This document shows positions 1 through 64,000 of a stretch of 64,000 nucleotides of DNA, piece by piece (positions within the stretch are counted from its first letter, which is position 1; the number at the start of each line of letters is the position of its first letter). Location of the stretch: NCBI GenBank assembly GCA_944325635.1, contig CALVBD010000001.1, positions 62,001 through 126,000 on the forward strand, read 5' to 3'. The DNA comes from Candidatus Gastranaerophilales bacterium (GTDB lineage Bacteria > Cyanobacteriota > Vampirovibrionia > Gastranaerophilales > Gastranaerophilaceae). The notes under the pieces were generated by a model. The model was not told the DNA's origin. It did no database searches and worked only from the letters and a program-made list of their open reading frames with translations. Position numbers and translations under genes: made by a program.

Positions 1-1263
1 CACACAATGGGCTGTAAAGCCAACCAGTTTGAAAGTTCAATCATTATAGAAAACCTTGAAAATCACGGCTTCTCAGAAATTAAAAACATTGAGGACGCTG
101 ATATTTATATTTTAAATTCCTGTACCGTAACACATAAGAGTGATAACGAAGCTCTTTATCTTTTGCGTAATGCAAAACATAAAAAGCCGGGTATTGTTAC
201 TGTGTTGACCGGTTGTCTTGCCCAGATAGAAAAAGAAGAACTCTTAAAAAATGATTTTATTGATTATGTAATCGGCAACGATGAAAAATTAAATTTATAT
301 GACTATATTGCAAAAGATAAAAAATGCGAAGTCTCAGATATTATGCAGTTAGAAACTTTCCATACCACGGAACTTTCTGATATGTCTAAAACCCGCGCAA
401 GCCTAAAAATTCAAGATGGATGCGATAACAGATGCACGTATTGTATTATCCCTTTTGCCCGCGGCAAAAGCAGAAGCGCCAAGATTGATTTTATAATTGA
501 CCAGATTAATAATTTTGCAGACCATGGGTTTAAAGAGGTTGTGTTTACAGGCATTCATATAGGACTCTGGGGACGCGATTTAGGATTGACTTTGCTTGAT
601 TTATTGAAAGATGTTGAGGCAAAAACGTCCATCCAGCGTTATCGCCTCGGGTCACTTAATCCGCTTGAAATTACGGATGATATGCTTGATTTTCTTCAAA
701 AATCAGAAAAATTCTGCCCGCATTTTCATCTTTCTTTGCAATCTGCCTGTGATAAAACTTTAAAATCAATGAACAGATTTTATAAGGTTGAGGATTATCT
801 CGCGCAAATTGATAAGATTAACAGTATGTTTGACCTGCCGTTTCTTGGCAGTGATATTATTGCAGGATTTGCAGGTGAAACTGATGAGGATTTTGAAATT
901 ACACGATCCAATCTTGAAAAATCAGGGTTGTCGCAAATTCATACCTTCCCTTATTCAATGAGGAAAGGAACGGTAGGTGCTGGATTATCCTCTCAGGTTG
1001 ACGATAATATAAAAGAACAGCGTGCAGATATTGTAAAAGAAATTTCACGCAAAAAGTACAAAGACTTTGTGAATAAAAATATCGGAACTATCCGCGAAAT
1101 ACTGATAGAAAAACACCCTGATAAAAACGGTTTCTTAAAAGGTGTTACAAGAAACTATCTGACTGTTATTACAAATTCAAAAGATACAAAACTTTTGAAC
1201 ACTCTGCAAAAAGTCAGAATAGAAAAGTTTGCAAACGGGAAAATTTACGGGACACTTCAATAA
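1..1263 (+). CDS. mtaB: tRNA t(6)A37 methylthiotransferase MtaB (5' end cut by window)
   Basis: Radical-SAM enzyme that adds a methylthio group to t6A37 in tRNAs reading ANN codons. The frame is open from base 1, and the first visible Met (base 7) lies inside the family's N-terminal GCK-x-NQ motif, so the true start is just outside the window. Counting from that Met, three N-terminal cysteines (3, 39, 70) bind the auxiliary [4Fe-4S] cluster. The radical-SAM CxxxCxxC is C139/C143/C146, and the last ~60 residues form a TRAM-like RNA-binding segment. GCK rather than GCQMN, and NQ, favour MtaB over MiaB. It converges on the Bax-inhibitor-like gene across a long palindrome. The enzyme family is certain; the MtaB subgroup is likely. 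Confidence 0.92.
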   Translation, partial: HTMGCKANQFESSIIIENLENHGFSEIKNIEDADIYILNSCTVTHKSDNEALYLLRNAKHKKPGIVTVLTGCLAQIEKEELLKNDFIDYVIGNDEKLNLYDYIAKDKKCEVSDIMQLETFHTTELSDMSKTRASLKIQDGCDNRCTYCIIPFARGKSRSAKIDFIIDQINNFADHGFKEVVFTGIHIGLWGRDLGLTLLDLLKDVEAKTSIQRYRLGSLNPLEITDDMLDFLQKSEKFCPHFHLSLQSACDKTLKSMNRFYKVEDYLAQIDKINSMFDLPFLGSDIIAGFAGETDEDFEITRSNLEKSGLSQIHTFPYSMRKGTVGAGLSSQVDDNIKEQRADIVKEISRKKYKDFVNKNIGTIREILIEKHPDKNGFLKGVTRNYLTVITNSKDTKLLNTLQKVRIEKFANGKIYGTLQ

Positions 1264-1282
1264 AATGTTTTTTAATTAATGT

Positions 1283-1366
1283 GAGGGGACTTATTATATA
1301 TAATTCTAAACGATAGCGAGAGCATGTGCGGAAGCGTGTTTAGAATTATATATAATAAGTCCCCTC
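1283..1366. repeat. Long palindrome with conserved loop, family 1 copy A
   Basis: Perfect 29-bp inverted repeat (arms 1283-1311 and 1338-1366) around a 26-nt loop containing CGATAGCGAGAGC and GCGGAAGCG. It lies between the convergent ends of mtaB and the Bax-inhibitor-like gene and could terminate both. The loop motif recurs at 17751-17821, 25054-25127 and 59123-59198 with different arms. Confidence 0.9.
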
Positions 1367-1382
1367 TTTAATAATAAAAGTT

Positions 1383-2117
1383 TTAATTTCTGTCAGATAA
1401 TTTTAAAAGCAATCTTAAAATTTCCAGATACAGCCATACAAGGGTAACCATTAACCCGAATGCGCCGAACCATTCGTATTCTTTTGGCATTAAGGTTTCA
1501 GACCCTCTTTTTATGAATTCAAAATCAATAATAAAGTTAAAGGCTGCTATTAATACAACAGCAATGCTGAACAAAATTCCAATCGTGCTGGATGTGAAAA
1601 TCTGCGGAATGCCTCTCCCGAAAAACGATGCAACAATATCAATCAAATAAATAAGACCGACTGATAATGTTGCAGTAAAAATGACAGCTCTAAATTTTTC
1701 AGTGCATTGAATTACCTTTGCGCGGTATAGAAGCAGCATTGAAAATAATACCGCAAAAGTTCCGGCAACAGCCTGAATGACTATCCCGCTTTGTGCAGCT
1801 TCAAAAAATGCTGAAATTCCACCTAAGAAAAATCCTTCACACAACGCATATACAGGCGCCAATACAGGTGCAGTTCTTCCTCCGGTAAAAGAAATTATCA
1901 GAGCAAGTATAAAACCGACAACAGCACCTCCAATGCAAAACATAGAGGCTTTATCCGTAAATCCTGATGCCAAAAGCCACCATGTATAACCTGCTGACAC
2001 TACAGCTAGTGCCAACAATGTAAGCGTTTTGTTAATTGCTCCGTTAATAGTCATCGGTTCGCCTTCATATACGCGTTCGTCAGCGTTAAAATTTCTACTT
2101 AATATAGGATTTGCCAT
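1383..2117 (-). CDS. Bax inhibitor-1/YccA family membrane protein
   Basis: 244-residue integral membrane protein of the BI-1/TMBIM (UPF0005) family. After a polar N-terminus of about 25 residues there are about seven hydrophobic segments, and the C-terminus is charged (RLLLKLSDRN), as in the bacterial members. The best studied homologue, BsYetJ, is a pH-sensitive calcium leak channel; the role here is unknown. The start is supported by an AAGGAG ribosome site a few bases upstream. The gene is divergent from the ABC exporter and converges on mtaB. The family call is firm, the function is inference. Confidence 0.85.
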   Translation of the reverse strand: MANPILSRNFNADERVYEGEPMTINGAINKTLTLLALAVVSAGYTWWLLASGFTDKASMFCIGGAVVGFILALIISFTGGRTAPVLAPVYALCEGFFLGGISAFFEAAQSGIVIQAVAGTFAVLFSMLLLYRAKVIQCTEKFRAVIFTATLSVGLIYLIDIVASFFGRGIPQIFTSSTIGILFSIAVVLIAAFNFIIDFEFIKRGSETLMPKEYEWFGAFGLMVTLVWLYLEILRLLLKLSDRN

Positions 2118-2345
2118 ATTAACTCCTTTCTTTTATAATATAGTATAATACAAATATTTTATCATAGAATATTTGTTCCGGAAAATTCCGCATAAAGGCA
2201 TAACGCGGAGTTTTCGGTGGTGTAGGAAACTTGGATTGCTTTCTGTCTATAATGACTGAAACCGCTTAATCTGTAACTTGACAGCGTTGGAATTGAACCT
2301 TGGAAAGCTGTGAGTATTACTTTAGAAATTTTGTCGGGGAATTTT

Positions 2346-4154
2346 ATGTATCTTGAAAATGTAAAAAAGTTTATTAAATATTTCGGAGAGGAGAGAAAGT
2401 TTAAACTGGCAGGATTTATGGTACTTTCTTTCATTGCAGGTTGTCTTGAATTTTTGGGGATTGCCTTAATTTATCCGTTTATTATTATGATAATAAAACC
2501 GGATTCATTGTCTGAATCTCATTTATATCAATCCTGGATTTCTTATTCAGGGATTACGGATGCCACTGTTAATGCCTTAATTATTGGCTTTTTTGCCTTG
2601 CTGTTATTTATTATAAAAAATATTTTTATGATTTTTTATATGTATCTTCAATGTAAATTTATTAACAATTGGAAACAATTTATTTCAAATAAATTTATGA
2701 AATATTATCTTTTTGCAGGATACGGAGATGTTTTACGGACATCTGCCGCTGATAAACTCTATATTGTGAACAGCCTTCCCGGACAGGTTATGTCAAGCTT
2801 TTTGATGCGTCTCCTTACACTTATAACAAATTCTATTATTGTTTTTATGGTTATTGCATTGGTTCTTGTTAAATTCCCGCTTGCAGGATTGTTAACAATT
2901 GCTTTTGTTGTATTCAGCATGATTTTGCAAAACAGATTTTTTAAAAATAAAACAAAACAGATTACTCTCTTTTTAAACCAGAAGCTTAATGGGATGAATA
3001 ATTTGAGTTGTGAATATTTAAAAAATCTTAAAGAAGTTAAAATGCTTAATGGAGAGTCAGTGTTCTATACCCAATATGAAAAATTAGGTAAAGAATTAGT
3101 TAAATACAGTTCAATGTACGAATTTTATAATTCTGTACCTCCATATATAATAGAAATTTTAATTGTTTGTTCTCTTATAATTCTTGGAGTTGTAATTTCT
3201 ATTAATTCATTGACCAATCAATCGGCTCTTGTTGCATCATTTGCTCTTGTTGTCGCTGCTATATTTCGAATAGCTCCTGCTTTGAATAGAATACAGACTT
3301 CAATAATAAATATTTCTGTCGGCAGGACTTTTGTGAAGGCGTTGATAAAAGAATATGAAGCATGTGATATGGGTAATTTTAATCTTGTTTCAACTGATAA
3401 AGATATTGACTTTACTTTGAAAAATAAAATTGAACTTAAGCATGTGTCATTTGCTTATAAAAATGAGAAGCCAGTATTAAAAAATATAAATCTCGTGATT
3501 AATAAAGGTGACTTTATCGGAATTGTCGGGCTTTCAGGTGCAGGTAAAAGTACCTTGGCAGATGTCCTTACCGGTCTTTTAGAGGCGAATTCAGGGGAAA
3601 TTTTAGTAGATGGAATAAAACTTACTAAAAGTAATTTTGCACAATTCCGAAAAATTATTGGATACGTTCCGCAGGATATAAATGTTTTAGAAAAATCTTT
3701 TCGGGAAAATGTAGCCTGGGGCGTTCCGTCCGATGAAATTGATGACAATCTTGTAGTTCAGGCCTTGATTGATGCAAAGCTTAATCGCTTTATGAAAGAT
3801 TTTAAAGATGGAATATATTCTGTTCCTTTTATAGATTCAAAAGGTATCTCGCAAGGGCAAAAACAACGTCTTGCAATCGCTAGAGCCTTATACAGGCAGC
3901 CTGAAATAATAATTCTTGACGAGGCAACATCTTCATTAGATGTAAAAGTTGAGCATGAAATAACAGACATGCTTTCAAAATTAAAAAATACCAAAACAAT
4001 AATTGCAATTGCACACAGATTATCAACACTAAAGTCTTGTAACAAGCTTGTATACATAAAAGACGGTAAAATTGTTGATACAGGGACTTTTGACGAATTA
4101 TCTCAACGTTATTCAGATTTTGAAAATCTGGTAAAATTATCTTCAATTAATTAA
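2346..4154 (+). CDS. ABC exporter, fused permease-ATPase (PglK/MsbA-like)
   Basis: 602-residue half-transporter: a six-helix membrane domain (about residues 20-330) followed by an ATPase domain. Walker A is GLSGAGKST near 395, the signature is ISQGQKQR near 501 instead of the usual LSGGQ, and Walker B IIILDEAT lies near 521. The architecture and the YVPQD and LDEATSSLD segments resemble PglK lipid-linked oligosaccharide flippases and MsbA, so a lipid or glycolipid substrate is plausible but unproven. I chose the ATG at 2346 because GGGGA lies six bases upstream; an in-frame GTG at 2310 has no ribosome site. No glycosyltransferases lie nearby. tRNA-Asn follows on the same strand. Confidence 0.85.
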   Translation: MYLENVKKFIKYFGEERKFKLAGFMVLSFIAGCLEFLGIALIYPFIIMIIKPDSLSESHLYQSWISYSGITDATVNALIIGFFALLLFIIKNIFMIFYMYLQCKFINNWKQFISNKFMKYYLFAGYGDVLRTSAADKLYIVNSLPGQVMSSFLMRLLTLITNSIIVFMVIALVLVKFPLAGLLTIAFVVFSMILQNRFFKNKTKQITLFLNQKLNGMNNLSCEYLKNLKEVKMLNGESVFYTQYEKLGKELVKYSSMYEFYNSVPPYIIEILIVCSLIILGVVISINSLTNQSALVASFALVVAAIFRIAPALNRIQTSIINISVGRTFVKALIKEYEACDMGNFNLVSTDKDIDFTLKNKIELKHVSFAYKNEKPVLKNINLVINKGDFIGIVGLSGAGKSTLADVLTGLLEANSGEILVDGIKLTKSNFAQFRKIIGYVPQDINVLEKSFRENVAWGVPSDEIDDNLVVQALIDAKLNRFMKDFKDGIYSVPFIDSKGISQGQKQRLAIARALYRQPEIIILDEATSSLDVKVEHEITDMLSKLKNTKTIIAIAHRLSTLKSCNKLVYIKDGKIVDTGTFDELSQRYSDFENLVKLSSIN

Positions 4155-4294
4155 AAAAAGTACTTTACAATAAAAATTTTTTATTTTATAATAAATATAT
4201 AAGCCTCGCCTGAAATGGTTGCGGTGAGAGGGGCTAGCCGGAAACGGATACAACTTCGTAAAATGGCTCCGGAAAAATAAATAAAAGAAAATAA

Positions 4295-4366
4295 TCCTCA
4301 GTAGCTCAATGGCGGAGCAACCGGCTGTTAACCGGTAGGTTGTTGGTTCGAGTCCAACCTGGGGAG
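4295..4366 (+). tRNA. tRNA-Asn (anticodon GTT)
   Basis: Full cloverleaf: acceptor TCCTCAG pairs with CTGGGGA (one G-U pair), D arm GCTC/GGAGC, anticodon stem ACCGG/CCGGT with loop CTGTTAA (GTT at 4327-4329), T arm GTTGG/CCAAC with loop TTCGAGT, discriminator G at 4366. CCA is not encoded; T residues follow at once. Parts of its 3' end are repeated at 4566 and 7578. Confidence 0.97.
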
Positions 4367-4372
4367 TTTTTA

Positions 4373-4415
4373 CATATAAAAGGACTGGTTTATACCAGTC
4401 CTTTTATATGTTTGA
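4373..4415. terminator. Hairpin terminator after tRNA-Asn
   Basis: Perfect 16-bp stem (4373-4388 with 4395-4410) around loop TTTATA, with A/T-rich flanks on both sides. It starts six bases after the tRNA end, fitting Rho-independent termination of the tRNA transcript. Confidence 0.8.
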
Positions 4416-4456
4416 GTTTTTAAGGTTAGGGCTCAAACCAACTGTGAGAGTCCAGC

Positions 4457-4582
4457 GGATTTTGCGTACGGATGAAGCAAAGCAAATCCGGATAGCGAGG
4501 AAATTGAGCAAACTGTGGCGAAGCCACAATTGCGAAACTTTCCGAGCGTGGAGCAAAATCCAAGACAACCTGGGGAGTTTTT
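4457..4582 (+). other. Foldback element ending in a copy of the tRNA-Asn 3' end
   Basis: GGATTTTGC (4457-4465) pairs with GCAAAATCC (4553-4561). Inside, GGAAA/TTTCC and a strong TGTGGC-GAA-GCCACA hairpin (4514-4528) nest. Directly after it, 4566-4582 repeats the tRNA 3' sequence CAACCTGGGGAGTTTTT. No convincing protein is encoded here: the short open frames lack homology I recognise. It could be a small structured RNA or a remnant of integrated DNA. Confidence 0.4.
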
Positions 4583-4782
4583 TATTGCAAAACAAATGCC
4601 GGCTTTTGTCGATTTTTTGTTTCGCTTGTTATGTCCAGTGTTTGAGATCCAACAAGCACGAAGTGCTATTGGAGAAGAGTCCAGCGCAAGTGTATTAAAC
4701 CATACATTTCAATCCTGTACGGTTAAAATGATTTTACCCCTTAAAGTGGCTTTGTGTTTAGGTTTTAACCTGCCGGAAGTGT

Positions 4783-4923
4783 CCGAAAATAATCAAACCA
4801 AATTACTTGAAAAGTCCACGAAGTGTCCGTTGAAGTCCACCCCCTCGACTTTTGGTTGTAACCCTTATGTGGCGGAAGTTTAGGACATATTTGAACTCGT
4901 ACGAATGGTTTGATTATTTTCGG
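4783..4923. repeat. 18-bp inverted repeats bounding a 105-bp segment
   Basis: CCGAAAATAATCAAACCA at 4783-4800 and its exact reverse complement at 4906-4923. A 17/18 match (CCGAAAAAAATCAAACCA) lies at 7523-7540, and part of it (AATAATCAAACCATGTG) again near 7550. A small MITE-like or regulatory repeat is possible; no target-site duplication is evident. Confidence 0.55.
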
Positions 4924-4956
4924 CAAGGACATTTGAAATTTGTCTTGGATTATTCG

Positions 4957-5091
4957 GGGTGCAGGCACTCTGCCGAACAAAAGTTGACTAAATGTCAAGT
5001 TTTGTGAGAGGCAAACGTCCGACCTGTACCTTACGGGTTACTTCCTCTCAAAAACGATACTCAATCGTTTTTTCAGCAGAGTGCTTCACCC
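4957..5091 (+). ncRNA. Candidate multi-branched structured RNA
   Basis: An outer stem (GGGTG and GCACTCTGC, 4957-4973, with GCAGAGTGC and CACCC, 5076-5091) encloses three helices. They are a 12-bp hairpin with one mismatch (4977-4988/4994-5005); a stem TGAGAGG/CCTCTCA (5005-5011/5044-5050) capped by ACCTGT-ACCTT-ACGGGT (5022-5038); and AAAACGAT/ATCGTTTT (5051-5058/5064-5071). The first two compete for one base. No coding frame fits. It matches no RNA family I can recall (not RNase P, tmRNA, SRP or 6S). The strand is not determined by the fold. Confidence 0.4.
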
Positions 5092-5192
5092 TGCCAAAAA
5101 TCCGCTAGCCGGAAGTTTTTTCTTAAGGTAGGAAAATTTTTCATCAAGCTTGTAAAAATCATTATGTATAATTTTTATGATAGTATAGATAT

Positions 5193-5582
5193 ATGGAAAA
5201 ATTTTATTGTTTATTAAATAAATACGTACAAACAATTAATGAATGTAATCTAGAACTTGCAAGAGAAATATGGGATAGTGAAGATTCAATCTCTTTTATT
5301 CATCCGCTTGGCTATGAACATTCTTTTGAAGAAATTAAAGAACATTTTTATCTTGGTATCATGGGAAATTTGTTTTCAAAGAGAGATTTAAAGATAAAAA
5401 ATGTTTCGGCAAAATTTTATGACAAAGCTGCTTTTTTAGAATTTAGCTGGGATTTTTATGCTGTTAAAAAAGAAGATGGCGAACAAATCCATACTCAGGG
5501 GCGTGAAACACAGCTTCTTGTTTTGCGGAACAATGAATGGAAAATTAGCAATATCCATTATTCGCAAGCATTGAACTCATAA
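5193..5582 (+). CDS. NTF2/SnoaL-like fold protein
   Basis: 129-residue soluble protein with the pattern of NTF2-like domains: an N-terminal helix, a segment SISFIHPLGYEHSFEEIKEHF (in parts) like the family's loop, then strands ending in a WKISNIHYS strand. Members include small hydrolases, isomerases and orphan binding proteins, so no reaction can be assigned. It is the first gene after the repeat-rich DNA next to tRNA-Asn and converges on the MBL hydrolase. The start has no strong ribosome site. The fold call is moderately firm; the function is unknown. Confidence 0.65.
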   Translation: MEKFYCLLNKYVQTINECNLELAREIWDSEDSISFIHPLGYEHSFEEIKEHFYLGIMGNLFSKRDLKIKNVSAKFYDKAAFLEFSWDFYAVKKEDGEQIHTQGRETQLLVLRNNEWKISNIHYSQALNS

Positions 5583-5615
5583 ATCGGATTTTTAAATAAT
5601 ACTCAATATAAAAGT

Positions 5616-6407
5616 TTAATTATTTCTTGTAAAATCAATTATTTCTCCATCCTCAGGAATTAACAAATTATCAATATTGTTTTTATTTTTAAATTCTTTT
5701 AAATCATTTCTTGTAACCGAAAGATGGCTGACTGTATCCATATGGCTTGCAATTACTTTTGCATTAGGAGCATTTTGCAAAACTTCTTTTACATCATCAA
5801 TATTCATAATTAGCCGTTCACCGTTTAAAACCGTTGCAGCACAAGCATTTATAACTATTACATCAGGATGGTATTTTGTAAGAGCCTCAATTACTTCTTC
5901 ACACCAAATAGTATCGCCTGCTATATACAAGGTCTTTTCATCATTTGATTTAAAAACAACGCCCATCGCATCATAAGGCAAGCCGATAGAATCACATAAC
6001 GGTTTAATTATTTCTCTTTTGCCATGCTGGGTACCAGTTTTGTATAGAGTTATGTCATTATATTCCGTGCCTGTTTCCTGTATAATTTCAACATTTGTAA
6101 ATCCTTTTGTAATGACGTAATCTTTATCAATAATTGACTGTACAAAAACTTTTATATTTTTATCCAGAGCTTTTTCAGCGAATTCATCCCAGTGGTCTGG
6201 ATGAATATGAGTAATAATAACAGCGTCAACATCAACAATTTTTTCAATTTCAAAAGGCAGCTCCACTCTTGGCTGGCGAATTTCGGAATTTATCGCTGTA
6301 TCAAATCCCGGCATATAATCTTTAGGCATAAGCCACGGGTCAATTAAAAACTTTGTATTATTGTATTCCACTATAATTGTTGCATTTCTTACTTGTGTAA
6401 TTTTCAT
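5616..6407 (-). CDS. MBL-fold metal-dependent hydrolase
   Basis: 263 residues. The metallo-beta-lactamase motif HIHPDH is at residues 67-72 (ITHIHPDHWDE) and a later AGDT supplies the next metal-binding aspartate. A conserved LIDPW precedes it, as in the UlaG/YtnP-like and L-ascorbate-6-phosphate-lactonase-like branch. I set the start at the ATG at 6407 (MKITQ), preceded by GGAGG at 6416-6420; the longer frame to 6470 has no ribosome site and runs into the promoter region. It is divergent from an HxlR regulator, a layout typical of regulator-target pairs responding to electrophiles or thiol stress. The substrate is unknown. Confidence 0.8.
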   Translation of the reverse strand: MKITQVRNATIIVEYNNTKFLIDPWLMPKDYMPGFDTAINSEIRQPRVELPFEIEKIVDVDAVIITHIHPDHWDEFAEKALDKNIKVFVQSIIDKDYVITKGFTNVEIIQETGTEYNDITLYKTGTQHGKREIIKPLCDSIGLPYDAMGVVFKSNDEKTLYIAGDTIWCEEVIEALTKYHPDVIVINACAATVLNGERLIMNIDDVKEVLQNAPNAKVIASHMDTVSHLSVTRNDLKEFKNKNNIDNLLIPEDGEIIDFTRNN

Positions 6408-6455
6408 TTGGATATCCTCCTTATAATAAAGCAATTTTATATAGTTATTATCATT

Positions 6456-6499
6456 TTGACAAGAATGCACTTTTTTGTATAATACTTACTAAAAAGTAA
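6456..6499 (+). promoter_or_regulatory. Promoter and putative HxlR operator
   Basis: TTGACA at 6456-6461, 16-nt spacer, TATAAT at 6478-6483. Directly downstream is an inverted repeat TTACT-AAAA-AGTAA (6486-6499). HxlR-family regulators such as YodB and HypR bind TACT/AGTA dyads, so this is a likely autoregulatory operator in the shared region with the MBL gene. Confidence 0.7.
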
Positions 6500-6514
6500 A
6501 TAAGGATTTTATAT

Positions 6515-6874
6515 ATGATAAAACAAAGAAAAGAGGAATATCAATGCCCGCTAGAAGTAACCATGGAGATAATCGGCGGAAAATACAAAGGTGTTATAAT
6601 CGGACATCTTATAGGCAAAACATTGAGGTATAACGAACTTCAAAAGCTGATTTCGCATGCATCTCCTAAAATGCTCATTCAACAGTTAAAAGAACTTGAA
6701 GCAGACGGAATAATAGAGCGAAAACTTTATCCTGTAGTACCGCCTAAAACAGAATATTCTCTCACAAAAAGAGGTGAAACGCTGATTCCAGCTATTATTG
6801 AATTAAACAAATGGGGCATGAAATATTTACAGGAAGAAAATATTCCGTGTGCCTATAAAGGTGATATGGATTAA
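6515..6874 (+). CDS. HxlR-family winged-helix regulator
   Basis: 119 residues with the family signature: CP near residue 11 (YQCPLEVTMEIIGGKYKGVII in parts), then the RYNELQKLI helix, MLIQQLKELEADGIIERKLY wing region, and the terminal YSLTKRGETL-x-P segment. The single conserved N-terminal cysteine is the residue used for thiol sensing in YodB/HypR/QorR relatives. The gene follows the promoter and dyad at 6456-6499 and is divergent from the MBL hydrolase, which is its most likely target besides itself. The metallothionein promoter begins 25 bases after its stop. Confidence 0.9.
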   Translation: MIKQRKEEYQCPLEVTMEIIGGKYKGVIIGHLIGKTLRYNELQKLISHASPKMLIQQLKELEADGIIERKLYPVVPPKTEYSLTKRGETLIPAIIELNKWGMKYLQEENIPCAYKGDMD

Positions 6875-6899
6875 ACACAATTTACAAAAAGAATACCTC

Positions 6900-6963
6900 T
6901 TGACAATTATACCCCAGTAGGGTATAATGAATATGTTGTTAGATACCCTACTGGGGTATAATA
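6900..6963 (+). promoter_or_regulatory. Metallothionein promoter with two CsoR-type operators
   Basis: TTGACA (6900-6905), 17-nt spacer, TATAAT (6923-6928). Two near-palindromic sites of the form TACCCC-AGTA-GGGTA and TACCC-TACT-GGGGTA lie at 6907-6928 and 6942-6963 and are reverse complements of each other over 18+ bases. The first overlaps the spacer and -10 box, the second sits at and after the transcription start. G/C-runs in A/T dyads of this kind are the known CsoR operator type. Confidence 0.85.
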
Positions 6964-6977
6964 AAAAGGAGGCTAAT

Positions 6978-7097
6978 ATGGCTAAATGTTCAAATCCACA
7001 TTGCAAATGCATTAACTGTACATGCGGTGACCATTGTACTTGTACTGAGGACAAATGTAATTGTCCGCCTGAGTGCAATGAACCTCCTAAAAAATAG
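6978..7097 (+). CDS. Small cysteine-rich metallothionein-like protein
   Basis: 39 residues with ten cysteines, at positions 4, 9, 11, 14, 16, 20, 22, 27, 29 and 33, mostly as CxC and CxxC pairs (KCINCTCGDHCTC), plus two histidines. This is the composition of a metallothionein or copper-buffering peptide. The start is clear: AAAGGAGG lies seven to eight bases before the ATG. Transcription starts from a promoter overlapped by two CsoR-type operators, and a csoR-like gene follows, so Cu(I) binding is the favoured role. A Rho-independent terminator follows at 7115. I do not recognise it as a named family; the function is inference from composition and context. Confidence 0.8.
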   Translation: MAKCSNPHCKCINCTCGDHCTCTEDKCNCPPECNEPPKK

Positions 7098-7114
7098 AAT
7101 ATTATTTTAGGGTT

Positions 7115-7141
7115 AAGGGACAGTTTTTCTGTCCCTTTTTT
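7115..7141 (+). terminator. Terminator between metallothionein and csoR-like gene
   Basis: AAGGGACAG (7115-7123), TTTTT loop, CTGTCCCTT (7129-7137), then a T run. A typical Rho-independent terminator; the regulator downstream would then need partial read-through or its own promoter. Confidence 0.85.
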
Positions 7142-7156
7142 ATGTATAATGAAAAT

Positions 7157-7465
7157 ATGAAAAAAGAGTCTAAAAAAGATATGAACAACAAAAAATCAGA
7201 AAATCCGAATCATAAACATGAAATACCTCGTTTAAACAGGGCAATAGGTCAGTTGGAAGGTATCAAAAAAATGATTGAAGAACAACGATATTGTCCTGAT
7301 ATTATTGTACAACTCAAGGCTGTACGTTCTGCAATTAAACATGTTGAAAGTAATATTTTGAAAACACATCTTGAAGAATGTGTTGCTAAGTCTTTTTCTG
7401 ATTCTGAAATCGCTAAAGAAAAAATTATGGAAATTAAAACCCTGCTTGATAAAATGCAAGGCTAA
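7157..7465 (+). CDS. CsoR-family copper-sensing repressor
   Basis: 102 residues from the ATG at 7157. DUF156 helical fold with RLNRAIGQLEGIKKMI and the Cu(I) ligand triad C46, H71, C75 (YCPD and THLEEC), spaced exactly as C36/H61/C65 of Mycobacterium CsoR. This favours copper over the nickel sensor RcnR or formaldehyde sensor FrmR. An in-frame ATG at 7142 is possible, but TATAAT at 7145-7150 would lie inside it; from 7157 the gene would be leaderless. It should repress the upstream promoter through the two operators. No copper ATPase gene is present in the window. Confidence 0.9.
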   Translation: MKKESKKDMNNKKSENPNHKHEIPRLNRAIGQLEGIKKMIEEQRYCPDIIVQLKAVRSAIKHVESNILKTHLEECVAKSFSDSEIAKEKIMEIKTLLDKMQG

Positions 7466-7522
7466 TAAATAATTTATATTAAAAACAAGAAATAGACTGT
7501 AGAAAATTTAAAGAACAAGTTG

Positions 7523-7600
7523 CCGAAAAAAATCAAACCATGTGGAACAAATAATCAAACCATGTGTTCTTTTACAACAACCCGGGGAGTTTTTTATTAG
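7523..7600. repeat. Second copies of the tRNA-Asn-end and 18-bp repeats
   Basis: CCGAAAAAAATCAAACCA (7523-7540), a tandem AATCAAACCATGTG pair (7531 and 7553), then CAACCCGGGGAGTTTTTT from 7578, which matches the copies at 4566 and at the tRNA-Asn end. The same two motifs occur near 4566-4800 in the opposite order, so they bracket the cargo from about 4.9 to 7.5 kb. The rest of 7466-7693 shows nothing else. Confidence 0.55.
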
Positions 7601-7693
7601 TAAAATTATATAAATACTTGGGTTTGTTTTTTGTATTATAATGTTCTTAAAGTTGTATTAGCCTCAAGAGGATATGTCTTTTCATAGGAATAG

Positions 7694-8293
7694 GTGCTTG
7701 CTGTGGAAGTACACAATGCTATTGAATTATTAAAATTACAAGTTAAAAATACTTATGATGAAACTCTAAAAAGTATAGGAAATAATATTTATCGTGGTCA
7801 TTCGAGATCAATTTCTACTGATATAGAGGATAAGCTTGCTCTGTTTATTATAAATCTAAAACCGGAGTTTAAAGTGTTTTTAGATCCTTCCATTCATATA
7901 AATAAGAAGAAACATCGTCCAGATTTGCTTATTGTAAATTCTAAACTTGAGGTTGTGGCTATGATTGAAATAAAGGCAAACATGGGCTGGTGTAGAAATG
8001 CTGAAGGTGTAATTAATAACATTGTATCTAATAATGATATATTTGCTCAGGCAGGCACGTTTAAGTGTGAATTTTTAAATAATACGAAATATACTCTCAA
8101 TTATTCAAGAAACGTAAATTTATTTTTAGTCTCTTTAACAAAAGGTAATTGCTCTGATAAAAACCATGAACATAACAAAGAATATGTTAAGATAAATAAT
8201 GTATCTCTATTTAATCTATTTGACGGGAGGTATAATTCACTAGTTAATTATGAAATTGAAGCTTTTGCAAATCATATTATAAACTTGTATTAA
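7694..8293 (+). CDS. Putative PD-(D/E)XK nuclease-superfamily protein
   Basis: 199 residues from a GTG. The core KHRPDLLIV...VAMIEIKA gives D77, E92 and K94, the catalytic pattern of PD-(D/E)XK nucleases, with an acidic residue earlier (E45) in the expected helix. No DNA-recognition domain or methyltransferase partner is visible, so it could be a solitary restriction-like nuclease, a repair enzyme or a domesticated remnant. AGGA lies four bases before the GTG; a second GTG at 7703 is an alternative start. It sits directly after the repeats at 7523-7600. The superfamily call rests on motif spacing only. Confidence 0.6.
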   Translation: MLAVEVHNAIELLKLQVKNTYDETLKSIGNNIYRGHSRSISTDIEDKLALFIINLKPEFKVFLDPSIHINKKKHRPDLLIVNSKLEVVAMIEIKANMGWCRNAEGVINNIVSNNDIFAQAGTFKCEFLNNTKYTLNYSRNVNLFLVSLTKGNCSDKNHEHNKEYVKINNVSLFNLFDGRYNSLVNYEIEAFANHIINLY

Positions 8294-8416
8294 ATATTTA
8301 CAATAATAATTTGCAAAAATTTCAATAAATCATTATTTAACGAATTTATTTGTAAACTTTTATAAAAATCAAGCTTATTTTTATCAAATAATTTTATTAT
8401 TGAACTTAAGTGAAAT

Positions 8417-8698
8417 ATGAATATACAAAAATTGGCACCAAATTATAATATAACATCCTTTAAAGGCAAGTATGAAGTTGACGCTTCGACAGCAATAGGG
8501 CGTAATCAGGTATTCACGCTTGGAATGCTTATGAGTAATTTCTGGATAAGGGATGCGAGATTAACCTGTTCACAGCTTAGGAACAACAGTGTTTACGGAA
8601 AAGTTACAATGAACGTAAATGTTAATAAAGAGCGCATTTTTGAATCTATTTTGAAAAATAACAATATTAAATTTAAAAAACTTGATACAAATGCTTAG
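8417..8698 (+). CDS. Hypothetical protein, 93 residues
   Basis: I do not recognise this protein. It begins MNIQKLAPNYNITSFKGKY, a short polar leader ending in a SFKG-like motif, followed by a compact region with no membrane segment. Its leader resembles that of the protein at 59227-60513 (PINF...RVNFCA). There is no clear ribosome site. The stop TAG shares bases with the mnmG stop on the other strand (overlap 8695-8698). The long open frame in an otherwise gene-dense area makes it a likely gene. Confidence 0.5.
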   Translation: MNIQKLAPNYNITSFKGKYEVDASTAIGRNQVFTLGMLMSNFWIRDARLTCSQLRNNSVYGKVTMNVNVNKERIFESILKNNNIKFKKLDTNA

Positions 8699-10584
8699 TT
8701 TTCGGTTCTGGCGAAGGTATGTTTGTCCAGCAATACCATTAAGACTGATATATCAGCCGGTTTTACACCTCCGATGCGTGATGCTTGGGCTAATGTTTTC
8801 GGTCTGATTTTGTTTAATTTTTCTTTAGTTTCTGATGAAATGTGTTCTATCCGCATATAATCAATATTATCAGGAATTTTGTATTTTTCGAGTTTATCAG
8901 CCTGATTTACCTGAAATTCCTGACGTTTTATGTAACCGTCGTATTTTGTTAAAATTTCGACCTGTTCATAAACGTCACGAGAAAGATTTAATTCTCTTGT
9001 TTCAGTATCAACTTCCTGCAGAACTTTATAATCAACATTCGGGCGTTTGAGGAGTTCTGCGAGTTTAATTCCTCTGTCAATATGTTCACCGTATTTTGCA
9101 AGAATTGTATTCACTTCCTCTGTTGCTGGAAGTTTAGTTTCTGCTATACGGATGAGTTCTTTTTGAATATTTTCCTGTTTTTTATTAAATATTTCAAATT
9201 GAGTATCGTCAATAAGCCCGATTTTATGACCGATTGGCGTCAGACGGGCGTCGGCATTATCCTGTCTTAAAAGTAATCGGTATTCCGAGCGGGAAGTGAG
9301 CATTCTATAAGGATCCTCAATGTCTTTTGTGACAAGATCATCAATGAGGGTGCCTATGTAGGAAGAACTTCTCGGAAGTTCCAGCATTTCCGAATTATTA
9401 AGGTAATTAATCGCATTTATCCCTGCGATTAAGCCTTGTGCGGCAGCTTCTTCGTAACCGCTTGTACCGTTGATTTGCCCGCCAAAGAAAAGCCCTTTGA
9501 CTTTTTTTGACATAAGAGAATGTGTTGTCTGGACTGCCGGAACATAATCATATTCAACTGCATAAGCGGGTTTTATGACATGGGCTTTTTCTAACCCGGG
9601 GAGAGTGTGAAGCATTTGCACCTGAACATCTGCAGGCAGGCTGCTTGAAAAGCCTTGAATATAAACTTCATAAGTTCCTAGTCCTTCTGGCTCAATGAAA
9701 ATATGGTGTGACGGATTTTCGCTGAATCTTACGACTTTATCTTCAATAGAAGGGCAATAACGTGGACCGACGCCGTGGATTAAACCTTTATACATCGGGG
9801 ATTTATCAAGGTTCGCGCGGATAATCTCGTGGGTGCTTTCGTTTGTTCTTGTTAAGTAGCACGGAACCTGCGGGCGTATCGGGCGGTTTGGTTTGAATGA
9901 ATAGAAATTCAAAACCTCATCCCCCGGCTGAATTGTCATTTTTGAGTAATCTATGGTTCTTTTATCAACACGCTGCGGGGTGCCGGTTTTTAATTTCTTT
10001 ATTTTAATCCCGAGTTTCATTAAAGATTCTGATAATCCGATTGCAGCCTGTTCGCCGAGCCTTCCTGCACTGTAAGATTTTAGACCTACAAAAATTCTGC
10101 CATTTAGAGATGTTCCGGTTGTCAGGATGACCGCTCTTGCTTTATATTCAATCCCAAATTCATCAATTGCACCTGTTATTATGCCGTCTTTGGCTATTAA
10201 GTCTGTAATGCAGGCTTGTCTTAAGTAAATATTTTCATTGCTCTCAATTAGGTGGCGCATATAATTTGAGTATTCTTTTTTATCGGATTGTGCGCGGAGC
10301 GCTCTCACTGCAGGTCCTTTTGAGGAATTAAGCATTTTCATCTGGATGTAAGTTGCGTCGGCAACTTCCCCCATAACTCCGCCGAGAGCGTCAATTTCTC
10401 GGACAAGAGTGGATTTAGCAGGACCTCCAATAGCAGGGTTGCACGGTTGCAGCGCAATATTATCAAGGTTTAAGGTTGCCAGAAGAACCTTTGCACCTAA
10501 TCTCGCGCACGCAATAGCTGCTTCACATCCAGCGTGTCCCGCGCCGACTACTATTACATCATACTCATTTCTAAGATACATCAT
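8695..10584 (-). CDS. mnmG: tRNA uridine-5-carboxymethylaminomethyl enzyme MnmG (GidA)
   Basis: 629-residue FAD- and NADH-dependent protein that, with MnmE, modifies the wobble uridine of tRNAs. The N-terminus has the FAD motif VVGAGHAGCEAA, followed by the PCNPAIGG and GTGPRYCPSIEDK-type segments of the family (here HGVGPRYCPSIEDKVVRF) and the GQINGTSGYEEAAAQG segment; length is normal. The first ATG at 10584 lies six bases after TATAAT (plus-strand 10591-10596), and AGGAT lies right before it, so leaderless initiation is possible. MnmE is not in the window; mnmA, acting on the same wobble base, is at 60550. Confidence 0.97.
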   Translation of the reverse strand: MMYLRNEYDVIVVGAGHAGCEAAIACARLGAKVLLATLNLDNIALQPCNPAIGGPAKSTLVREIDALGGVMGEVADATYIQMKMLNSSKGPAVRALRAQSDKKEYSNYMRHLIESNENIYLRQACITDLIAKDGIITGAIDEFGIEYKARAVILTTGTSLNGRIFVGLKSYSAGRLGEQAAIGLSESLMKLGIKIKKLKTGTPQRVDKRTIDYSKMTIQPGDEVLNFYSFKPNRPIRPQVPCYLTRTNESTHEIIRANLDKSPMYKGLIHGVGPRYCPSIEDKVVRFSENPSHHIFIEPEGLGTYEVYIQGFSSSLPADVQVQMLHTLPGLEKAHVIKPAYAVEYDYVPAVQTTHSLMSKKVKGLFFGGQINGTSGYEEAAAQGLIAGINAINYLNNSEMLELPRSSSYIGTLIDDLVTKDIEDPYRMLTSRSEYRLLLRQDNADARLTPIGHKIGLIDDTQFEIFNKKQENIQKELIRIAETKLPATEEVNTILAKYGEHIDRGIKLAELLKRPNVDYKVLQEVDTETRELNLSRDVYEQVEILTKYDGYIKRQEFQVNQADKLEKYKIPDNIDYMRIEHISSETKEKLNKIRPKTLAQASRIGGVKPADISVLMVLLDKHTFARTEN

Positions 10585-10717
10585 ATCCTGATTATATTAC
10601 AAAGGAATTAAATTGCACATCTATCTAATATATTTGGAGGATATTTTGTGAAATTAATAAAGAATCAAAATTTTTCTGTCGAAATGATACTTATACACAT
10701 TTTATTTGGAGCTCAAA

Positions 10718-12385
10718 ATGTCAGAACAAATTTTAATTCAGTCTGTTTCAGGTGATAACACTGAAAAACTAAGAAAAGCAAAAGAGTCTTTGGAAAAAGC
10801 ACGTCTTGCACATGAAAGATATTTAATAAGACAAAACAATAAGGATTTACAAGATGCTATAAGCAATTATATTGATGCGGTAAAGTTTGACCCGACGATG
10901 CCGGAGTCTTATTACCGTCTGGCAAGCCTTATGTGGGAACAGGGGCAGATTAGCATTAATGCGGCAATTGATCAGTGTAAAACAGCTGTATCGCTTGCTC
11001 CTGATAATATGAATGCACATCTTTATGCAGGCTTTTTCATGAAGCTTGCAGAAAACTATCCTGAAGCAATGGATGAATTTAAATCCGCTGTTAAGATGGG
11101 TAAGTTTAAGTCTGCAAGACCAAGATTGGTTCTTTCTCAGGCTATTTTACAAAAAATTAATTCCGATAAGGGAAATTTTGCCGATTATCTTCAATTTGTT
11201 TACTATTTCCTGTCAGGCAGCGTCATGCTGGCATGGGACAGACCTTCATTAAAAATGTTCTACAAAAACATTTCTGATGACATTTCGGTGTTTACTTTTA
11301 ATACAGTCGGCAAGTTTCTTGAAAAGTTCAAGCTCTATCCGGCTGCGGAAAATATTTATAAAAAAGCTGTCACAGAAACATGCCACGGGCAAATTTTCTA
11401 TTCTAAAATGGGAGATTTGGCGTTAAAAAATAATGAGCTTGATCTCTGTGTAGATTGTTATAAAAAAGTTCTCGAATCTAATCCGCTTTGCCGTGATGTA
11501 CTCGTGAAGCTTGCAACAGTTTTGCAGACGTATTTTCCTGAAAATACTGATGATGCTATCGACTGTTACGAAAAACTTCTGGAATTTGATATTGATACAG
11601 CTCAGATTTATTATGAACTCGGGCATCTTTATTTGAAAAAAGAAGATAAAATTAATTCAATAAGCGCGTTTAAACTTGCTGTAGAGCGTGAAGTTGAAAA
11701 TCCTTTTTATAATAATTCCTTAGCTTATGCATTTTCAAAAGCAGAGTTATACGATGATGCAATAGAGTATTATCAAAAAGCAATTGCAATCAATCCTGAT
11801 AACGAATGGACAGCAATTGTATGTCAGGCACTAGGCGCTATATACGGTGAAGTGAAAGGTAATACAGAGGCAGCCGTTGCAACCTATCAGGCCGGTATTA
11901 TTCTTGATCCGAATAATTATGATTTATATATTGCGCTCGGAGATATCTATATGGCTGAATACGATTTGGATAAGGCTATCAGAACATATTGTGATGCTAT
12001 TACCTTAAATCCTGAAGATTACAGAGGCTATTCAAAGGCAGGTATTGCCCTTTGGGAAAAAGATTACCTTGAAGAAGCTCTGGTTGCATATCATAAATCT
12101 ATCGAATTAAATCCGGAAAATGAATTCTCTCAAAATAATCTTGGGATTATATATCTTGATGGACTCGGTGATGCTGAAGAAGCGCTGGAATACTTTGAAC
12201 AGGCAATTGAAATTAACGAAAGTTATACTCTTGCTTATTTCAATGCTGGTCGTGCAAGCCAGATGCTTGATTTTAGAAACGATGCCGCGCATTATTACCA
12301 GATGGCTATAGATTTAAATACTATTACTCATGATCTTGATGAGGAAGATATCAGAGAAAGACTACATAAATTATTTGAAGCGTAA
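10718..12385 (+). CDS. TPR-repeat protein
   Basis: 555 residues made almost wholly of tetratricopeptide repeats, for example DAIEYYQKAIAINPDNEW, ATYQAGIILDPNNYDLY and ALEYFEQAIEINESYTLAY. There is no signal peptide or membrane segment, so it is probably a cytoplasmic scaffold. The start at 10718 has GGAG six bases upstream; a TTG at 10706 is less likely. A separate short frame (10648-10755) with GGAGG before a GTG overlaps this start and could couple translation. Partners are unknown. Confidence 0.85.
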   Translation: MSEQILIQSVSGDNTEKLRKAKESLEKARLAHERYLIRQNNKDLQDAISNYIDAVKFDPTMPESYYRLASLMWEQGQISINAAIDQCKTAVSLAPDNMNAHLYAGFFMKLAENYPEAMDEFKSAVKMGKFKSARPRLVLSQAILQKINSDKGNFADYLQFVYYFLSGSVMLAWDRPSLKMFYKNISDDISVFTFNTVGKFLEKFKLYPAAENIYKKAVTETCHGQIFYSKMGDLALKNNELDLCVDCYKKVLESNPLCRDVLVKLATVLQTYFPENTDDAIDCYEKLLEFDIDTAQIYYELGHLYLKKEDKINSISAFKLAVEREVENPFYNNSLAYAFSKAELYDDAIEYYQKAIAINPDNEWTAIVCQALGAIYGEVKGNTEAAVATYQAGIILDPNNYDLYIALGDIYMAEYDLDKAIRTYCDAITLNPEDYRGYSKAGIALWEKDYLEEALVAYHKSIELNPENEFSQNNLGIIYLDGLGDAEEALEYFEQAIEINESYTLAYFNAGRASQMLDFRNDAAHYYQMAIDLNTITHDLDEEDIRERLHKLFEA

Positions 12386-12413
12386 ATTTTTCATTCTTAA
12401 TTCCACATATATA

Positions 12414-12440
12414 AAGCCTCCACACAGGAGGCTTTTTTTT
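12414..12440 (+). terminator. Terminator after the TPR gene
   Basis: AAGCCTCC (12414-12421), ACACA loop, GGAGGCTT (12427-12434) and a T run. It can serve the TPR gene on plus; typA ends nearby on minus. Confidence 0.9.
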
Positions 12441-12465
12441 GCATTTCTACATTCTATTGTTTAGT

Positions 12466-14265
12466 TTAATTGTATATTTTCTTATTCAAATCAGCTTTTC
12501 TAATTCTGATGTTTTCAGGAGTAATTTCAACAAGTTCATCATCTCCGATATATTCAAGACTTTCTTCAAGTGATAGAATTTTAGGCGCTTGAAGTGTAAC
12601 CATTACATCAGCAGTAGCGCTTCTCATATTGGTAAGTTTTTTAGTCTTACAGATATTTACTACAATATCCTGAGGTTTGTTGCATTCGCCGATAATCATT
12701 CCGCGGTAAACCTTTGTTTTCGGTGTTACAAAGAATACGCCACGGTCTTCAAATTGCGCAAGTGCGTAAGGAATTGCTTCCCCTTGTTCGTGCGCAATGA
12801 TTGAGCCGTTTCTCTGGCGCGGAATATCCCCTGCATAAGGTCTGTAGTGAAGGAATGTGTGATACATTATCCCTTCGCCGCGGGTCATGCGGATAAATTC
12901 GCTTCTAAAACCTATCAAACCTCTTGCCGGAATGTGGAATGTCATGGAAGTTCTGCCTTTGTTATTATTCATTTCTTTCATTTCGGCTTTTCTTCCTGAT
13001 AATCTGTCAATACAGCTTCCCGCATATCCTTCCGGAACATCAACAATTAAGTTTTCATAAGGTTCGCACTGTTCCCCGTTAATTGTTTTATATATAACTT
13101 CCGGTTTTGATACCTGAAATTCGTAACCTTCACGGCGCATTGTTTCAATTAAAATCCCCAGATGCAGTTCGCCTCTTCCGGATACTCTGAAAACATCTGT
13201 AGAATCGGTATCTTCAACGCGTAAACTTACATTCTTTTCAAGTTCGTCGTAAAGGCGTTTTCTTAATTGTCTGGAGGTTACAAATTTTCCTTCCTGTCCT
13301 GCAAACGGGCTGTCGTTTACGGAAAAATTCATCTGCAGAGTAGGTTCATCAACCGTAATCAAAGGCAGCGGCTGCGGGTTATCTAAAGAACAGATGCTTT
13401 CGCCGATTTGAATATCAGAAAATCCTGCAATTCCTATGATATCACCTGCAAAAGCCTCCTGAATTTCAGTTCTGCCTAAATCGTGGAATCCGAAAAGTTT
13501 TGTAATTTTACCTTTTTCCTGGGAACCGTCCGCGTGGATTACGCAAACCTGTTCCTGCGATTTAACAGAGCCGTTTTCAATACGACCGATTACGATACGT
13601 CCTACATAATCATTGTAATCAAGAGTTGTTGCGCGGAACTGGAATGGCTTTGATGCATCGCCTTTTGGAGGTTTAATGTTTTCTAATATGCAGTCCAGAA
13701 GCGGAATCATATCTTTTCTTTCATCATCCAGATCTTTTATTGCAAAACCGTTCAAACTGCTTGCAAAAATGAACGGGAAGTCTATTAAATCTTCTCTGTC
13801 CGTAAGCTCTGTGAACAGGTCAAAAACTTTATCCAGTGCAGTGAGCGGTTCTGCGGCAGGTTTATCTATTTTATTAATAACAACTATAATTTTTAAACCT
13901 AATTCAAGAGCCTTTGAAAGAACAAATCTTGTTTGCGGCATCGGGCCTTCAGCGGCATCAACGATTAATAGCGCTCCGTCTACCATACCTAGAACACGTT
14001 CGACTTCTCCGCCGAAATCTGCGTGCCCAGGTGTATCTACTACATTAATCTTGGTATTTTTATAATTTATTGAAATGTTTTTTGAAAGAATTGTAATTCC
14101 GCGTTCTCTTTCCAGATCATTACTATCAAGGACGCGTTCCTGTACCTGCTGATTTTCACGGAAAGCGCCTGCCTGTTTCAAAAGACAATCGACAAGTGTT
14201 GTTTTCCCGTGGTCAACGTGTGCGATAATTGCTATATTTCTTATATTTTCGTTAGTGTTTGCCAT
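12466..14265 (-). CDS. typA: Ribosome-associated GTPase TypA/BipA
   Basis: 599 residues. The translational GTPase domain has G1 AHVDHGKTT at 15-23, G2 ERERGITI, G3 [11 protein letters not shown] and G4 NKIDKPAA, followed by EF-G-like domains and the BipA-specific C-terminal domain ([10 protein letters not shown]-like region, SVEETLEYI equivalent [19 protein letters not shown]). It assists ribosome assembly and stress adaptation. I set the start at the ATG at 14265 ([10 protein letters not shown]), which matches the family; the open frame upstream to 14346 is non-conserved. It follows the MFS gene on the same strand. Confidence 0.95.
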
Positions 14266-14346
14266 AAGTTCCAGTCTTTCTTTTTTTGTAATATTAAGGG
14301 TAAATTCCACTATTTTTATTCTAGTCTGCTCATAATATTTTTTCAA

Positions 14347-15741
14347 CTAGCTTTTTGTTTTTACAGGTTTATAAGCTATAAAGGCAAAAGCAAGGCACGC
14401 TCCGCCAAAGAAAATTCCGAAGCACATTGTTGTGTGGAATGAGTTTAAAAATGCAATATCGTAGATTTGTCCGTGGTGGAGAAAAAGTTCCCGGAATGTT
14501 TCAAAGAGAGTAATTGTAACCGCAACTCCGAGAATGTTTCCCATATTTCTGGATAAAGCAAGAATGCCTGATGCAATACCGAGTTCTTCTTTTGATACAC
14601 TTGTCATAATGGCGTTATTGGAAGGAGATTGAAATAAACCATTTCCTATCCCCATAATGCCTGATGCCACAATCATTTCCCATATAGGGGTAGATTTATC
14701 AAATGTAGTAAAAATTAATAGTGCAATTATATACACAGCCGGACCGGCAAGCGTCAAATACCTGCTTCCGTATTTGCCTGATAATCTCCCGCAAATCGGA
14801 GCGGTTACAGAAAGCGTCACGGAATACGGCAAAATTAGAAGCCCTGATAGCAATGCATTGAATTTTAAAAGTTCCTGCAGATAAAAAGGCAAGAGAATGC
14901 TGTTTGTGTACATAGCCATGTAAGACATCATGACCGCTAAGTTTCCGAAAGTGAACTGTCTTATATGAAATATAGAAAAATTAATAAGCGGATAATTTAT
15001 TTTGTGGTCTCTAATATAAAATAATGCGCCAAAAATCAGAGTAATAATCCCGAGTGTAATAATCTTAAACGAAGTCCAGCCCCACTTGTAGCCTTCTGAT
15101 ATAGCAAGAAGAAGTGCGAATAAACTTATTGTAAAATAAATAAATCCTCTATAATCGAATTTAAACTGTTTCTTTTTAACATAATTCGGCAGCATTTTGT
15201 AAGCATAAAATGCCCCGATTAATGCAACCGGTATACACGGAAAAAATACCGAATGCCATCCGAATGTATTTATCAGCAAGCCACCGATTGCAGGGCCGCT
15301 CATTCCTCCGATTGCAACTATACAGCCGTTAAGTCCGAGAGCTTTTCCTCTACGTTCATTTTTAAAAATACTTGCAATAATTGCCTGAGCATTTGAAAGC
15401 ATTACGGAAGCCCCGAGAGCTTCCAGACATCTTGATGCAATAAGCAATATAAATGTCTGTGAAATCATGCTGAAAAATGCTCCGGCTGCAAATACCAAAA
15501 AGCCTAAAGTGTATAATTTGTTTTTCGGGAAAATGTCGCCCAATTTGCCGAAAAATGGTAAAAACACGGTCAATACCAGCATATACGCGATCATTACCCA
15601 CTGAATCTGGCTCATTGAAACATTCAGATCAACAGACATGGGGTATAATGCAAGATTGACTGTCGTTGAATCCAGCATCGCAATAAAATTACCGATTGCA
15701 GTGATTACAAACATAGTCCATTGTATTTTGTGGCTTGTCAT
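14347..15741 (-). CDS. MFS efflux transporter, DHA2-like (EmrB/QacA)
   Basis: 464 residues with about 14 hydrophobic segments. TM1 carries the DHA2-type motif LDSTTVNLALYPM, followed by QWVMIAYMLVL, the loop GKLGDIFPKNKLY (MFS motif A) and GGLLINTFGWHSVFF (motif C-like). These pumps use proton motive force to expel drugs or other amphiphiles; the substrate is unknown. A TAAAAT box ends six bases before the ATG. typA lies 81 bases downstream in the same direction. Confidence 0.88.
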   Translation of the reverse strand: MTSHKIQWTMFVITAIGNFIAMLDSTTVNLALYPMSVDLNVSMSQIQWVMIAYMLVLTVFLPFFGKLGDIFPKNKLYTLGFLVFAAGAFFSMISQTFILLIASRCLEALGASVMLSNAQAIIASIFKNERRGKALGLNGCIVAIGGMSGPAIGGLLINTFGWHSVFFPCIPVALIGAFYAYKMLPNYVKKKQFKFDYRGFIYFTISLFALLLAISEGYKWGWTSFKIITLGIITLIFGALFYIRDHKINYPLINFSIFHIRQFTFGNLAVMMSYMAMYTNSILLPFYLQELLKFNALLSGLLILPYSVTLSVTAPICGRLSGKYGSRYLTLAGPAVYIIALLIFTTFDKSTPIWEMIVASGIMGIGNGLFQSPSNNAIMTSVSKEELGIASGILALSRNMGNILGVAVTITLFETFRELFLHHGQIYDIAFLNSFHTTMCFGIFFGGACLAFAFIAYKPVKTKS

Positions 15742-15821
15742 AATAAAATTTTACATCAAACAAACTTATCGTGAACTTTTTACATATATTTTCGTTATAA
15801 TGAATAATGAAAGGTAAACTT

Positions 15822-16388
15822 ATGCAAAAATTCTTATTGGCAGGATTTTTATTTATATTTTTTCTTATAACCGCAGGAAGTACTACTGCATATAGTGTTG
15901 AGAGTTACCTTGGGGTGAGCCCTCAGCAGTATACCATTTTTTCGTCTAAATTTTCTTGTCCTACGCCGTTTTGGGTGAAGGTTGCGGATACCAAATATTA
16001 TTTTGTCCGTGCCAGAAGTGACGGCAATTATTCTTATAAAGATTTGGTCGGCTGTGACCGAAAAAAGAAACAGTTATTTGAACCTTTTTACGAATTTGAC
16101 AGGGATAATGATATGACTAAAATTACAGCGGATGAATTGAAAGCTGCCAATATCAGACTTGTTGCGGAAAAGACTAATGGAAGGCTTGCTCTGTCTGATA
16201 GTTCACTTGATTTTCCGCTTGAAAATGTTTTATATATTGATATGGTAAGCTCTGCAACCTTTTCTGACCGCTGGGCCAGACCTTCGGGAACATTTGTTAT
16301 ATATTTAAAGACAGAAAGAAGCAGTAAGCAAAAATATATAGGTCATGTTCGTTATGTGCATCCAAAGCTGTTGTCCGGATTGTTTTAA
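15822..16388 (+). CDS. Exported protein of unknown function
   Basis: 188 residues from the ATG at 15822, which has AAAGG seven to eight bases upstream; an in-frame ATG at 15807 lies five bases after TATAAT (15796-15801). A signal peptide (MQKFLLAGFLFIFFLITAG, cleavage near TTAYS) is clear. The mature part holds a DRDNDMTKITADEL segment that resembles a degenerate EF-hand calcium loop, out of register by one residue. I do not recognise the family. It is divergent from the MFS gene and converges on glmU across a shared terminator. Confidence 0.7.
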   Translation: MQKFLLAGFLFIFFLITAGSTTAYSVESYLGVSPQQYTIFSSKFSCPTPFWVKVADTKYYFVRARSDGNYSYKDLVGCDRKKKQLFEPFYEFDRDNDMTKITADELKAANIRLVAEKTNGRLALSDSSLDFPLENVLYIDMVSSATFSDRWARPSGTFVIYLKTERSSKQKYIGHVRYVHPKLLSGLF

Positions 16389-16393
16389 TAAAT

Positions 16394-16419
16394 AAAAAAG
16401 CCTCTATTGAGGCTTTTTT
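16394..16419. terminator. Bidirectional terminator
   Basis: AAAAAAGCCTC-TATT-GAGGCTTTTTT between the convergent exported-protein gene and glmU; the stem is flanked by A and T runs on each side, so it works both ways. Confidence 0.9.
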
Positions 16420-17695
16420 ATTTTAATTGGTCTTTTACCCAATCTGCGATTACTTTCATTGGAGAACGCGTTATAGCAAGCGCCCACGCCGGAACATTTT
16501 TGGTAATCACACTTAATGCTCCGATATTTGCGCCTTCATCAACGGTGACAGGTGCAACAAGAACTGTATTTGAACCGACTTTTACATTGTCTTTTAATAT
16601 AGTTTTTGATTTTTCTTTTGTCAGAGGATTGTAATTTGCAGTGATTGTTCCGGCACCTATATTTACGTGAGAGCCGACTTCGCTGTCACCTATGTATGAA
16701 AGGTGACCGGCATTTGTGTTTGAACCTATTTTTGATTTTTTGACTTCAACAAAGTTCCCGATTTTAACATTATCAGCAATTTCGACTCCGCCCCTCAGGT
16801 GCGCGCAAGGTCCGATTTTACAATTTTTACCAATTTTATTTTTGCCTTCTATGTATGTTGACGGATAAATAACAGTGTCCTGTCCGATTTCAGTATCCGC
16901 ACTTATGTATGTCGTTTCAGGGTCTACGATTGTGACGCCGTTTATCATATGTTTTTCGTTAATTCTTTTCTGCATAATTTTCGTTGCTTCTGCAAGGTGC
17001 AGACGGGAATTTATGCCGAAACTTTCTTCATTGTTTTCCATAATATACGCATGAACTGATAAACCGTTTTTCTTACCCCATTCAATAATGTCTGTAAGGT
17101 AATATTCACCCTGTGCGTTGTTATTTGATAGCTGTGAGAAAGCCGGTTGGATTTTTGCCCAGTCTAAACAGTAAATACCTGCGTTAATTTCTTTTATAGC
17201 TTTTTGATCAGGCGTTGTGTCTTTTTCTTCTACAATACATTTTAGAGAGTTATCAGCTTCTCTGATAATTCTTCCAAGCCCCGACGGATCCTCAAAAATT
17301 GCACTCATAATAGTTAAGTCTGAATTTTTTTGTTTATGAAAGTCTATAAATTTTTTCAGGGTTTCTTCCGTAATCAGCGGGATATCTCCGTTAAGGATAA
17401 GTACAAGCCCTTTGAAATCTTTCAGCATTGGACACGCCATAGAAACTGCATGACCCGTTCCCAGTTGTGGTGATTGCAGAACTGTTTTTGCGTTTTCGTA
17501 ATTCTTTTCAACATAATCTTTAACCTGTTCTGCGCAGTGTCCGACAATTACAAAGTTCTCGTTTGTAATATTTTTTACGTTATCCAATATATAACCTAAA
17601 AGCGGCTTGCCGAAGATTTCGTGTAAAACTTTCGGGGTTTCAGATTTCATTCGGGTGCCTTTTCCGGCAGCCATAATAACTGATTTTATATCCAT
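16418..17695 (-). CDS. glmU: Bifunctional GlmU (GlcNAc-1-P uridyltransferase / GlcN-1-P acetyltransferase)
   Basis: 425 residues, slightly short for the family. The N-terminal pyrophosphorylase domain has MAAGKGTRMKSETPKVLH, then Q-x-GTGHAV and the NAG-x-Y segment (NAGIYCLDW). From about residue 235 a left-handed beta-helix of hexapeptide repeats follows. The acetyltransferase residues GNFVEVKKS, NAGHLSYIGD (catalytic His) and GAGTITANY are all present, so both activities are expected. It makes UDP-GlcNAc for peptidoglycan and lipid A. An AGAAGGAG ribosome site precedes the ATG. It is divergent from nifU with palindrome copy B between. Confidence 0.96.
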   Translation of the reverse strand: MDIKSVIMAAGKGTRMKSETPKVLHEIFGKPLLGYILDNVKNITNENFVIVGHCAEQVKDYVEKNYENAKTVLQSPQLGTGHAVSMACPMLKDFKGLVLILNGDIPLITEETLKKFIDFHKQKNSDLTIMSAIFEDPSGLGRIIREADNSLKCIVEEKDTTPDQKAIKEINAGIYCLDWAKIQPAFSQLSNNNAQGEYYLTDIIEWGKKNGLSVHAYIMENNEESFGINSRLHLAEATKIMQKRINEKHMINGVTIVDPETTYISADTEIGQDTVIYPSTYIEGKNKIGKNCKIGPCAHLRGGVEIADNVKIGNFVEVKKSKIGSNTNAGHLSYIGDSEVGSHVNIGAGTITANYNPLTKEKSKTILKDNVKVGSNTVLVAPVTVDEGANIGALSVITKNVPAWALAITRSPMKVIADWVKDQLK

Positions 17696-17750
17696 CTTTT
17701 TCTCCTTCTTATGTGATTTATTTTAACAACTGAATACGTTAATATCAAGT

Positions 17751-17821
17751 GTGTTGAATGATTTTTCCAGACAATAGCGGGAGTGCGAGCGGGAGCGTCG
17801 TCGAGAAAAATTATTCAACAC
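17751..17821. repeat. Long palindrome with conserved loop, family 1 copy B
   Basis: 17-bp arms (17751-17767 and 17805-17821, one G-T pair) around a loop with ACAATAGCGGGAGT and GCGGGAGCG. It lies between two divergent genes (glmU and nifU), so it is not simply their terminator. Confidence 0.8.
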
Positions 17822-17925
17822 TCTATGTTTATAAAAACATTAATTATTCATTAAGGTATTACGCAACTTCTTCTGTTTGAGATAAAATGTAATTACGGTT
17901 AGAGATAAGATAAAGGAAATAAATT

Positions 17926-18768
17926 ATGTGGGATTACTCTGAAAAAGTTATGGATCATTACAGAAATCCGCGTAATGTCGGAAAAATTGATGATGCTGAC
18001 GCTGTCGGTTCTGCAGGTTCTCTTGCCTGTGGCGACCAGTTGAAAATATATTTAAAAATAAAAAACGGAATTGTAACCGATGCGAAATTCCAGACCTTCG
18101 GCTGCGGTTCTGCTGTTGCAAGTTCAAGCATCTTGACTGAAATGATTATCGGAAAACCTATATCAGAAGTCAGAAAAATTACCAATAAAGATATTGCGGA
18201 TCAATTGGAAGGCTTGCCGCCTGAAAAAATGCACTGTTCGGTTATGGGTTATGAAGCCCTGGAAGACGCCCTTCAGGGTTATGAAGATTATCAGGATCTT
18301 GAAGATATCAGAGCAGATGAAGAAAAGAAACAGAAGATTGTATGCACATGCTTTGGTGTAACCGAGAATGTTATCTGGGATGCTATTAAACAAAACGGAC
18401 TTAAAACAGTTGAAGAAATTACAAATTACACAAAAGCCGGCGGTGCCTGCGGAAAATGCAGAGGTCTTATTCAGGATATTATAGATACTTACTATAAAAA
18501 AGAAGAAAGTCAGAAAACAGAAGGGCTTTCGCCTGCGCAAAAAATCTTAAAAATAAATACAATAATAGAAAAACAAATTTCTCCGGAACTTCAAAAAGAC
18601 GGCGGGGATATTACCCTTGTTGATATTGACGGAAACAAGGTTTATGTCAAACTCCGCGGAAAGTGTTCAGGTTGTAAAAATTCAACGCTTACGCTGAAAG
18701 CTTTTGTCGAAACTTCTTTGAGAGAGGCTGTAAGTAAAGATATTGAGGTTATAGAGGTAGGTGCATAA
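17926..18768 (+). CDS. nifU: Three-domain Fe-S scaffold NifU
   Basis: 280 residues in the full NifU layout. An IscU-like domain has cluster ligands C35, C60 and C104 and Asp next to C35 (ACGD). A central BFD-like [2Fe-2S] domain has CTCFGV and CGKCRG. A C-terminal Nfu domain (about 205-280) has CSGC. It receives sulfur from NifS, with which it shares the TAATG stop-start overlap, so the two are translationally coupled. The pair is probably the housekeeping Fe-S system here, as in many anaerobes, and not tied to nitrogen fixation: no nif structural genes are visible. AAGGAAAT precedes the ATG. Confidence 0.96.
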   Translation: MWDYSEKVMDHYRNPRNVGKIDDADAVGSAGSLACGDQLKIYLKIKNGIVTDAKFQTFGCGSAVASSSILTEMIIGKPISEVRKITNKDIADQLEGLPPEKMHCSVMGYEALEDALQGYEDYQDLEDIRADEEKKQKIVCTCFGVTENVIWDAIKQNGLKTVEEITNYTKAGGACGKCRGLIQDIIDTYYKKEESQKTEGLSPAQKILKINTIIEKQISPELQKDGGDITLVDIDGNKVYVKLRGKCSGCKNSTLTLKAFVETSLREAVSKDIEVIEVGA

Positions 18769-19973
18769 TGGACAATAAATTAATTTACCTTGATAATAAC
18801 GCGACTACACGCATAGATGATAAAGTGCTTGAGGCTATGCTTCCGTACATGAAAGAATATTACGGCAACCCTTCAAGCATGTATGAGTTCGCGAAAGAAC
18901 CTGCACGTGCGATGAAAGAGGCTCGCGGAAAATTAAAAGATTTCTTTAACGCAGCAAACGAAAAAGAGATTATATTTACCTCCTGCGGGTCGGAAAGTGC
19001 TAATATGGCAATCCGCGGCGTTCTTAATATGAATAAAAATAAAAAACATATTATTACGACAAAAGTTGAACACCCTTGTGTTTTGAATTTATATCAAACC
19101 TTGGAAAAAGAAGGATATGCGGTTGATTATATCGGTGTAAATTCAAATGGTGAACTTGATTTAGCACAGCTGGAAGATGCAATCCATTACGATACCGCGC
19201 TTGTGTCAATTATGTACGCCAATAACGAAACAGGTGTAATTAATCCGATACAAAAGATTTCTGAAATTATCAAAAAACGTAATCCGCAGACAAAATTCTT
19301 TGTTGATGCTGTCCAGGTTGCAGGAAAAATTCCTATTGATGTTCAGGAGCTTGGCGTTGATTTACTGGGAATTTCTGGACACAAATTCCACGCGCCTAAA
19401 GGTGTCGGAGCGCTTTACTGCAACTCCAAAACCATAATTACACCGCTAATTATCGGCGGACATCAGGAACGCGGGAAGCGTGCCGGAACAGAAAATGTTC
19501 CGTATATAGTAGGATTAGGCAAGGCTGCAGAAATAGCTCAGGATTTTTTGAAATATGAAGCGACCGAGGTTAAACGCCTGCGTGATAAACTTGAAACCGG
19601 TATCTTAAAAAATATTTATAACGCACGACTTAATACAGGCGCAGCGCCGAGAGTTCCTAATACTACAAATATTGGGTTTGAATATATTGAAGGTGAATTA
19701 ATTCTTCTTCACCTGAGTGATTTAGGTATCTGCGCAAGTTCAGGAAGTGCATGCACCTCCGGATCTCTAGAACCGAGCCATGTATTAAGAGCAATGAATG
19801 TTCCGTTTACAGCAATTCATGGAAGCATTCGGTTTTCTTTGAGTAAATATACAACAGAAAAAGAAATTGATTACGTGAATGAGGTTCTTCCGGGGATTAT
19901 TGAGAAAATCAGAAGCATTTCTCCTTATCAGGATGAGCTTGCAGAACTCAAAAAACAAAAACATTTTGTTTAA
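18768..19973 (+). CDS. nifS: Cysteine desulfurase NifS/IscS
   Basis: 401-residue PLP enzyme that takes sulfur from cysteine for cluster assembly. The N-terminus is YLDNNATTR; the PLP lysine is in SGHKFHAPKG (about 205), and the sulfur-carrying cysteine is in ASSGSACTSGS (about 327). The short loop after the cysteine and the AxxN features fit the NifS/IscS class rather than SufS. The start overlaps the nifU stop by one base. It probably also supplies sulfur to MnmA (60550) for tRNA 2-thiolation, as in other bacteria. Confidence 0.96.
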   Translation: MDNKLIYLDNNATTRIDDKVLEAMLPYMKEYYGNPSSMYEFAKEPARAMKEARGKLKDFFNAANEKEIIFTSCGSESANMAIRGVLNMNKNKKHIITTKVEHPCVLNLYQTLEKEGYAVDYIGVNSNGELDLAQLEDAIHYDTALVSIMYANNETGVINPIQKISEIIKKRNPQTKFFVDAVQVAGKIPIDVQELGVDLLGISGHKFHAPKGVGALYCNSKTIITPLIIGGHQERGKRAGTENVPYIVGLGKAAEIAQDFLKYEATEVKRLRDKLETGILKNIYNARLNTGAAPRVPNTTNIGFEYIEGELILLHLSDLGICASSGSACTSGSLEPSHVLRAMNVPFTAIHGSIRFSLSKYTTEKEIDYVNEVLPGIIEKIRSISPYQDELAELKKQKHFV

Positions 19974-19976
19974 AAT

Positions 19977-20006
19977 AAAAAGCCTCTTATTTTAAGAGGC
20001 TTTTTT
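19977..20006 (+). terminator. Terminator of nifU-nifS
   Basis: AGCCTCTT (19981-19988), ATTTT-like loop, AAGAGGC (19994-20000), preceded by A and followed by six T. A second foldback, AGGACTAAAGTA with TGCTTTGGTCCT (20021-20064), lies just downstream; its meaning is unknown. Confidence 0.9.
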
Positions 20007-20161
20007 ATATCTTTTTTTCTAGGACTAAAGTATTATGATTTTTTTTATCTAGTGCTTTGGTCCTGCGATTTTTGTATTATTTTTCTTTGCTTATAAATCA
20101 AGAGTGCGTTCAATGGTTTTTCTTTATAACGGGGCTTATCCTGTGCTTAAGGAGTTCAGTT

Positions 20162-21136
20162 ATGAAGAAATTAATCTTACTTATTGCATTGGTTTTATTT
20201 TTTAATACCTGCGGAACTGAAGTTTTCGCACTTACTACAACTCAGGCAACTTTAGGTAAACTTGAAGATTCACTTTTCGGGTTTCAATATAATGATGAAA
20301 CAGATTTGAAAAGATTAGAAAGGATTGAAACTTCTGTTTACGGCGCTCCTTCAAAATTATCTCAGTCGCAAAGGATTGCAAAATTAAGAAAGGACTTATC
20401 TGCTGATTTAATAGGGCAGGAGATTACACCTAGAGAAGATACTTTTGCCGAGGATTCAGACTACTGGGTTGATAATCCGCCTAAGGAAGCTTCTAATATA
20501 ACGTATCCTGCTGTTGATGAACTTGAAAAACTAGTCTTTAATAAAACTTTTCCAAAAGACGATATCACAAAAAGGTTATCAAATCTTGAAAAGAAAACCT
20601 TTAATAAAACCTACAATGATGATTTGAACACCAGAACAGAGCGCTTAAAGGCTGAATTGAAGCCGCAATCCTTTATGGATAACAGCATTGCTCAATCCTC
20701 AAATACATTTTATGATCAAAATGATGTAGTGCCGCTCGGCGGAGATTATCACATGAATAAATATATGCAGCACGACCCTTATGATTACAGCGCTTTTAAT
20801 GCTAGACAAAATGCGTTAGCCGATGAATACGAGAATAATGCTCCGCTTTTTAATCGTGAACCGAAAAAGGCTTCTCTTTCTACTGTTGAAAAGAAACTGA
20901 TGAAGCAGAATTTTAAAGATGATACCATGGAAAACCGTCTTGCGCGGGTTGAACAGTATATGTTCGGTACAGTTTTCGACAGCGATGATCAGCAAACCCG
21001 TTTGAATAGGATTTCCAGCGCATATAATGCAGAGAAATCATCCGGCAAATACGATTCAAACTCCTTTGCCAGAAATATGACAACAGGAGTTCAAATCGGA
21101 ATGCTTATATTAATGGTTCTGGCATGTATCCTTTAA
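20162..21136 (+). CDS. Exported repeat protein with LE-x-RL repeats
   Basis: 324 residues. The ATG at 20162 has AAGGAG seven bases upstream and opens a signal peptide (MKKLILLIALVLFFNTCGT, then EVFA). The mature part contains at least five copies of a unit like LEKLVFNKTFPKDDITKRL followed by a second half NLEKKTFNKTY..TRTERL, separated by a disordered middle. The C-terminus ends in one hydrophobic segment (IGMLILMVLACIL), so it may be anchored at both ends or form a periplasmic coil. I do not recognise a named family. The stop overlaps the asmA-like stop by four bases. Confidence 0.7.
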   Translation: MKKLILLIALVLFFNTCGTEVFALTTTQATLGKLEDSLFGFQYNDETDLKRLERIETSVYGAPSKLSQSQRIAKLRKDLSADLIGQEITPREDTFAEDSDYWVDNPPKEASNITYPAVDELEKLVFNKTFPKDDITKRLSNLEKKTFNKTYNDDLNTRTERLKAELKPQSFMDNSIAQSSNTFYDQNDVVPLGGDYHMNKYMQHDPYDYSAFNARQNALADEYENNAPLFNREPKKASLSTVEKKLMKQNFKDDTMENRLARVEQYMFGTVFDSDDQQTRLNRISSAYNAEKSSGKYDSNSFARNMTTGVQIGMLILMVLACIL

Positions 21137-24100
21137 TTAGCAGCTGCCGGAACAGTTTCAGCGGCTGCAGGTGCTGCGGTTTCCGCTGTCGGAGTAGAAG
21201 CTGCAGGTGTTTGTGCGGCAGGTTTTTTGAAGAGATTTTTTAATTCATTGATACTGTCTTTTGTATTTTGAATTTGAGTTTTAATATCTTCAGCAGTTTG
21301 TTTTGCCGCATTTTTTGCGTTTTCAACATTCTGTTTTACTTCTTCTTTTCTCTGTGTCTGAAGTTGTTTTAAGGCATCTGTACTCTGCTGGAGCTGTTCT
21401 TTTAAACTTCCGCCTTCAATTGCGGAGGTATCACAGACAGATAGCCATTTGAAGGATTTTGCGGAACTTTTGCTTTCAATGCCGCCGTTAAAGGTTACTT
21501 TGAAATCCTGATAATTCGTATTTCCGCCTGAGAGTGCAGGAATTTCGGATGTCCGTTCTCCTTTAGGGTTGGTTGTTAATGCGTTGATAAGATTGCCTGT
21601 CAAGGTCCCGAATTTCGGGATATAGGAGGTTAATTTTGAAACGGATAACTCTCCTACAGGACCCAGCGCCGCAACAACATCCGCGCCTAAGCGTCCGAGG
21701 ATTGTAAGGTTTGCGGTTGCATTGAGAAGGTTATATTTTCCGTAAATAAAGTATGCCATTGAAGGACCGCTTGTTTTAATGTATTCAATATCAGCCCAGC
21801 CGTTATTCAATTTCATTTTACCCGTAATAGAATCAAAGAGAGCTGTATTTTTGATAACAGGCATGTTGGTGACAGGTGTCAGTACCGTTGCAATTACTCC
21901 GTTTGACATAAGATTTTCCGCCAAAAGAAGATTTTCAAGGCGTCCGATGTTGCCGAGTGTACCGTTTTTAACCTCAAAATCAATGTCACCTTTTATGGAT
22001 TGCATCATTGCGTTTTGTGACGGAGCATATCCGTTCATCGTTAATTTAGCGTTAAATCCGAGAGTCCCGGAGAGTGCGTTTTTGAGTCCTGCTGCCCCTT
22101 CTATTGCTTTTGTCGCATTCATTGTATTTCCGTGGAAATCAATATTGGTTTTTCCGTTAATTAGGTTAAAGGCAATATCCCCGTTAACTTTGCCGTCAAA
22201 GGCGTTTCCTTTTAAGTCTTTTAGATAAAGAGTGTTATTTGCAAGGCTTATTACACTATTCAAATCGGTTGCGACAATTCCGCCTGATTTAAATTTATTA
22301 ATAGAACCTTTGCCTGACTGAATTATTACACCCAAATCCTGTGAGGTAGATTTTGACGCTGAATTTCCCGAACCTCCGCCCGATGAAGTGTTTTGCGCAG
22401 GAAGCCCTGCCATTGCAGTAATTAAGGTATCTGTATCCAGCAGTACCGCGTGGTAATCCAGATTGTTTATGATAACTCCTTTTGAAAAATTCGGGCTTAT
22501 CACAGTTTTTGCGTTCATTACTGAATTATCAATATTGATAGAAGGCGTGTTTACTGTAATTGCATTTGCGCCTAAATCAACGGTTGCATTTTTGACGGTT
22601 GTTTTTATCGTTGGGATTGAAATCGTCGGAATATCAATATTCCCGCTGAATGTCGGATTCAGCGCTGAACCGTTAAGCGTAATATGTGCTGATGCTGTGA
22701 CTTTTGAATTATTAAATCCCGGTATTGCAAAATTCAGTGCAGACGGGGTTTTTATAGTGAGTCCGTTCAGGGTTTGTTTAGTGGAAAGTTTATCCACAGC
22801 GCCCGTGACAGATAAAATATTTCCAGAAAATGCGCTGGCAGGAAGCGACGAAAGCCCGCTTATTGCAAATACGCCCGTATCATAAAGTTTCAGGGTATCG
22901 TTTGCGATTTTCATATTTGAATTAATAAGGGTGCTTTTCCCGCTAAGTTCATCTACTTTTGTTATATTAAGGTAGTTTGAAGGCGTCGCAAGCAGTTGAG
23001 CTGTTATATTCTGGGTTTTGTCATCCCCTGTAATTTTTATGTAAAGAGGCATTGTACCGCTTGCTTTAATATCTTTTCTTAAATCAGCCGGAATCATAGA
23101 ACGGATATCAGACGCGACAAGCCCGCCTTTTGCTGTTATATCAATTGCAAGTTTTTTTGTTGTGTAGTCGGAAATTTTTCCGTTAATATCAATTCTGGAA
23201 TTGTTAAAAGTTAAATATGTGTTATCAATATTAACATCCTTTGCGTCAAGTGTAACTTTTGCCTTCGGCACATTAATATTTGCCATAGGGTTATTTATTT
23301 TTATACTGTTAACGTCAACTTCCCCTTTAAATGTTTTTCCGTCAGAGGTTATATTAACTTCTGCATCTGCTAATTTAACCGCTGTATCAGACGGTTTATT
23401 TTTAATATTAATGTTGTCTGCTGTTAATTTTACTGCAGGAACGGCTTCCTTTAGTTTTCCTTTAACGGAAGCGTCAAGTGAAATTACACCTGATTTAATA
23501 TCGTTATCCTTAAGCAATCCGACCTGACCTGCTGCCGTGATTAAACCCTTTACCGGTAATTTGTCCGCTGTCAGGTGAAGGTCTGCTGTTGTATCCTGTT
23601 TCAGGGTTCCAAAAGCGTTGAGCGGCTGGTTCAGGATTGTAAAGCCGAGTTTTTTTACATTAACCATATTGTTTGAAAAATCAACGTCAGCCATGATTTT
23701 ATCAATTACAACATTGTAAAGTGCATATTTTATCATTGCATCAGGAACTTTAAAATACCCTGAGGATTCGACTTTTTTCATATCGGCTTTAACTGAAAAA
23801 TCCGCATCAAGTGAGCCTTTTGCACTTAATGTATGCAGGTCGTTGTAGTTTACGGATTGCGCGATGCTGTCCAGTACATTAAAGATATTATCAATCTTCG
23901 CATTAGATTTAAAATTAAGGTTTACGTGAGGATTTTTGCCTGTTTTAATATCTCCTTTGATAGACGTTTCTTCATCTTTTGCCGTGTAGAGCGCGGAATC
24001 TATATCAATATTTTTGCCTTTCATATTAATTAAGACATGTCCCTCCGGAAGCGGTTGCCCGTTTACGGCAAGGCTTATTTTATCAGCGTTTATAAGCCCG

Positions 24101-24969
24101 TGAAGGTGAATATCATCGAATGAACCTTCTGTAGTCACATCTGTTACAAGATTTGCAGTCAATTGATTTTTATATATTGTTTTAAATATATCAATTATAT
24201 TTATTTCAATATCAGGGGCTTCTTCGTTCTCCTCCTGCCCTGTCTGCGGGGCGAATACAAGGTCATTTAAATTAACCTCTGGCATAACTTTATTCAGAAC
24301 TTTTATGTCATAAGTGAAAGGTGTTCTGTCATCAAGGACTATTTTACCCTCAGTTGATATATTGATTTTCTTATTGATAATAAAATCTTTAACATTTAAA
24401 TGAGAGCCTTCTATGTAATATTGTTTTTTAGTTGGAATATCTTCAAATGCAATTTTGTAATTTTTAATATGAATATCAGGAAGTTTATTAGAAAGTTTCA
24501 ACCCGAGCGGAAGTCTTGTCATAGGCGCAGCAACTTCATCCGTTTCCGTATTTTCGTCAGATTCAGGGACGTAATCCTCAAGGAGGAATTTCCCGTCTTT
24601 TTTGATTTTCAGAGTCGTTGAAATTGTGTCGGTTCCAATCATATCGAGTTCGACTTTCCCCAGCAGCAGCGGGAGAAGCGAAATTTTGCCCTGAGCGTTA
24701 TCAGCCGTAAGAAATTCTTCGTTATCAGGTGTTATAGCACTCAAATGCCCGATTTTTACCCCTGCCGTAAGTTTCGGCGTTGTAATAACTTTGACGTTTT
24801 CAAATTTTACATTGAAACCTGTCGAATCTTTTATAACCTTTGTCAGGTAGTGCCCGCAGGAGGTTGCAATTCCGCCTAAAAAGAACGGTACAACCAGAAA
24901 TAATATATAAATACCTAAAATTACGGAGCCTGCAATAATCCCTGTTTTTTTCAAAATTTCCTTATTCAT
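21133..24969 (-). CDS. Giant AsmA-like (AsmA/TamB-type) envelope protein
   Basis: 1278 residues from the ATG at 24969 (MNKEILKKTG; GAGGG ten bases upstream). A single N-terminal membrane helix (about 10-32) is followed by a long periplasmic beta-rich region with many repeats of strand pairs, then an AsmA_2-like C-terminal domain (FDGKVNGDIAFNLINGKTN and LSGTLGFNAKLTMNGYAPS segments). It ends in a coiled coil (LQTQRKEEVKQNVENAKNA) and an Ala/Pro/Thr-rich tail. Such proteins form grooves for phospholipid transport to the outer membrane or help outer-membrane assembly. Its presence fits a diderm with the autotransporter at 37883. Confidence 0.85.
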   Translation of the reverse strand: MNKEILKKTGIIAGSVILGIYILFLVVPFFLGGIATSCGHYLTKVIKDSTGFNVKFENVKVITTPKLTAGVKIGHLSAITPDNEEFLTADNAQGKISLLPLLLGKVELDMIGTDTISTTLKIKKDGKFLLEDYVPESDENTETDEVAAPMTRLPLGLKLSNKLPDIHIKNYKIAFEDIPTKKQYYIEGSHLNVKDFIINKKINISTEGKIVLDDRTPFTYDIKVLNKVMPEVNLNDLVFAPQTGQEENEEAPDIEINIIDIFKTIYKNQLTANLVTDVTTEGSFDDIHLHGLINADKISLAVNGQPLPEGHVLINMKGKNIDIDSALYTAKDEETSIKGDIKTGKNPHVNLNFKSNAKIDNIFNVLDSIAQSVNYNDLHTLSAKGSLDADFSVKADMKKVESSGYFKVPDAMIKYALYNVVIDKIMADVDFSNNMVNVKKLGFTILNQPLNAFGTLKQDTTADLHLTADKLPVKGLITAAGQVGLLKDNDIKSGVISLDASVKGKLKEAVPAVKLTADNINIKNKPSDTAVKLADAEVNITSDGKTFKGEVDVNSIKINNPMANINVPKAKVTLDAKDVNIDNTYLTFNNSRIDINGKISDYTTKKLAIDITAKGGLVASDIRSMIPADLRKDIKASGTMPLYIKITGDDKTQNITAQLLATPSNYLNITKVDELSGKSTLINSNMKIANDTLKLYDTGVFAISGLSSLPASAFSGNILSVTGAVDKLSTKQTLNGLTIKTPSALNFAIPGFNNSKVTASAHITLNGSALNPTFSGNIDIPTISIPTIKTTVKNATVDLGANAITVNTPSINIDNSVMNAKTVISPNFSKGVIINNLDYHAVLLDTDTLITAMAGLPAQNTSSGGGSGNSASKSTSQDLGVIIQSGKGSINKFKSGGIVATDLNSVISLANNTLYLKDLKGNAFDGKVNGDIAFNLINGKTNIDFHGNTMNATKAIEGAAGLKNALSGTLGFNAKLTMNGYAPSQNAMMQSIKGDIDFEVKNGTLGNIGRLENLLLAENLMSNGVIATVLTPVTNMPVIKNTALFDSITGKMKLNNGWADIEYIKTSGPSMAYFIYGKYNLLNATANLTILGRLGADVVAALGPVGELSVSKLTSYIPKFGTLTGNLINALTTNPKGERTSEIPALSGGNTNYQDFKVTFNGGIESKSSAKSFKWLSVCDTSAIEGGSLKEQLQQSTDALKQLQTQRKEEVKQNVENAKNAAKQTAEDIKTQIQNTKDSINELKNLFKKPAAQTPAASTPTAETAAPAAAETVPAAAN

Positions 24970-25053
24970 AAACACATAACCCTCATTAAATTTTACATTG
25001 TTATTATAACATAAAATCAGTGAATAGGGAGTTAAGCAATATAAAATTCGCGG

Positions 25054-25127
25054 GGCAGGATGTATTTGTTTTCGAAACGATAGCGGGAGCAGGGCGGGAG
25101 CGTGTTGAGAAAATAAATACATCTGCC
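25054..25127. repeat. Long palindrome with conserved loop, family 1 copy C
   Basis: Arms 25054-25073 and 25109-25127 (one bulged base, one G-T pair) around a loop with CGATAGCGGGAGC and GCGGGAGCGTG. Located between miaA and the asmA-like gene, both on minus. Confidence 0.85.
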
Positions 25128-25217
25128 AAAATTTATTTAAAATACTATTATTCAAAGCAAACGTGCCACATTAATGGCAGGAGAAGGCATACTACTCCGG
25201 TTATTAATTGTAAGAAG

Positions 25218-26105
25218 TTATTTTTTTAATTTCTCAGGATAATGGTTCCACTTAATATTCTCATTTTTCCTGAACCATGTAAGCTGTCGTTTTGCGTAAT
25301 TCCGCGTGTTTTGCTTAAGTTTGTCTTTTGCTTCTTCAAGTGTTAATATGCCGTCAATATAGGCTATAACTTCCTGATAGCCTATTGTATAAATTATATT
25401 CGGAATTCTCCCGTGGCGGTGTAGAAGTTCTTTGGTTTCTTCTATTATCCCGTTTTCAAACATTAAATCAACACGTTTGTTTATTCTTTCATATAATTCA
25501 GGACGCGGAAAATTTATCCCTATCCATTCAACATCAAATTCAGCCTCTTTTTCTCCTTGAACTTCACTCATCGGACGTCCTGTTATATGCTGAACTTCAA
25601 GCGCACGGATAATTTTTTTCTTATCATTTGAATCAATCTTTTCCGCTGACGCAGGATCAAGTTTTTTTAATTGTTCGTAAAGTTCTGATGTTTCTTTCCC
25701 TTTTGCCGTTTCTCGAAAATTGTAATCAGGTTCGACTTTCGGAAGGTCATAGTGTTCCAGCAGAACTCTGTAATACAGGCCTGTTCCGCCTGTTATAATG
25801 GGAGTTTTTCCGCGAGAAGTGATATCTTCAATACACTTTTTTGCGTCTTGTTCATAAAGTCCTGCAGAATAATCAAATTCAGGCTCCACTATATCCATCA
25901 TATAATGCGGAATTCCATCCCGTTCTTCTATGGTAGGTTTTGCACAGGCTATGTCGAAGCCTTTATAAACAAGTCTTGAATCAGCGGATATAATTTCGCC
26001 GTCAATCCGTTTTGCAAGTTCAATTGAGTATGCAGTCTTTCCGCTAGCTGTTGCTCCGACTATCGCTATTACTTTCTTCTTCCTGTTTGTTGAATTCCTT
26101 GTCAT
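25218..26105 (-). CDS. miaA: tRNA dimethylallyltransferase MiaA
   Basis: 295 residues; adds a dimethylallyl group to A37 of tRNAs reading UNN codons. P-loop VGATASGKT, then SADSRLVYKG, IPHYMMDIV, ITGGTGLYYR and the GRPMSEVQ segment are all family hallmarks; length is normal. Its first 62 bases overlap the 3' end of the upstream membrane protein gene in another frame, and the last ~16 residues of that protein are low-complexity, so the overlap probably arose by read-on of the upstream gene. It is the last gene of the sigma-gcvPB run. MiaB itself is not in the window. Confidence 0.96.
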   Translation of the reverse strand: MTRNSTNRKKKVIAIVGATASGKTAYSIELAKRIDGEIISADSRLVYKGFDIACAKPTIEERDGIPHYMMDIVEPEFDYSAGLYEQDAKKCIEDITSRGKTPIITGGTGLYYRVLLEHYDLPKVEPDYNFRETAKGKETSELYEQLKKLDPASAEKIDSNDKKKIIRALEVQHITGRPMSEVQGEKEAEFDVEWIGINFPRPELYERINKRVDLMFENGIIEETKELLHRHGRIPNIIYTIGYQEVIAYIDGILTLEEAKDKLKQNTRNYAKRQLTWFRKNENIKWNHYPEKLKK

Positions 26106-26907
26106 AGTAAGAGAATATTAACACAACCACATAAACAAGAAAATAAAAATATGCTATCATCATTAACATATAAATTATCGGATGAAGCAGAGAAAACGTA
26201 TTTGCAAATGAAATTATAAAGTTCAGAATTGTTAAATATATAAACAACCCGATAGATTTCCAAAATCGACAAAAAATCTTTTTGATTGATTTGAATAGTG
26301 CAAGAAGCGGGTTTGACGTATTATATATTATTTCAGGCACCCATAGCATTAATAAAAATGACATAAGAGTACTTGCTGCAAGAAAGAGCATGTTCCAGGT
26401 CCCAAGTTTATAGAGTTGGTCAAGAGAAAGCGAATCGAGAAACAGTTTCATATCCTGTGGAGAAGCCATTGCACTTTTAATTTGTTCTGCCGTAAAATCA
26501 ATACTCCCGATAAAACTCATTCCGATCTTATATATGCCGATTGCAAATACTGCAAAAATAACAAGCATTATTAATGACATTCCGATAAATGACAGAAAAT
26601 ACTTTCCTATACCTGCAGGAATTTTTTTGAATAAATTCAGTAATTCTTTAGCTCTGTCTACATCAAGAATAAATTCTTTTTGTGAAAGGTCTATGGATTT
26701 TTTTACCATATAGAACCAGCCAGCACAGAATGCACCTATCATACAAAGTAAAGTTATTATTGCAGAAACAGCTTCGGGTAGAGTATCAACAACACCTTTG
26801 GCGAATGTTAGATATATTGTAATAAGCCAGATGAATAATATAAGCGGAGTAGCAAGTATTATTCCTTCATTTGTTAATCTGAACGCATTTTTAAAAAGTT
26901 TGAGCAT
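26044..26907 (-). CDS. Multi-pass membrane protein of unknown function
   Basis: 287 residues with about six hydrophobic segments: two near the N-terminus (TPLILFIWLITIYLTF, IITLLCMIGAFCAGWFY), two in the middle and two near the C-terminus. The polar loop DVDRAKELLNLFKKIP follows the second. I do not recognise the family; the layout resembles uncharacterised membrane proteins of the DUF4013/glycerophosphoryl-membrane type, without proof. TATAAT ends five bases before the ATG. The tail (EEESNSDSRSNS) overlaps the miaA start. Confidence 0.6.
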   Translation of the reverse strand: MLKLFKNAFRLTNEGIILATPLILFIWLITIYLTFAKGVVDTLPEAVSAIITLLCMIGAFCAGWFYMVKKSIDLSQKEFILDVDRAKELLNLFKKIPAGIGKYFLSFIGMSLIMLVIFAVFAIGIYKIGMSFIGSIDFTAEQIKSAMASPQDMKLFLDSLSLDQLYKLGTWNMLFLAASTLMSFLLMLWVPEIIYNTSNPLLALFKSIKKIFCRFWKSIGLFIYLTILNFIISFANTFSLLHPIIYMLMMIAYFYFLVYVVVLIFSYYDKEFNKQEEESNSDSRSNS

Positions 26908-26948
26908 AATTTATTATACCTCTTTTATTTAAAATTTTATCCCGCAAA

Positions 26949-28094
26949 TTATTTAGCAAGTTCAGCCTGTTTTTTATTGTCGGCCGCAAGTTTTCGTTTT
27001 CTTCTGCGCATAAGGTCAACAAAAGCTTCAAGTCTTGTAATATAACCGGCTTTACCAGTTTGTTCATCCATAATTAACGGTAAAATAGGTACATCACAGT
27101 CCTCTCTCATCTTAGGAAAAATATTCTGTGACATAATCTCTGGCATGCAGGTGAAAGGGCTTATATGTATGATGCCGTCAATCCCTCTTTCGTCAGCATA
27201 TTTTACATCTGATACACATTCCAAGGCATCTCCGCCGATATCTCTCATAAGATAAGGTTTTGCAAGTCGGTTGGCTCGTTGAAGGTGTGTTTCCCCTTTT
27301 CTGAACATTTTAGGGATAATCGCATCTTTTAAGAAACTGCTTACGGTTAAGCTTTTTCTTGTTTGAACCCCCATACGCCCCAGTTCTTTGACGATATCCT
27401 GATTTGAGAATTTGTCGCAGACAAGATAAATTTCCCCTGTTATATCAACATGAAGAACCTCGCGTTTAGGGTCAATTTCGGTTTTATCCATTTCAGCAAA
27501 CGCAAGCCTTTTTGCTTTATTCATCTGCCGCGTATTCATTGCTTCATCGACAATTTTTAACGCTTTATTGAAGTGTTTTTCTGCATCCCCCTGTTTTATT
27601 TCCCTTGCTCTATAGTATGAAAGCTTCGTTTCCAGATCATCAAGCAGAAATACCTTTCTCATTGCAAGAATGATTGCACGGATAAAAAGCAGAGGATTAT
27701 TTTTGCCGGAAATTTCCTTCAAAAATCTATACATTCCGTCAATACCGTCATATAGCTGTAATTCAACATAATTTGTCTTGTATCCCATATCTTCAAGCGC
27801 ATTTTTAATGCAAGAGCCGTATTCACCGAGTCTGCAAATTCCTGGAGAAGATATCATTGCAACGTAATCCGCTCCGCCTTCAATTGCTTCTATAAAGTTT
27901 CCTAAGATTAGTTTATAAGGAAGGCAGATTGCTTCAGGCGCATTTTTTGTTCCAAGAGAGAGAGTCTTTTTACTCGTGTAAGGCGGAATGAACGGTTCTA
28001 CTCCGACTTTTCTCAAGGCTGCTGCCCAGGCGATATATATTGTTCCCATATGTGGAAATGCTACTTTTATTTTCTTTTTAGTTTCTTTTGTCAT
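26949..28094 (-). CDS. Acyl-CoA dehydratase activase-related protein (DUF2229/COG3581-like)
   Basis: 381 residues. Sequence such as VAFPHMGTIYIAWAAALRKVGV, APEAICLPYKLILGNFIEAIEGGADYVAM, SSPGICRLGEYG and the terminal DEQTGKAGYITRLEAFVDLMRRRK fits the proteins that accompany or extend 2-hydroxyacyl-CoA dehydratase activases (HgdC-like). Conserved cysteines in these segments could hold an Fe-S cluster. The ASKHA ATPase domain and the dehydratase subunits are not in the window. It begins one base after the gcvPB stop. A paralogue lies at 62871. The role is unknown. Confidence 0.75.
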   Translation of the reverse strand: MTKETKKKIKVAFPHMGTIYIAWAAALRKVGVEPFIPPYTSKKTLSLGTKNAPEAICLPYKLILGNFIEAIEGGADYVAMISSPGICRLGEYGSCIKNALEDMGYKTNYVELQLYDGIDGMYRFLKEISGKNNPLLFIRAIILAMRKVFLLDDLETKLSYYRAREIKQGDAEKHFNKALKIVDEAMNTRQMNKAKRLAFAEMDKTEIDPKREVLHVDITGEIYLVCDKFSNQDIVKELGRMGVQTRKSLTVSSFLKDAIIPKMFRKGETHLQRANRLAKPYLMRDIGGDALECVSDVKYADERGIDGIIHISPFTCMPEIMSQNIFPKMREDCDVPILPLIMDEQTGKAGYITRLEAFVDLMRRRKRKLAADNKKQAELAK

Positions 28095-28095
28095 A

Positions 28096-29523
28096 TTACT
28101 GCACTTTCGTAAATTTTAAATCAGGGTGTCTTGCCGCAAGTGTTTCATCAACCCGTTTTACCGGAGTGTTGTGAGGAGCGGAAAGCACTTTTTCAGGGTC
28201 ATTTTCACATTCTTTTGCTATTTTTATCATTACATCAACAAACTCATCAAGTTTAGCTTTTGTTTCTGATTCCGTCGGCTCAATCATAATTGCTTCATGG
28301 ACGATGAGCGGAAAGTAAACCGTCGGCGGATGGGTATTGCCGTCCATTAATCTTTTTGCGATATTGAGCGTTGATACTCCGTAATCGTGTTTTTGTCTTT
28401 CGCCTGAAAGCACAAATTCATGCATACATGGCTCATCATAAGGCAAGTCATAATATTTTTTGAGCCTTTCTTTCAGGTAATTAGCATTTAATACTGCATC
28501 TTCAGTCGCGTTTTTGAGATTTTTACCCATCATAAGGATGTACGCATAAGCTCTTACAAGAACACCGAAGTTCCCGTAGAAAGATTTAACTGAACCTATA
28601 GAGTGTTTCAGGTTATAATTTCTGTAATATTTTTCTCCGTCGAATTCAATCACAGGAGAAGGAAGAAATTCTTTTAATTCTTCCACAACGCCGACAGGAC
28701 CGGCACCCGGACCTCCTCCTCCGTGCGGAGTCGCGAAGGTTTTGTGCAGATTAAGGTGAACCACGTCAAATCCCATAAGTTTCGGGTTAGTGTAGCCCAT
28801 AATTGCATTATAATTAGCTCCGTCGTAATAAAGAAGCGAGCCGTTGTCATGCATTAGTTTTGAAATTTCAAGAACATTTTCTTCAAAGATGCCTAAAGTA
28901 TTAGGGTTTGTCATCATTATTGCCGCAACATCTTTATCAAGAATTTCTTTTAAGGCCTCAAGATCAACCTGCCCTTTTTCGTTAGATTTGACAGATACAA
29001 TTTCAAATCCGCACATGTGTGCACTTGCCGGATTTGTACCGTGAGCAGAGTCCGGAATTATAACTTTTGTTCTTTTGTCTCCTTTAACCTCAAAGTATTT
29101 TTTTATAACCATCATACCTGTAAGTTCTCCGTGTGCTCCGGCTGCAGGCTGAAGAGTTACGGCATCCATTCCGGTAATTGTTTTTAATGCTTCCTGAAGT
29201 TTATACATTAATTCCAAGGCACCCTGAGCATCTTCATCGCTCATTAGGGGGTGAAGGTTTGTATGACCTTCCAGAGATGCGAGAAGCTCATTAACCTTCG
29301 GGTTATACTTCATTGTGCAGGAGCCAAGAGGATAGAAACCTTTTTCAATACAGAAATTCCTGTCTGAGAGTTCTTTGTAATGTCTCAGGACTTCTAATTC
29401 TCCGACTTGCGGAAGCCCGCAGGCTTCTTTGCGTAAAAATGCGGGGTTCAGAAAACTTAAATTTTCTTTTTCATCTGTTAAACATATCCCCGAATTGTTA
29501 CTTTTTTCAAAAATTGTTTTCAT
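28096..29523 (-). CDS. gcvPB: Glycine dehydrogenase (decarboxylating) subunit 2, GcvPB
   Basis: 475 residues: the PLP-carrying half of the split P-protein of the glycine cleavage system. The PLP lysine is in [16 protein letters not shown] (about 261), and [14 protein letters not shown] near the N-terminus is typical. It needs GcvPA, GcvH and GcvT, none of which is in the window. It starts three bases after the sigma-factor stop and is followed after one base by the activase-like gene, so these are probably co-transcribed. In a fermenter it would support glycine/serine interconversion and one-carbon supply. Confidence 0.95.
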
Positions 29524-29526
29524 TAC

Positions 29527-30138
29527 TTACATTATCCCCTGTCTCTTTAAATCTTTTTTTATTTTATCCAACCCTGATTGTATTATTCTGGAAATTCTGG
29601 ATTGCGAAATATCAAATTCTTCCGCAATTTCCCTTAGTTTCTTTTCTTTAAAAAATTTATATTCAATAAGTTCTCTCTCTCTTTTGGGAAGTTTTTTCAT
29701 TGATTCTATAATTTGTGCCTTAAGCTCTCCAAATTCTATAGCTTCTTCCGGAGTCCTTTCGTCAGCTTTTATTTGAGTCGGAACCTCGGCATCCTGCATC
29801 TCATCTATTGATAAAATGGTCTTATAAACCTCGCATCTGACTTCCTGATCATCATTATCTGCTGACTCAACAGCTTTTCTGTTTTTTAAAGAGTACCATT
29901 TGTACCTGCGGCGTACTTCATTTCTTATCGCCCATTTGATAGCAGTGGAAAGATAGGTAGTGTTATAGTGTTCAGGTGATTTATTTTTAAAAAGCAGATA
30001 TAAAGTATGATTGCCAATGTTAACCAGTTCTCCTAAATCTACAAGATGAGAAACGGAAAATTTTTGAAACTCCACTTTTGCAATCGTTTCAACTAAATTT
30101 TTATATTCCCTGAGGTTAACTTTTTCTTCAGCCGGCAT
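29527..30138 (-). CDS. Sigma-70 family RNA polymerase sigma factor
   Basis: 203 residues with sigma region 2 (about 25-85, STAIKWAIRNEVRRRYKWY resembles region 2.3-2.4) and region 4 (about 140-198, LPKRERELIEYKFF..LREIAEEFDISQSRISRI, a helix-turn-helix). Region 1.1 and a clear region 3 are missing. Region 4 most resembles FliA/WhiG and SigB-type alternative factors. No anti-sigma gene adjoins it. It heads a run with gcvPB, the activase-like gene, a membrane protein and miaA. A perfect 16-bp palindrome lies 25 bases upstream. Confidence 0.85.
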   Translation of the reverse strand: MPAEEKVNLREYKNLVETIAKVEFQKFSVSHLVDLGELVNIGNHTLYLLFKNKSPEHYNTTYLSTAIKWAIRNEVRRRYKWYSLKNRKAVESADNDDQEVRCEVYKTILSIDEMQDAEVPTQIKADERTPEEAIEFGELKAQIIESMKKLPKRERELIEYKFFKEKKLREIAEEFDISQSRISRIIQSGLDKIKKDLKRQGIM

Positions 30139-30163
30139 GACTATAACATTTAATCCTATAAAA

Positions 30164-30179
30164 AGTGTTAATTAACACT
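30164..30179. promoter_or_regulatory. Perfect 16-bp palindrome upstream of the sigma gene
   Basis: AGTGTTAATTAACACT, 25 bases before the sigma-factor ATG. Its symmetry and place suggest an operator for a dimeric repressor; the protein is unknown. Confidence 0.45.
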
Positions 30180-30307
30180 AGTATCTTAGCAGAAAAAAAT
30201 ATAGAATACCAGACAATTTACATTCTCTTAACATAAGTTATCTTATTTATATAACAAGTATTTAAGGGCAGTGTTGCAAATCTGATGTGAAGGTTGCACC
30301 ATTTCAT

Positions 30308-30346
30308 GTCCTCCCCTGGTGGGAGGACCGAAATCTTTGATTTCGG
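30308..30346. repeat. Family 2 hairpin repeat, copy 1
   Basis: Two adjacent hairpins: GTCCTCCC-CTGGT-GGGAGGAC (30308-30328) and CCGAAATC-TTT-GATTTCGG (30328-30346). The same pair occurs in reverse orientation at 41159-41202. It lies 60 bases upstream of the universal stress gene. Confidence 0.75.
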
Positions 30347-30406
30347 GGAGGGAGAAATTCCTAAATATCGTATTGTAACACGCAGGTATTGAGAGGGTAT
30401 ATATAT

Positions 30407-31249
30407 ATGCGAGTTTTATTTTGCACTGACGGATCAAAAATAAGCTTTAGCGCACTTAGAAATTTTGCGAAATGGACAAAGGGCGCCATTGTAGATGTGA
30501 TATGTGTAATTGATTGGACATTCCTGCCTGATGAAGTCAGTATTGAACAGACCGGTTTTGCAAATTCCTGTGCTAACGTAGCAGATTCTATTCTTGCTTA
30601 TGCAGAAAAAGAAATCTCAAAAACAAATTTAATATTCGGTCAGTGCATCAAACGCTGCGGCGAAGCTGTTGACAGCATTCTTGAACAAATAGATAAGGAA
30701 AGTTACGACATTATTATAATGGGTTCTCACGGTAAAAAAGGGATACAAAGATGGCTTGGGTCTGTTTCACGGGATGTTGTTAATAATATTAATACATCTG
30801 CTTATGTTTCCAAATATGAAAATAGAGGTAAAAAAGTGCTTTTCGCAACTGACGGTACTGATAATTCTAATATGGCAGTCTCTTATGCGATAAAATATCT
30901 TAACCTGAACGAAAAAGAAATTTATATCTGTGTAGTAAATGAAACTCCGAGCCTTTTGTTTTTGGAAGGTACACTGGATTCTCACTGGCTTCTTGAAATC
31001 GAACAGCAGCAGCTTAAGAATGCGGAAAAGATTATTAAAGATGTCAGAAGCAAGCTTGAAGAATACAGTCTGCCTGTCGCCAAAGATGCTGTTATTACAG
31101 GGATACCTGCCGAAAAAATAATTGATTTTGCACGTGAGGAACAGATTGATTTAATAGTTATGGGTACACGAAAGAAGGCTAAAATACGAACATCCGTAAG
31201 TAAGCGTGTTTTAGAGATTACTTCCGCAGACGTGTTTATTGTGAAATAG
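30407..31249 (+). CDS. Tandem universal stress protein (UspA x2)
   Basis: 280 residues with two UspA domains. The first (1-140) begins VLFCTDGSKISF and has IIIMGSHGKKG; the second (145-280) begins VLFATDGTDNSNMA and has IVMGTRKKA followed by SKRVLEITSADVFIVK. The G-x2-G-x9-G(S/T) ATP loop is only partly kept: GTRKKAKIRTSVSKR in domain 2 lacks the first consensus glycines, so ATP binding is uncertain. I chose the ATG at 30407, with GAGGG nine bases upstream. Probably a stress or energy-status protein; partners unknown. Confidence 0.88.
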   Translation: MRVLFCTDGSKISFSALRNFAKWTKGAIVDVICVIDWTFLPDEVSIEQTGFANSCANVADSILAYAEKEISKTNLIFGQCIKRCGEAVDSILEQIDKESYDIIIMGSHGKKGIQRWLGSVSRDVVNNINTSAYVSKYENRGKKVLFATDGTDNSNMAVSYAIKYLNLNEKEIYICVVNETPSLLFLEGTLDSHWLLEIEQQQLKNAEKIIKDVRSKLEEYSLPVAKDAVITGIPAEKIIDFAREEQIDLIVMGTRKKAKIRTSVSKRVLEITSADVFIVK

Positions 31250-31250
31250 T

Positions 31251-32000
31251 TTAGTAGCTTACCTTATATGGATAATCATCAGGTATTGTCCATCCGTTAA
31301 GCTGGATGACAGCAGTGCAATATTGAGGCTTTGAATTTTTACACCATTCTTTTAATTGTGCCTCGTTCCCGTTCCAGCTAAATTTATAAGGTTCAAAGGT
31401 ATTTCTTCCCTGATTGTATGCAGTCCCGGCTGTCGGGGCAAAAATAAATGCAAATGCTCATTTCCCCCAGCTGTTTTTATCTGACCCGTAGAGTTTTAAA
31501 CATTTTTCCGGAGTTGTTGTGTAGAACATCCAGTCACGCATTCCACTGGAACTCCCGTCTATAATTGAACGTCCTCTCATCTCAAGTGCCGTTCCGTCAG
31601 CAAAGTAGAATATTGGAAGCCCTGAATCGGCATACTTTCTCTCAACTACTTTCATATGTTCGCCGATGTATTTGTTAAACCATTTTTCAGCTGTTGAAGA
31701 ACCGGGAACAGGATTTCCTTCACTATCCTTTTCTACAGTTCATGAGTCTGTGTACCAGTAGTTTCTATCCCCGTATTTGGCTTCAGAGAGCATAATTGCC
31801 TGATTAATATTTGTGTAAAATTTTTTAAGCTTTGCTTCAACTGTGGTTTTTGAGTTATTTTGAATTAATCCCAGCAGTGTGAGTGAAGCAACAACGCCTA
31901 TAATCCCAAGTGTAATAAGAACTTCCGCCAGTGTAAATGCATTTTTAATCTTATCTGAAGATAATACTTTTTTAGTATAAGTAAGACTGTACTTTTGCAT
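31251..32000 (-). pseudogene. Prepilin-like gene with two in-frame TGA codons
   Basis: From the ATG at 32000 (GGAGGG just upstream) one reading frame of 250 codons runs to TAA at 31251, broken only by TGA at 31740-31742 and 31458-31460. The N-terminus has a type IV prepilin motif NAFTLAEVLITLGIIG, and the following parts (FADGTALEMRGRS, DWMFYTTTPEKCLKLYG, CTAVIQLNGWTIPDDYPYK) read as normal protein on both sides of each TGA, with no frameshift. A recent pseudogene is the simplest reading; TGA decoding in this gene is the alternative. TGA ends at least four other genes here, so it is a normal stop in this genome. Confidence 0.75.
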
Positions 32001-32028
32001 ATTCCCTCCAAAATGATTTTCATACATG

Positions 32029-32080
32029 TTCTATATATAGAAATACTTATATTTATTATAACATTAAACTTCTATATATG
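32029..32080. promoter_or_regulatory. Palindrome and repeated TTCTATATA motif between prepilin and XRE genes
   Basis: Perfect 14-bp palindrome TTCTATATATAGAA at 32029-32042 and a second TTCTATATATG at 32070-32080 over the XRE start. TTCTATATATAG also occurs at 36541-36552 upstream of the TPR gene. These may be XRE-regulator sites, though A/T-rich motifs also arise by chance. Confidence 0.4.
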
Positions 32081-32353
32081 CAACATGCAAATTCAAAAAA
32101 ATCATCTCTTATCCTGCAGATTCTTGCGGATGAATTAAAAAAAGAAAGGGAAAGACAGGGAAAATCTCTGAGACTTTTTGCTTATGAATTTGATATTCAG
32201 ATGTCTCTGATAAGCAGATTGGAAAATGGGGTTAATGAGCCGAAACTTGTTTCAATCTGGACAGTATGTGAGGCTCTTGGTATAAAACCTTCCGAGATGA
32301 TGAAGCGTGTTGAAAAGCGTTTGCCGAAAGATTTTACATTAATTGATAATTAA
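32078..32353 (+). CDS. XRE-family helix-turn-helix regulator
   Basis: 91 residues with one Cro/CI-type HTH (about 15-75): LADELKKERERQGKSLRLFAYEFDIQMSLISRLENG in parts, then LGIKPSEMMKRVEKR. There is no second domain, so it may be a simple DNA-binding dimer. It is divergent from the TGA-containing prepilin gene with a palindrome between, so it may control itself and that gene. Its start codon lies within a repeat of the motif. Followed 50 bases later by the sugar permease genes. Confidence 0.85.
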   Translation: MQHANSKKSSLILQILADELKKERERQGKSLRLFAYEFDIQMSLISRLENGVNEPKLVSIWTVCEALGIKPSEMMKRVEKRLPKDFTLIDN

Positions 32354-32367
32354 ACTTTATTAAATTC

Positions 32368-32396
32368 TTGAAAAAGAAGAATAGTTTTTATATAAT
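32368..32396 (+). promoter_or_regulatory. Promoter placed for a leaderless transcript
   Basis: TTGAAA (32368-32373), 17-nt spacer, TATAAT (32391-32396), then six bases to the ATG at 32403. Transcription would start at or next to the start codon. Confidence 0.7.
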
Positions 32397-32402
32397 CAAT
32401 CT

Positions 32403-33275
32403 ATGTTTAAATATTACGGGAAATATGCACCTTATTTGTTTTTACTGCCTGCGGGAATTGTGCTTTTAATCTTCTTTTTTATCCCGTTTTTCCATACATT
32501 TGTATTGAGTTTCCAGGATTATTCAACGAGTATTTATCATCCTGCGTGGGTAGGTTTGCAAAATTATATTAAGCTTTTGCACAATCCTGTTTTTTATAAA
32601 GTAATGCTGAATACTTTTATTTATCTTTTTGTGGCTGTTCCGTTTCTTGTTATATTTCCGCTTTTTGTGGCCATATTGATTAACCAGAAAATCCGAGGTG
32701 TAACTTTATATAAAATTCTAATTTATCTTCCCGTAATCGTTTCAATCGTTGTTGCGGCAATTGCTTTTAAGTGGTTGTATGCGGATCAGGGAATTTTGAA
32801 TTATATTGTGACGTCTATGGGGTTTCAATCAATCGGATGGCTGACAGATCCTGACTGGGCTTTATATTCGGTTATATGGGTGACGATTTGGAAAGGTATC
32901 GGGTATTATATGATAATTTATCTTGCGGCGCTGATGAGTGTTCCGAAAGAACTCTATGAAGCCTGCGATATTGATGGTGCTAATTTCTTCACAAAACACC
33001 TGACCGTTACAATCCCTCATATAATGCCCACAATTGCTCTTGTCACAACCATAAGCGCAATTTCTGCAATGAAAGTTTTTGCTGAAATCTATGTTATGAC
33101 AAAGGGAGGACCTTTAAATTCCAGCAAAACAATCGTTTATTATATTTATGAGCGTGCATTTGAAAATCTTGATTTGGGCTATGCATCTGCCATGGCGGTT
33201 GTACTTTTGATTATTGTAATGGCGTTTTCACTTATTAATATTTTCTGTTTTGAAAGGAATAAGTATCAGTTATGA
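32403..33275 (+). CDS. Sugar ABC transporter permease (MalF/UgpA-like)
   Basis: 290 residues, six membrane segments, binding-protein-dependent transport fold. The cytoplasmic EAA loop is YEACDIDGANFFTKHLTVTIP. It overlaps the next permease by four bases (ATGA), so both are coupled. CUT1-family permeases pair with a solute-binding protein and an MsmK/UgpC-type ATPase, neither of which lies near; a shared ATPase elsewhere is likely. Typical substrates are oligosaccharides or glycerol-3-phosphate; which one is unknown. Confidence 0.9.
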   Translation: MFKYYGKYAPYLFLLPAGIVLLIFFFIPFFHTFVLSFQDYSTSIYHPAWVGLQNYIKLLHNPVFYKVMLNTFIYLFVAVPFLVIFPLFVAILINQKIRGVTLYKILIYLPVIVSIVVAAIAFKWLYADQGILNYIVTSMGFQSIGWLTDPDWALYSVIWVTIWKGIGYYMIIYLAALMSVPKELYEACDIDGANFFTKHLTVTIPHIMPTIALVTTISAISAMKVFAEIYVMTKGGPLNSSKTIVYYIYERAFENLDLGYASAMAVVLLIIVMAFSLINIFCFERNKYQL

Positions 33276-34114
33276 AGAAATTCTTGGAGAAATTTTCAAT
33301 ACATTTTGTTTTAATTGCGGTGTCCTTGCTGTCAATTTTCCCTTTTATATGGCTGATATCGACATCCTTAAAAGGACCGGATGAAAACATTTTTGCGTAT
33401 CCGCCGACGATAATTCCTACGGATTTTACGTGGGCGAATTATACCGGAGTTTGGGATAAGGTTGATTTTATCGGTTATTTTGTTAACAGTATGATTGTTG
33501 CAGGCGGAACTGTGCTTTTAAATCTTATCCTTTCTGCAATGGCAGGATATCCTCTTGCAAGAATGGAATTTAAAGGTAAAAAGATTGCCTTTTTTTCAAT
33601 ACTTGCGACAATAATGATACCCTTTCAGGCGATAATGCTGCCTGTGTATCTTATAACCTTGAAACTTCATCTTGTTGACAGCGTGAATAATTTTGCAGGA
33701 TATGTAGGGTTAATAATGCCGTTTGCGGTGAGTGCTTTTGGAATATTTCTAATGCGTCAGGCATTTCTCGGAATTCCCCGCGAAATGGAAGAAGCTGCAA
33801 TTGTGGATGGCTGTACTGTATGGCAGTTGTTTACCAAAGTTCTTATTCCTATGGTAAAGCCGTCGCTTGCCGTGCTTGCAATATTTACGTTTATCGGTTC
33901 GTGGGGAGAATTCCTCTGGCCGAGTATTGTTCTTACAAAGGAGTCAATGTACACTCTTCCTGTCGGTGTTAATAATTTACAGGGAATGTTCAGTTCAAAC
34001 TGGCGTTTTATTGCGGCAGGCTCAATCCTTTCGACAATTCCGATTTTAATATTTTTCTTATGTATGCAGAGATATTTTATTTCCGGTGAAAATGAAGGAG
34101 CGGTTAAAGGATAG
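33272..34114 (+). CDS. Sugar ABC transporter permease (MalG/UgpE-like)
   Basis: 280 residues, six membrane segments. N-terminal SIFPFIWLISTSLKGPDE and the EAA loop EEAAIVDGCTVWQLFTKVLIP are typical of CUT1 MalG partners. It forms a heterodimer with the preceding MalF-like protein (ATGA overlap). The DUF2142 gene begins on the base after its stop, so the three are one operon starting at 32368. Confidence 0.92.
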   Translation: MKKFLEKFSIHFVLIAVSLLSIFPFIWLISTSLKGPDENIFAYPPTIIPTDFTWANYTGVWDKVDFIGYFVNSMIVAGGTVLLNLILSAMAGYPLARMEFKGKKIAFFSILATIMIPFQAIMLPVYLITLKLHLVDSVNNFAGYVGLIMPFAVSAFGIFLMRQAFLGIPREMEEAAIVDGCTVWQLFTKVLIPMVKPSLAVLAIFTFIGSWGEFLWPSIVLTKESMYTLPVGVNNLQGMFSSNWRFIAAGSILSTIPILIFFLCMQRYFISGENEGAVKG

Positions 34115-35446
34115 ATGTTTAAGGCAGAACATATTTTTGTGATTTTTGCTCTTATTTTCGGGCTTATATTTGTTTTTATAACCCCTCCTTTTCAGTCAGT
34201 GGATGAAAATTTCCATTTTCTGCGTGCATACGGAATCGCATCCGGTGATTTTATCGCTGAGAAACAGGATACTTCTGTCGGGACATACATGCCTGCATCT
34301 TTAGGTAATTTTATAGGTGAATATAATTATCTAATTAAAAATATTAATGCTAAAGTCTCTTTAAAAACTTTGAAAGAGAGTGCTAAGTTAAAACTTAATC
34401 CTGAGGATAAAACTTTTCTTTCTTATCCTAATACTGCATTATACAGCCCTGTTTCTTATATTGTTCCGTCGTCAGTAATTTTTGCTGCAAAATTTGTTAA
34501 ATTGCCGCCTTTATTTATGCTATACTCCGCGCGAATATTTGACCTGCTTATATATGTTCTTTTAGGGTATTGTGCACTGAAATTTATCCCTATATTTAAG
34601 CAATGTGTTTTTTTAATCCTTTTGATGCCTATGAATTTGTCGCTTGGAGCATCAGTTTCATCAGACGCTGCGCTAATTCCGATATCAGTGCTGTTCTTTG
34701 CTTTATTAGTGAAACTTTATCAGAACAAGCAGGATATTAATTATAAATACTGCATTATGTTAACTTTATTCTCTTTATTTTTTGCATTGACAAAGCAGTA
34801 CATTTTTATGTCATTTTTTGTTCTGTTGCTGCCGATGAAACTGAATAAGAAAATTATAATTCTTTTGATATCAATTTTTGCGGCTTGTTTGTGGAGTTGT
34901 GTCGTTAAAAATCTCTATATTCCGCTATCCGACCTCGCAAATCCTATTGCTCAGCTAAAATTTATTCTATCAAATCCTTTAATGTATTTATTTATTTTAG
35001 TTATGACTACAATAGCGAAAGCTTTTCGTTTAATTGTTACCTCAATCGGTGTTCTTGGCTGGCAGGATACACGACTTGATATTATTACTTATATAACTTA
35101 TCCTTTGTTAATTCTTATAACGGCTCTGAATGGTGAGAAATTTCTCCAAAAAGCAGATGCTGTTAAAATGTTTCTTCTGACGATATTTTCATATTGTGTT
35201 ATTGTAACTTTAATATATCTTTCATGGACATCTCCGAAAGCTTTCGTAGTAACAGGTTTAAACGGAAAATATTTTACCCCGATCCTTCTTCCGTTCCTTG
35301 TTTCAGTTACTCAATTCTTAAAATGTGAAATTAAAATAAAACCTGTTTTTATTTACGGTTATTCGTTTCTTATTTTGTTTTCGGCGGTTATTTCTGTATT
35401 AATGAGATTTTATAACATTTTCCCGAACTTATATTATCAAATTTAA
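34115..35446 (+). CDS. DUF2142-family membrane protein
   Basis: 443 residues with about 10-12 hydrophobic segments. The N-terminal PPFQSVDENFHFLRAYGIASG loop matches the family, which is thought to be related to GT-C glycosyltransferases because of the D-E-x-H loop after TM1. A role in transferring sugars to envelope polymers from a lipid donor is plausible. It starts immediately after the MalG-like stop. Its stop overlaps that of the minus-strand TPR gene by four bases (35443-35446). Confidence 0.75.
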   Translation: MFKAEHIFVIFALIFGLIFVFITPPFQSVDENFHFLRAYGIASGDFIAEKQDTSVGTYMPASLGNFIGEYNYLIKNINAKVSLKTLKESAKLKLNPEDKTFLSYPNTALYSPVSYIVPSSVIFAAKFVKLPPLFMLYSARIFDLLIYVLLGYCALKFIPIFKQCVFLILLMPMNLSLGASVSSDAALIPISVLFFALLVKLYQNKQDINYKYCIMLTLFSLFFALTKQYIFMSFFVLLLPMKLNKKIIILLISIFAACLWSCVVKNLYIPLSDLANPIAQLKFILSNPLMYLFILVMTTIAKAFRLIVTSIGVLGWQDTRLDIITYITYPLLILITALNGEKFLQKADAVKMFLLTIFSYCVIVTLIYLSWTSPKAFVVTGLNGKYFTPILLPFLVSVTQFLKCEIKIKPVFIYGYSFLILFSAVISVLMRFYNIFPNLYYQI

Positions 35447-36513
35447 TCATCCTCTTCTGCATCCGGATCAAGAAATTCTGCCCTTGCCGTACAGGTTTGG
35501 AAATTCTTCAGCATTGCTCTGTCTAAGTCTTCAGACGCAACAAGTTTACCGTTAACATAAGTCATCCCTTCATTTCGGGCATCCATTTCAGCGTTAAACT
35601 TTTCCATGAGCCATTGTGAACCGTCCTCTTCCATCAAAACTAATTTTGTAACATCATTCATTACATCAAATATATATCTTTGGCGGTTTGACTGACCGTC
35701 TTTTGATGAAATAAGACTGTTAGCCTTTTCCATTTCGTTATATGCTTCTTTGTATTTTTTCAGGTGTTTTAAAAGTATAGCGAGATTATAATGCGCTTCG
35801 TAATTCATTGGTGCAAGTTCTATCGCATCGCAATATGTAAGCCCTGCACTATTGTATTCTCCGTTTAGGTGGTATGCGAGTGCAAGGTTATATCTGGCAT
35901 CGTAATCTTTTTTTAAAATTTTAACCGCTTCTTCATAAGCTTTAATTGCTTCTCTCAAATAGTATTGCTGATAATTATAGTCATTTTCCGAATATATGGA
36001 TTTTTGCCTGTAAGCGACGCCCATATTGTAATAAGCAAGCCCCATATTTGTTTTGTAGCTTCTGAGGTTGCTGAAAACAAACGGAATATAAACGAGTTTT
36101 CTTCTGATATTAAGAATTTCTTTATACTGCTGAATTGCACCGTCAAAATCACCGAGTTTTTCGGCTGAGATTATTCCGTAATTCATTCTTGCCATTACAT
36201 AATTAGGATTATATTTAATAGCGTTCTGATACGCATCAACAGCAGAATAGTAATCCTCAAACGCTACATAGATATTTCCCAAATTAAGCCATGCGCCGTA
36301 ATGTTCCGGATAAAGCTTCAGTCCGTAGAGATAGTAATCAATAGCTTTTTGAAATTTAACTTTTCTCAAAGCTTTATCGCCCTTTGCGACATAATACATT
36401 CCGCGGACTTTGTTAATCTGTCTTTTGTACCATTGCGGAAACACAAAAATTGAAGCAATAAATGCAACAACAAGAATAAACGACATAAATTTTCTGAATC
36501 TTATTTTATTCAC
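35443..36513 (-). CDS. Membrane-anchored TPR protein
   Basis: 356 residues from a GTG at 36513, which has GGAG eight bases upstream; longer open frame to 36615 is unsupported. One N-terminal membrane helix (FMSFILVVAFIASIFVF) anchors a periplasmic or cytoplasmic run of about seven TPRs (AIDYYLYGLKLYPEHYGAW, AVDAYQNAIKYNPNYVMA, AIKAYEEAVKILKKDYDAR). The tail is acidic (EFLDPDAEEDD). Orientation and partners are unknown. Confidence 0.82.
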   Translation of the reverse strand: MNKIRFRKFMSFILVVAFIASIFVFPQWYKRQINKVRGMYYVAKGDKALRKVKFQKAIDYYLYGLKLYPEHYGAWLNLGNIYVAFEDYYSAVDAYQNAIKYNPNYVMARMNYGIISAEKLGDFDGAIQQYKEILNIRRKLVYIPFVFSNLRSYKTNMGLAYYNMGVAYRQKSIYSENDYNYQQYYLREAIKAYEEAVKILKKDYDARYNLALAYHLNGEYNSAGLTYCDAIELAPMNYEAHYNLAILLKHLKKYKEAYNEMEKANSLISSKDGQSNRQRYIFDVMNDVTKLVLMEEDGSQWLMEKFNAEMDARNEGMTYVNGKLVASEDLDRAMLKNFQTCTARAEFLDPDAEEDD

Positions 36514-36682
36514 GAAATAGTCTCCACGCTTACATTTTACTTCTATATATAGTTTCTGGCAAGTATATTTAGGAATATTAATTGTAACGAATGTAACAAT
36601 TATTACATAAATCATGCAATTTGAAAAGTGAAATTGTTTTTATATAAGTAAGGTAGGTTAAACTCAATTTGGAGGTTAGGAA

Positions 36683-37537
36683 ATGGCAGGCGAAAGTGTT
36701 GGCGGAATAACACCATATAATATGACAATGATGCCTTTCTATAGTGGTTATACAAACAGTGTCGCTTTAGATTCATTACCAGGTTTTTCCGGGGCATTTC
36801 CGGGTGCATTATCAATGGACGGAAGTTTGTTTTCCGGTTTAGGCACAAACCAGTATATGCCTTTCTGGGGCGGAATGAATTATGAGCAATACTTCAACAA
36901 CATGGAAATGTATACTGATTTTATGTATGACAGCCAGTTAAGACGTAACCAGAAATCTCGTCAGGTAGATTTTCTTGCAAATTCTCCGATGGAAGAAATC
37001 CATCATCAGGCAGAAATCTTGCGGGAAAAGATTATGCAGAATGAACAACAGCAAATTATTCCGGCATTAAATAAATATTTAGAAAGTATAAAGCACGCAA
37101 TGGGTGCCGGAGATAATGTATCTACAGAACAGCTAATCGCAAGAGCAGATACCTTATACAGACAAATGTACAATACTTCACTTACGGAAGATATAAGAAA
37201 ATACGGAAACAGCTCTTTCCTTCAGGGGTTATATCAGACGTTATCGTTGGGATTTGCAGATAAAGTAACCGCAGAAGAAAATATTGCAAGAATCAACGGG
37301 CAGCCTGTCAGCAGATGGGAATCAACTAAAAAGATAGCAGGTAATACAATCGGAGGTGCGACAGTCGGTGCAGCATCATTATACGGGCTTGCGTCAATTC
37401 CTGTGGTTGCAAAAGTATTAAAGAGCAAACCGGGCTTCCTGGGTGTTGTCGGTGCAGTAGTCGGTGCATTGTCGGGGCTTGCAATGAGCGCATTTGGTAA
37501 GGCTCCTGCAATCGGTACTGATGAGAAAAAAGCTTAA
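36683..37537 (+). CDS. Hypothetical protein with C-terminal glycine-zipper region
   Basis: 284 residues, unrecognised. The N-terminal ~80 residues are Gly/Met/Phe/Tyr-rich (MTMMPFYSGYTN, MPFWGGMNYEQYF). A helical middle (EEIHHQAEILREKIMQNEQQQ) follows, and the C-terminus holds two glycine-rich hydrophobic stretches (NTIGGATVGAASLYGLA, GVVGAVVGALSGLAMSAFG) that look like a glycine-zipper membrane hairpin. There is no signal peptide. GGAGG and AGGAAATG precede the start. A perfect-stem terminator follows at 37577, so it is a single-gene unit. Confidence 0.65.
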   Translation: MAGESVGGITPYNMTMMPFYSGYTNSVALDSLPGFSGAFPGALSMDGSLFSGLGTNQYMPFWGGMNYEQYFNNMEMYTDFMYDSQLRRNQKSRQVDFLANSPMEEIHHQAEILREKIMQNEQQQIIPALNKYLESIKHAMGAGDNVSTEQLIARADTLYRQMYNTSLTEDIRKYGNSSFLQGLYQTLSLGFADKVTAEENIARINGQPVSRWESTKKIAGNTIGGATVGAASLYGLASIPVVAKVLKSKPGFLGVVGAVVGALSGLAMSAFGKAPAIGTDEKKA

Positions 37538-37576
37538 ATATTTCTTAAATAGTGTGTGTAAATAAATAGTGTGTGG

Positions 37577-37607
37577 GAGGTTGAATAAGTTTCAACCTCT
37601 TTTTTTA
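37577..37607 (+). terminator. Terminator before the adhesin leader
   Basis: GAGGTTGAA (37577-37585), TAAGT loop, TTCAACCTC (37591-37599) and a T run. It separates the hypothetical gene from the adhesin promoter. Confidence 0.92.
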
Positions 37608-37721
37608 TAAATCGCATAGTGAAATGTAAATTAAGCAAATCTTTACAAATTGTAACCAGGTGAAAACCTAAGCATTGAGCCAATAATCAAAAAACGCACA
37701 ATTTAAAAATCTATTGATAAG

Positions 37722-37882
37722 TTGAAAATTATGTGCACAGGTCTTATAATATAGATATCTAAAGGATATATAAAGTACATCTAATGTGAATAAATGTAAA
37801 AGAATTATAGAAAAAGATTAAAGAGAAGTACAGATATCCCGATAGGCTATTGGTGAAGCAGAAAGAATAGCGAGGATTTGGT
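37722..37882 (+). promoter_or_regulatory. Adhesin promoter and 130-nt leader
   Basis: TTGAAA (37722-37727), 17-nt spacer, TATAAT (37745-37750), then about 130 nt before the ATG at 37883. The leader is A-rich with a weak foldback near CCGATAGGCTATTGG and GAGGA six bases before the ATG. I see no known riboswitch in it. The rest of 37608-37721 holds nothing I can identify. Confidence 0.6.
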
Positions 37883-40800
37883 ATGAGAAAGAGTGATGGT
37901 GTAAATTCGCTTATAATAAGTGTTTCGGGGGGGGGGGGGGGGGCATACTAAAACGGCTTCTCTGTGCTAGTTTACTTGGACTTACAATCCTTGGAGCTAA
38001 TGCTGCAGAGTTTATTCAAACACCGACACTCGGGGAGGATAGTGCTTATACGTTGACTGAGGCTTCGGAGGCTGGGGTTGACAGTTTGACGATTTATGAG
38101 CTGAAGGATAAGATTGGGAGCTATTCATATGTGGATAAAAACGGTCATACAGTTACAAAAACATATACGACAGTGGAAGCCTTGCCGCATTACTATGATA
38201 TGATAATAACTGCGCAATCTGCCGAAAGCTTTGCAAACTCGGACGCAATTGGCAATGTTGTTGATCATTTTATTGGGCAAACTGATACTGCAGGTGGTGG
38301 TATATATAACACCGGAACAATAGCAGGAATAACTGGCGATTTTATAAATAACACAGCAGCTGGTAGTTATGGTGGTGGTATTTTTAATTATAATGGCACT
38401 ATTGGACCTATAACCGGAGATTTCATAAATAATTCAGGAGCTTACGGAGGAGCAATTGCGAGTTATGGAGGTGAATTAACATCTATAACAGGTAATTTTA
38501 TAAATAATACTGCCACAAATGGGTATGGAGGAGCAATTTTTGAAACTTCTGCAACTGATATAGATTTTATTAGTGGGAATTTTATTGGTAATGTGTCACG
38601 AGAGGGTGGTGCTATTTATAGCTATTATGGTAAAGTGAATTCTATAGAAGGGAATTTTATTAATAATTATTCATCTGGGCGTGGCGCGGGTATTTACAAT
38701 TCTCATAGTGAAATAGGGGATATCACTGGTAATTTTATTGAGAACAGTGCAGATTCTGATGGTGGAGCTATAAATAACAATATAGAAGGTGTAATAAATT
38801 CAATAAGCGGAAACTTTATAAATAATACATCTTCAACTCAGGGCGGTGCAATATCGAGTTTGAACGAAATAAAAAATATAACAGGTTATTTTTCAGGTAA
38901 TTCTGCTGCGGGAAGTGGTGGTGCAATTATTACCAGTGGTTTAATACATACAATAAACGGCATATTTATAAATAATTCTGCAGAAAATGGTGGTGGTGTC
39001 CTAAGTAACTATATTCATGATACGATAGCCGGAGAAGGTCTGGTCAAAAGTATTTCAGGGGAGTTTATCAGAAATACTGCTGAAAATGGCGGAGTTATAG
39101 GAAACCATACTAATGGCACAATAGAGAATCTTAGTGGTAATTTTATCAAGAATAGCGCGAGACATTACGGCGGTGTCATCGATAACTATGACAATGGAAC
39201 GATTAAAAATATAACTGGCGCATTCCTGCGAAATACCGTGGCATCTGATTCAGAGGATGTATCAGGCGGCGCTATAAGTAACGATAGCGCCACAATCGGG
39301 AATATTGTGAACAGCGATTTTATTGATAATTCTGCTGTGAGCGCAACCGGCGAAGCATTTGGCGGTGCAATCTACAGTAACGGTGGAAGTGTAACATTAA
39401 CGGCAAAAGACGGTTATACCTCCACATTTAAAGGCAACTATACAGAAAGCGCCGGTGAACGCAAAAATAACGCAATATATCTGACCGGCGATGCTGTAAT
39501 GGATTTCAAAATGGAGAACGGCGGAAAATTCCTGATGGCAGACGGAATCGACGGCACGGACTACAAGTTGAGCATAACCGGCGATGATATCTCAAAAACG
39601 AGATTCTACCTGTATAACACAATAAACAGCGGCGATGTAACGCTTTCGAATACCACAATAGATATGGTAAACCGTCAGATTGCCGTGAACACAGTGAACA
39701 ACCTGACAATCGGGAGCGACACAAACCTTGCGGCAGACGTGGATCTGGCGAATAAAACAATGGATAGATTCACATCCCCTGCATATGGCACACATAGCGG
39801 CAACTTAACCGTATCCTCCGTAAACCTGCTATCAGACGGAAAAGAGAACGTAACCGCAGTACTATTTGCGGATGAAGGGCTAAAAGATAACGCGGGAACC
39901 ACGGTAAAAACAGCATATACTCCAATTTACAAATACGATGTCAGCTACGATAACCGCGATGACGCAGGCTATATGCTCTTTACGCGCGGCGGCGCAGGCA
40001 GTAATTCACCGGATTCGTATAACCCGGCCGTTTTGAATGGAGCCGTCTCAACGATAGCCGCAGGTCAGGCAACAATAAACGAAACCTTTAAATATGTATT
40101 TGAACACGCTGACGCGTTCACTCAATTGCCGGCAGTAGAACGTATGGCGCAGATTAAGAACGACTACTATGCCTTAAGCACGGACTACAATACTAATTTG
40201 GATGGCTTGGGCGGCTTGAATGGCGGCCTTGCGCCGGAATTCCACAACGACGGCGCGTGGGTAAGACCATACGTAACCTTTGAAACAATGAACCTTAAAA
40301 ACGGCCCTGATGTCGATGCAATCACTTACGGAACCCTCATCGGCTTTGATAGTGACTTTGAGGACTTCGGCCATGGCTGGACAGGCGTCACAACAGGATA
40401 TGTGGGCTACAACGGCTCCCAATTAAGCTACTCGGGCAACGACACGAGTATGAACGGCGGCTTACTCGGTTTAACACAAACCTTCTATAAAGGCGACTTC
40501 TGGACAGCAATCACAGCCTCTGCCGGCGCCTCAGTAGGTGAAACCAGCACAATGTACGGAAGCGAAGATTTTACCTCACTTCTTGCAGGTATCGGCTCAA
40601 AAACAGGCTATAACTTTGAATTTAAAGAAGGGAAATACATCCTTCAGCCTATTATGTTCTTATCCTACACATTTGTAAACACATTCGACTACACCAATGC
40701 CGCAGGCGTGAAAATCGAATCAGACCCTCTGCACACAATCCAATTAAACCCTAGCGTGCGATTCATAGCAAACCTTAAAAACGGCTGGCAGCCGTATGCG

Positions 40801-41097
40801 TCAGTGGGAATGGTTTGGAACCTCTTGAACCAGACAGATACGACAGCAAACGACATTTCGCTTCCTGACATGCACGTAAAACCTTACGTTGAATACGGTT
40901 TGGGTGTCCAGAAACGCTGGGCGGATAAGTTTACTGCGTTCTTCCAGACGATGATAAGAAACGGCGGGCGAAACGGTGTCGCTTTGACTGGCGGTTTCCG
41001 CTGGAACCTTGGGAAAGACCCTGACGAGACAGTAAACACCGAAAACAAAGTCAAAAAAGTTATTAAGAGCCTCAACAGCAGAGTCGCTGGGAAATAA
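37883..41097 (+). CDS. Pmp-like autotransporter adhesin, out of frame at a 17-G tract
   Basis: About 1070 residues if the G tract is in frame. The ATG at 37883 has GAGGA six bases upstream. Fifteen codons later come 17 G (37927-37943), then a signal-peptide core (ILKRLLCASLLGLTILGANA). With 17 G the ATG frame ends at TAA right after the tract; 15 or 18 G would join it to the long frame. The passenger has over ten repeats like ITGDFINN..A..GGAI, as in chlamydial polymorphic membrane proteins. From about base 40020 a C-terminal beta-barrel follows (WVRPYVTFET..GGFRWNLG), with a basic 24-residue extension. Bases after about 39300 are richer in G+C and C-ending codons than neighbours. Confidence 0.85.
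37927..37943 (+). repeat. 17-G homopolymer tract
   Basis: Seventeen consecutive G inside the signal-peptide coding part of the adhesin. Slipped-strand mispairing here would switch the gene ON (15, 18 G) or OFF (16, 17 G). The exact count may also suffer from sequencing error. Confidence 0.95.
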
Positions 41098-41158
41098 ATC
41101 CCCCTTAATTCCCACTCTGTAAAGAGTTTGTGAATTTTTTATTGGTGCCCCCTTCTTC

Positions 41159-41202
41159 GAAATCAGAGATTTCAGTCCTCCCATTGTGGGAGGACTGAAA
41201 TC
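41159..41202. repeat. Family 2 hairpin repeat, copy 2
   Basis: GAAATC-AGA-GATTTC (41159-41173) and a perfect 16-bp hairpin from GATTTCAGTCCTCCCA (41168-41183) to 41187-41202. The GATTTC segment can pair either way, giving two exclusive folds. Reverse-oriented relative of 30308-30346. It follows the adhesin and may end its transcript. Confidence 0.75.
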
Positions 41203-41384
41203 TTAAAATTTATTGCAATTACAACTTAATAATGCCCCTCAGAGGCGTAGGTAACAAATAGCGTTTTCCATTTTTATAAAAGAATACCTGCTCCAAGGAG
41301 TAGAAGCAGGTACTAACCAGTAAAAGAGACATCACCAACATTATTATTCACTTTTTTTGTAAGTCAAATTTTTTTTATGAGTTT
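41203..41384. other. Intergenic DNA with a small hairpin
   Basis: No gene seen. TACCTGCT (41285-41292) pairs with AGCAGGTA (41305-41312) with CTCC/GGAG inside; a second small foldback is GCCCCTCAGAGGCG. Otherwise A/T-rich without recognisable signals up to the promoter at 41385. Confidence 0.5.
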
Positions 41385-41412
41385 TTGAAAAAAAATTTTT
41401 TTAGTGTACAAT
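41385..41412 (+). promoter_or_regulatory. Promoter placed for a leaderless transcript
   Basis: TTGAAA (41385-41390), 16-nt spacer, TACAAT (41407-41412), six bases to the ATG at 41419. There is no ribosome-binding sequence. Confidence 0.7.
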
Positions 41413-41418
41413 TTTCTT

Positions 41419-41991
41419 ATGAAAAGATTTGTGTATGTTTTGGTTTTATTGGCTTTTTGCGGGCTTGGAGTCAGGGCAGAGGAGTCTGTTATTAATGATC
41501 AGGCAAATCTTTTATATGCTGAAAATCGTATTGAAGAGGCGTTCAATCTTCTCTTGACAATTCCTCCTGAAACACGCACGCCGATGAATTGGTTATTACT
41601 AGGTAATATTTTGCAGGATAAAGGTCGACTGGAAGATGCAGATTTTATGTTCTCTCAAGCCTCAGTGGATGATCCGAAATTCTATAAAGCTCTTTACAAT
41701 CTTGGCAATCTTTACTTAGAGCAAGATAAGCCTAATATGGCAATTGAGGAATATAAGAAGGTTTTAAAACTTAAACCTGATTTTGCTTACGCTTATTATA
41801 ATATGGGATGCGCATACCTTAAACTCGGCAAACTTAAAGATGCAAGAAGAAATTTTTTGTATGCTATAGATTATAATTCTACTATTGCTGATTTTCATTA
41901 CAATCTTGCATATACTTACAAAAAGTTGAATAAACCGAAAGACGCTCAGATTTATCTTGATTACTATAATAAAATTATGGAAAATAACTAA
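41419..41991 (+). CDS. Exported TPR protein
   Basis: 190 residues. A signal peptide (MKRFVYVLVLLAFCGLGVRA, cleavage near RAEES) precedes about four TPRs, including YKALYNLGNLYLEQDKPNMA and FAYAYYNMGCAYLKLGKLKDA. The start at 41419 is chosen because a GTG at 41404 would lie upstream of the -10 box. It probably acts in the periplasm as a scaffold. The HAD gene follows after 11 bases and likely shares the transcript. Confidence 0.85.
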   Translation: MKRFVYVLVLLAFCGLGVRAEESVINDQANLLYAENRIEEAFNLLLTIPPETRTPMNWLLLGNILQDKGRLEDADFMFSQASVDDPKFYKALYNLGNLYLEQDKPNMAIEEYKKVLKLKPDFAYAYYNMGCAYLKLGKLKDARRNFLYAIDYNSTIADFHYNLAYTYKKLNKPKDAQIYLDYYNKIMENN

Positions 41992-42002
41992 AAGAGGTCA
42001 TC

Positions 42003-42692
42003 ATGCAATATAAAGGGATAATATTTGATTTTAACGGAACTTTATTCTGGGATTCAGAAAAGCATCTTGAAGCTTGGCGTGAATTTTCAAAAAGAGTCAG
42101 ACCTTATCCTTTTACAGATGAGGAAATGAGAGAGTACATGTTCGGGCGTACAAACGAAGATATTCTTGCATATTTAATCGGAAAACGTCCGTCTCCTGAC
42201 CTTGTTAAAAAACTCGGGCAAGAAAAAGAAGCTGTTTATCGCCAAATGTGTAGAGATGACGCCAAAAACACTCATCTTGCACCGTTTGCGGAGGAGTTTT
42301 TGAACTATTTAAAAGAAAATGATATTCCTCGAACTATTGCAACTATGTCTGACAAAAATAATGTAGATTTTTATATTGAAGAATTTAACCTGAAAAAGTG
42401 GTTTGATATTGATAAAATTGTTTATGATAACGGGAAAATTAAGGGAAAACCAGCACCTGATATTTATTTAAAGGCTGCGGCAAATCTTAATCTCGCGCCA
42501 GAGGACTGTGTGGTGGTTGAAGATGCTCTTTCCGGTATTGATGCCGCTTATAATGCAAAAATCGGAAAAATCGTAGCTATTGCTTCAATGGAACCTGTTT
42601 CTTTTTATAAGAATATTCCTGCTGTATCTGAAGTTATAACTGATTTTTCCGATTTTGACAAAATAATGTCAAAGCATCTGGTGAAAGTTTAA
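42003..42692 (+). CDS. HAD-family hydrolase (beta-phosphoglucomutase-like)
   Basis: 229 residues with a cap domain. Motif I is IIFDFNGTLFWDS: the nucleophile D is present, but the usual second aspartate (DxD) is Asn. Motif II is ATMSDK, motif III has GKPAPDIYLKAA, motif IV is VVVEDALSGIDAA. The asparagine replaces the residue that normally acts as acid/base, so activity may be altered, although DFNGTLF variants are known among gut bacteria. AGAGG precedes the start. The stop overlaps the alcohol dehydrogenase stop by four bases. Confidence 0.88.
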   Translation: MQYKGIIFDFNGTLFWDSEKHLEAWREFSKRVRPYPFTDEEMREYMFGRTNEDILAYLIGKRPSPDLVKKLGQEKEAVYRQMCRDDAKNTHLAPFAEEFLNYLKENDIPRTIATMSDKNNVDFYIEEFNLKKWFDIDKIVYDNGKIKGKPAPDIYLKAAANLNLAPEDCVVVEDALSGIDAAYNAKIGKIVAIASMEPVSFYKNIPAVSEVITDFSDFDKIMSKHLVKV

Positions 42693-43846
42693 CATTCGCT
42701 TAGGATTTCATAAGCTGCAGCTGCGTTTACTGCTCCTTTTTCGCCAAAGGCAACATTTCTCTTTGTAAATCTGTCTCTGATTTTTTCTGCTGCTTCTTTT
42801 GAATCTATTTCATAATCGGCAAGTTTTGTTTTCATTCCGATTGAATTGAAAAATTCTTCTATTTTTTCTATTGCAAGGTCTGCTGCTTTTAAATCAACAG
42901 GTTCCGTTATTCCGAAAACTTCTCTGCCTAATTTTGCAAGCTTTCTTGATTTAGAGACTTTTTGATTTTTAAGCAATCTTGGCAATACTATTGCAAGGCT
43001 CTGACCGTGGTCAATTCCGTAGAATGCGGTCAGTTCATGTCCTATCATATGAGTAGACCAATCCTGTACAGCTCCCAGTGCTATCCAGTAATTTAAACCG
43101 CAGGTTGCGCACCAGAATATGTTTGCGCGGGCGTCATAATCCGAAGGATTTGCCAGAACTTTTGGCGCTTCTTCAATAAGGGTTTTTAATATTGTGAGTG
43201 CCCATCCGTCCTGTAATGGAGTATTAACATCATAAGTGCAGTATTGTTCCATTACATGAACAAAGGTATCAACAATGCCGTTTACAGTCTGTCTTACAGG
43301 AAGGCTGAATGTAACTTCCGGATCAATAATTGAAAATTTTGGATATACAAGGTCACTGTGAAACGGTAATTTTTCATCAGTGGCAAGTCTGGATATAACC
43401 CCGCCGTTATTCATTTCAGAGCCGGTTGCAGGAAGTGTTATAACATCTCCTAGAGGAATTGCATCATTTACTTGTTCCTCTCTTATCATTATTGCATCAT
43501 AAGCGTCATCACCATTGTATTTTGCAGCAAGTGATATAAACTTAGTCGCATCAAGTGTTGAACCTCCGCCTACTGCAAGCAGGAAATCCACGCCTTCTTG
43601 TTTGATTAATTCAACTGCTTTCATGCAAGTTTCATATTTAGGGTTAGGTTCAATACCTCCAAACTCAACCAGATTATACCCTTCCAGAGCCTTTTTTACC
43701 TGTTCGTAGACTCCGTTCTTTTTTATTGAACCGCCGCCGTAAATCATTAAGATTTTTTTGTTTCTGTCAATCAATTTATTTAGTTTAGCAATTGTCCCTT
43801 TTCCAAAAATAACATGTGTAGGACAACAATATTCAAAATTATTCAT
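42689..43846 (-). CDS. Iron-containing alcohol dehydrogenase (YqhD/BdhA-like)
   Basis: 385 residues. Rossmann-like GGGS motifs (YGGGSIKKNG, VGGGSTLDATK) and the metal-binding Asp/His set in VDTFVHVMEQY, HMIGHELTAFYGIDHGQS are those of group III alcohol dehydrogenases. YqhD prefers NADPH and reduces aldehydes; BdhA makes butanol. Here it would remove reducing equivalents or detoxify aldehydes. The gene stands alone on minus between the HAD gene and the exonuclease gene. Confidence 0.93.
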   Translation of the reverse strand: MNNFEYCCPTHVIFGKGTIAKLNKLIDRNKKILMIYGGGSIKKNGVYEQVKKALEGYNLVEFGGIEPNPKYETCMKAVELIKQEGVDFLLAVGGGSTLDATKFISLAAKYNGDDAYDAIMIREEQVNDAIPLGDVITLPATGSEMNNGGVISRLATDEKLPFHSDLVYPKFSIIDPEVTFSLPVRQTVNGIVDTFVHVMEQYCTYDVNTPLQDGWALTILKTLIEEAPKVLANPSDYDARANIFWCATCGLNYWIALGAVQDWSTHMIGHELTAFYGIDHGQSLAIVLPRLLKNQKVSKSRKLAKLGREVFGITEPVDLKAADLAIEKIEEFFNSIGMKTKLADYEIDSKEAAEKIRDRFTKRNVAFGEKGAVNAAAAYEILSEC

Positions 43847-43907
43847 CTCAGCCCTCCAATCTTTTTCTTTATTATATCAAAAATATTTAATTCCTGCTGA
43901 TTAAAAT

Positions 43908-43935
43908 TTGAAACTTAGCAGATTTTGAATATAAT
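43908..43935 (+). promoter_or_regulatory. Promoter placed for a leaderless transcript
   Basis: TTGAAA (43908-43913), 16-nt spacer, TATAAT (43930-43935), six bases to the ATG at 43942. Same layout as at 41385. Confidence 0.7.
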
Positions 43936-43941
43936 AAAATT

Positions 43942-44511
43942 ATGGTTACGACAAGAAACAAGGGCAGTTTAATAAATGAATTTCCTTCGGATTACACGGT
44001 TGTTGATATTGAAACAACCGGTTTGTCTCCTGCAAGCTGCGAAATTATAGAAATATCGGCGCTAAAAGTTAGAAATGATGAAATTGTAGATTCTTTTTCT
44101 TCTCTAGTAAAGCCTACAAAGAAGATTAATTCCTTTATTGTGAATTTAACCGGAATAACAAACGAAATGGTTGAGGATGCACCTAAAATTAATGCGGTTT
44201 TATCTAAATTCATTAAATTTGTTTCTGACGACTTTATATTAGGTCATAATGTTAATTTTGATATTAATTTTATATATGACGGAATGATGAAATATTTAAA
44301 AAAAGAATTTACTAATGATTATATTGATACGATGAGACTTTCGCGTCGTCATTGCGATTTAAAAAAGCACAATCTGAAATCTCTTGCAAAGCATTATAAT
44401 ATTTCATTGAAAGGTCATCATAGAGCCCTTACAGACTGTAAAATTACATATGATGTTTACAAAAGCATAAAACAGGATGTTAATCTAAAAGAACAACCCC
44501 CTGTTTTATAG
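43942..44511 (+). CDS. DEDDh 3'-5' exonuclease (DnaQ/epsilon-like)
   Basis: 189 residues. Exo I VVDIETTGL (D, E), Exo II GHNVNFDINF (D) and Exo III GHHRALTDC (H, D) form a complete catalytic set. The protein is only the exonuclease domain; the pol III epsilon C-terminal alpha-binding part is missing, so it could be a stand-alone proofreading or RNA/DNA trimming enzyme. It lacks a ribosome site and follows the leaderless-type promoter. Confidence 0.88.
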   Translation: MVTTRNKGSLINEFPSDYTVVDIETTGLSPASCEIIEISALKVRNDEIVDSFSSLVKPTKKINSFIVNLTGITNEMVEDAPKINAVLSKFIKFVSDDFILGHNVNFDINFIYDGMMKYLKKEFTNDYIDTMRLSRRHCDLKKHNLKSLAKHYNISLKGHHRALTDCKITYDVYKSIKQDVNLKEQPPVL

Positions 44512-44584
44512 CTATGTAAATTATTGCGGCACACTTTATTAATACCGGCTAAAATTCTTTTATTGAGCGGATGAAAATTTTTGT

Positions 44585-44944
44585 TTAATGTTTGTGGTGC
44601 CTGTAATTTGTCCGTTTATTTTTATGAAATTTTTTCTGCTGTTTTTGCTTTTTCTTTATTATATGTTTTTTATTCTGATGTTTTTTGTGAACTTTATGTT
44701 TGTTTTTATTCCAATGAAACCATTTGCGGTCAGAATCTTTCTTTTTAATTTTATGTTTTTTGGAAGGATGTTGTTTCCTTTTTATTGATTTTGTATCTTT
44801 ATCTCTGTGCCAAAAGTTAAACCATCTATGCTGCGCCGGTCTGTCACTATGGTTTGAGTGTGGAGCAGCAACACATGCTGCAGTAACCCAATTCCCAAGC
44901 AGCATCATGCCTGCTATCAACAACGATAAAATCTTTTTCTTCAT
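44585..44944 (-). CDS. Exported Lys/His-rich basic protein
   Basis: 119 residues. A signal peptide (MKKKILSLLIAGMMLLGNWV, cleavage near TAACVAAP) is followed by about 90 residues made mostly of Lys, His, Arg and Asn, with aromatic spots (HRWFNFWHRD, RKWFHWNKNK). A disordered polycation in the periplasm or outside could bind anionic polymers, nucleic acids or metals through its histidines. I do not recognise it. AAGGGGAAT precedes the ATG. Confidence 0.6.
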   Translation of the reverse strand: MKKKILSLLIAGMMLLGNWVTAACVAAPHSNHSDRPAQHRWFNFWHRDKDTKSIKRKQHPSKKHKIKKKDSDRKWFHWNKNKHKVHKKHQNKKHIIKKKQKQQKKFHKNKRTNYRHHKH

Positions 44945-45142
44945 AAAATTCCCCTTCTTTTTCCTAAATATCCTACCTTTTATATAAGTATAACGAAAAA
45001 ATATAAAAAATGTTCATTTTATCATAACTATAAACAAAATGTTACGAATAAGATTTTAATCGTTTAAGTTAAGAAAAGCAGTAAAAAATAGCCTTAGAAA
45101 TAACGACCTTAGAACCCCAGAAAACCCAATAGACACAACAAA

Positions 45143-45167
45143 AAAAGACGTTTTTGAAACGTCTTTT
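45143..45167. terminator. Hairpin, likely terminator
   Basis: AAAAGACGTTT (45143-45153), TTG, AAACGTCTTTT (45157-45167). Just beyond, an open stretch ending ..LEKFQIDEMLCYS then TAA (45268) reads like the 3' scrap of a lost gene, with no start. The rest of 44945-45284 holds nothing else recognisable. Confidence 0.5.
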
Positions 45168-45284
45168 GTAAATGGGGCAAGCAATGTTATCTGGTTACAA
45201 CCTTTAACAGAAATAATTATCAAAGAGCTTGAAAAATTCCAAATAGATGAAATGCTCTGCTATTCATAACATATAATACTACAA

Positions 45285-45992
45285 TTAAATATTATGTATA
45301 TGCTCTGATTTCATCTGTTCACTTACTCGTGAATATGGTAATAGTTTCAGGTATGTTTCATTGATTAAATCTTGAGATATTGTACTATTAGGAGTTTCAG
45401 CAGCTAATCTTCTCTTTAAATCCATTTCAAGCTGGCTATAATATGTTACTAGTATGTTATTACCCTTAACTGTTACCTTCTTTAATGTGCATTTATCGGA
45501 AAATGCAATTATTGAATATATAGGTATTCTGTCATCAATTAATCTTTTTATGCTTCTAAGATGAGTAGCGTTTTGCATAATCGGATTATAAAAATGTTCC
45601 TTATGACTTTCTCCATAACCGACAGGCAAGGTTTGAGTCCACATCTTTTGACGCTCATGTCCGAATATCCAACCACTATAATTTTTACTTTCAATAACAC
45701 ACAAGCATTTAGGATGAAACATTATAATATCAACTTCCGTTGTCTTTCCATTTTCACGAGGTAGGTATAGATTAAATAGGAACTTACACCCCATTGACTC
45801 AAAAGGCTGTAAATATCGAGATAAACTATACTCTCCATACTTACCATTATCCCAAAATACAGACCCATAAGAGTTTTGCGTAGTTCTATAATAATTACTG
45901 TTCTTATACTCATTATAGCGTAGTACAAACCGAATTACAGGGATTATTATAATAAAGAATATTATTAAACTAAAGATAATTGTATCTTCCAT
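45285..45992 (-). CDS. NERD-domain protein, membrane anchored
   Basis: 235 residues from the ATG at 45992. An N-terminal membrane helix (IIFSLIIFFIIIIPVIRFVL) is followed by a NERD (nuclease-related) domain: GEYSLSRYLQPF, the EVDIIM aspartate, and CVIESKNYSGWIFG with E-x-K-type residues, then NPIMQNATHLRSIK. The E-V-D and E-S-K pattern matches the PD-(D/E)XK core. Function is unknown; NERD proteins are often on mobile or defence-linked DNA. The longer frame to 46031 would overlap the upstream gene. Confidence 0.75.
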   Translation of the reverse strand: MEDTIIFSLIIFFIIIIPVIRFVLRYNEYKNSNYYRTTQNSYGSVFWDNGKYGEYSLSRYLQPFESMGCKFLFNLYLPRENGKTTEVDIIMFHPKCLCVIESKNYSGWIFGHERQKMWTQTLPVGYGESHKEHFYNPIMQNATHLRSIKRLIDDRIPIYSIIAFSDKCTLKKVTVKGNNILVTYYSQLEMDLKRRLAAETPNSTISQDLINETYLKLLPYSRVSEQMKSEHIHNI

Positions 45993-46006
45993 AACATTTA
46001 TAAATA

Positions 46007-46399
46007 TTACTTTACATCTTTCTTTCGCCAAGGATTATTGTTAGGATTTACAAATTTTTTACCCGTGAAGTATGTTGCTGGACAGCTATTACCTTCCCAT
46101 TGCCATTTTATAACAATGTTATTTTTATCAACCTCTAATATTCTATTACAGTTTGACTCACAGCCATAAACTACATACTGATTACCTGAAACATTATAAG
46201 AACTGTTTATCCAATAATATAGCTTTTTCCCAGCGATTGTTTTTTCTTGTGTAGGATAGCCCCAGTGGTCAATAACAGTTTCTAAATTTTCTCCAATCCA
46301 ACTATCCATAATTCTTTTCATAGTATCATTTGTGCCGATAGCAAATGATACTGTTGGAAAAAATGTTGTTATAAGTATAACTATTAGAATTTTTTTCAT
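46007..46399 (-). CDS. Exported small protein, BamE/SmpA-like
   Basis: 130 residues. Signal peptide MKKILIVILITTFFPTVSFA, then DSWIGENLETVIDHWGYPTQEK and GKKLYYWINSS, which resemble the helix-helix-strand start of SmpA/OmlA (BamE) domains. There is no lipobox cysteine, so it is probably soluble in the periplasm. Three cysteines (YGCESNC, SCP) may form disulfides. AGAGG precedes the ATG. It lies just before the NERD gene, probably in one transcript. Confidence 0.6.
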   Translation of the reverse strand: MKKILIVILITTFFPTVSFAIGTNDTMKRIMDSWIGENLETVIDHWGYPTQEKTIAGKKLYYWINSSYNVSGNQYVVYGCESNCNRILEVDKNNIVIKWQWEGNSCPATYFTGKKFVNPNNNPWRKKDVK

Positions 46400-46549
46400 A
46401 CTTACCTCTTATATTCAATTATAACATGAAATCCTTTTATTTAGCATTCATTGTAACCATTACAATTTGTCAGAAAACTTGTTTGTTGTATTAACAACAA
46501 ACTAACAGAAAAAACAAATAAAAAAACTCAAAAAAGTTAAAGTAAAAAA

Positions 46550-46626
46550 TGGGGCGGATAGTGGGACTCGAACCCACGCATATCGGAACCACAATCCGAG
46601 GTCTTAACCACTTGACGATATCCGCC
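46550..46626 (-). tRNA. tRNA-His (anticodon GTG), CCA encoded
   Basis: On minus: extra G at -1 (46626) paired with C73, acceptor GCGGATA/TATCCGC, anticodon stem TCGGA/TCCGA with loop TTGTGGT (GTG at 46590-46592), T arm GTGGG/CCCAC. CCA is encoded at 46550-46552 and a T run follows, a terminator. The rest of 46400-46760 holds only the hairpin at 46708. Confidence 0.97.
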
Positions 46627-46707
46627 ATACGTTACTTTCTTATATTAACACGTAAATATTTTTTGTCCAGAACTTTTTATTCATAAACAAACCTTTCATT
46701 GCATAAT

Positions 46708-46738
46708 AAAAAGGAATACAATAAATGTATTCCTTTTT
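46708..46738. terminator. Bidirectional terminator
   Basis: AAAAAGGAATACA-ATAAA-TGTATTCCTTTTT, a perfect 13-bp stem downstream of the rpaB-like gene (minus). Confidence 0.88.
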
Positions 46739-46760
46739 ATTTTTTATATATCTGATTAAT

Positions 46761-47510
46761 TTAGCTAATTCTCTGGAACATATATCCGATACCGCGGGCT
46801 GTAAGAATTAATTCCGGATTTGCAGGATCAGTTTCGAGTTTTGAACGTAATCTTGAAATATGTACGTCAACAACTCTTGTATCTATACGATGATCCGGCG
46901 GATAAGCCCATACATGCTGCAGAATTTCGTTTCTTGAAAAAGCCTGACCTGAATTATTTACCAATAATTCCAACAGGCTAAATTCCATACCAGTCAAACG
47001 GATACGTTCATTTTTTCTGAATACCTGACGGCGTGCTGTATCAATTTTGATATTTCCTGTTGTTATGACATTTTTAGTTACTTTCCCTGTAGGGGTAACA
47101 GTTTCTCTGTTATTAGTACGTCTTAAAACTGCTTTTACACGAGCTTCAAGTTCTTTTGGCGAAAACGGTTTAATTACGTAATCATCAGCCCCGAGTTCAA
47201 GCCCTGTGATTCTTTCGGAAACATCACCGAGAGCTGTTAATATAATAATCGGAACATCCGCAGTCCTTCTGATTTCTCTTGTAACCCCGTATCCGTCTAA
47301 TTTTGGCATCATAACATCCAAAACAACCAAATCAGGATTGTATTTATTAAATGCGTTAACGGCTTCTTCTCCGTCAGCAGCTGTTACAACATCATACCCT
47401 GCCATTTTAAGACGGGTTTCCAAAATCCTTCTGATACTTGCTTCATCATCAGCAAGCAAAATTCTTTGACGGTCTTCTGTATCATTAGGCATTTCAACGT
47501 TTTCTGTCAT
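46761..47510 (-). CDS. rpaB: OmpR-type response regulator, RpaB/Ycf27-like
   Basis: 249 residues. Receiver domain with acidic pair near 21-22 and phospho-acceptor D65 (VVLDVMMPKLDGYG), ADDYVIKPFSPKELEAR, then a winged helix (about 150-245) with RRQVFRKNERIRLTGMEFSLLELL and RVVDVHISRLRSKLE. The receiver shares long identical stretches with cyanobacterial RpaB, e.g. ASIRRILETRL and ITGLELGADDYV, from my memory of that family. In Cyanobacteria RpaB, with kinase NblS, controls high-light and stress genes. No kinase gene lies here. Symbol is by resemblance; orthology is not tested. Confidence 0.8.
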   Translation of the reverse strand: MTENVEMPNDTEDRQRILLADDEASIRRILETRLKMAGYDVVTAADGEEAVNAFNKYNPDLVVLDVMMPKLDGYGVTREIRRTADVPIIILTALGDVSERITGLELGADDYVIKPFSPKELEARVKAVLRRTNNRETVTPTGKVTKNVITTGNIKIDTARRQVFRKNERIRLTGMEFSLLELLVNNSGQAFSRNEILQHVWAYPPDHRIDTRVVDVHISRLRSKLETDPANPELILTARGIGYMFQRIS

Positions 47511-47626
47511 AGTCTTTTCCTTACTTAGTAATAATCTAACACCTTAATTAATATTACAAAATATTGATTTCTGTTAATATTTATAACGTTATATTAACCT
47601 AATTTTACAAAAATTGCAAGCACTTT

Positions 47627-48361
47627 TTATAACTTTTCTGAAATAATCTTTTTGAATTTTTCCAGATCTTCTTTAGTATCAATTCCGACCGGAACGAAAT
47701 CCACGACTGAAGTTTTAATTCTCATACCGTTTTCAAGCGCGCGGAGTTGTTCAAGGCTTTCTGTGCGTTCCAGCAGAGTTTGCGGCAGTGATGTCATTTT
47801 TATTAAGGCTTCTCTTTTGTAACCGTAAATGCCGAGATGTCCGTAGAAGGTTGCGATTCCTGTATTTCTTTCATAAGGAATTTTTGAGCGGGAGAAGTAG
47901 AGCGCATAGCCGTTGTTGTCTATTACGCATTTTACAAGATTAGGGTTGTTTATCTCAGCTTCATCGTTTAAAATTCTAATCAAAGTAGAAATATCAGCAT
48001 TTTCGTCTTCTTGAACATTTCTTGCAACATCGTCAATGCTTTCCGGCTTAATAAGAGGTTCATCGCCTTGAAGGTTAACGATATAAGAGATTTCAGGGTG
48101 ACGTTCAACAACTTCTCTAATTCTGTCTGAGCCGCATTTATGGTTAGTGGATGTCATTTCAACTTCTCCGTCAAAGGCTTTTACTGTGTTGAAAATTCTC
48201 TCATCATCAGTTGCAACAATAACTATATCTGCAAGTTTTGCCTGTTTTGCTTTTTCGTAAACCCATTGGATAATCGGTTTTCCGTTAACTTCAATAAGCG
48301 GTTTTCCTTCCAGTCTGGAAGATCCGTAGCGTGCCGGTATAATTATTGCTGTTTTTCCCAT
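47627..48361 (-). CDS. kdsB: 3-deoxy-manno-octulosonate cytidylyltransferase KdsB
   Basis: 244 residues; activates Kdo with CTP for lipopolysaccharide synthesis. IIPARYGSSRLEGKPL at the N-terminus, then NLQGDEPLI and YFSRSKIPYERN, YGHLGIYGYKREAL and LEQLRALENGMRIK are all family motifs. I chose the ATG at 48361 (AAAGGAG just upstream); the longer frame to 48460 would enter prmA. It supports a diderm envelope with Kdo. It follows prmA on the same strand across a hairpin at 48379-48405. Confidence 0.96.
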   Translation of the reverse strand: MGKTAIIIPARYGSSRLEGKPLIEVNGKPIIQWVYEKAKQAKLADIVIVATDDERIFNTVKAFDGEVEMTSTNHKCGSDRIREVVERHPEISYIVNLQGDEPLIKPESIDDVARNVQEDENADISTLIRILNDEAEINNPNLVKCVIDNNGYALYFSRSKIPYERNTGIATFYGHLGIYGYKREALIKMTSLPQTLLERTESLEQLRALENGMRIKTSVVDFVPVGIDTKEDLEKFKKIISEKL

Positions 48362-48410
48362 TTTTTCTCCTTTATATGATGAAAGCCGACAAACATGCGG
48401 CTTTTTTGAA

Positions 48411-49328
48411 TTATTTTTTGACAACGAGTGCAACCCACTGGTTCTGGTGCATTTCTTCAATAAGTTCCAAATTATGTTGTTTTATGGCGTCAAGGACTAC
48501 GGGCTTTTTCTCGTCAAGAATGCCTGAAAGTACCATATAGGCGTCGTCTTTCATTATTGCCTTTAAATCTCCCATAATTTCCGCCAAAACGTTATGGAGA
48601 ATGTTTGCAAGCACAAAATCAAATTGTCTATCTATTTTGTCTGCAGTGTTGAGTTCAAATTCGCAATCGGCACTGTTTTTAATTGCGTTTTCTTTAGCAA
48701 CATCTATTACTGTGTCGTCATTGTCGCATCCGTAGGCGTATTTGGCACCGAATTTTTTTGCACAAATTGCAAGAATTCCTGAACCCATACCGATATCTGC
48801 AACATCTGCATGCTCAGGCATATATTTTTCTATTGCTTTCATACAAAGCTGGGTTGTAGCATGGGTTCCTGTTCCAAATGCACAGCCAGGCTCAAGCTTT
48901 ATAATCACTTCATCCGAACGCGGTGGCGTGTATTCAATCCAGTCAGGAACAACCGTAATCCTGTCAGATACGTGTGTTACATCCCATTTCTCTTTCCATT
49001 TTTTAGACCAATCTTCGTTTTCTTTTTCAGAATATACAAACTCCCAGCTGCCGAGTTCTTCGTCTGAAAATCCTCGGGATTTTAGGAGTTTCCGCTGTTC
49101 TGAGAGAACCTTTTTAACATGAGATTCAGAAACGGCTGCAGAATTACAATCCTGCGGATTTAAAAATACCCGCAAAGTGCCTTCGGTTGTGGATATCATC
49201 TCTAAATCTTTGTAGGTTTCTTCAGCAAGAACTACTCCTTCACATGGCAAATTTTCAAAACAAATGTCTGAAATAATATCTTCCATATCGGGATTAATTT
49301 TTATTTGCAATTCATAATATGATGACAT
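48411..49328 (-). CDS. prmA: Ribosomal protein L11 methyltransferase PrmA
   Basis: 305 residues: N-terminal substrate-recognition domain and C-terminal SAM-methyltransferase with DIGMGSGILAICAKKFGA, the LEPGCAFGTGTHATTQLC segment and LANILHNVLAEI. It trimethylates L11. It begins three bases after the accA stop, so accD-accA-prmA-kdsB form a likely operon on minus. Confidence 0.95.
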   Translation of the reverse strand: MSSYYELQIKINPDMEDIISDICFENLPCEGVVLAEETYKDLEMISTTEGTLRVFLNPQDCNSAAVSESHVKKVLSEQRKLLKSRGFSDEELGSWEFVYSEKENEDWSKKWKEKWDVTHVSDRITVVPDWIEYTPPRSDEVIIKLEPGCAFGTGTHATTQLCMKAIEKYMPEHADVADIGMGSGILAICAKKFGAKYAYGCDNDDTVIDVAKENAIKNSADCEFELNTADKIDRQFDFVLANILHNVLAEIMGDLKAIMKDDAYMVLSGILDEKKPVVLDAIKQHNLELIEEMHQNQWVALVVKK

Positions 49329-49331
49329 GAA

Positions 49332-50285
49332 TTACTCCAAGAATGCACCCATTTTGCGGAACTTGTCGTAACGTTTGCTTTTTAGTTCCTCAGGTGAATA
49401 TTTAGAAAGTTCATCAAGACTTTCCAGAATGGTTTTCTTCATTTCAGCGCAGACAAAATCGTAATCTTTATGCGCGCCACCCACCGGTTCTTTTATTGCG
49501 CCGTCGATAATATCAAATTTCATCAAGTCTGGAGCTGTGATTTTTAATGCTTCTGCAGCGTCGCCTGCACGGGAAGCGTCACGCCAGAGAATTGAGGCGC
49601 ATCCTTCCGGTGAGATTACCGTATAATAAGCGTGTTCAAGTAAGAAAACTTTATCTGCAACAGCAAGCCCCAATGCGCCGCCGGAGCAGCCTTCACCTGT
49701 AATAATCGCAATAACCGGAACATTAAGCTTTGCCATATCGCGGAGGTTAACAGCAATTGCACCGCCCTGACCGGTTTCTTCCGCGCTTATCCCTGGATAT
49801 GCCCCAGGGGTATCAATAAGCGTAATTATCGGAATATTGAATTTGCTGGCATGTTTAAATAGTCTGAGGGCTTTTCTGTACCCTTGCGGCTGCGGCATAC
49901 CAAAGTTATATTCAAGGTTTTCTTTTGTTGATTTCCCTTTCATAGTTCCGATAATCATGACAGGTTTACCGTCAATTTTAGCTAAGCCGCCGATGATGGC
50001 TCTATCGTCCATGCCGGTTCTGTCGCCGTGAAGTTCAATGAAATCAGTGCAAATATGGCTTACATAATCCAGAAAGTTCGGTCTTTCGGGATGTCTTGCA
50101 ATCTGCAACTTCTGAGCAGGTTTGAGATTTGCGTACAATTCTTTTTTGTAATCGTCAGCCTGCTGTTCAAATGTTTCAATTTCTTTATTTAAATCCATGC
50201 CGGACTCCGCACTTATTTTTTTTAATTCTTCAATTTTTTCCTGTATTTCCATAATAGGTTTTTCAAAATCCAATACTGTAGTCAT
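49332..50285 (-). CDS. accA: Acetyl-CoA carboxylase carboxyltransferase subunit alpha
   Basis: 317 residues. Family segments FIELHGDRTGMDDRAIIGG, GMPQPQGYRKALRL, LIDTPGAYPGISAEETGQGG and EGCSGGALG are present. With AccD it transfers the carboxyl group from biotin to acetyl-CoA, the first step of fatty acid synthesis. AccB and AccC are not in the window. It lies 29 bases after accD. Confidence 0.97.
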   Translation of the reverse strand: MTTVLDFEKPIMEIQEKIEELKKISAESGMDLNKEIETFEQQADDYKKELYANLKPAQKLQIARHPERPNFLDYVSHICTDFIELHGDRTGMDDRAIIGGLAKIDGKPVMIIGTMKGKSTKENLEYNFGMPQPQGYRKALRLFKHASKFNIPIITLIDTPGAYPGISAEETGQGGAIAVNLRDMAKLNVPVIAIITGEGCSGGALGLAVADKVFLLEHAYYTVISPEGCASILWRDASRAGDAAEALKITAPDLMKFDIIDGAIKEPVGGAHKDYDFVCAEMKKTILESLDELSKYSPEELKSKRYDKFRKMGAFLE

Positions 50286-50314
50286 ATTGTATCCTTTTAA
50301 ATAATCTCTTTTAC

Positions 50315-51181
50315 TTACACTCCGTGCATTGATAACAGATTTGCCAGAGTTTTTCTTAAATCTTTACGTTTTGAAACCACGTCAACCTGACCGTATTTCA
50401 GAAGGTATTCAGCGGTTTGGAAGTCAGACGGGAGTTTTTGTCTGATTGTTTGTTCAATAACTCTTCTGCCTGCAAACCCTACTCTTGCACCTTGTTCCGC
50501 AACAATGATGTCGCCGAGCATCCCGAAGCTTGCTGTTACTCCGCCGAATGTCGGTTCTGTTATGAGGTTTATATAAAGCAAACCTTCATCGTCAAGTCTT
50601 GAACATGCGCAGGATGTTTTTGCCATCTGCATTAAACTCAATGCGCTTTCCTGCATTCTTGCTCCGCCTGATGATGTGATGGCAAGAACAGGAAGCCGTT
50701 GTTCAATAGCCTTTTCAATAATCCTTGTAACTTTTTCCCCGACAACGCTTCCCATAGAACCGCCCATAAAATCAAAATCCATTACCGCAGTTGCAACTTT
50801 GTGTCCTTCAATCTGTCCGATACCTGTAACAACAGCATCATTAAGGTTTGTCTTTTCCTGGGCTTTTGCAAGTCTGTTTTTGTAAGATTCAGTATCCACA
50901 AAGTTCAATGGGTCTGTCGGTTTAATTTCCGTGAAAAGTTCTTCAAACGAATTTTCGTCAAATAACTGTTTAATTCTTTTTCTTGCGTTTATTCTGAAAT
51001 GGTAGTCACAGACAGGACAAACCATATCATTGTTTTCTAAATCTTCTTTTAAAAGCTGCGCATCACAGTGAACACATTTAGTCCATAAATCGGGATTTTG
51101 TTCAACCTCTGCACGCGCTTCCAATTCACGTCTTTTAATTTGAGCTTCTTTACGTTTTTCAAACCAATCTTGAATAGTCAT
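50315..51181 (-). CDS. accD: Acetyl-CoA carboxylase carboxyltransferase subunit beta
   Basis: 288 residues. A four-cysteine zinc ribbon near residues 36-60 (KCVHCDAQL, CPVCDYHF) precedes the crotonase-like core with DFDFMGGSMGSVVGEK and TSSGGARMQES. The standard start and length of AccD are kept. First gene of the accD-accA-prmA-kdsB run. Confidence 0.97.
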   Translation of the reverse strand: MTIQDWFEKRKEAQIKRRELEARAEVEQNPDLWTKCVHCDAQLLKEDLENNDMVCPVCDYHFRINARKRIKQLFDENSFEELFTEIKPTDPLNFVDTESYKNRLAKAQEKTNLNDAVVTGIGQIEGHKVATAVMDFDFMGGSMGSVVGEKVTRIIEKAIEQRLPVLAITSSGGARMQESALSLMQMAKTSCACSRLDDEGLLYINLITEPTFGGVTASFGMLGDIIVAEQGARVGFAGRRVIEQTIRQKLPSDFQTAEYLLKYGQVDVVSKRKDLRKTLANLLSMHGV

Positions 51182-51262
51182 AATTATAATATCCCTAATA
51201 AATAATCTCTTATTACCACATTATTATACACGAAAAAAAGAGTTGCGCAAATCTTTACAATT

Positions 51263-51715
51263 TTAATATCTGATTTTCGATGCTCTGTCCATTTCTCGTT
51301 TCTGGTCTTTTTTTGCTATGTCGTCGCGTTTGTCATGGAGTTTTTTACCTTTCGCAAGCCCGATTTGAACCTTGGCAAAGCCTTTTATAATGTAAACTTC
51401 CAGTGGAACGATTGTGTAGCCGTCTTTTTTTACTTTAGAATGCATTTTAAGGATTTCTTTTTTTGTTAAAAGCAGTTTTCGTGTGCGTTCGGCTTTATGG
51501 TTGAAACGGTTTCCCTGTTCATAAGGCGAAATGTGGCAGTTGTATAAAAATACTTCATTATCTTCAATTTTACAGAAACTGTCTTTCAGGTTTATTGCAT
51601 TTTTTCGGATTGATTTTATTTCAGTTCCGGTTAGAACAATTCCTGCCTCATATTTTTCAAAAATATTGAAGTCGTGAAATGCTTTTCTGTTTGTTGTAAT
51701 TATCTGTCGTTCCAT
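51263..51715 (-). CDS. smpB: SsrA-binding protein SmpB
   Basis: 150 residues; binds tmRNA for rescue of stalled ribosomes. TNRKAFHDFNIFEKYEAGIVL, LTGTEIKSIR, YNCHISPYEQGNRFNH and the C-terminal tail KRDDIAKKDQKREMDRA are conserved. I set the start at the ATG at 51715: TATAAT (plus-strand 51722-51727) ends six bases before it, so the mRNA may be leaderless, and the longer frame would include the promoter. tmRNA itself is not visible in the window. Confidence 0.96.
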   Translation of the reverse strand: MERQIITTNRKAFHDFNIFEKYEAGIVLTGTEIKSIRKNAINLKDSFCKIEDNEVFLYNCHISPYEQGNRFNHKAERTRKLLLTKKEILKMHSKVKKDGYTIVPLEVYIIKGFAKVQIGLAKGKKLHDKRDDIAKKDQKREMDRASKIRY

Positions 51716-51742
51716 AATTTGATTATAACACAAATAGATTAA

Positions 51743-52242
51743 GGAAATAGACTAATGCGCAATAGGCACTGGGCTATTTTCTTATTAAGCCTATTTCTTT
51801 TCTTTTGTTGCGAAGCAAAAGAAAAGAAATAGGCGAAAGAAAAGAAAACTCACGACCAAAAGACACGAGTCAGCAGAAACCAAGGTTTCCGCACCTTCCT
51901 TAGACCGACCATAGGTCGGTCTAAGGAAATCCCCCCTACCCCCCTTTACAAAGGGGGTAAAGTCAAAGCCTTCCTTGTAAGGGAGGTGGCGCGCTAGCGT
52001 CGGAGGGTTTAATGCGAGCGTGCGGCGTAGCCGCGATAGCGAGCACTAGAGGTTGAAGGCTCTGCCTTCAACTACTTCCATTTGATTTTGCGGCGCGAAG
52101 CGACGCTGTAAACGATTGCGTTTTTCTCTTTCTTTGGTTCATTTCTTTCTCTTTTAATCGCAATAAAAGAGAAAGAAATGAACATAAAAATAAAATTTAT
52201 AAAGGAAATAGACTAGTGCCTCTTTCGCACTAGGCTGTTTCC
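51743..52242. repeat. Cluster of hairpins between smpB and the metallopeptidase-like gene
   Basis: About 500 bases without a gene. Two related hairpins, each starting GGAAATAGACTA, bound it (51743-51781 and 52204-52242). Between them lie perfect hairpins: 19-bp arms 51789-51807/51816-51834, 15-bp arms 51896-51910/51914-51928 (around ACCGACC), CCCCCTTT-ACA-AAGGGGG (51941-51957), GCGGC-GTA-GCCGC (52022-52034), GTTGAAGGC-TCT-GCCTTCAAC (52052-52072) and 19-bp arms 52138-52156/52164-52182. The last outer hairpin may end the minus-strand gene at 52246. Confidence 0.8.
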
Positions 52243-52245
52243 TTA

Positions 52246-52995
52246 TTATTTCCGGCAGTTTTGCAGAATTTCTTTTAGTTTCTCCGCTACAATTTTAATT
52301 TTTTCAGGAAAATTGTATACTTTTTTTTCTCTTGCGTAGATTTTTTCACAAATTAAATCAGGATGTCTGTCCTGGATTTCGTCAAGATATTTATAGCCGT
52401 CATCAAATGCGTTATATTCCTCGAGCATGCGATATCGACTGTTTTGCAGAAAGTCGATTTTTTCTTCATCATTAAATTGCTTGAGAAAATCATTTAATTT
52501 TTGTTTTAATTCTTCTTCTTTAAATTCTTTTTTTGTATAAAGATTTTCATTATAGAAATTCTCGGTTTTTTCAAGCAGTCCTTTTTCATACATTTTTACA
52601 GTTCTTGCCGAGTGCTTTGGATTTGTAAGTTGGAGAAAATAGTGGCTTGTTTCATGGAGTGAAAAGTCTGTCTCAAGTAATCTGATACCTTCTGTATATG
52701 GACTTTTTTGAAGATAGATCATATATTTGTCAATGCCGTTTCCTGCGTCATTAAGTCCGAAGCAGGTAAGGCCTCCTTGTTTATTGTAATTTAGCACTTT
52801 AACATTAATTTTTTCCGGAGTACATTCTTTCAGAGTTTTTTCAAAAACATCTAACGGAACTTCTTTTGTTATGAATTTATCACTTAATTTATTAAAAAAG
52901 TTTTCATTAAGCCTTTTGGCAAAGGCTATACGCTCCTTATAACTGCCTTTACATAGTTTTAGTGGAAATTTTACTGTCGGTAAGACTTTTATCAT
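52246..52995 (-). CDS. Unknown protein with an HExxH metallopeptidase motif
   Basis: 249 residues. I do not recognise the family. SLHETSHYFLQLTNP gives HETSH at 114-118, the zinc-binding HExxH motif; about 70 residues on, RMLEEYNAFDDGYKYLDEI could supply a third, glutamate ligand as in gluzincins. The protein is rich in Lys/Glu, with no signal peptide. A cytoplasmic or unconventionally exported zinc protease is possible. No strong ribosome site precedes the ATG. It lies downstream of the oppF-like gene on minus. Confidence 0.6.
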   Translation of the reverse strand: MIKVLPTVKFPLKLCKGSYKERIAFAKRLNENFFNKLSDKFITKEVPLDVFEKTLKECTPEKINVKVLNYNKQGGLTCFGLNDAGNGIDKYMIYLQKSPYTEGIRLLETDFSLHETSHYFLQLTNPKHSARTVKMYEKGLLEKTENFYNENLYTKKEFKEEELKQKLNDFLKQFNDEEKIDFLQNSRYRMLEEYNAFDDGYKYLDEIQDRHPDLICEKIYAREKKVYNFPEKIKIVAEKLKEILQNCRK

Positions 52996-53046
52996 ACTGT
53001 CATAAAACCTGTGAAGTCAAAAAATTGCCTTGCAGTCTTTTTCACG

Positions 53047-54009
53047 CTATTCATACAAAAAGCATTTTACGGAATGTGTATCGGAAACCCTTATATCCTT
53101 CGGTTTTAAATGCGGGCACATGTCAAAGCAGGCTGGGCATCTGGTGTGGAATTTGCAGCCTTTCGGAAGGTCTGCCGGGGAAGGAAGTTCTCCTGTCAGA
53201 ATAATTCTTTCGCTTTCTTGCCCGGTAATTTGTGGAACGGCACTTAAAAGAGCCTTAGTATAAGGATGTTTCGGTGAACTAAATATTTCATCAGTTGTTC
53301 CTATTTCGACAATTTCTCCCAGATACATAATGGCAACCCTGTCCGCAAGATACTTAATCACGCTCATATCGTGGGTTATAAGCATAAATGTAAGGTTATA
53401 ATCGTTTTTTAATTCTTTTAAAAGATTGATAATCTGTGCTTGAATACTGACATCCAGAGCGCTCACAGGTTCATCTGCAAGAATGAATTCCGGATTTAAA
53501 ACAAGCGCCCTTGCTATAGCAATTCTCTGACGTTGACCGCCCGAAAATTCGTGCGGATATAATTTAAGGCAATCTTCATTGAGTCCGACTTTTTTTATTT
53601 TTTCTTTTATAATTTCTTCAATTTCTTTATCTGTAAAGTCAGTATTAATTTTAAGCGGTTCTTTTAAGGTATCACCTATCTTCATTTTAGGGTTTAAGCT
53701 TGAATACGGGTTTTGAAAAACCATCTGGGCAGTTTTACGAAAAATTTTTAAGGCTTTCTTATCCATAGATAAGACATTTTCTCCGTTAAAATCTATTTCT
53801 CCGGATTTTGAATCTTCAAGCCTTATTATTGCTCTTGCAAGTGTGGATTTCCCGCAGCCTGATTCTCCTGCAACCGCAAGAATTTCTCCTTTTTTAATAT
53901 CAAGACTAACCCCGTTCACGGCATGGATAATCTCTGTGCCGCCGATTATCCCTTTATTGGATTTGTATTCAACGTACAAATCTTTTATTTCAAGTAAATT
54001 TCCACTCAT
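53047..54009 (-). CDS. Peptide ABC transporter ATPase (OppF/DppF-like)
   Basis: 320 residues. Walker A GESGCGKST, Q-loop VFQNPYSSLNP, signature FSGGQRQR, Walker B ILADEPVSALD, H-loop THD, and the C-terminal oligopeptide extension with cysteines (CKFHTRCPACFDMCPH), which in some members holds a cluster. It normally works with OppB/C, OppD and a binding protein; none of them is near, so it is an orphan in this window. The tail KDIRVSDTHSVKCFLYE is typical of OppF. Confidence 0.93.
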   Translation of the reverse strand: MSGNLLEIKDLYVEYKSNKGIIGGTEIIHAVNGVSLDIKKGEILAVAGESGCGKSTLARAIIRLEDSKSGEIDFNGENVLSMDKKALKIFRKTAQMVFQNPYSSLNPKMKIGDTLKEPLKINTDFTDKEIEEIIKEKIKKVGLNEDCLKLYPHEFSGGQRQRIAIARALVLNPEFILADEPVSALDVSIQAQIINLLKELKNDYNLTFMLITHDMSVIKYLADRVAIMYLGEIVEIGTTDEIFSSPKHPYTKALLSAVPQITGQESERIILTGELPSPADLPKGCKFHTRCPACFDMCPHLKPKDIRVSDTHSVKCFLYE

Positions 54010-54135
54010 AAATGAAGTTTATCTCATTTTTAATTATCAGACAATAGCTAAAGGGAGAATTTATGTAAAGTGAGGAGTAAAAGAGTGAACTTTTTTCTTC
54101 TCTTCACCATCAAGTTGTGCAGGGAAGTGACGTCA

Positions 54136-54158
54136 TTGCGAGGCTTTAGCCGAAGCAA
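54136..54158. repeat. REP-like palindrome
   Basis: TTGCGAGGCTTTAGCC followed by GAAGCAA; imperfect palindrome resembling the dispersed ATTGCGAGG..GAAGCAAT repeats seen in many genomes. Single copy in the window. The rest of 54010-54235 holds nothing else. Confidence 0.55.
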
Positions 54159-54235
54159 TCCGGCCTTTTTTAAGTGAATAGTGAGTAGTGAATGGTTAGT
54201 TTTCCGATATACACGATCCCATGCTTCGCACTGTG

Positions 54236-54832
54236 TTAAATTTCCCTTCTCCCTTCTATTGCTCGGGCGATTGTAATTTCATCCGCATACTCTAAATCAG
54301 CACCTACCGGAAGTCCGAAGGCAATTCGTGAAATTTTTATTCCGAATGGTTTTATCAGTTTGCTTAAATAAAGGCTTGTGGCTTCTCCCTCCACAGAAGG
54401 GCTGAGGGCAAGGATTACCTCTTTAACATTTTCATCTGTCAAACGAGTTAAAAGTTCTTTTATCCTTATGTCATCCGCACCAATTCCGTCCATAGGAGAT
54501 ATTAAGCCCTGCAAAACATGATAGAGTCCCTTGTATTCATTGGTTTTTTCAATAGCAATCAAATCTTTTGTTTCCGCCACAACACAAATCGTTGAGCGGT
54601 CACGTTTCGTCGACTGACAGATTTCGCACGGACTTGTTGAAGAAAGGTTAAAACAAATTTCGCATGTATGCGTGTTTTCCTTTGCTTCAACAATACTCTC
54701 GGCAAATTTTCTGACTTCCGATATTGGCATTCTGAGTAAATAAAACGCCATACGCTGCGCGGATTTTGGTCCCACAGACGGAAATTTTTGGAAGTGCTCT
54801 ATTAAGGTCGCTATTGATTTCGGGTATATCAT
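54236..54832 (-). CDS. recR: Recombination protein RecR
   Basis: 198 residues: helix-hairpin-helix (FPSVGPKSAQRMAFYLL), C4 zinc finger (CEICFNLSSTSPCEIC), Toprim domain (ICVVAETKDLIAIE, LSPSVEGEATSLYL) and the C-terminal Walker-like tail (ARAIEGRR). It acts with RecO/RecF in gap repair. Start and ybaB stop overlap (TAATG), so both are coupled, the usual order ybaB-recR. Confidence 0.97.
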   Translation of the reverse strand: MIYPKSIATLIEHFQKFPSVGPKSAQRMAFYLLRMPISEVRKFAESIVEAKENTHTCEICFNLSSTSPCEICQSTKRDRSTICVVAETKDLIAIEKTNEYKGLYHVLQGLISPMDGIGADDIRIKELLTRLTDENVKEVILALSPSVEGEATSLYLSKLIKPFGIKISRIAFGLPVGADLEYADEITIARAIEGRREI

Positions 54833-55149
54833 TAGAAGCCGAGACCCGGAATGTTTAACCCGCCTGTTGCCTGTTTCATTTTAGCTTCCATTTCTTTTGT
54901 GGCTTTTGCGCTTGCCTGATTAATTGCAACAGTAATTACATCTTCCAATTCTTCTGCTGTTTCGCTGCTGATTGAAAGTGCAGAAGCATCCAATTTAATT
55001 GATTTAAATTTTCCCTGACCGTCGCAGATAACTTTTACGGCTCCGCCTGCAGCTTCTCCTGTTAATTCCATTTTTGCAAGTTCTTCCTGAGAAGCTTTAA
55101 GTTTAGCCTGCACATTTTGCGCTTGTTTCATAATCTGCATAATATTCAT
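54832..55149 (-). CDS. YbaB/EbfC nucleoid-associated protein
   Basis: 105 residues; small dimeric DNA-binding protein. Typical pattern: MKQAQNVQAKLKASQEELAKM, GGAVKVICDGQGKFKSIKLD and a C-terminal helix ending TGGLNIPGLGF. AAGGAGG precedes the ATG. It is the first gene of the ybaB-recR pair. Confidence 0.95.
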   Translation of the reverse strand: MNIMQIMKQAQNVQAKLKASQEELAKMELTGEAAGGAVKVICDGQGKFKSIKLDASALSISSETAEELEDVITVAINQASAKATKEMEAKMKQATGGLNIPGLGF

Positions 55150-55227
55150 GTTTACATATCCTCCTTAGTCTGTATAGTCCGTATTAGGCTTTTTTCGTTA
55201 TTGACGGCGCAAGATACCTTTATTTAT

Positions 55228-55256
55228 TGCAGCGCCCTCTTTTTTATTATACAATA
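55228..55256 (+). promoter_or_regulatory. Possible leaderless-type promoter
   Basis: TTGCAG (55228-55233), 17-nt spacer, TACAAT (55251-55256), five bases to the ATG at 55262. The -35 box is weaker than at 41385 and 43908. Confidence 0.45.
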
Positions 55257-55261
55257 AAAAT

Positions 55262-56050
55262 ATGCAGAGTAAAACTTATGTTTCACAATCGTTAAAGAAC
55301 GGGCGTTTAATGAGGTGGACTTATATGCCTCTGAAGGTTTATGTCGCGCCGATGAAGTTTTACTCAAAGCAAGGAGAAGATTACAAATACCGTCAGATGG
55401 TACGCAGAGCCTGCGAAGAATGGCAAACAGCAACTAAAGGAAGAGTTTCTTTTGATTTTGTAAAAACGCTTCTTGAGTCTAATGTTAACGTGGATTGGAA
55501 ACGCGTTGAAAGAAAAGCGCTCGGACATTGTTATTTCTCTTTTGACGGTGCAAACCGCCTCTATGGAGCGGAAGTTGCTATTGGGTTAACTGACGGGTAT
55601 ATCCATGGTGATTACGGGGACGAAAATGAAGTTTACCATACAATCCTTCATGAAATAGGCCATGCAATTGGGCTCGGGCATAGTCCTTATAAAACTGATA
55701 TTATGTATACTCCGCATCAAAAAGGTGTACATAGAGTTTCTGAAGGGGATGTTTTAACTGTAAATTGGCTTTACAGGCTTCCGCAGGGAGCAACAGTTGC
55801 GGATGTGGCATCTCAATATTCCATGGGCGGCTCTGATATTGATGAAATTATTTTTAAGGTTATGAACCGCAACGCGCCGAGTGAATTTGAAAAGGTTAAA
55901 AGTGAAATTAAAATTCCAAAAAGAGATTTGCTGGATGAGCAGGAGAATATTGCGCTTTTGAGAAAATATCACATGTCGCTTCAAAATGTGAAACTCTCTG
56001 AGGATATGAAGCAGTTCTTCCTCAAAAATAAAAGGGACACCAAGAAATGA
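55262..56050 (+). CDS. Matrixin-like metzincin protease
   Basis: 262 residues. Zinc motif HEIGHAIGLGH at 130-140 (three histidines, catalytic Glu131) and a Met-turn DIMYTP near 148 are those of matrixins; a compact catalytic domain spans about 20-170. No signal peptide or prodomain is visible, which is odd for an enzyme class usually exported; a non-classical export route or a cytoplasmic role is possible. The last ~90 residues are a charged helical tail. Its TGA stop overlaps the ATG of the formyltransferase (ATGA). Confidence 0.88.
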   Translation: MQSKTYVSQSLKNGRLMRWTYMPLKVYVAPMKFYSKQGEDYKYRQMVRRACEEWQTATKGRVSFDFVKTLLESNVNVDWKRVERKALGHCYFSFDGANRLYGAEVAIGLTDGYIHGDYGDENEVYHTILHEIGHAIGLGHSPYKTDIMYTPHQKGVHRVSEGDVLTVNWLYRLPQGATVADVASQYSMGGSDIDEIIFKVMNRNAPSEFEKVKSEIKIPKRDLLDEQENIALLRKYHMSLQNVKLSEDMKQFFLKNKRDTKK

Positions 56051-56973
56051 AGGTCGTTATTCTGGGTAAAGGTTCAATGCTCTCTAACCTAATAAGAGGG
56101 GTTATGCTTGCTAATTGCGAAATCGCAGGTGTATTCAGGTATGAAAGATTAAAATTCCATCCGTTTTTCTTAAAATTGTATGATTTTTTTAAAAGTTCTC
56201 CAGAATATACACTTATAAAAAAACACGGATTTAAAGATTTACCTTTTACTTCTGCAAATTCTGAGGAGTTTAAAAAGTTTTTAATTAAAGAAAATGTAGA
56301 TTTGGTTATTGTCGGTACCTGGTGCGAAAAATTAAAAAAAGAAATAATTGATGTTCCGGTGATTGGGACAGTTAATGTTCATCCTTCTCTTTTGCCAAAG
56401 TATAGAGGGCCTAATCCTTATCTGCAAACAATCTGGCATGGCGAGAAAAAGTCAGGTTTGACTTTTCATTTAATGACTGAAAAATTCGACAGAGGTCCTA
56501 TTCTTGCTCAGGCGGAAGTGGAAATTCTTGACGGCGAGACAGGTAAAGAGTTGAGAAATAAAACGGTTTTTCAGGCACGGCTTCTTTGCTCTGAACTTAT
56601 TGCAAAACTTGGAGAAGGCCTTGTTATTCCGGTTCCGCAGGATGAAGAAAAAGCAAGCTATTTTAAAAATGTTGCGCCTGCGGATATGACGCTTGATTTT
56701 TCTAAAGAGTCATCTATTGAACTTTTAAGACATATAAGGGCGTTTTATCCGTGGCTCCGGACTTATTTTCAATATGGAAATTGTTTTTTTGTTGTAAATC
56801 CTTATAATGCAGAAATAGTTGATGGAGAGGGACAGGCCGGACAAATTATTGCAAAAGATAAAAATTCTCTAACAGTTGCAACTTTAGACGGAAAAGCTTT
56901 GAAAATGGATAATCTAAAGCTTTATAAGTTCCCAATGTTAACAAATTTTGTTATAGACCGAATAGGTATTTAA
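56047..56973 (+). CDS. Formyltransferase (Fmt-like)
   Basis: 308 residues of the folate-dependent formyltransferase fold. The catalytic Asn-His-Asp set is in VNVHPSLLPKYRGPNP and FDRGPILAQ, followed by a C-terminal domain. In classical methionyl-tRNA formyltransferase the loop reads SLLPRWRGAAP; GPNP and the unusual N-terminus (GKGSMLSNLIRGVM) suggest a paralogue with another substrate, such as a sugar nucleotide. It is coupled to the matrixin gene. Its 3' end overlaps the converging prepilin gene by 23 bases. Confidence 0.85.
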   Translation: MKVVILGKGSMLSNLIRGVMLANCEIAGVFRYERLKFHPFFLKLYDFFKSSPEYTLIKKHGFKDLPFTSANSEEFKKFLIKENVDLVIVGTWCEKLKKEIIDVPVIGTVNVHPSLLPKYRGPNPYLQTIWHGEKKSGLTFHLMTEKFDRGPILAQAEVEILDGETGKELRNKTVFQARLLCSELIAKLGEGLVIPVPQDEEKASYFKNVAPADMTLDFSKESSIELLRHIRAFYPWLRTYFQYGNCFFVVNPYNAEIVDGEGQAGQIIAKDKNSLTVATLDGKALKMDNLKLYKFPMLTNFVIDRIGI

Positions 56974-57700
56974 GAAGTTTTTGGGTATATTTGCACTGAT
57001 GTTTGTTTTCCCAGCTCAAATCAGAACAGTATAAATAATCGAGATTGTCGTTATAAACAACCCATGCCGCGCAGGCAAATCCGGAATCTTTCAGGCAGTG
57101 TTCTATAAAAAACTGGGTTCCAAACCTTGCAGGTGCACCTGATGGGATTAAAGTATTTTGAAAAATGTAGAAGTAAAAGAAATCCACGCCAACCTGATTG
57201 GGTGGTTTGGCTCCGTTTATATCAACATATATTTGTCCGAAATCGCTGAAACCGCCTGCGGATGAAGTGTTGAACATTACGAGTGTTCCATCTGCAAGAA
57301 TGACTGCCGAACGGTCGGAAAGTATATTCCAGTTAACATAGTTTGTACCGTCTATATTTTTGTATGTCCGGTTTGGAAAGCAGCCTGTACCGTTTTCACA
57401 AACTTTTATTGTATTAAGATGTTTCCCTATGTTGTGAAGCAGGATTTTTTCCCCGCCATAACCCGGATCCATAGAAATTCCCCAATCCTCTACCGGACCG
57501 TTTTCTGCCACGGCATGCAAAAGAGCCTGCTGTAATGCCGAGTATGTTTTTTTCAATTGAGCAGTTGTGCTTTTATCTTTAATTTGAGGGATGACGACCT
57601 GCATGGTCATCGTTGCAACCATTCCGATAATTCCTATGGTTATAAGTGTTTCTGCAAGTGAAAAGCCCTTTTTTTCAGAAGCGGAAGTCTCTTTCGCCAT
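56951..57700 (-). CDS. Prepilin-like protein (type II/IV pseudopilin)
   Basis: 249 residues from the ATG at 57700. A short basic leader ending in KKG|FSLAETLITIGIIGMVATM gives the prepilin peptidase site and the hydrophobic helix. The globular part has paired cysteines (CENGTGCF, EHCLKDSGFAC, YLYCSD). No pilus assembly genes are nearby. It overlaps the end of hydG by 26 bases in another frame, and the formyltransferase end by 23. One of three scattered prepilin genes here. Confidence 0.85.
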   Translation of the reverse strand: MAKETSASEKKGFSLAETLITIGIIGMVATMTMQVVIPQIKDKSTTAQLKKTYSALQQALLHAVAENGPVEDWGISMDPGYGGEKILLHNIGKHLNTIKVCENGTGCFPNRTYKNIDGTNYVNWNILSDRSAVILADGTLVMFNTSSAGGFSDFGQIYVDINGAKPPNQVGVDFFYFYIFQNTLIPSGAPARFGTQFFIEHCLKDSGFACAAWVVYNDNLDYLYCSDLSWENKHQCKYTQKLLKYLFGL

Positions 57701-59093
57701 GTTCAATTTTTCCTAAATCGTCTATAACAACCTTTTTAATTTCTTCATTATCTAATGTTTCTAATTCTTTGGCAATTAATTTGTCTCCGGCATTTTTTGT
57801 TTCTTCCGAAGCATAATCCTCAAGGTATTCTTTTAGCGTCAGTATTGCATTTGGGTGGCAGAAGTTCTTAATCTGCTGTTGTTTACAAATCTCCATAAAT
57901 CTGTCGCCGGTTCTGCCTTTTCTGTAGCATGCAGTACAAAAACTAGGTAAATATCCTAATTTCATAAGCCATTGAATGACTTCATCAAGAGGGCGTCTGT
58001 CTGAAATATCAAACTGTGCGGAATTTTCGTCTTCCGGCATAGGGTTAAAGTATCCTCCGACACTTGTTTTAGAACCTCCGCTCATCTGCGAAATTCCTAA
58101 ATGAAGAAGTCTTTCTCTGCATGCTTCAGATTCTCTGGTAGAAATAATCATGCCTGTATATGGTGTAGCAATTCTAATACAAGCAACTATTTTTGCAAAA
58201 ATATCATCATCAATTCCGTTATCAAATGCGGAAGGATCGATATCGTCAGCCTTTTTAATGCGCGGCACACTGATAGCATGCGGACCTACTCCGTAGGTCG
58301 CTTCCAGGTGTTCAGCATGCATTAAAAGTGCTGTAAATTCATATTTGTAGGATTCAAGCCCGAAAAGAACCCCCAGACTTACATCATCAATTCCGCCCTG
58401 CATTGCTCTGTCCATGGCTTCCGTATGGTAGGCATAGTTGTGTTTCGGGCCGGTCGGATGAAGTTTTTCATAGGATTCTTTATTGTAGGTTTCCTGAAAC
58501 AAAACATACGTTCCAATACCGGCTTCGTGCAGTTTTCTGTAATTTTCAACGCTTGTTGCCGCGATATTTACATTTACACGACGGATTGAACCGTTTTTGT
58601 GTTTTACGCTGTATATTGTTTTGATAGATTCTAAGATATATTCAATAGGATTATTAACAGGGTCTTCGCCTGCTTCAATCGCAAGTCTTTTGTGTCCCAT
58701 ATCCTGAAGAGCTATGACTTCGTTTCTTATTTCTTCCTGGGAGAGTTTTCTGCGCGGAATTGTTGAATTCTGTTTATGATAAGGACAGTACACACAGCCG
58801 TTTACGCAGTAATTTGAAAGATACAGCGGTGCAAAAAGAACAATTCTGTTACCGTAATAATCCTGTTTAATTTCATTTGCAAGCTTAAATATTTCTTCGT
58901 TTTTTTCCGGTATATCACAGTCAAGAAGCACTGCGGCTTCTCTATGTGAAAGCCCGTGTCTTTTTTTTGCTTTTTCTAAAATTGAGTCAATTAGAGCAGT
59001 ATTGCTTTTGTTTTTTTCTGCATAATTTAAAGTATCAATAACTTCTTCATGTGAAATAAATTCTTCAGCTTTTGTAGATTTCGGATTATACAT
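57675..59093 (-). CDS. hydG: [FeFe]-hydrogenase maturase HydG
   Basis: 472-residue radical-SAM tyrosine lyase that makes CO and cyanide ligands for the H-cluster. The radical-SAM cysteines are in CVNGCVYCPYHKQN; the C-terminal auxiliary-cluster cysteines are in FCTACYRKGRTGDRFME and KNFCHP, which distinguish HydG from ThiH. I chose the second ATG at 59093 (AGGGAG nine bases upstream); an ATG at 59102 touches that site. It implies an [FeFe]-hydrogenase elsewhere in the genome, with HydE and HydF; none is in the window. It ends in TGA. Confidence 0.95.
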   Translation of the reverse strand: MYNPKSTKAEEFISHEEVIDTLNYAEKNKSNTALIDSILEKAKKRHGLSHREAAVLLDCDIPEKNEEIFKLANEIKQDYYGNRIVLFAPLYLSNYCVNGCVYCPYHKQNSTIPRRKLSQEEIRNEVIALQDMGHKRLAIEAGEDPVNNPIEYILESIKTIYSVKHKNGSIRRVNVNIAATSVENYRKLHEAGIGTYVLFQETYNKESYEKLHPTGPKHNYAYHTEAMDRAMQGGIDDVSLGVLFGLESYKYEFTALLMHAEHLEATYGVGPHAISVPRIKKADDIDPSAFDNGIDDDIFAKIVACIRIATPYTGMIISTRESEACRERLLHLGISQMSGGSKTSVGGYFNPMPEDENSAQFDISDRRPLDEVIQWLMKLGYLPSFCTACYRKGRTGDRFMEICKQQQIKNFCHPNAILTLKEYLEDYASEETKNAGDKLIAKELETLDNEEIKKVVIDDLGKIEHGERDFRF

Positions 59094-59122
59094 AATTTTC
59101 ATCTCCCTGTTCCGCGGATAAA

Positions 59123-59198
59123 ATGTTATAGAATATGTTTTTGAAACGATAGCGGTAACAGCGCGGAAGCATGTTCTCAAAAATATATCCTGCTACAT
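59123..59198. repeat. Long palindrome with conserved loop, family 1 copy D
   Basis: Imperfect 22-nt arms (59123-59144 and 59177-59198, four mismatches) around a loop with CGATAGCGGTAAC and GCGGAAGCATG. It lies just upstream of hydG. Confidence 0.75.
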
Positions 59199-59226
59199 TA
59201 TATATTTTATGTTAAGTCCCTGAAAA

Positions 59227-60513
59227 CTAAAAGTAAAGCACACACGTTTTTGTAAGTTTTGGCAGGTCTATATCACGAGTTATTGCCAGTTTTATCCCGA
59301 CAAAAGCCAGATTTGGAAGAGTTTTCAGGTTTGGCATTCTTAGAAAGTTTGCAAGCCCGCCTATATACTCAAGGTTATTGAGCGATTTTATTTTGGAGTA
59401 CATAAAGTTGGCATCTTTTCCAATTTTCCTCAGGTCATTCAAAATTGTAGCATTAGAATGTATAAAATCTGCACAACCTTCGATTTCTGAAATATTTTTA
59501 AGAAGTAAATTTTCGTCAATGCCTATATCTTTATATGTGAAACAATCATCAGGCTGGACATAATGTGATATTGAATAAGTGCCGTCACAGGTCTTTTTAA
59601 TACTTATGCCAAAAGTATTAAATATTTGTTCTTGATTGTTCTCTGCGATTGCTATAGCAAGTTCTTCCTTCAGATTTTTAACTTTTTCCCCAGTGAGCTT
59701 TGCTTTTTTTAGAAGCATTAAGTTGTTTCTGTCTGCTGTCAGACCTTGCGATTGTAAGAATTCTTCAATTATATCCGCATATTTGAAAGATATGAAGCTG
59801 TTGTTTGAGCCGCACTGGAGGTTTTTAAGTTGATTACCCTCAGCATTTATGATAATTTTTGGCTTGCCTTTGTCGTAGTATATATAGCAGTCATCTGTTT
59901 CAAGATAAACTCCGGCATGTGTAGCTTTTGTACACCATCGACGGCTTGATAAAATTTTTAGTTTTTCAAGATTAGTTTTGAAGTTTTCAGAATCACTTTT
60001 TTTAGATGGAATTTTAACCCATGTTGTATCAAGTTCTCCGGCTTGACAGTTGCCGCTTATAACATAGTGTCTCAGTGTACTTTGGTATACCTTTCTAAAT
60101 GAACTATGGAAGTTTTCAAAATTTTTTTCTTTCATGTATCCAAGCGTATGGCGCAGAGTCCTTAAATTAAAGATTGGCGGTTGTTCGTGGTTTTCTTTGG
60201 TAAGAGGTGTTGTAAGACTTTCAAATATCTTAAGCGCAAGGACCGGATTCTTTTCTAAATAAAATTTTTTTAGATTTTCTTTCCAGACATCAAGACGGTA
60301 AATTCTGTCAATATTATCCCGATCAAAGTTTGAATAATATTGGTTTAAGTCAGTAATTTCAAAGAATTTATCGCTGGCTTTTCTATTCTTTTCGTATTCA
60401 TCAGATAGAGTAAATGTATCAGATTTTGCTGCACAAAAATTTACTCTAGCAGGTTGGGTTTGTCTATATTGCAGTCTCTGTCCTATTATAAAATTTATCG
60501 GGGTAATAATCAT
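59227..60513 (-). CDS. Unknown protein with C-terminal LRR-like repeats
   Basis: 428 residues. The leader MIITPINFIIGQRLQYRQTQ, ending RVNFCAAK, resembles the leader of the 8417 protein. The middle has WCTKATHAGVYLETDDCYIYY, a pattern like the WCT..LYIY segment of PcfJ-type plasmid/phage proteins. The last ~90 residues contain degenerate repeats (IEGCADFIHSNATILNDLRK, IKSLNNLEYIGGLANFL, LKTLPNLAFVGIKLAI) like leucine-rich repeats. There is no signal peptide or ribosome site. I do not recognise a named family; an effector-like role is speculation. Confidence 0.65.
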   Translation of the reverse strand: MIITPINFIIGQRLQYRQTQPARVNFCAAKSDTFTLSDEYEKNRKASDKFFEITDLNQYYSNFDRDNIDRIYRLDVWKENLKKFYLEKNPVLALKIFESLTTPLTKENHEQPPIFNLRTLRHTLGYMKEKNFENFHSSFRKVYQSTLRHYVISGNCQAGELDTTWVKIPSKKSDSENFKTNLEKLKILSSRRWCTKATHAGVYLETDDCYIYYDKGKPKIIINAEGNQLKNLQCGSNNSFISFKYADIIEEFLQSQGLTADRNNLMLLKKAKLTGEKVKNLKEELAIAIAENNQEQIFNTFGISIKKTCDGTYSISHYVQPDDCFTYKDIGIDENLLLKNISEIEGCADFIHSNATILNDLRKIGKDANFMYSKIKSLNNLEYIGGLANFLRMPNLKTLPNLAFVGIKLAITRDIDLPKLTKTCVLYF

Positions 60514-60549
60514 GGCGTTTTAAATAAAATCCCTAAATAAAAATTTTTG

Positions 60550-61599
60550 CTATATTACTTTTCCTCCGCCGATAAGGTGCCCGTCGTTAATATCATAAAA
60601 AACTCCTGCCTGACCTGAGGTGACAGAACTTACAGGTTCATAAAATTCAATTTCGGCCTCGGTCTCATAAAGTTTAACTCGTGCTTTTTGCGACTTCATA
60701 TTATATCTGATTTTAACCATCGCATCAAATTCAGTTGTCTGTTGAGGATAAGATAATTTTAAATTGTCTACTTTTAGAGATTTTTTTAAATTATCTTCGT
60801 TTTTGCCGAGGTATACTATATTTTGAGAGGCGTCAATTTTTATAACATATAGCGGATAAGGTGCAGCAATACCTATACCTTTGCGTTGACCTATGGTGTA
60901 CTGATAGCTTCCGTTATGCTCTCCGAGTTTTTTGCCTGTATTGATGTCTATAAAATCGCCTTTTTTTGTTCCGAATTTATCAATAAGATATTTTTTTGTT
61001 GTGAGAGGCTTTTGAATAAAGCATATATCCTGGCTTTCTTTTGAGGATTTAGCCGGAAGATCATACTCATAAGCCATCTTACGGACTTCCTCCTTTGTGT
61101 AGGCAGAAAGTGGAAAAAGAGTTTTTGAAAGTTCTTTTTGCCCGAGCCTGTATAAGAAATAAAGCTGATCTTTCTGTTCATCTTTTGCAGGATAAAGCTT
61201 GTAATATCCGTCTGTAAATTTTATCTCTGCATAGTGACCGGTTGCATAAATATCGGCATGACATGTATTTATAGCATAGTCAAAAATCTCGCCCCACTTA
61301 AAAAACTCATTGCAGACGATGCAGGGATTTGGGGTTTCACCTTTTGCATAAGAATTTTCAAAGTAATTTATTACTTTCTCTTGAAAATTTTTGCTCATAT
61401 CAAGTATATGATGTTTTATCCCGAGTTTGTCCGCGACTCTTTTAGCATTCTCACAGACAGCATCAGAAGCAGGTGAGTTTGTCATTCTCCCTGTAATTCC
61501 TTCTACATCATATCCTTGTTTCTGTAATATCAGGGCGGTAACGGAACTGTCAACCCCGCCGCTCAGTGCGACAACCGCCTTCTTTTTCTTCTTTTCCAT
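60550..61599 (-). CDS. mnmA: tRNA-specific 2-thiouridylase MnmA
   Basis: 349 residues; thiolates wobble U34 of tRNA Lys/Glu/Gln. PP-loop VALSGGVDSSV near 10-20, catalytic cysteines in NPCIVCNEFFK and SQDICFI, then the TIGQRKGIGI and SGQAGVFY segments are all present. I set the start at the ATG at 61599; a TACTTT box lies six bases before it. Acts with mnmG (8695) on the same base; sulfur probably comes from NifS. Confidence 0.96.
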   Translation of the reverse strand: MEKKKKKAVVALSGGVDSSVTALILQKQGYDVEGITGRMTNSPASDAVCENAKRVADKLGIKHHILDMSKNFQEKVINYFENSYAKGETPNPCIVCNEFFKWGEIFDYAINTCHADIYATGHYAEIKFTDGYYKLYPAKDEQKDQLYFLYRLGQKELSKTLFPLSAYTKEEVRKMAYEYDLPAKSSKESQDICFIQKPLTTKKYLIDKFGTKKGDFIDINTGKKLGEHNGSYQYTIGQRKGIGIAAPYPLYVIKIDASQNIVYLGKNEDNLKKSLKVDNLKLSYPQQTTEFDAMVKIRYNMKSQKARVKLYETEAEIEFYEPVSSVTSGQAGVFYDINDGHLIGGGKVI

Positions 61600-61677
61600 A
61601 TCTATAAAGTAACATAAAAATTTAATTAAGGTTGCTTTATGAAAAAGAGGAATAATAACAATCATTCCTCTTACCGT

Positions 61678-62566
61678 TTATTTCTTTAGCTCATCGCCTA
61701 TATTGTGCGGCGTATAGTATAGTTTATCTGTTGTTAATGTTTTGTTTAATTGGGTTGTAGATATTGATAATTTCCCGTTACTTGTTATATTGAAGCGGTA
61801 GACGTCGGCTCCGAACTGATTAGGCCCTTTTAATGGGCCATTGGCATCAAAGTAAATGTTAGCGCAATAATCTACTGTTGTTGTAATGGTATCAGGGATG
61901 CCGTCCTTGTCTTCATCCACAAAGTATCCGTTTTCATCTCTTTTATTATATGTTTGTTCTCTAATGCACTGGTTATACTGAGTAAGATTGTATGAAGCGC
62001 CGTTTGATGCTATAAAAAACGGTGGCATAAATCCGTCTCCATTCTGTATAACACCATAACCATTATTGACTGGAGTATTACCTTTTATTTCGTAATACTT
62101 GCAAATTTTTTCTTTCGAACCGGCTTCACAATATTTTGCACCTTTAAATTGCTCAAACAGTTTTTTGGTTAAATCTTCTTTAGTGCTATTTAAGTCAGAA
62201 ATACAACTTATATCGGAACAGTCATGTTTTGCCGCATACATTTTCAATGCATTCTGAAGTTCTGAATAAGTCTTTTTTACCTGAACTACAAGAACCTTTT
62301 CCTGATATTTGGCAACAAGTGTTGGCAGTGTCATTGCTGCAATTATACCGATAATTCCCAGCGTAATTAGAACCTCAGCTAATGTAAAACCGTTTACTTT
62401 ATTCCTAAATATAAAAGCGTTCCCAATGGAAAACGACTTGAAAAAAGCCGTGCGCTCATTAAATAGCCGTGAAAATAATTTCTTAAAAATTCGTTCTTGA
62501 GTAGCGTTCTGACTAAGGAAGCCCCCCCCCCCTTGTTTGTAATTCAATTATATCAAGGGTTTTCAT
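61678..62566 (-). CDS. Prepilin-like protein, out of frame at an 11-G tract
   Basis: The ATG at 62566 has AAGGAG at 62574-62579, the best start in the area, but after eleven codons a run of 11 G (minus strand, 62522-62532) shifts it into a stop (CTT CCT TAG). The long frame, open from a TTG at 62547 with no ribosome site, encodes VNGFTLAEVLITLGIIGIIAAM and a 210-residue globular domain with six cysteines and a DEDKDGIPD calcium-like loop. With 10 or 13 G the ATG would be joined to it. The leader before the pilin motif is unusually long (about 60 residues) for a prepilin. Confidence 0.8.
62522..62532 (-). repeat. 11-G homopolymer tract
   Basis: Eleven C on plus, eleven G on the coding strand, directly after the start region of a prepilin gene. 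A likely slippage site; the count may be affected by sequencing. Confidence 0.95.
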
Positions 62567-62709
62567 GCGTTATCTCCTTTCTTTTTATTTATCTTTAATC
62601 TTTATAACATTTTTCTACATCTAGTGCAACTTTGTATCTAATCAATTGTCGCTACTTAAAATTTTTGCGATAACGGCTAATCTAGTATCATCGCTTTTCA
62701 AACGCCACT

Positions 62710-62749
62710 CAAAAATTTCGTTCACATGGCTTACCTCGAAATTTTTTTG
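62710..62749. terminator. Hairpin in the region before the activase-like gene
   Basis: AAAAATTTCG (62711-62720) pairs with CGAAATTTTT (62737-62746), followed by T. The remaining 62580-62870 has an ACATAAT/ATTATGT foldback near 62812-62836 and no gene. Confidence 0.5.
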
Positions 62750-62870
62750 ACGAGCATAAACTAAATTTTCTCTGACAGGTTTATATTAAGTTTTATGTCT
62801 TTTTGCTTCACATAATTTTAAGTTTGAAGTATTATGTAAGTAGTAAATACAAAAGGGGAGATTCTCTAAA

Positions 62871-63938
62871 ATGACACAAAACAATGACAAAGTAATCGGT
62901 ATTCCGCGGGCAATGTCTTTTTATCATAATTATCCGTTCTATTACGGTTTTTTTACCGCGCTCGGAATTAAAATTGTTTTGTCTGACGTGACGACAAAAC
63001 AGACGCTTTCTGCAGGTTCTGCGCTTGTTGTCACTGAAACCTGCCTCCCTATTAAGATATACGTCGGGCATGTTCTTAATCTTCTTGATAAGGGCATTGA
63101 TAAAATTTTTGTACCGTCAATACAATCTATTGATTATAAAATCTACAACTGCTCTAAAATCCGCGGTCTGCCGGATTTAATCAGAAATGTTGTAAAAAAA
63201 GATTTTACGCTTGTTGAGGCTACTCTTGATAAATCAGAAAAAAATCAAGGGCTTTATGAATTCTTAAAAGAAGCTGTTGCACCTTTTGGTATTACTGATG
63301 AAAAACAAATTAAAGAAGCTTCAAAGGCCGGTTGGAGAACTTATAATAACTTCCATATCATGTCTAAATCAGGCATGAGCTATAAAAAAGCCATGAACTA
63401 TGCGCTTCAAGGTAAAGTGTTTATTGAAAATGATACAAAAGAATATCCGATATCAATAGCACTTGTGGCTCATGGTTATAATATCTATGATGATCGAGCA
63501 TCTATGAAGATTATTGATAAACTTGAAAGCATGGATGTTAAAGTCCACACTTCACTCCAGCTTTCAACCGAACAGATGATGGAAGGTATTAACGCTCTCG
63601 GAGAAAAATTATACTGGGCAAACGAGTTTGAAATGACTGGTACTGCAGGTCATTATCTGAAAGATAATAAAATTGACGGTATAATTGCCCTAAATGCATT
63701 TGGCTGCGGGCCTGATTCTTTAATGGTAGAAAGAATTACTAGGAAGGCAAAGCAGTTCGGCAAACCTGTCCTTCACTTGACAGTTGATGAACAAACCGGT
63801 GAAGCAGGCTTTATTACCAGACTGGAAGCCTTTGTAGATATGTTATTCCGTAAAAAACGCGCTACAATTATAAATAAAATCGATTTTGAAGGAAGAAGCG
63901 AATATATTCCAAATACTAACTTTATTGAAACTAAATGA
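62871..63938 (+). CDS. Acyl-CoA dehydratase activase-related protein (COG3580-like)
   Basis: 355 residues. IGIPRAMSFYHNYPFYYGFF, TETCLPIKIYVGHVLNLLDKG and the terminal FGCGPDSLMVERITR, DEQTGEAGFITRLEAFVDML match proteins associated with 2-hydroxyacyl-CoA dehydratase activases and benzoyl-CoA reductase-like systems. Cysteines in ETCLP, YNCSK and FGCGP may bind an Fe-S cluster. It is the companion type of the protein at 26949 (shared DEQTG-AG-ITRLEAFVD end). AGGGGAG precedes the start. Its TGA stop overlaps the ATG of the next gene. Confidence 0.78.
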   Translation: MTQNNDKVIGIPRAMSFYHNYPFYYGFFTALGIKIVLSDVTTKQTLSAGSALVVTETCLPIKIYVGHVLNLLDKGIDKIFVPSIQSIDYKIYNCSKIRGLPDLIRNVVKKDFTLVEATLDKSEKNQGLYEFLKEAVAPFGITDEKQIKEASKAGWRTYNNFHIMSKSGMSYKKAMNYALQGKVFIENDTKEYPISIALVAHGYNIYDDRASMKIIDKLESMDVKVHTSLQLSTEQMMEGINALGEKLYWANEFEMTGTAGHYLKDNKIDGIIALNAFGCGPDSLMVERITRKAKQFGKPVLHLTVDEQTGEAGFITRLEAFVDMLFRKKRATIINKIDFEGRSEYIPNTNFIETK

Positions 63939-64000
63939 TTATTAATGAAATTTTACTGATTGCAGCGATATTACTTTTTAGTGCGATAATTTTTAACAAA
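63935..64000 (+). CDS. Start of a membrane protein, possibly CPA1-type antiporter (3' end cut)
   Basis: ATG at 63935 inside an ATGA overlap with the previous stop. The 22 visible residues (MIINEILLIAAILLFSAIIF, then NK) form one hydrophobic segment, much like the first helix of NhaP2/CvrA-type cation/proton antiporters. The call beyond 'membrane protein' is a guess. Confidence 0.45.
   Translation, partial: MIINEILLIAAILLFSAIIFNK

Follow-up and report, generated by a model that had tools for sequence, protein, structure and literature searches.

Poly-G tracts preceding an autotransporter gene and dozens of prepilin genes in Candidatus Scatousia suggest phase variation with an OFF default

In a genome of the genus Candidatus Scatousia (Gastranaerophilales), a tract of 17 G residues stands between the ATG of an autotransporter gene and its signal-peptide sequence. 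With 17 G the gene is out of frame and OFF. The tract is one of a genome-wide set of such tracts, here called gates; most precede prepilin genes and most are OFF. The arrangement is probably a reversible genetic ON/OFF switch that works by slipped-strand phase variation and has a built-in OFF default. From the sequences, we infer that the switching occurs in DNA.

The window (the whole stretch of DNA analysed, 64,000 nucleotides) contains two gates. The parts of the autotransporter gate and gene, in window coordinates, are as follows.

37722..37750, plus strand: putative sigma-70-like promoter, TTGAAA-17-TATAAT, with 11 of 12 consensus matches
37872..37876, plus strand: Shine-Dalgarno sequence GAGGA inside GCGAGGA, conserved in homologues
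37883..37926, plus strand: ATG and 44-nt leader 5' of the G17 tract, the start confirmed by an ungated orthologue in genome G001
37927..37943, plus strand: G17 tract (the gate), counted exactly from the sequence
37945..38004, plus strand: ON-frame Sec signal peptide ILKRLLCASLLGLTILGANA, from inspection and alignment with the G001 orthologue
37945..41097, plus strand: ON frame of the putative autotransporter adhesin, 1050 codons, with POMP/Chlam_PMP repeats in the passenger
37949..37951, plus strand: TAA ending the 22-aa OFF product, in the reading frame set by 17 G
40252..41010, plus strand: predicted C-terminal 12-strand beta-barrel translocator, from the AF2 model and Foldseek

A preliminary description of this DNA had reported the G17 tract, the ATG at 37883, the GAGGA and the TTGAAA/TATAAT promoter, and each is found where it was placed. 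The frames also read as described: a TAA comes right after 17 G, and 15 or 18 G open a frame of over 1000 codons, which we measure as ~1070. The 17 G allele encodes a 22-aa product (MRKSDGVNSLIISVSGGGGGAY) ending at the TAA at 37949-37951, and tracts of 9, 12, 15, 18 or 21 G would give products of 1068–1072 aa. As at contingency loci, the frame is set by a long uninterrupted repeat near the 5' end of the coding sequence, and an intact full-length product exists at another repeat number (the 1050-codon ON frame; the ungated orthologue). Runs of 17 or more G are expected ~1e-6 times per genome of such composition. The next longest G run on the same strand of the window is 5. All other G runs in the window are of 5 or fewer, except one 11-mer on the opposite strand (62522-62532), which is also a gate. 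No Rfam elements besides tRNAs were found in the window.

Comparison with related genomes identifies the start codon. In G001, which belongs to the same genus, a full-length orthologue (75% identical) is without the G run, and its matching ATG leads straight into the signal peptide (MRKVCCAKYPQRLNSVIKGLLAVSLLGL...). In G005, two homologues carry G10 tracts with different leader lengths, and both are out of frame. The comparison thus agrees with the earlier assignment of ATG 37883 as the start, and makes the tract an additional segment that separates the leader from the signal peptide. In the ON frame, there is no ATG, GTG or TTG before position 38053, which is 3' of the signal peptide. Initiation at an internal start 3' of the tract was ruled out; the ungated orthologue starts at the matching ATG. 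Internal starts were likewise ruled out for the prepilin gates described below, many of which leave no space for one, with as few as 10 nt before the mature pilin. The earlier proposal that the gene is OFF and has the anatomy of a contingency locus is borne out. The ungated orthologue, the two G10 OFF homologues and ~45 similar gates genome-wide speak against a fixed assembly error as the whole explanation.

The gene had been named an autotransporter adhesin. Its passenger contains POMP repeats that score above cut-off (TIGR01376, E=5e-11; PF02415). The last 351 residues of the ON-frame protein are modelled by AF2 as a helix and 12-strand barrel (mean pLDDT 66.9, moderate confidence), and the top Foldseek matches of the barrel model (BrkA, EspP, Hbp, AIDA-I and NalP) are autotransporter translocators. 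The barrel is assigned from this fold match; PF03797 gave no sequence match in the ON-frame protein, and no solved relative of the barrel was found by sequence. A Sec signal peptide, recognised by inspection, and the C-terminal helix plus 12-strand barrel of the moderate-confidence model correspond to a type Va autotransporter. This predicted identity is well supported. The role as an adhesin is one that we infer.

The second gate of the window precedes a prepilin gene.

61678..62520, minus strand: prepilin read in the second gate's ON frame (N_methyl, GFTLAEVLITLGIIG; PF07963, TIGR02532)
62522..62532, minus strand: G11 tract of the second gate, OFF, before the prepilin
62533..62566, minus strand: start codon ATG of the second gate and its 34-nt leader, with GGAG upstream

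The genome has 56 tracts of G8 or longer, against ~4.1 expected, and 48 of G10 or longer, against ~0.14 expected. The tracts were studied in the sequence stretches surrounding them. Forty sit between a leader with Shine-Dalgarno sequence and ATG and a prepilin that bears the FTLAEVLITLGIIG motif. The class III motif for cleavage and methylation, GF-T-L-A-E, is present in the window gene, which matches PF07963 and TIGR02532, and the pattern occurs in 82 genes of the genome, so about half of its prepilins are gated. Leaders of ungated prepilins are usually 4–8 aa long; the median for gated prepilins is 22.5 aa, including the G codons. Gated genes other than pilins are surface genes: an RgpF-type gene (OFF), a Stealth gene (ON) and autotransporters. 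In G006, the closest genome tested (83% nucleotide identity over two window genes), reading by eye shows gates before a gene that resembles glycosyltransferases (ON) and one that resembles autotransporters (OFF). Two tandem homologous genes at locus L039 (G000 C1:29975 and 30950) have internal tracts at the same place (IHGGGATQLLFGIKGSRWD), one G11 and out of frame, the other G10 and in frame. The window also holds an ungated prepilin on the minus strand (31250-31970). It has a normal start (MQKYSLTYTKK...AFTLAEV) and looks like a pseudogene because of two in-frame stops.

In the genomes sampled, gates of this kind are confined to one part of the order. Among 192 genomes drawn from the Gastranaerophilales, 41 have prepilin gates, and all belong to one family; 22 genomes from six other families of the order have none. 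One genome with a tract, G002, is the congener Candidatus Scatousia excrementigallinarum, in which locus L185 (DVIU01000086) corresponds to the tract at C28:8943.

Few gates are in frame. We counted the 150 prepilin gates with a clear Shine-Dalgarno sequence and ATG, and 14 (9%) were ON, against an expected 1/3; the p value of 7e-12 overstates the independence of the data, because the loci are related by descent. The neutral ON:OFF ratio is 1:2 (PMC4965091). In the source genome, 2 of the 37 gated prepilins with a Shine-Dalgarno-backed start are ON, and so both ON and OFF alleles occur. OFF gates fall into +1 (75) and −1 (61) classes. Tract length is typical of the lineage: G11 in the source genome, where it accounts for 30 of 40 gated prepilins, and G10 or G9 elsewhere. 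Flank length differs, such that the usual tract length is OFF. The modal share of 75% is tighter than free slippage predicts, published C. jejuni rates giving ~43%. In the assembled frame, 78% of OFF gates meet a stop within 4 codons, compared with 41% for the third frame and 38% for shuffled sequence. The ON-frame bodies are open in 38 of 40 gated prepilins although these are OFF, which argues that the genes are maintained. Taken together, the open bodies and the frame and stop statistics suggest that gated genes are kept while their common state is OFF.

Tract length varies between related gates. Flanks are at least 80% identical in 26 pairs of gates, and in 8 of these pairs the tracts are one G apart; assembled near-identical gates often differ by 1–3 G. 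For example, L126 is G12 and in frame (ON), and the near-identical L186 is G13 and out of frame (OFF). Tracts L133 (G11) and L171 (G12) have leaders that are 100% identical, and tandem prepilins of G007 with near-identical flanks have G12 and G10. The sole full-locus match between G000 and G006 (398/400 nt downstream) is G11 in both. A search of viral contigs for strains gave no matches. Contig ends are common within ~150 nt of gates, as at L296/L297 (G007 C9/C11), L299/L300 (G146 C43/C71) and the starts of G002 and G007 contigs; in G007, 5 of 31 listed tracts are no more than 250 nt from the start of a contig, against ~0.2 expected. The cause may be mixed tract lengths or a loss of reads at poly-G.

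Slipped-strand phase variation fits the anatomy of the gates, the classes of gene, the ±1 differences and the occurrence of some ON alleles. Mispairing during replication would gain or lose single Gs, and each change would shift the ATG leader into or out of frame with an exported surface protein. The G17 tract would then be the OFF allele of the autotransporter adhesin. It would be one gate of a genome-wide set, belonging to Candidatus Scatousia and its family, that comprises ~40 prepilins, at least one autotransporter and several genes for surface polysaccharides. Tract lengths would change at a high rate in populations, rare ON cells would express the proteins, and the OFF default might be selected, for instance by immunity or phage. 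Switching ON mostly requires insertion at G9 and deletion at G11–13. In C. jejuni, insertions are favoured at G8-9 and deletions at G10-11 (PMC8224891); at G9 and G11–13, our analysis thus broadly matches this bias. Conversely, 33 of 39 G10 gates require insertion for ON, which runs against the deletion bias of C. jejuni at G10.

Against phase variation stand the tight lengths, the 9% ON fraction, the conserved OFF frame and stop, and mutS1, whose presence should make slippage slower. Uniform lengths, the conserved OFF frame and mutS1 leave room for programmed transcriptional slippage, the main rival and in our view an unlikely one. RNA polymerase or the ribosome would slip on G9–G13 and yield an in-frame fraction in every cell, the DNA being constant and deliberately out of frame. 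This would account for one tract length per lineage with 91% of gates OFF, for the excess of 0-frame stops within 4 codons and for bodies that stay open despite being OFF, and it agrees with the presence of mutS1. It does not account for alleles that are ON at the DNA level, for length differences between near-identical gates, or for the existence of G17 and G15 alleles. The +1 and −1 classes are awkward for a ribosomal frameshift but not for RNA polymerase slippage; ribosomal frameshifting as the sole mechanism was rejected because both classes are found. A wider reading, possible though doubtful, is that the gates are a dedicated portable expression module, purposely out of frame, with output via programmed slippage in every cell and/or leader exchange at the tract. 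On this reading, the pilins as a whole would form a low-level or combinatorial reserve instead of a set of ordinary contingency loci.

Leaders do appear mobile or unusually variable. Where prepilin bodies of G000 and G006 are 88–98% identical, their leaders are often different. Two orthologous loci have 22-nt leaders that cannot be aligned, between flanks that are 93% and 85% identical. In the 22 nt before the tract of L128 and L194, leader peptides of exactly equal length diverge far faster than neighbouring sequence. RgpF, a prepilin and other genes share one leader (ATTATAGCTTCAAAACTCAGA then G10/11), and two G146 contigs share the 66 nt 3' of G10 and G13 but differ in their 5' halves. Prepilin bodies that are 100% identical over hundreds of nt also occur between species (L062/L291, L073/L286, L043/L266). 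Housekeeping DNA of these species is 83% identical, which points to recent exchange of pilin genes; the gates differ between the same species. The sequences suggest that leaders are either exchanged or very fast evolving. The shared leader, the unalignable leaders, the G146 contigs and the 100% identical bodies would suit a tract that is mainly a recombination junction, swapping 5' leaders among surface genes with frame a by-product. We nevertheless consider this very unlikely, because it leaves the OFF bias and conserved 0-frame stop unexplained, and many pairs are identical through tract and leader.

An RNA structure may also be associated with the gates. In 60% of gates, compared with 7% of ungated prepilins, there is an anti-Shine-Dalgarno-like CUCC box, typically 5-35 nt 3' of the gate. 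It pairs better with its own Shine-Dalgarno sequence than with permuted ones (z ~ −5.8), a test that relatedness inflates, so the hairpin is a lead only. Folding suggests that the box can pair with the G tract instead of the Shine-Dalgarno sequence. An invertible element flanked by Shine-Dalgarno/anti-Shine-Dalgarno repeats was rejected; in this genome's prepilin gates, the G is always on the coding strand.

Finally, an assembly or sequencing error hiding a tract that is really in frame, or a decaying pseudogene, is highly improbable: G17 is difficult to read accurately and MAG contigs often end near such tracts, but the 1050-codon frame is intact, the homologues are likewise gated and OFF, and 40 further gates, including easily read G9–G11 tracts, have the same one-sided frame bias in many independent assemblies.

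Phase variation at poly-G tracts is best compared with Campylobacter jejuni NCTC11168, which has 29 poly-G/C loci of 7 or more (PMC4965091, PMC8224891). In both systems, the frames of surface genes carry long G tracts close to where they begin, a single-base indel would switch the frame, and the number of loci is similar. They differ in that the gates here have mostly one length per genome, a strong OFF default and a conserved stop, precede mainly prepilins, and occur with mutS1 in an uncultured lineage of the cyanobacterial phylum. Homopolymeric 5' tracts reversibly inactivate inlA and swrA (Orsi et al. 2010, PMC2831843). Those too lie just past the start codon and leave a short truncated peptide when OFF, but are short poly-A tracts in single genes; here G9–G17 tracts serve dozens of genes with a common leader design. 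In Helicobacter pylori, the RepG sRNA targets the tlpB G-repeat, whose length tunes sRNA binding (PMC8295292). That variable repeat is also in the 5' part of a surface-related gene's mRNA but in its untranslated leader, whereas the tract here is translated and sets the frame. The chlamydial Pmp/POMP proteins are autotransporters that share the POMP repeats of the passenger, but belong to another phylum, and the barrel here is recognised by fold and not by PF03797. Chlamydial pmp genes have G tracts too.

In the open-access library that we searched, we found no earlier description of such gates in this lineage. Switching at poly-G tracts is familiar from other groups, but that library appears to hold no account of the lineage, the prepilin scale, the OFF default or the common design of the gates. 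Dozens of gates with a strong OFF bias look like a large repertoire of random on/off switching. If so, a common uncultured gut lineage of the cyanobacterial phylum would match or exceed C. jejuni in the size of its poly-G repertoire, which would be OFF by default and consist chiefly of type IV pilins and adhesins. About half of the genome's prepilins would appear start-less or frameshifted to ordinary gene callers. Surface variation of these commensals could then be predicted from sequence and tested in metagenome reads that already exist.
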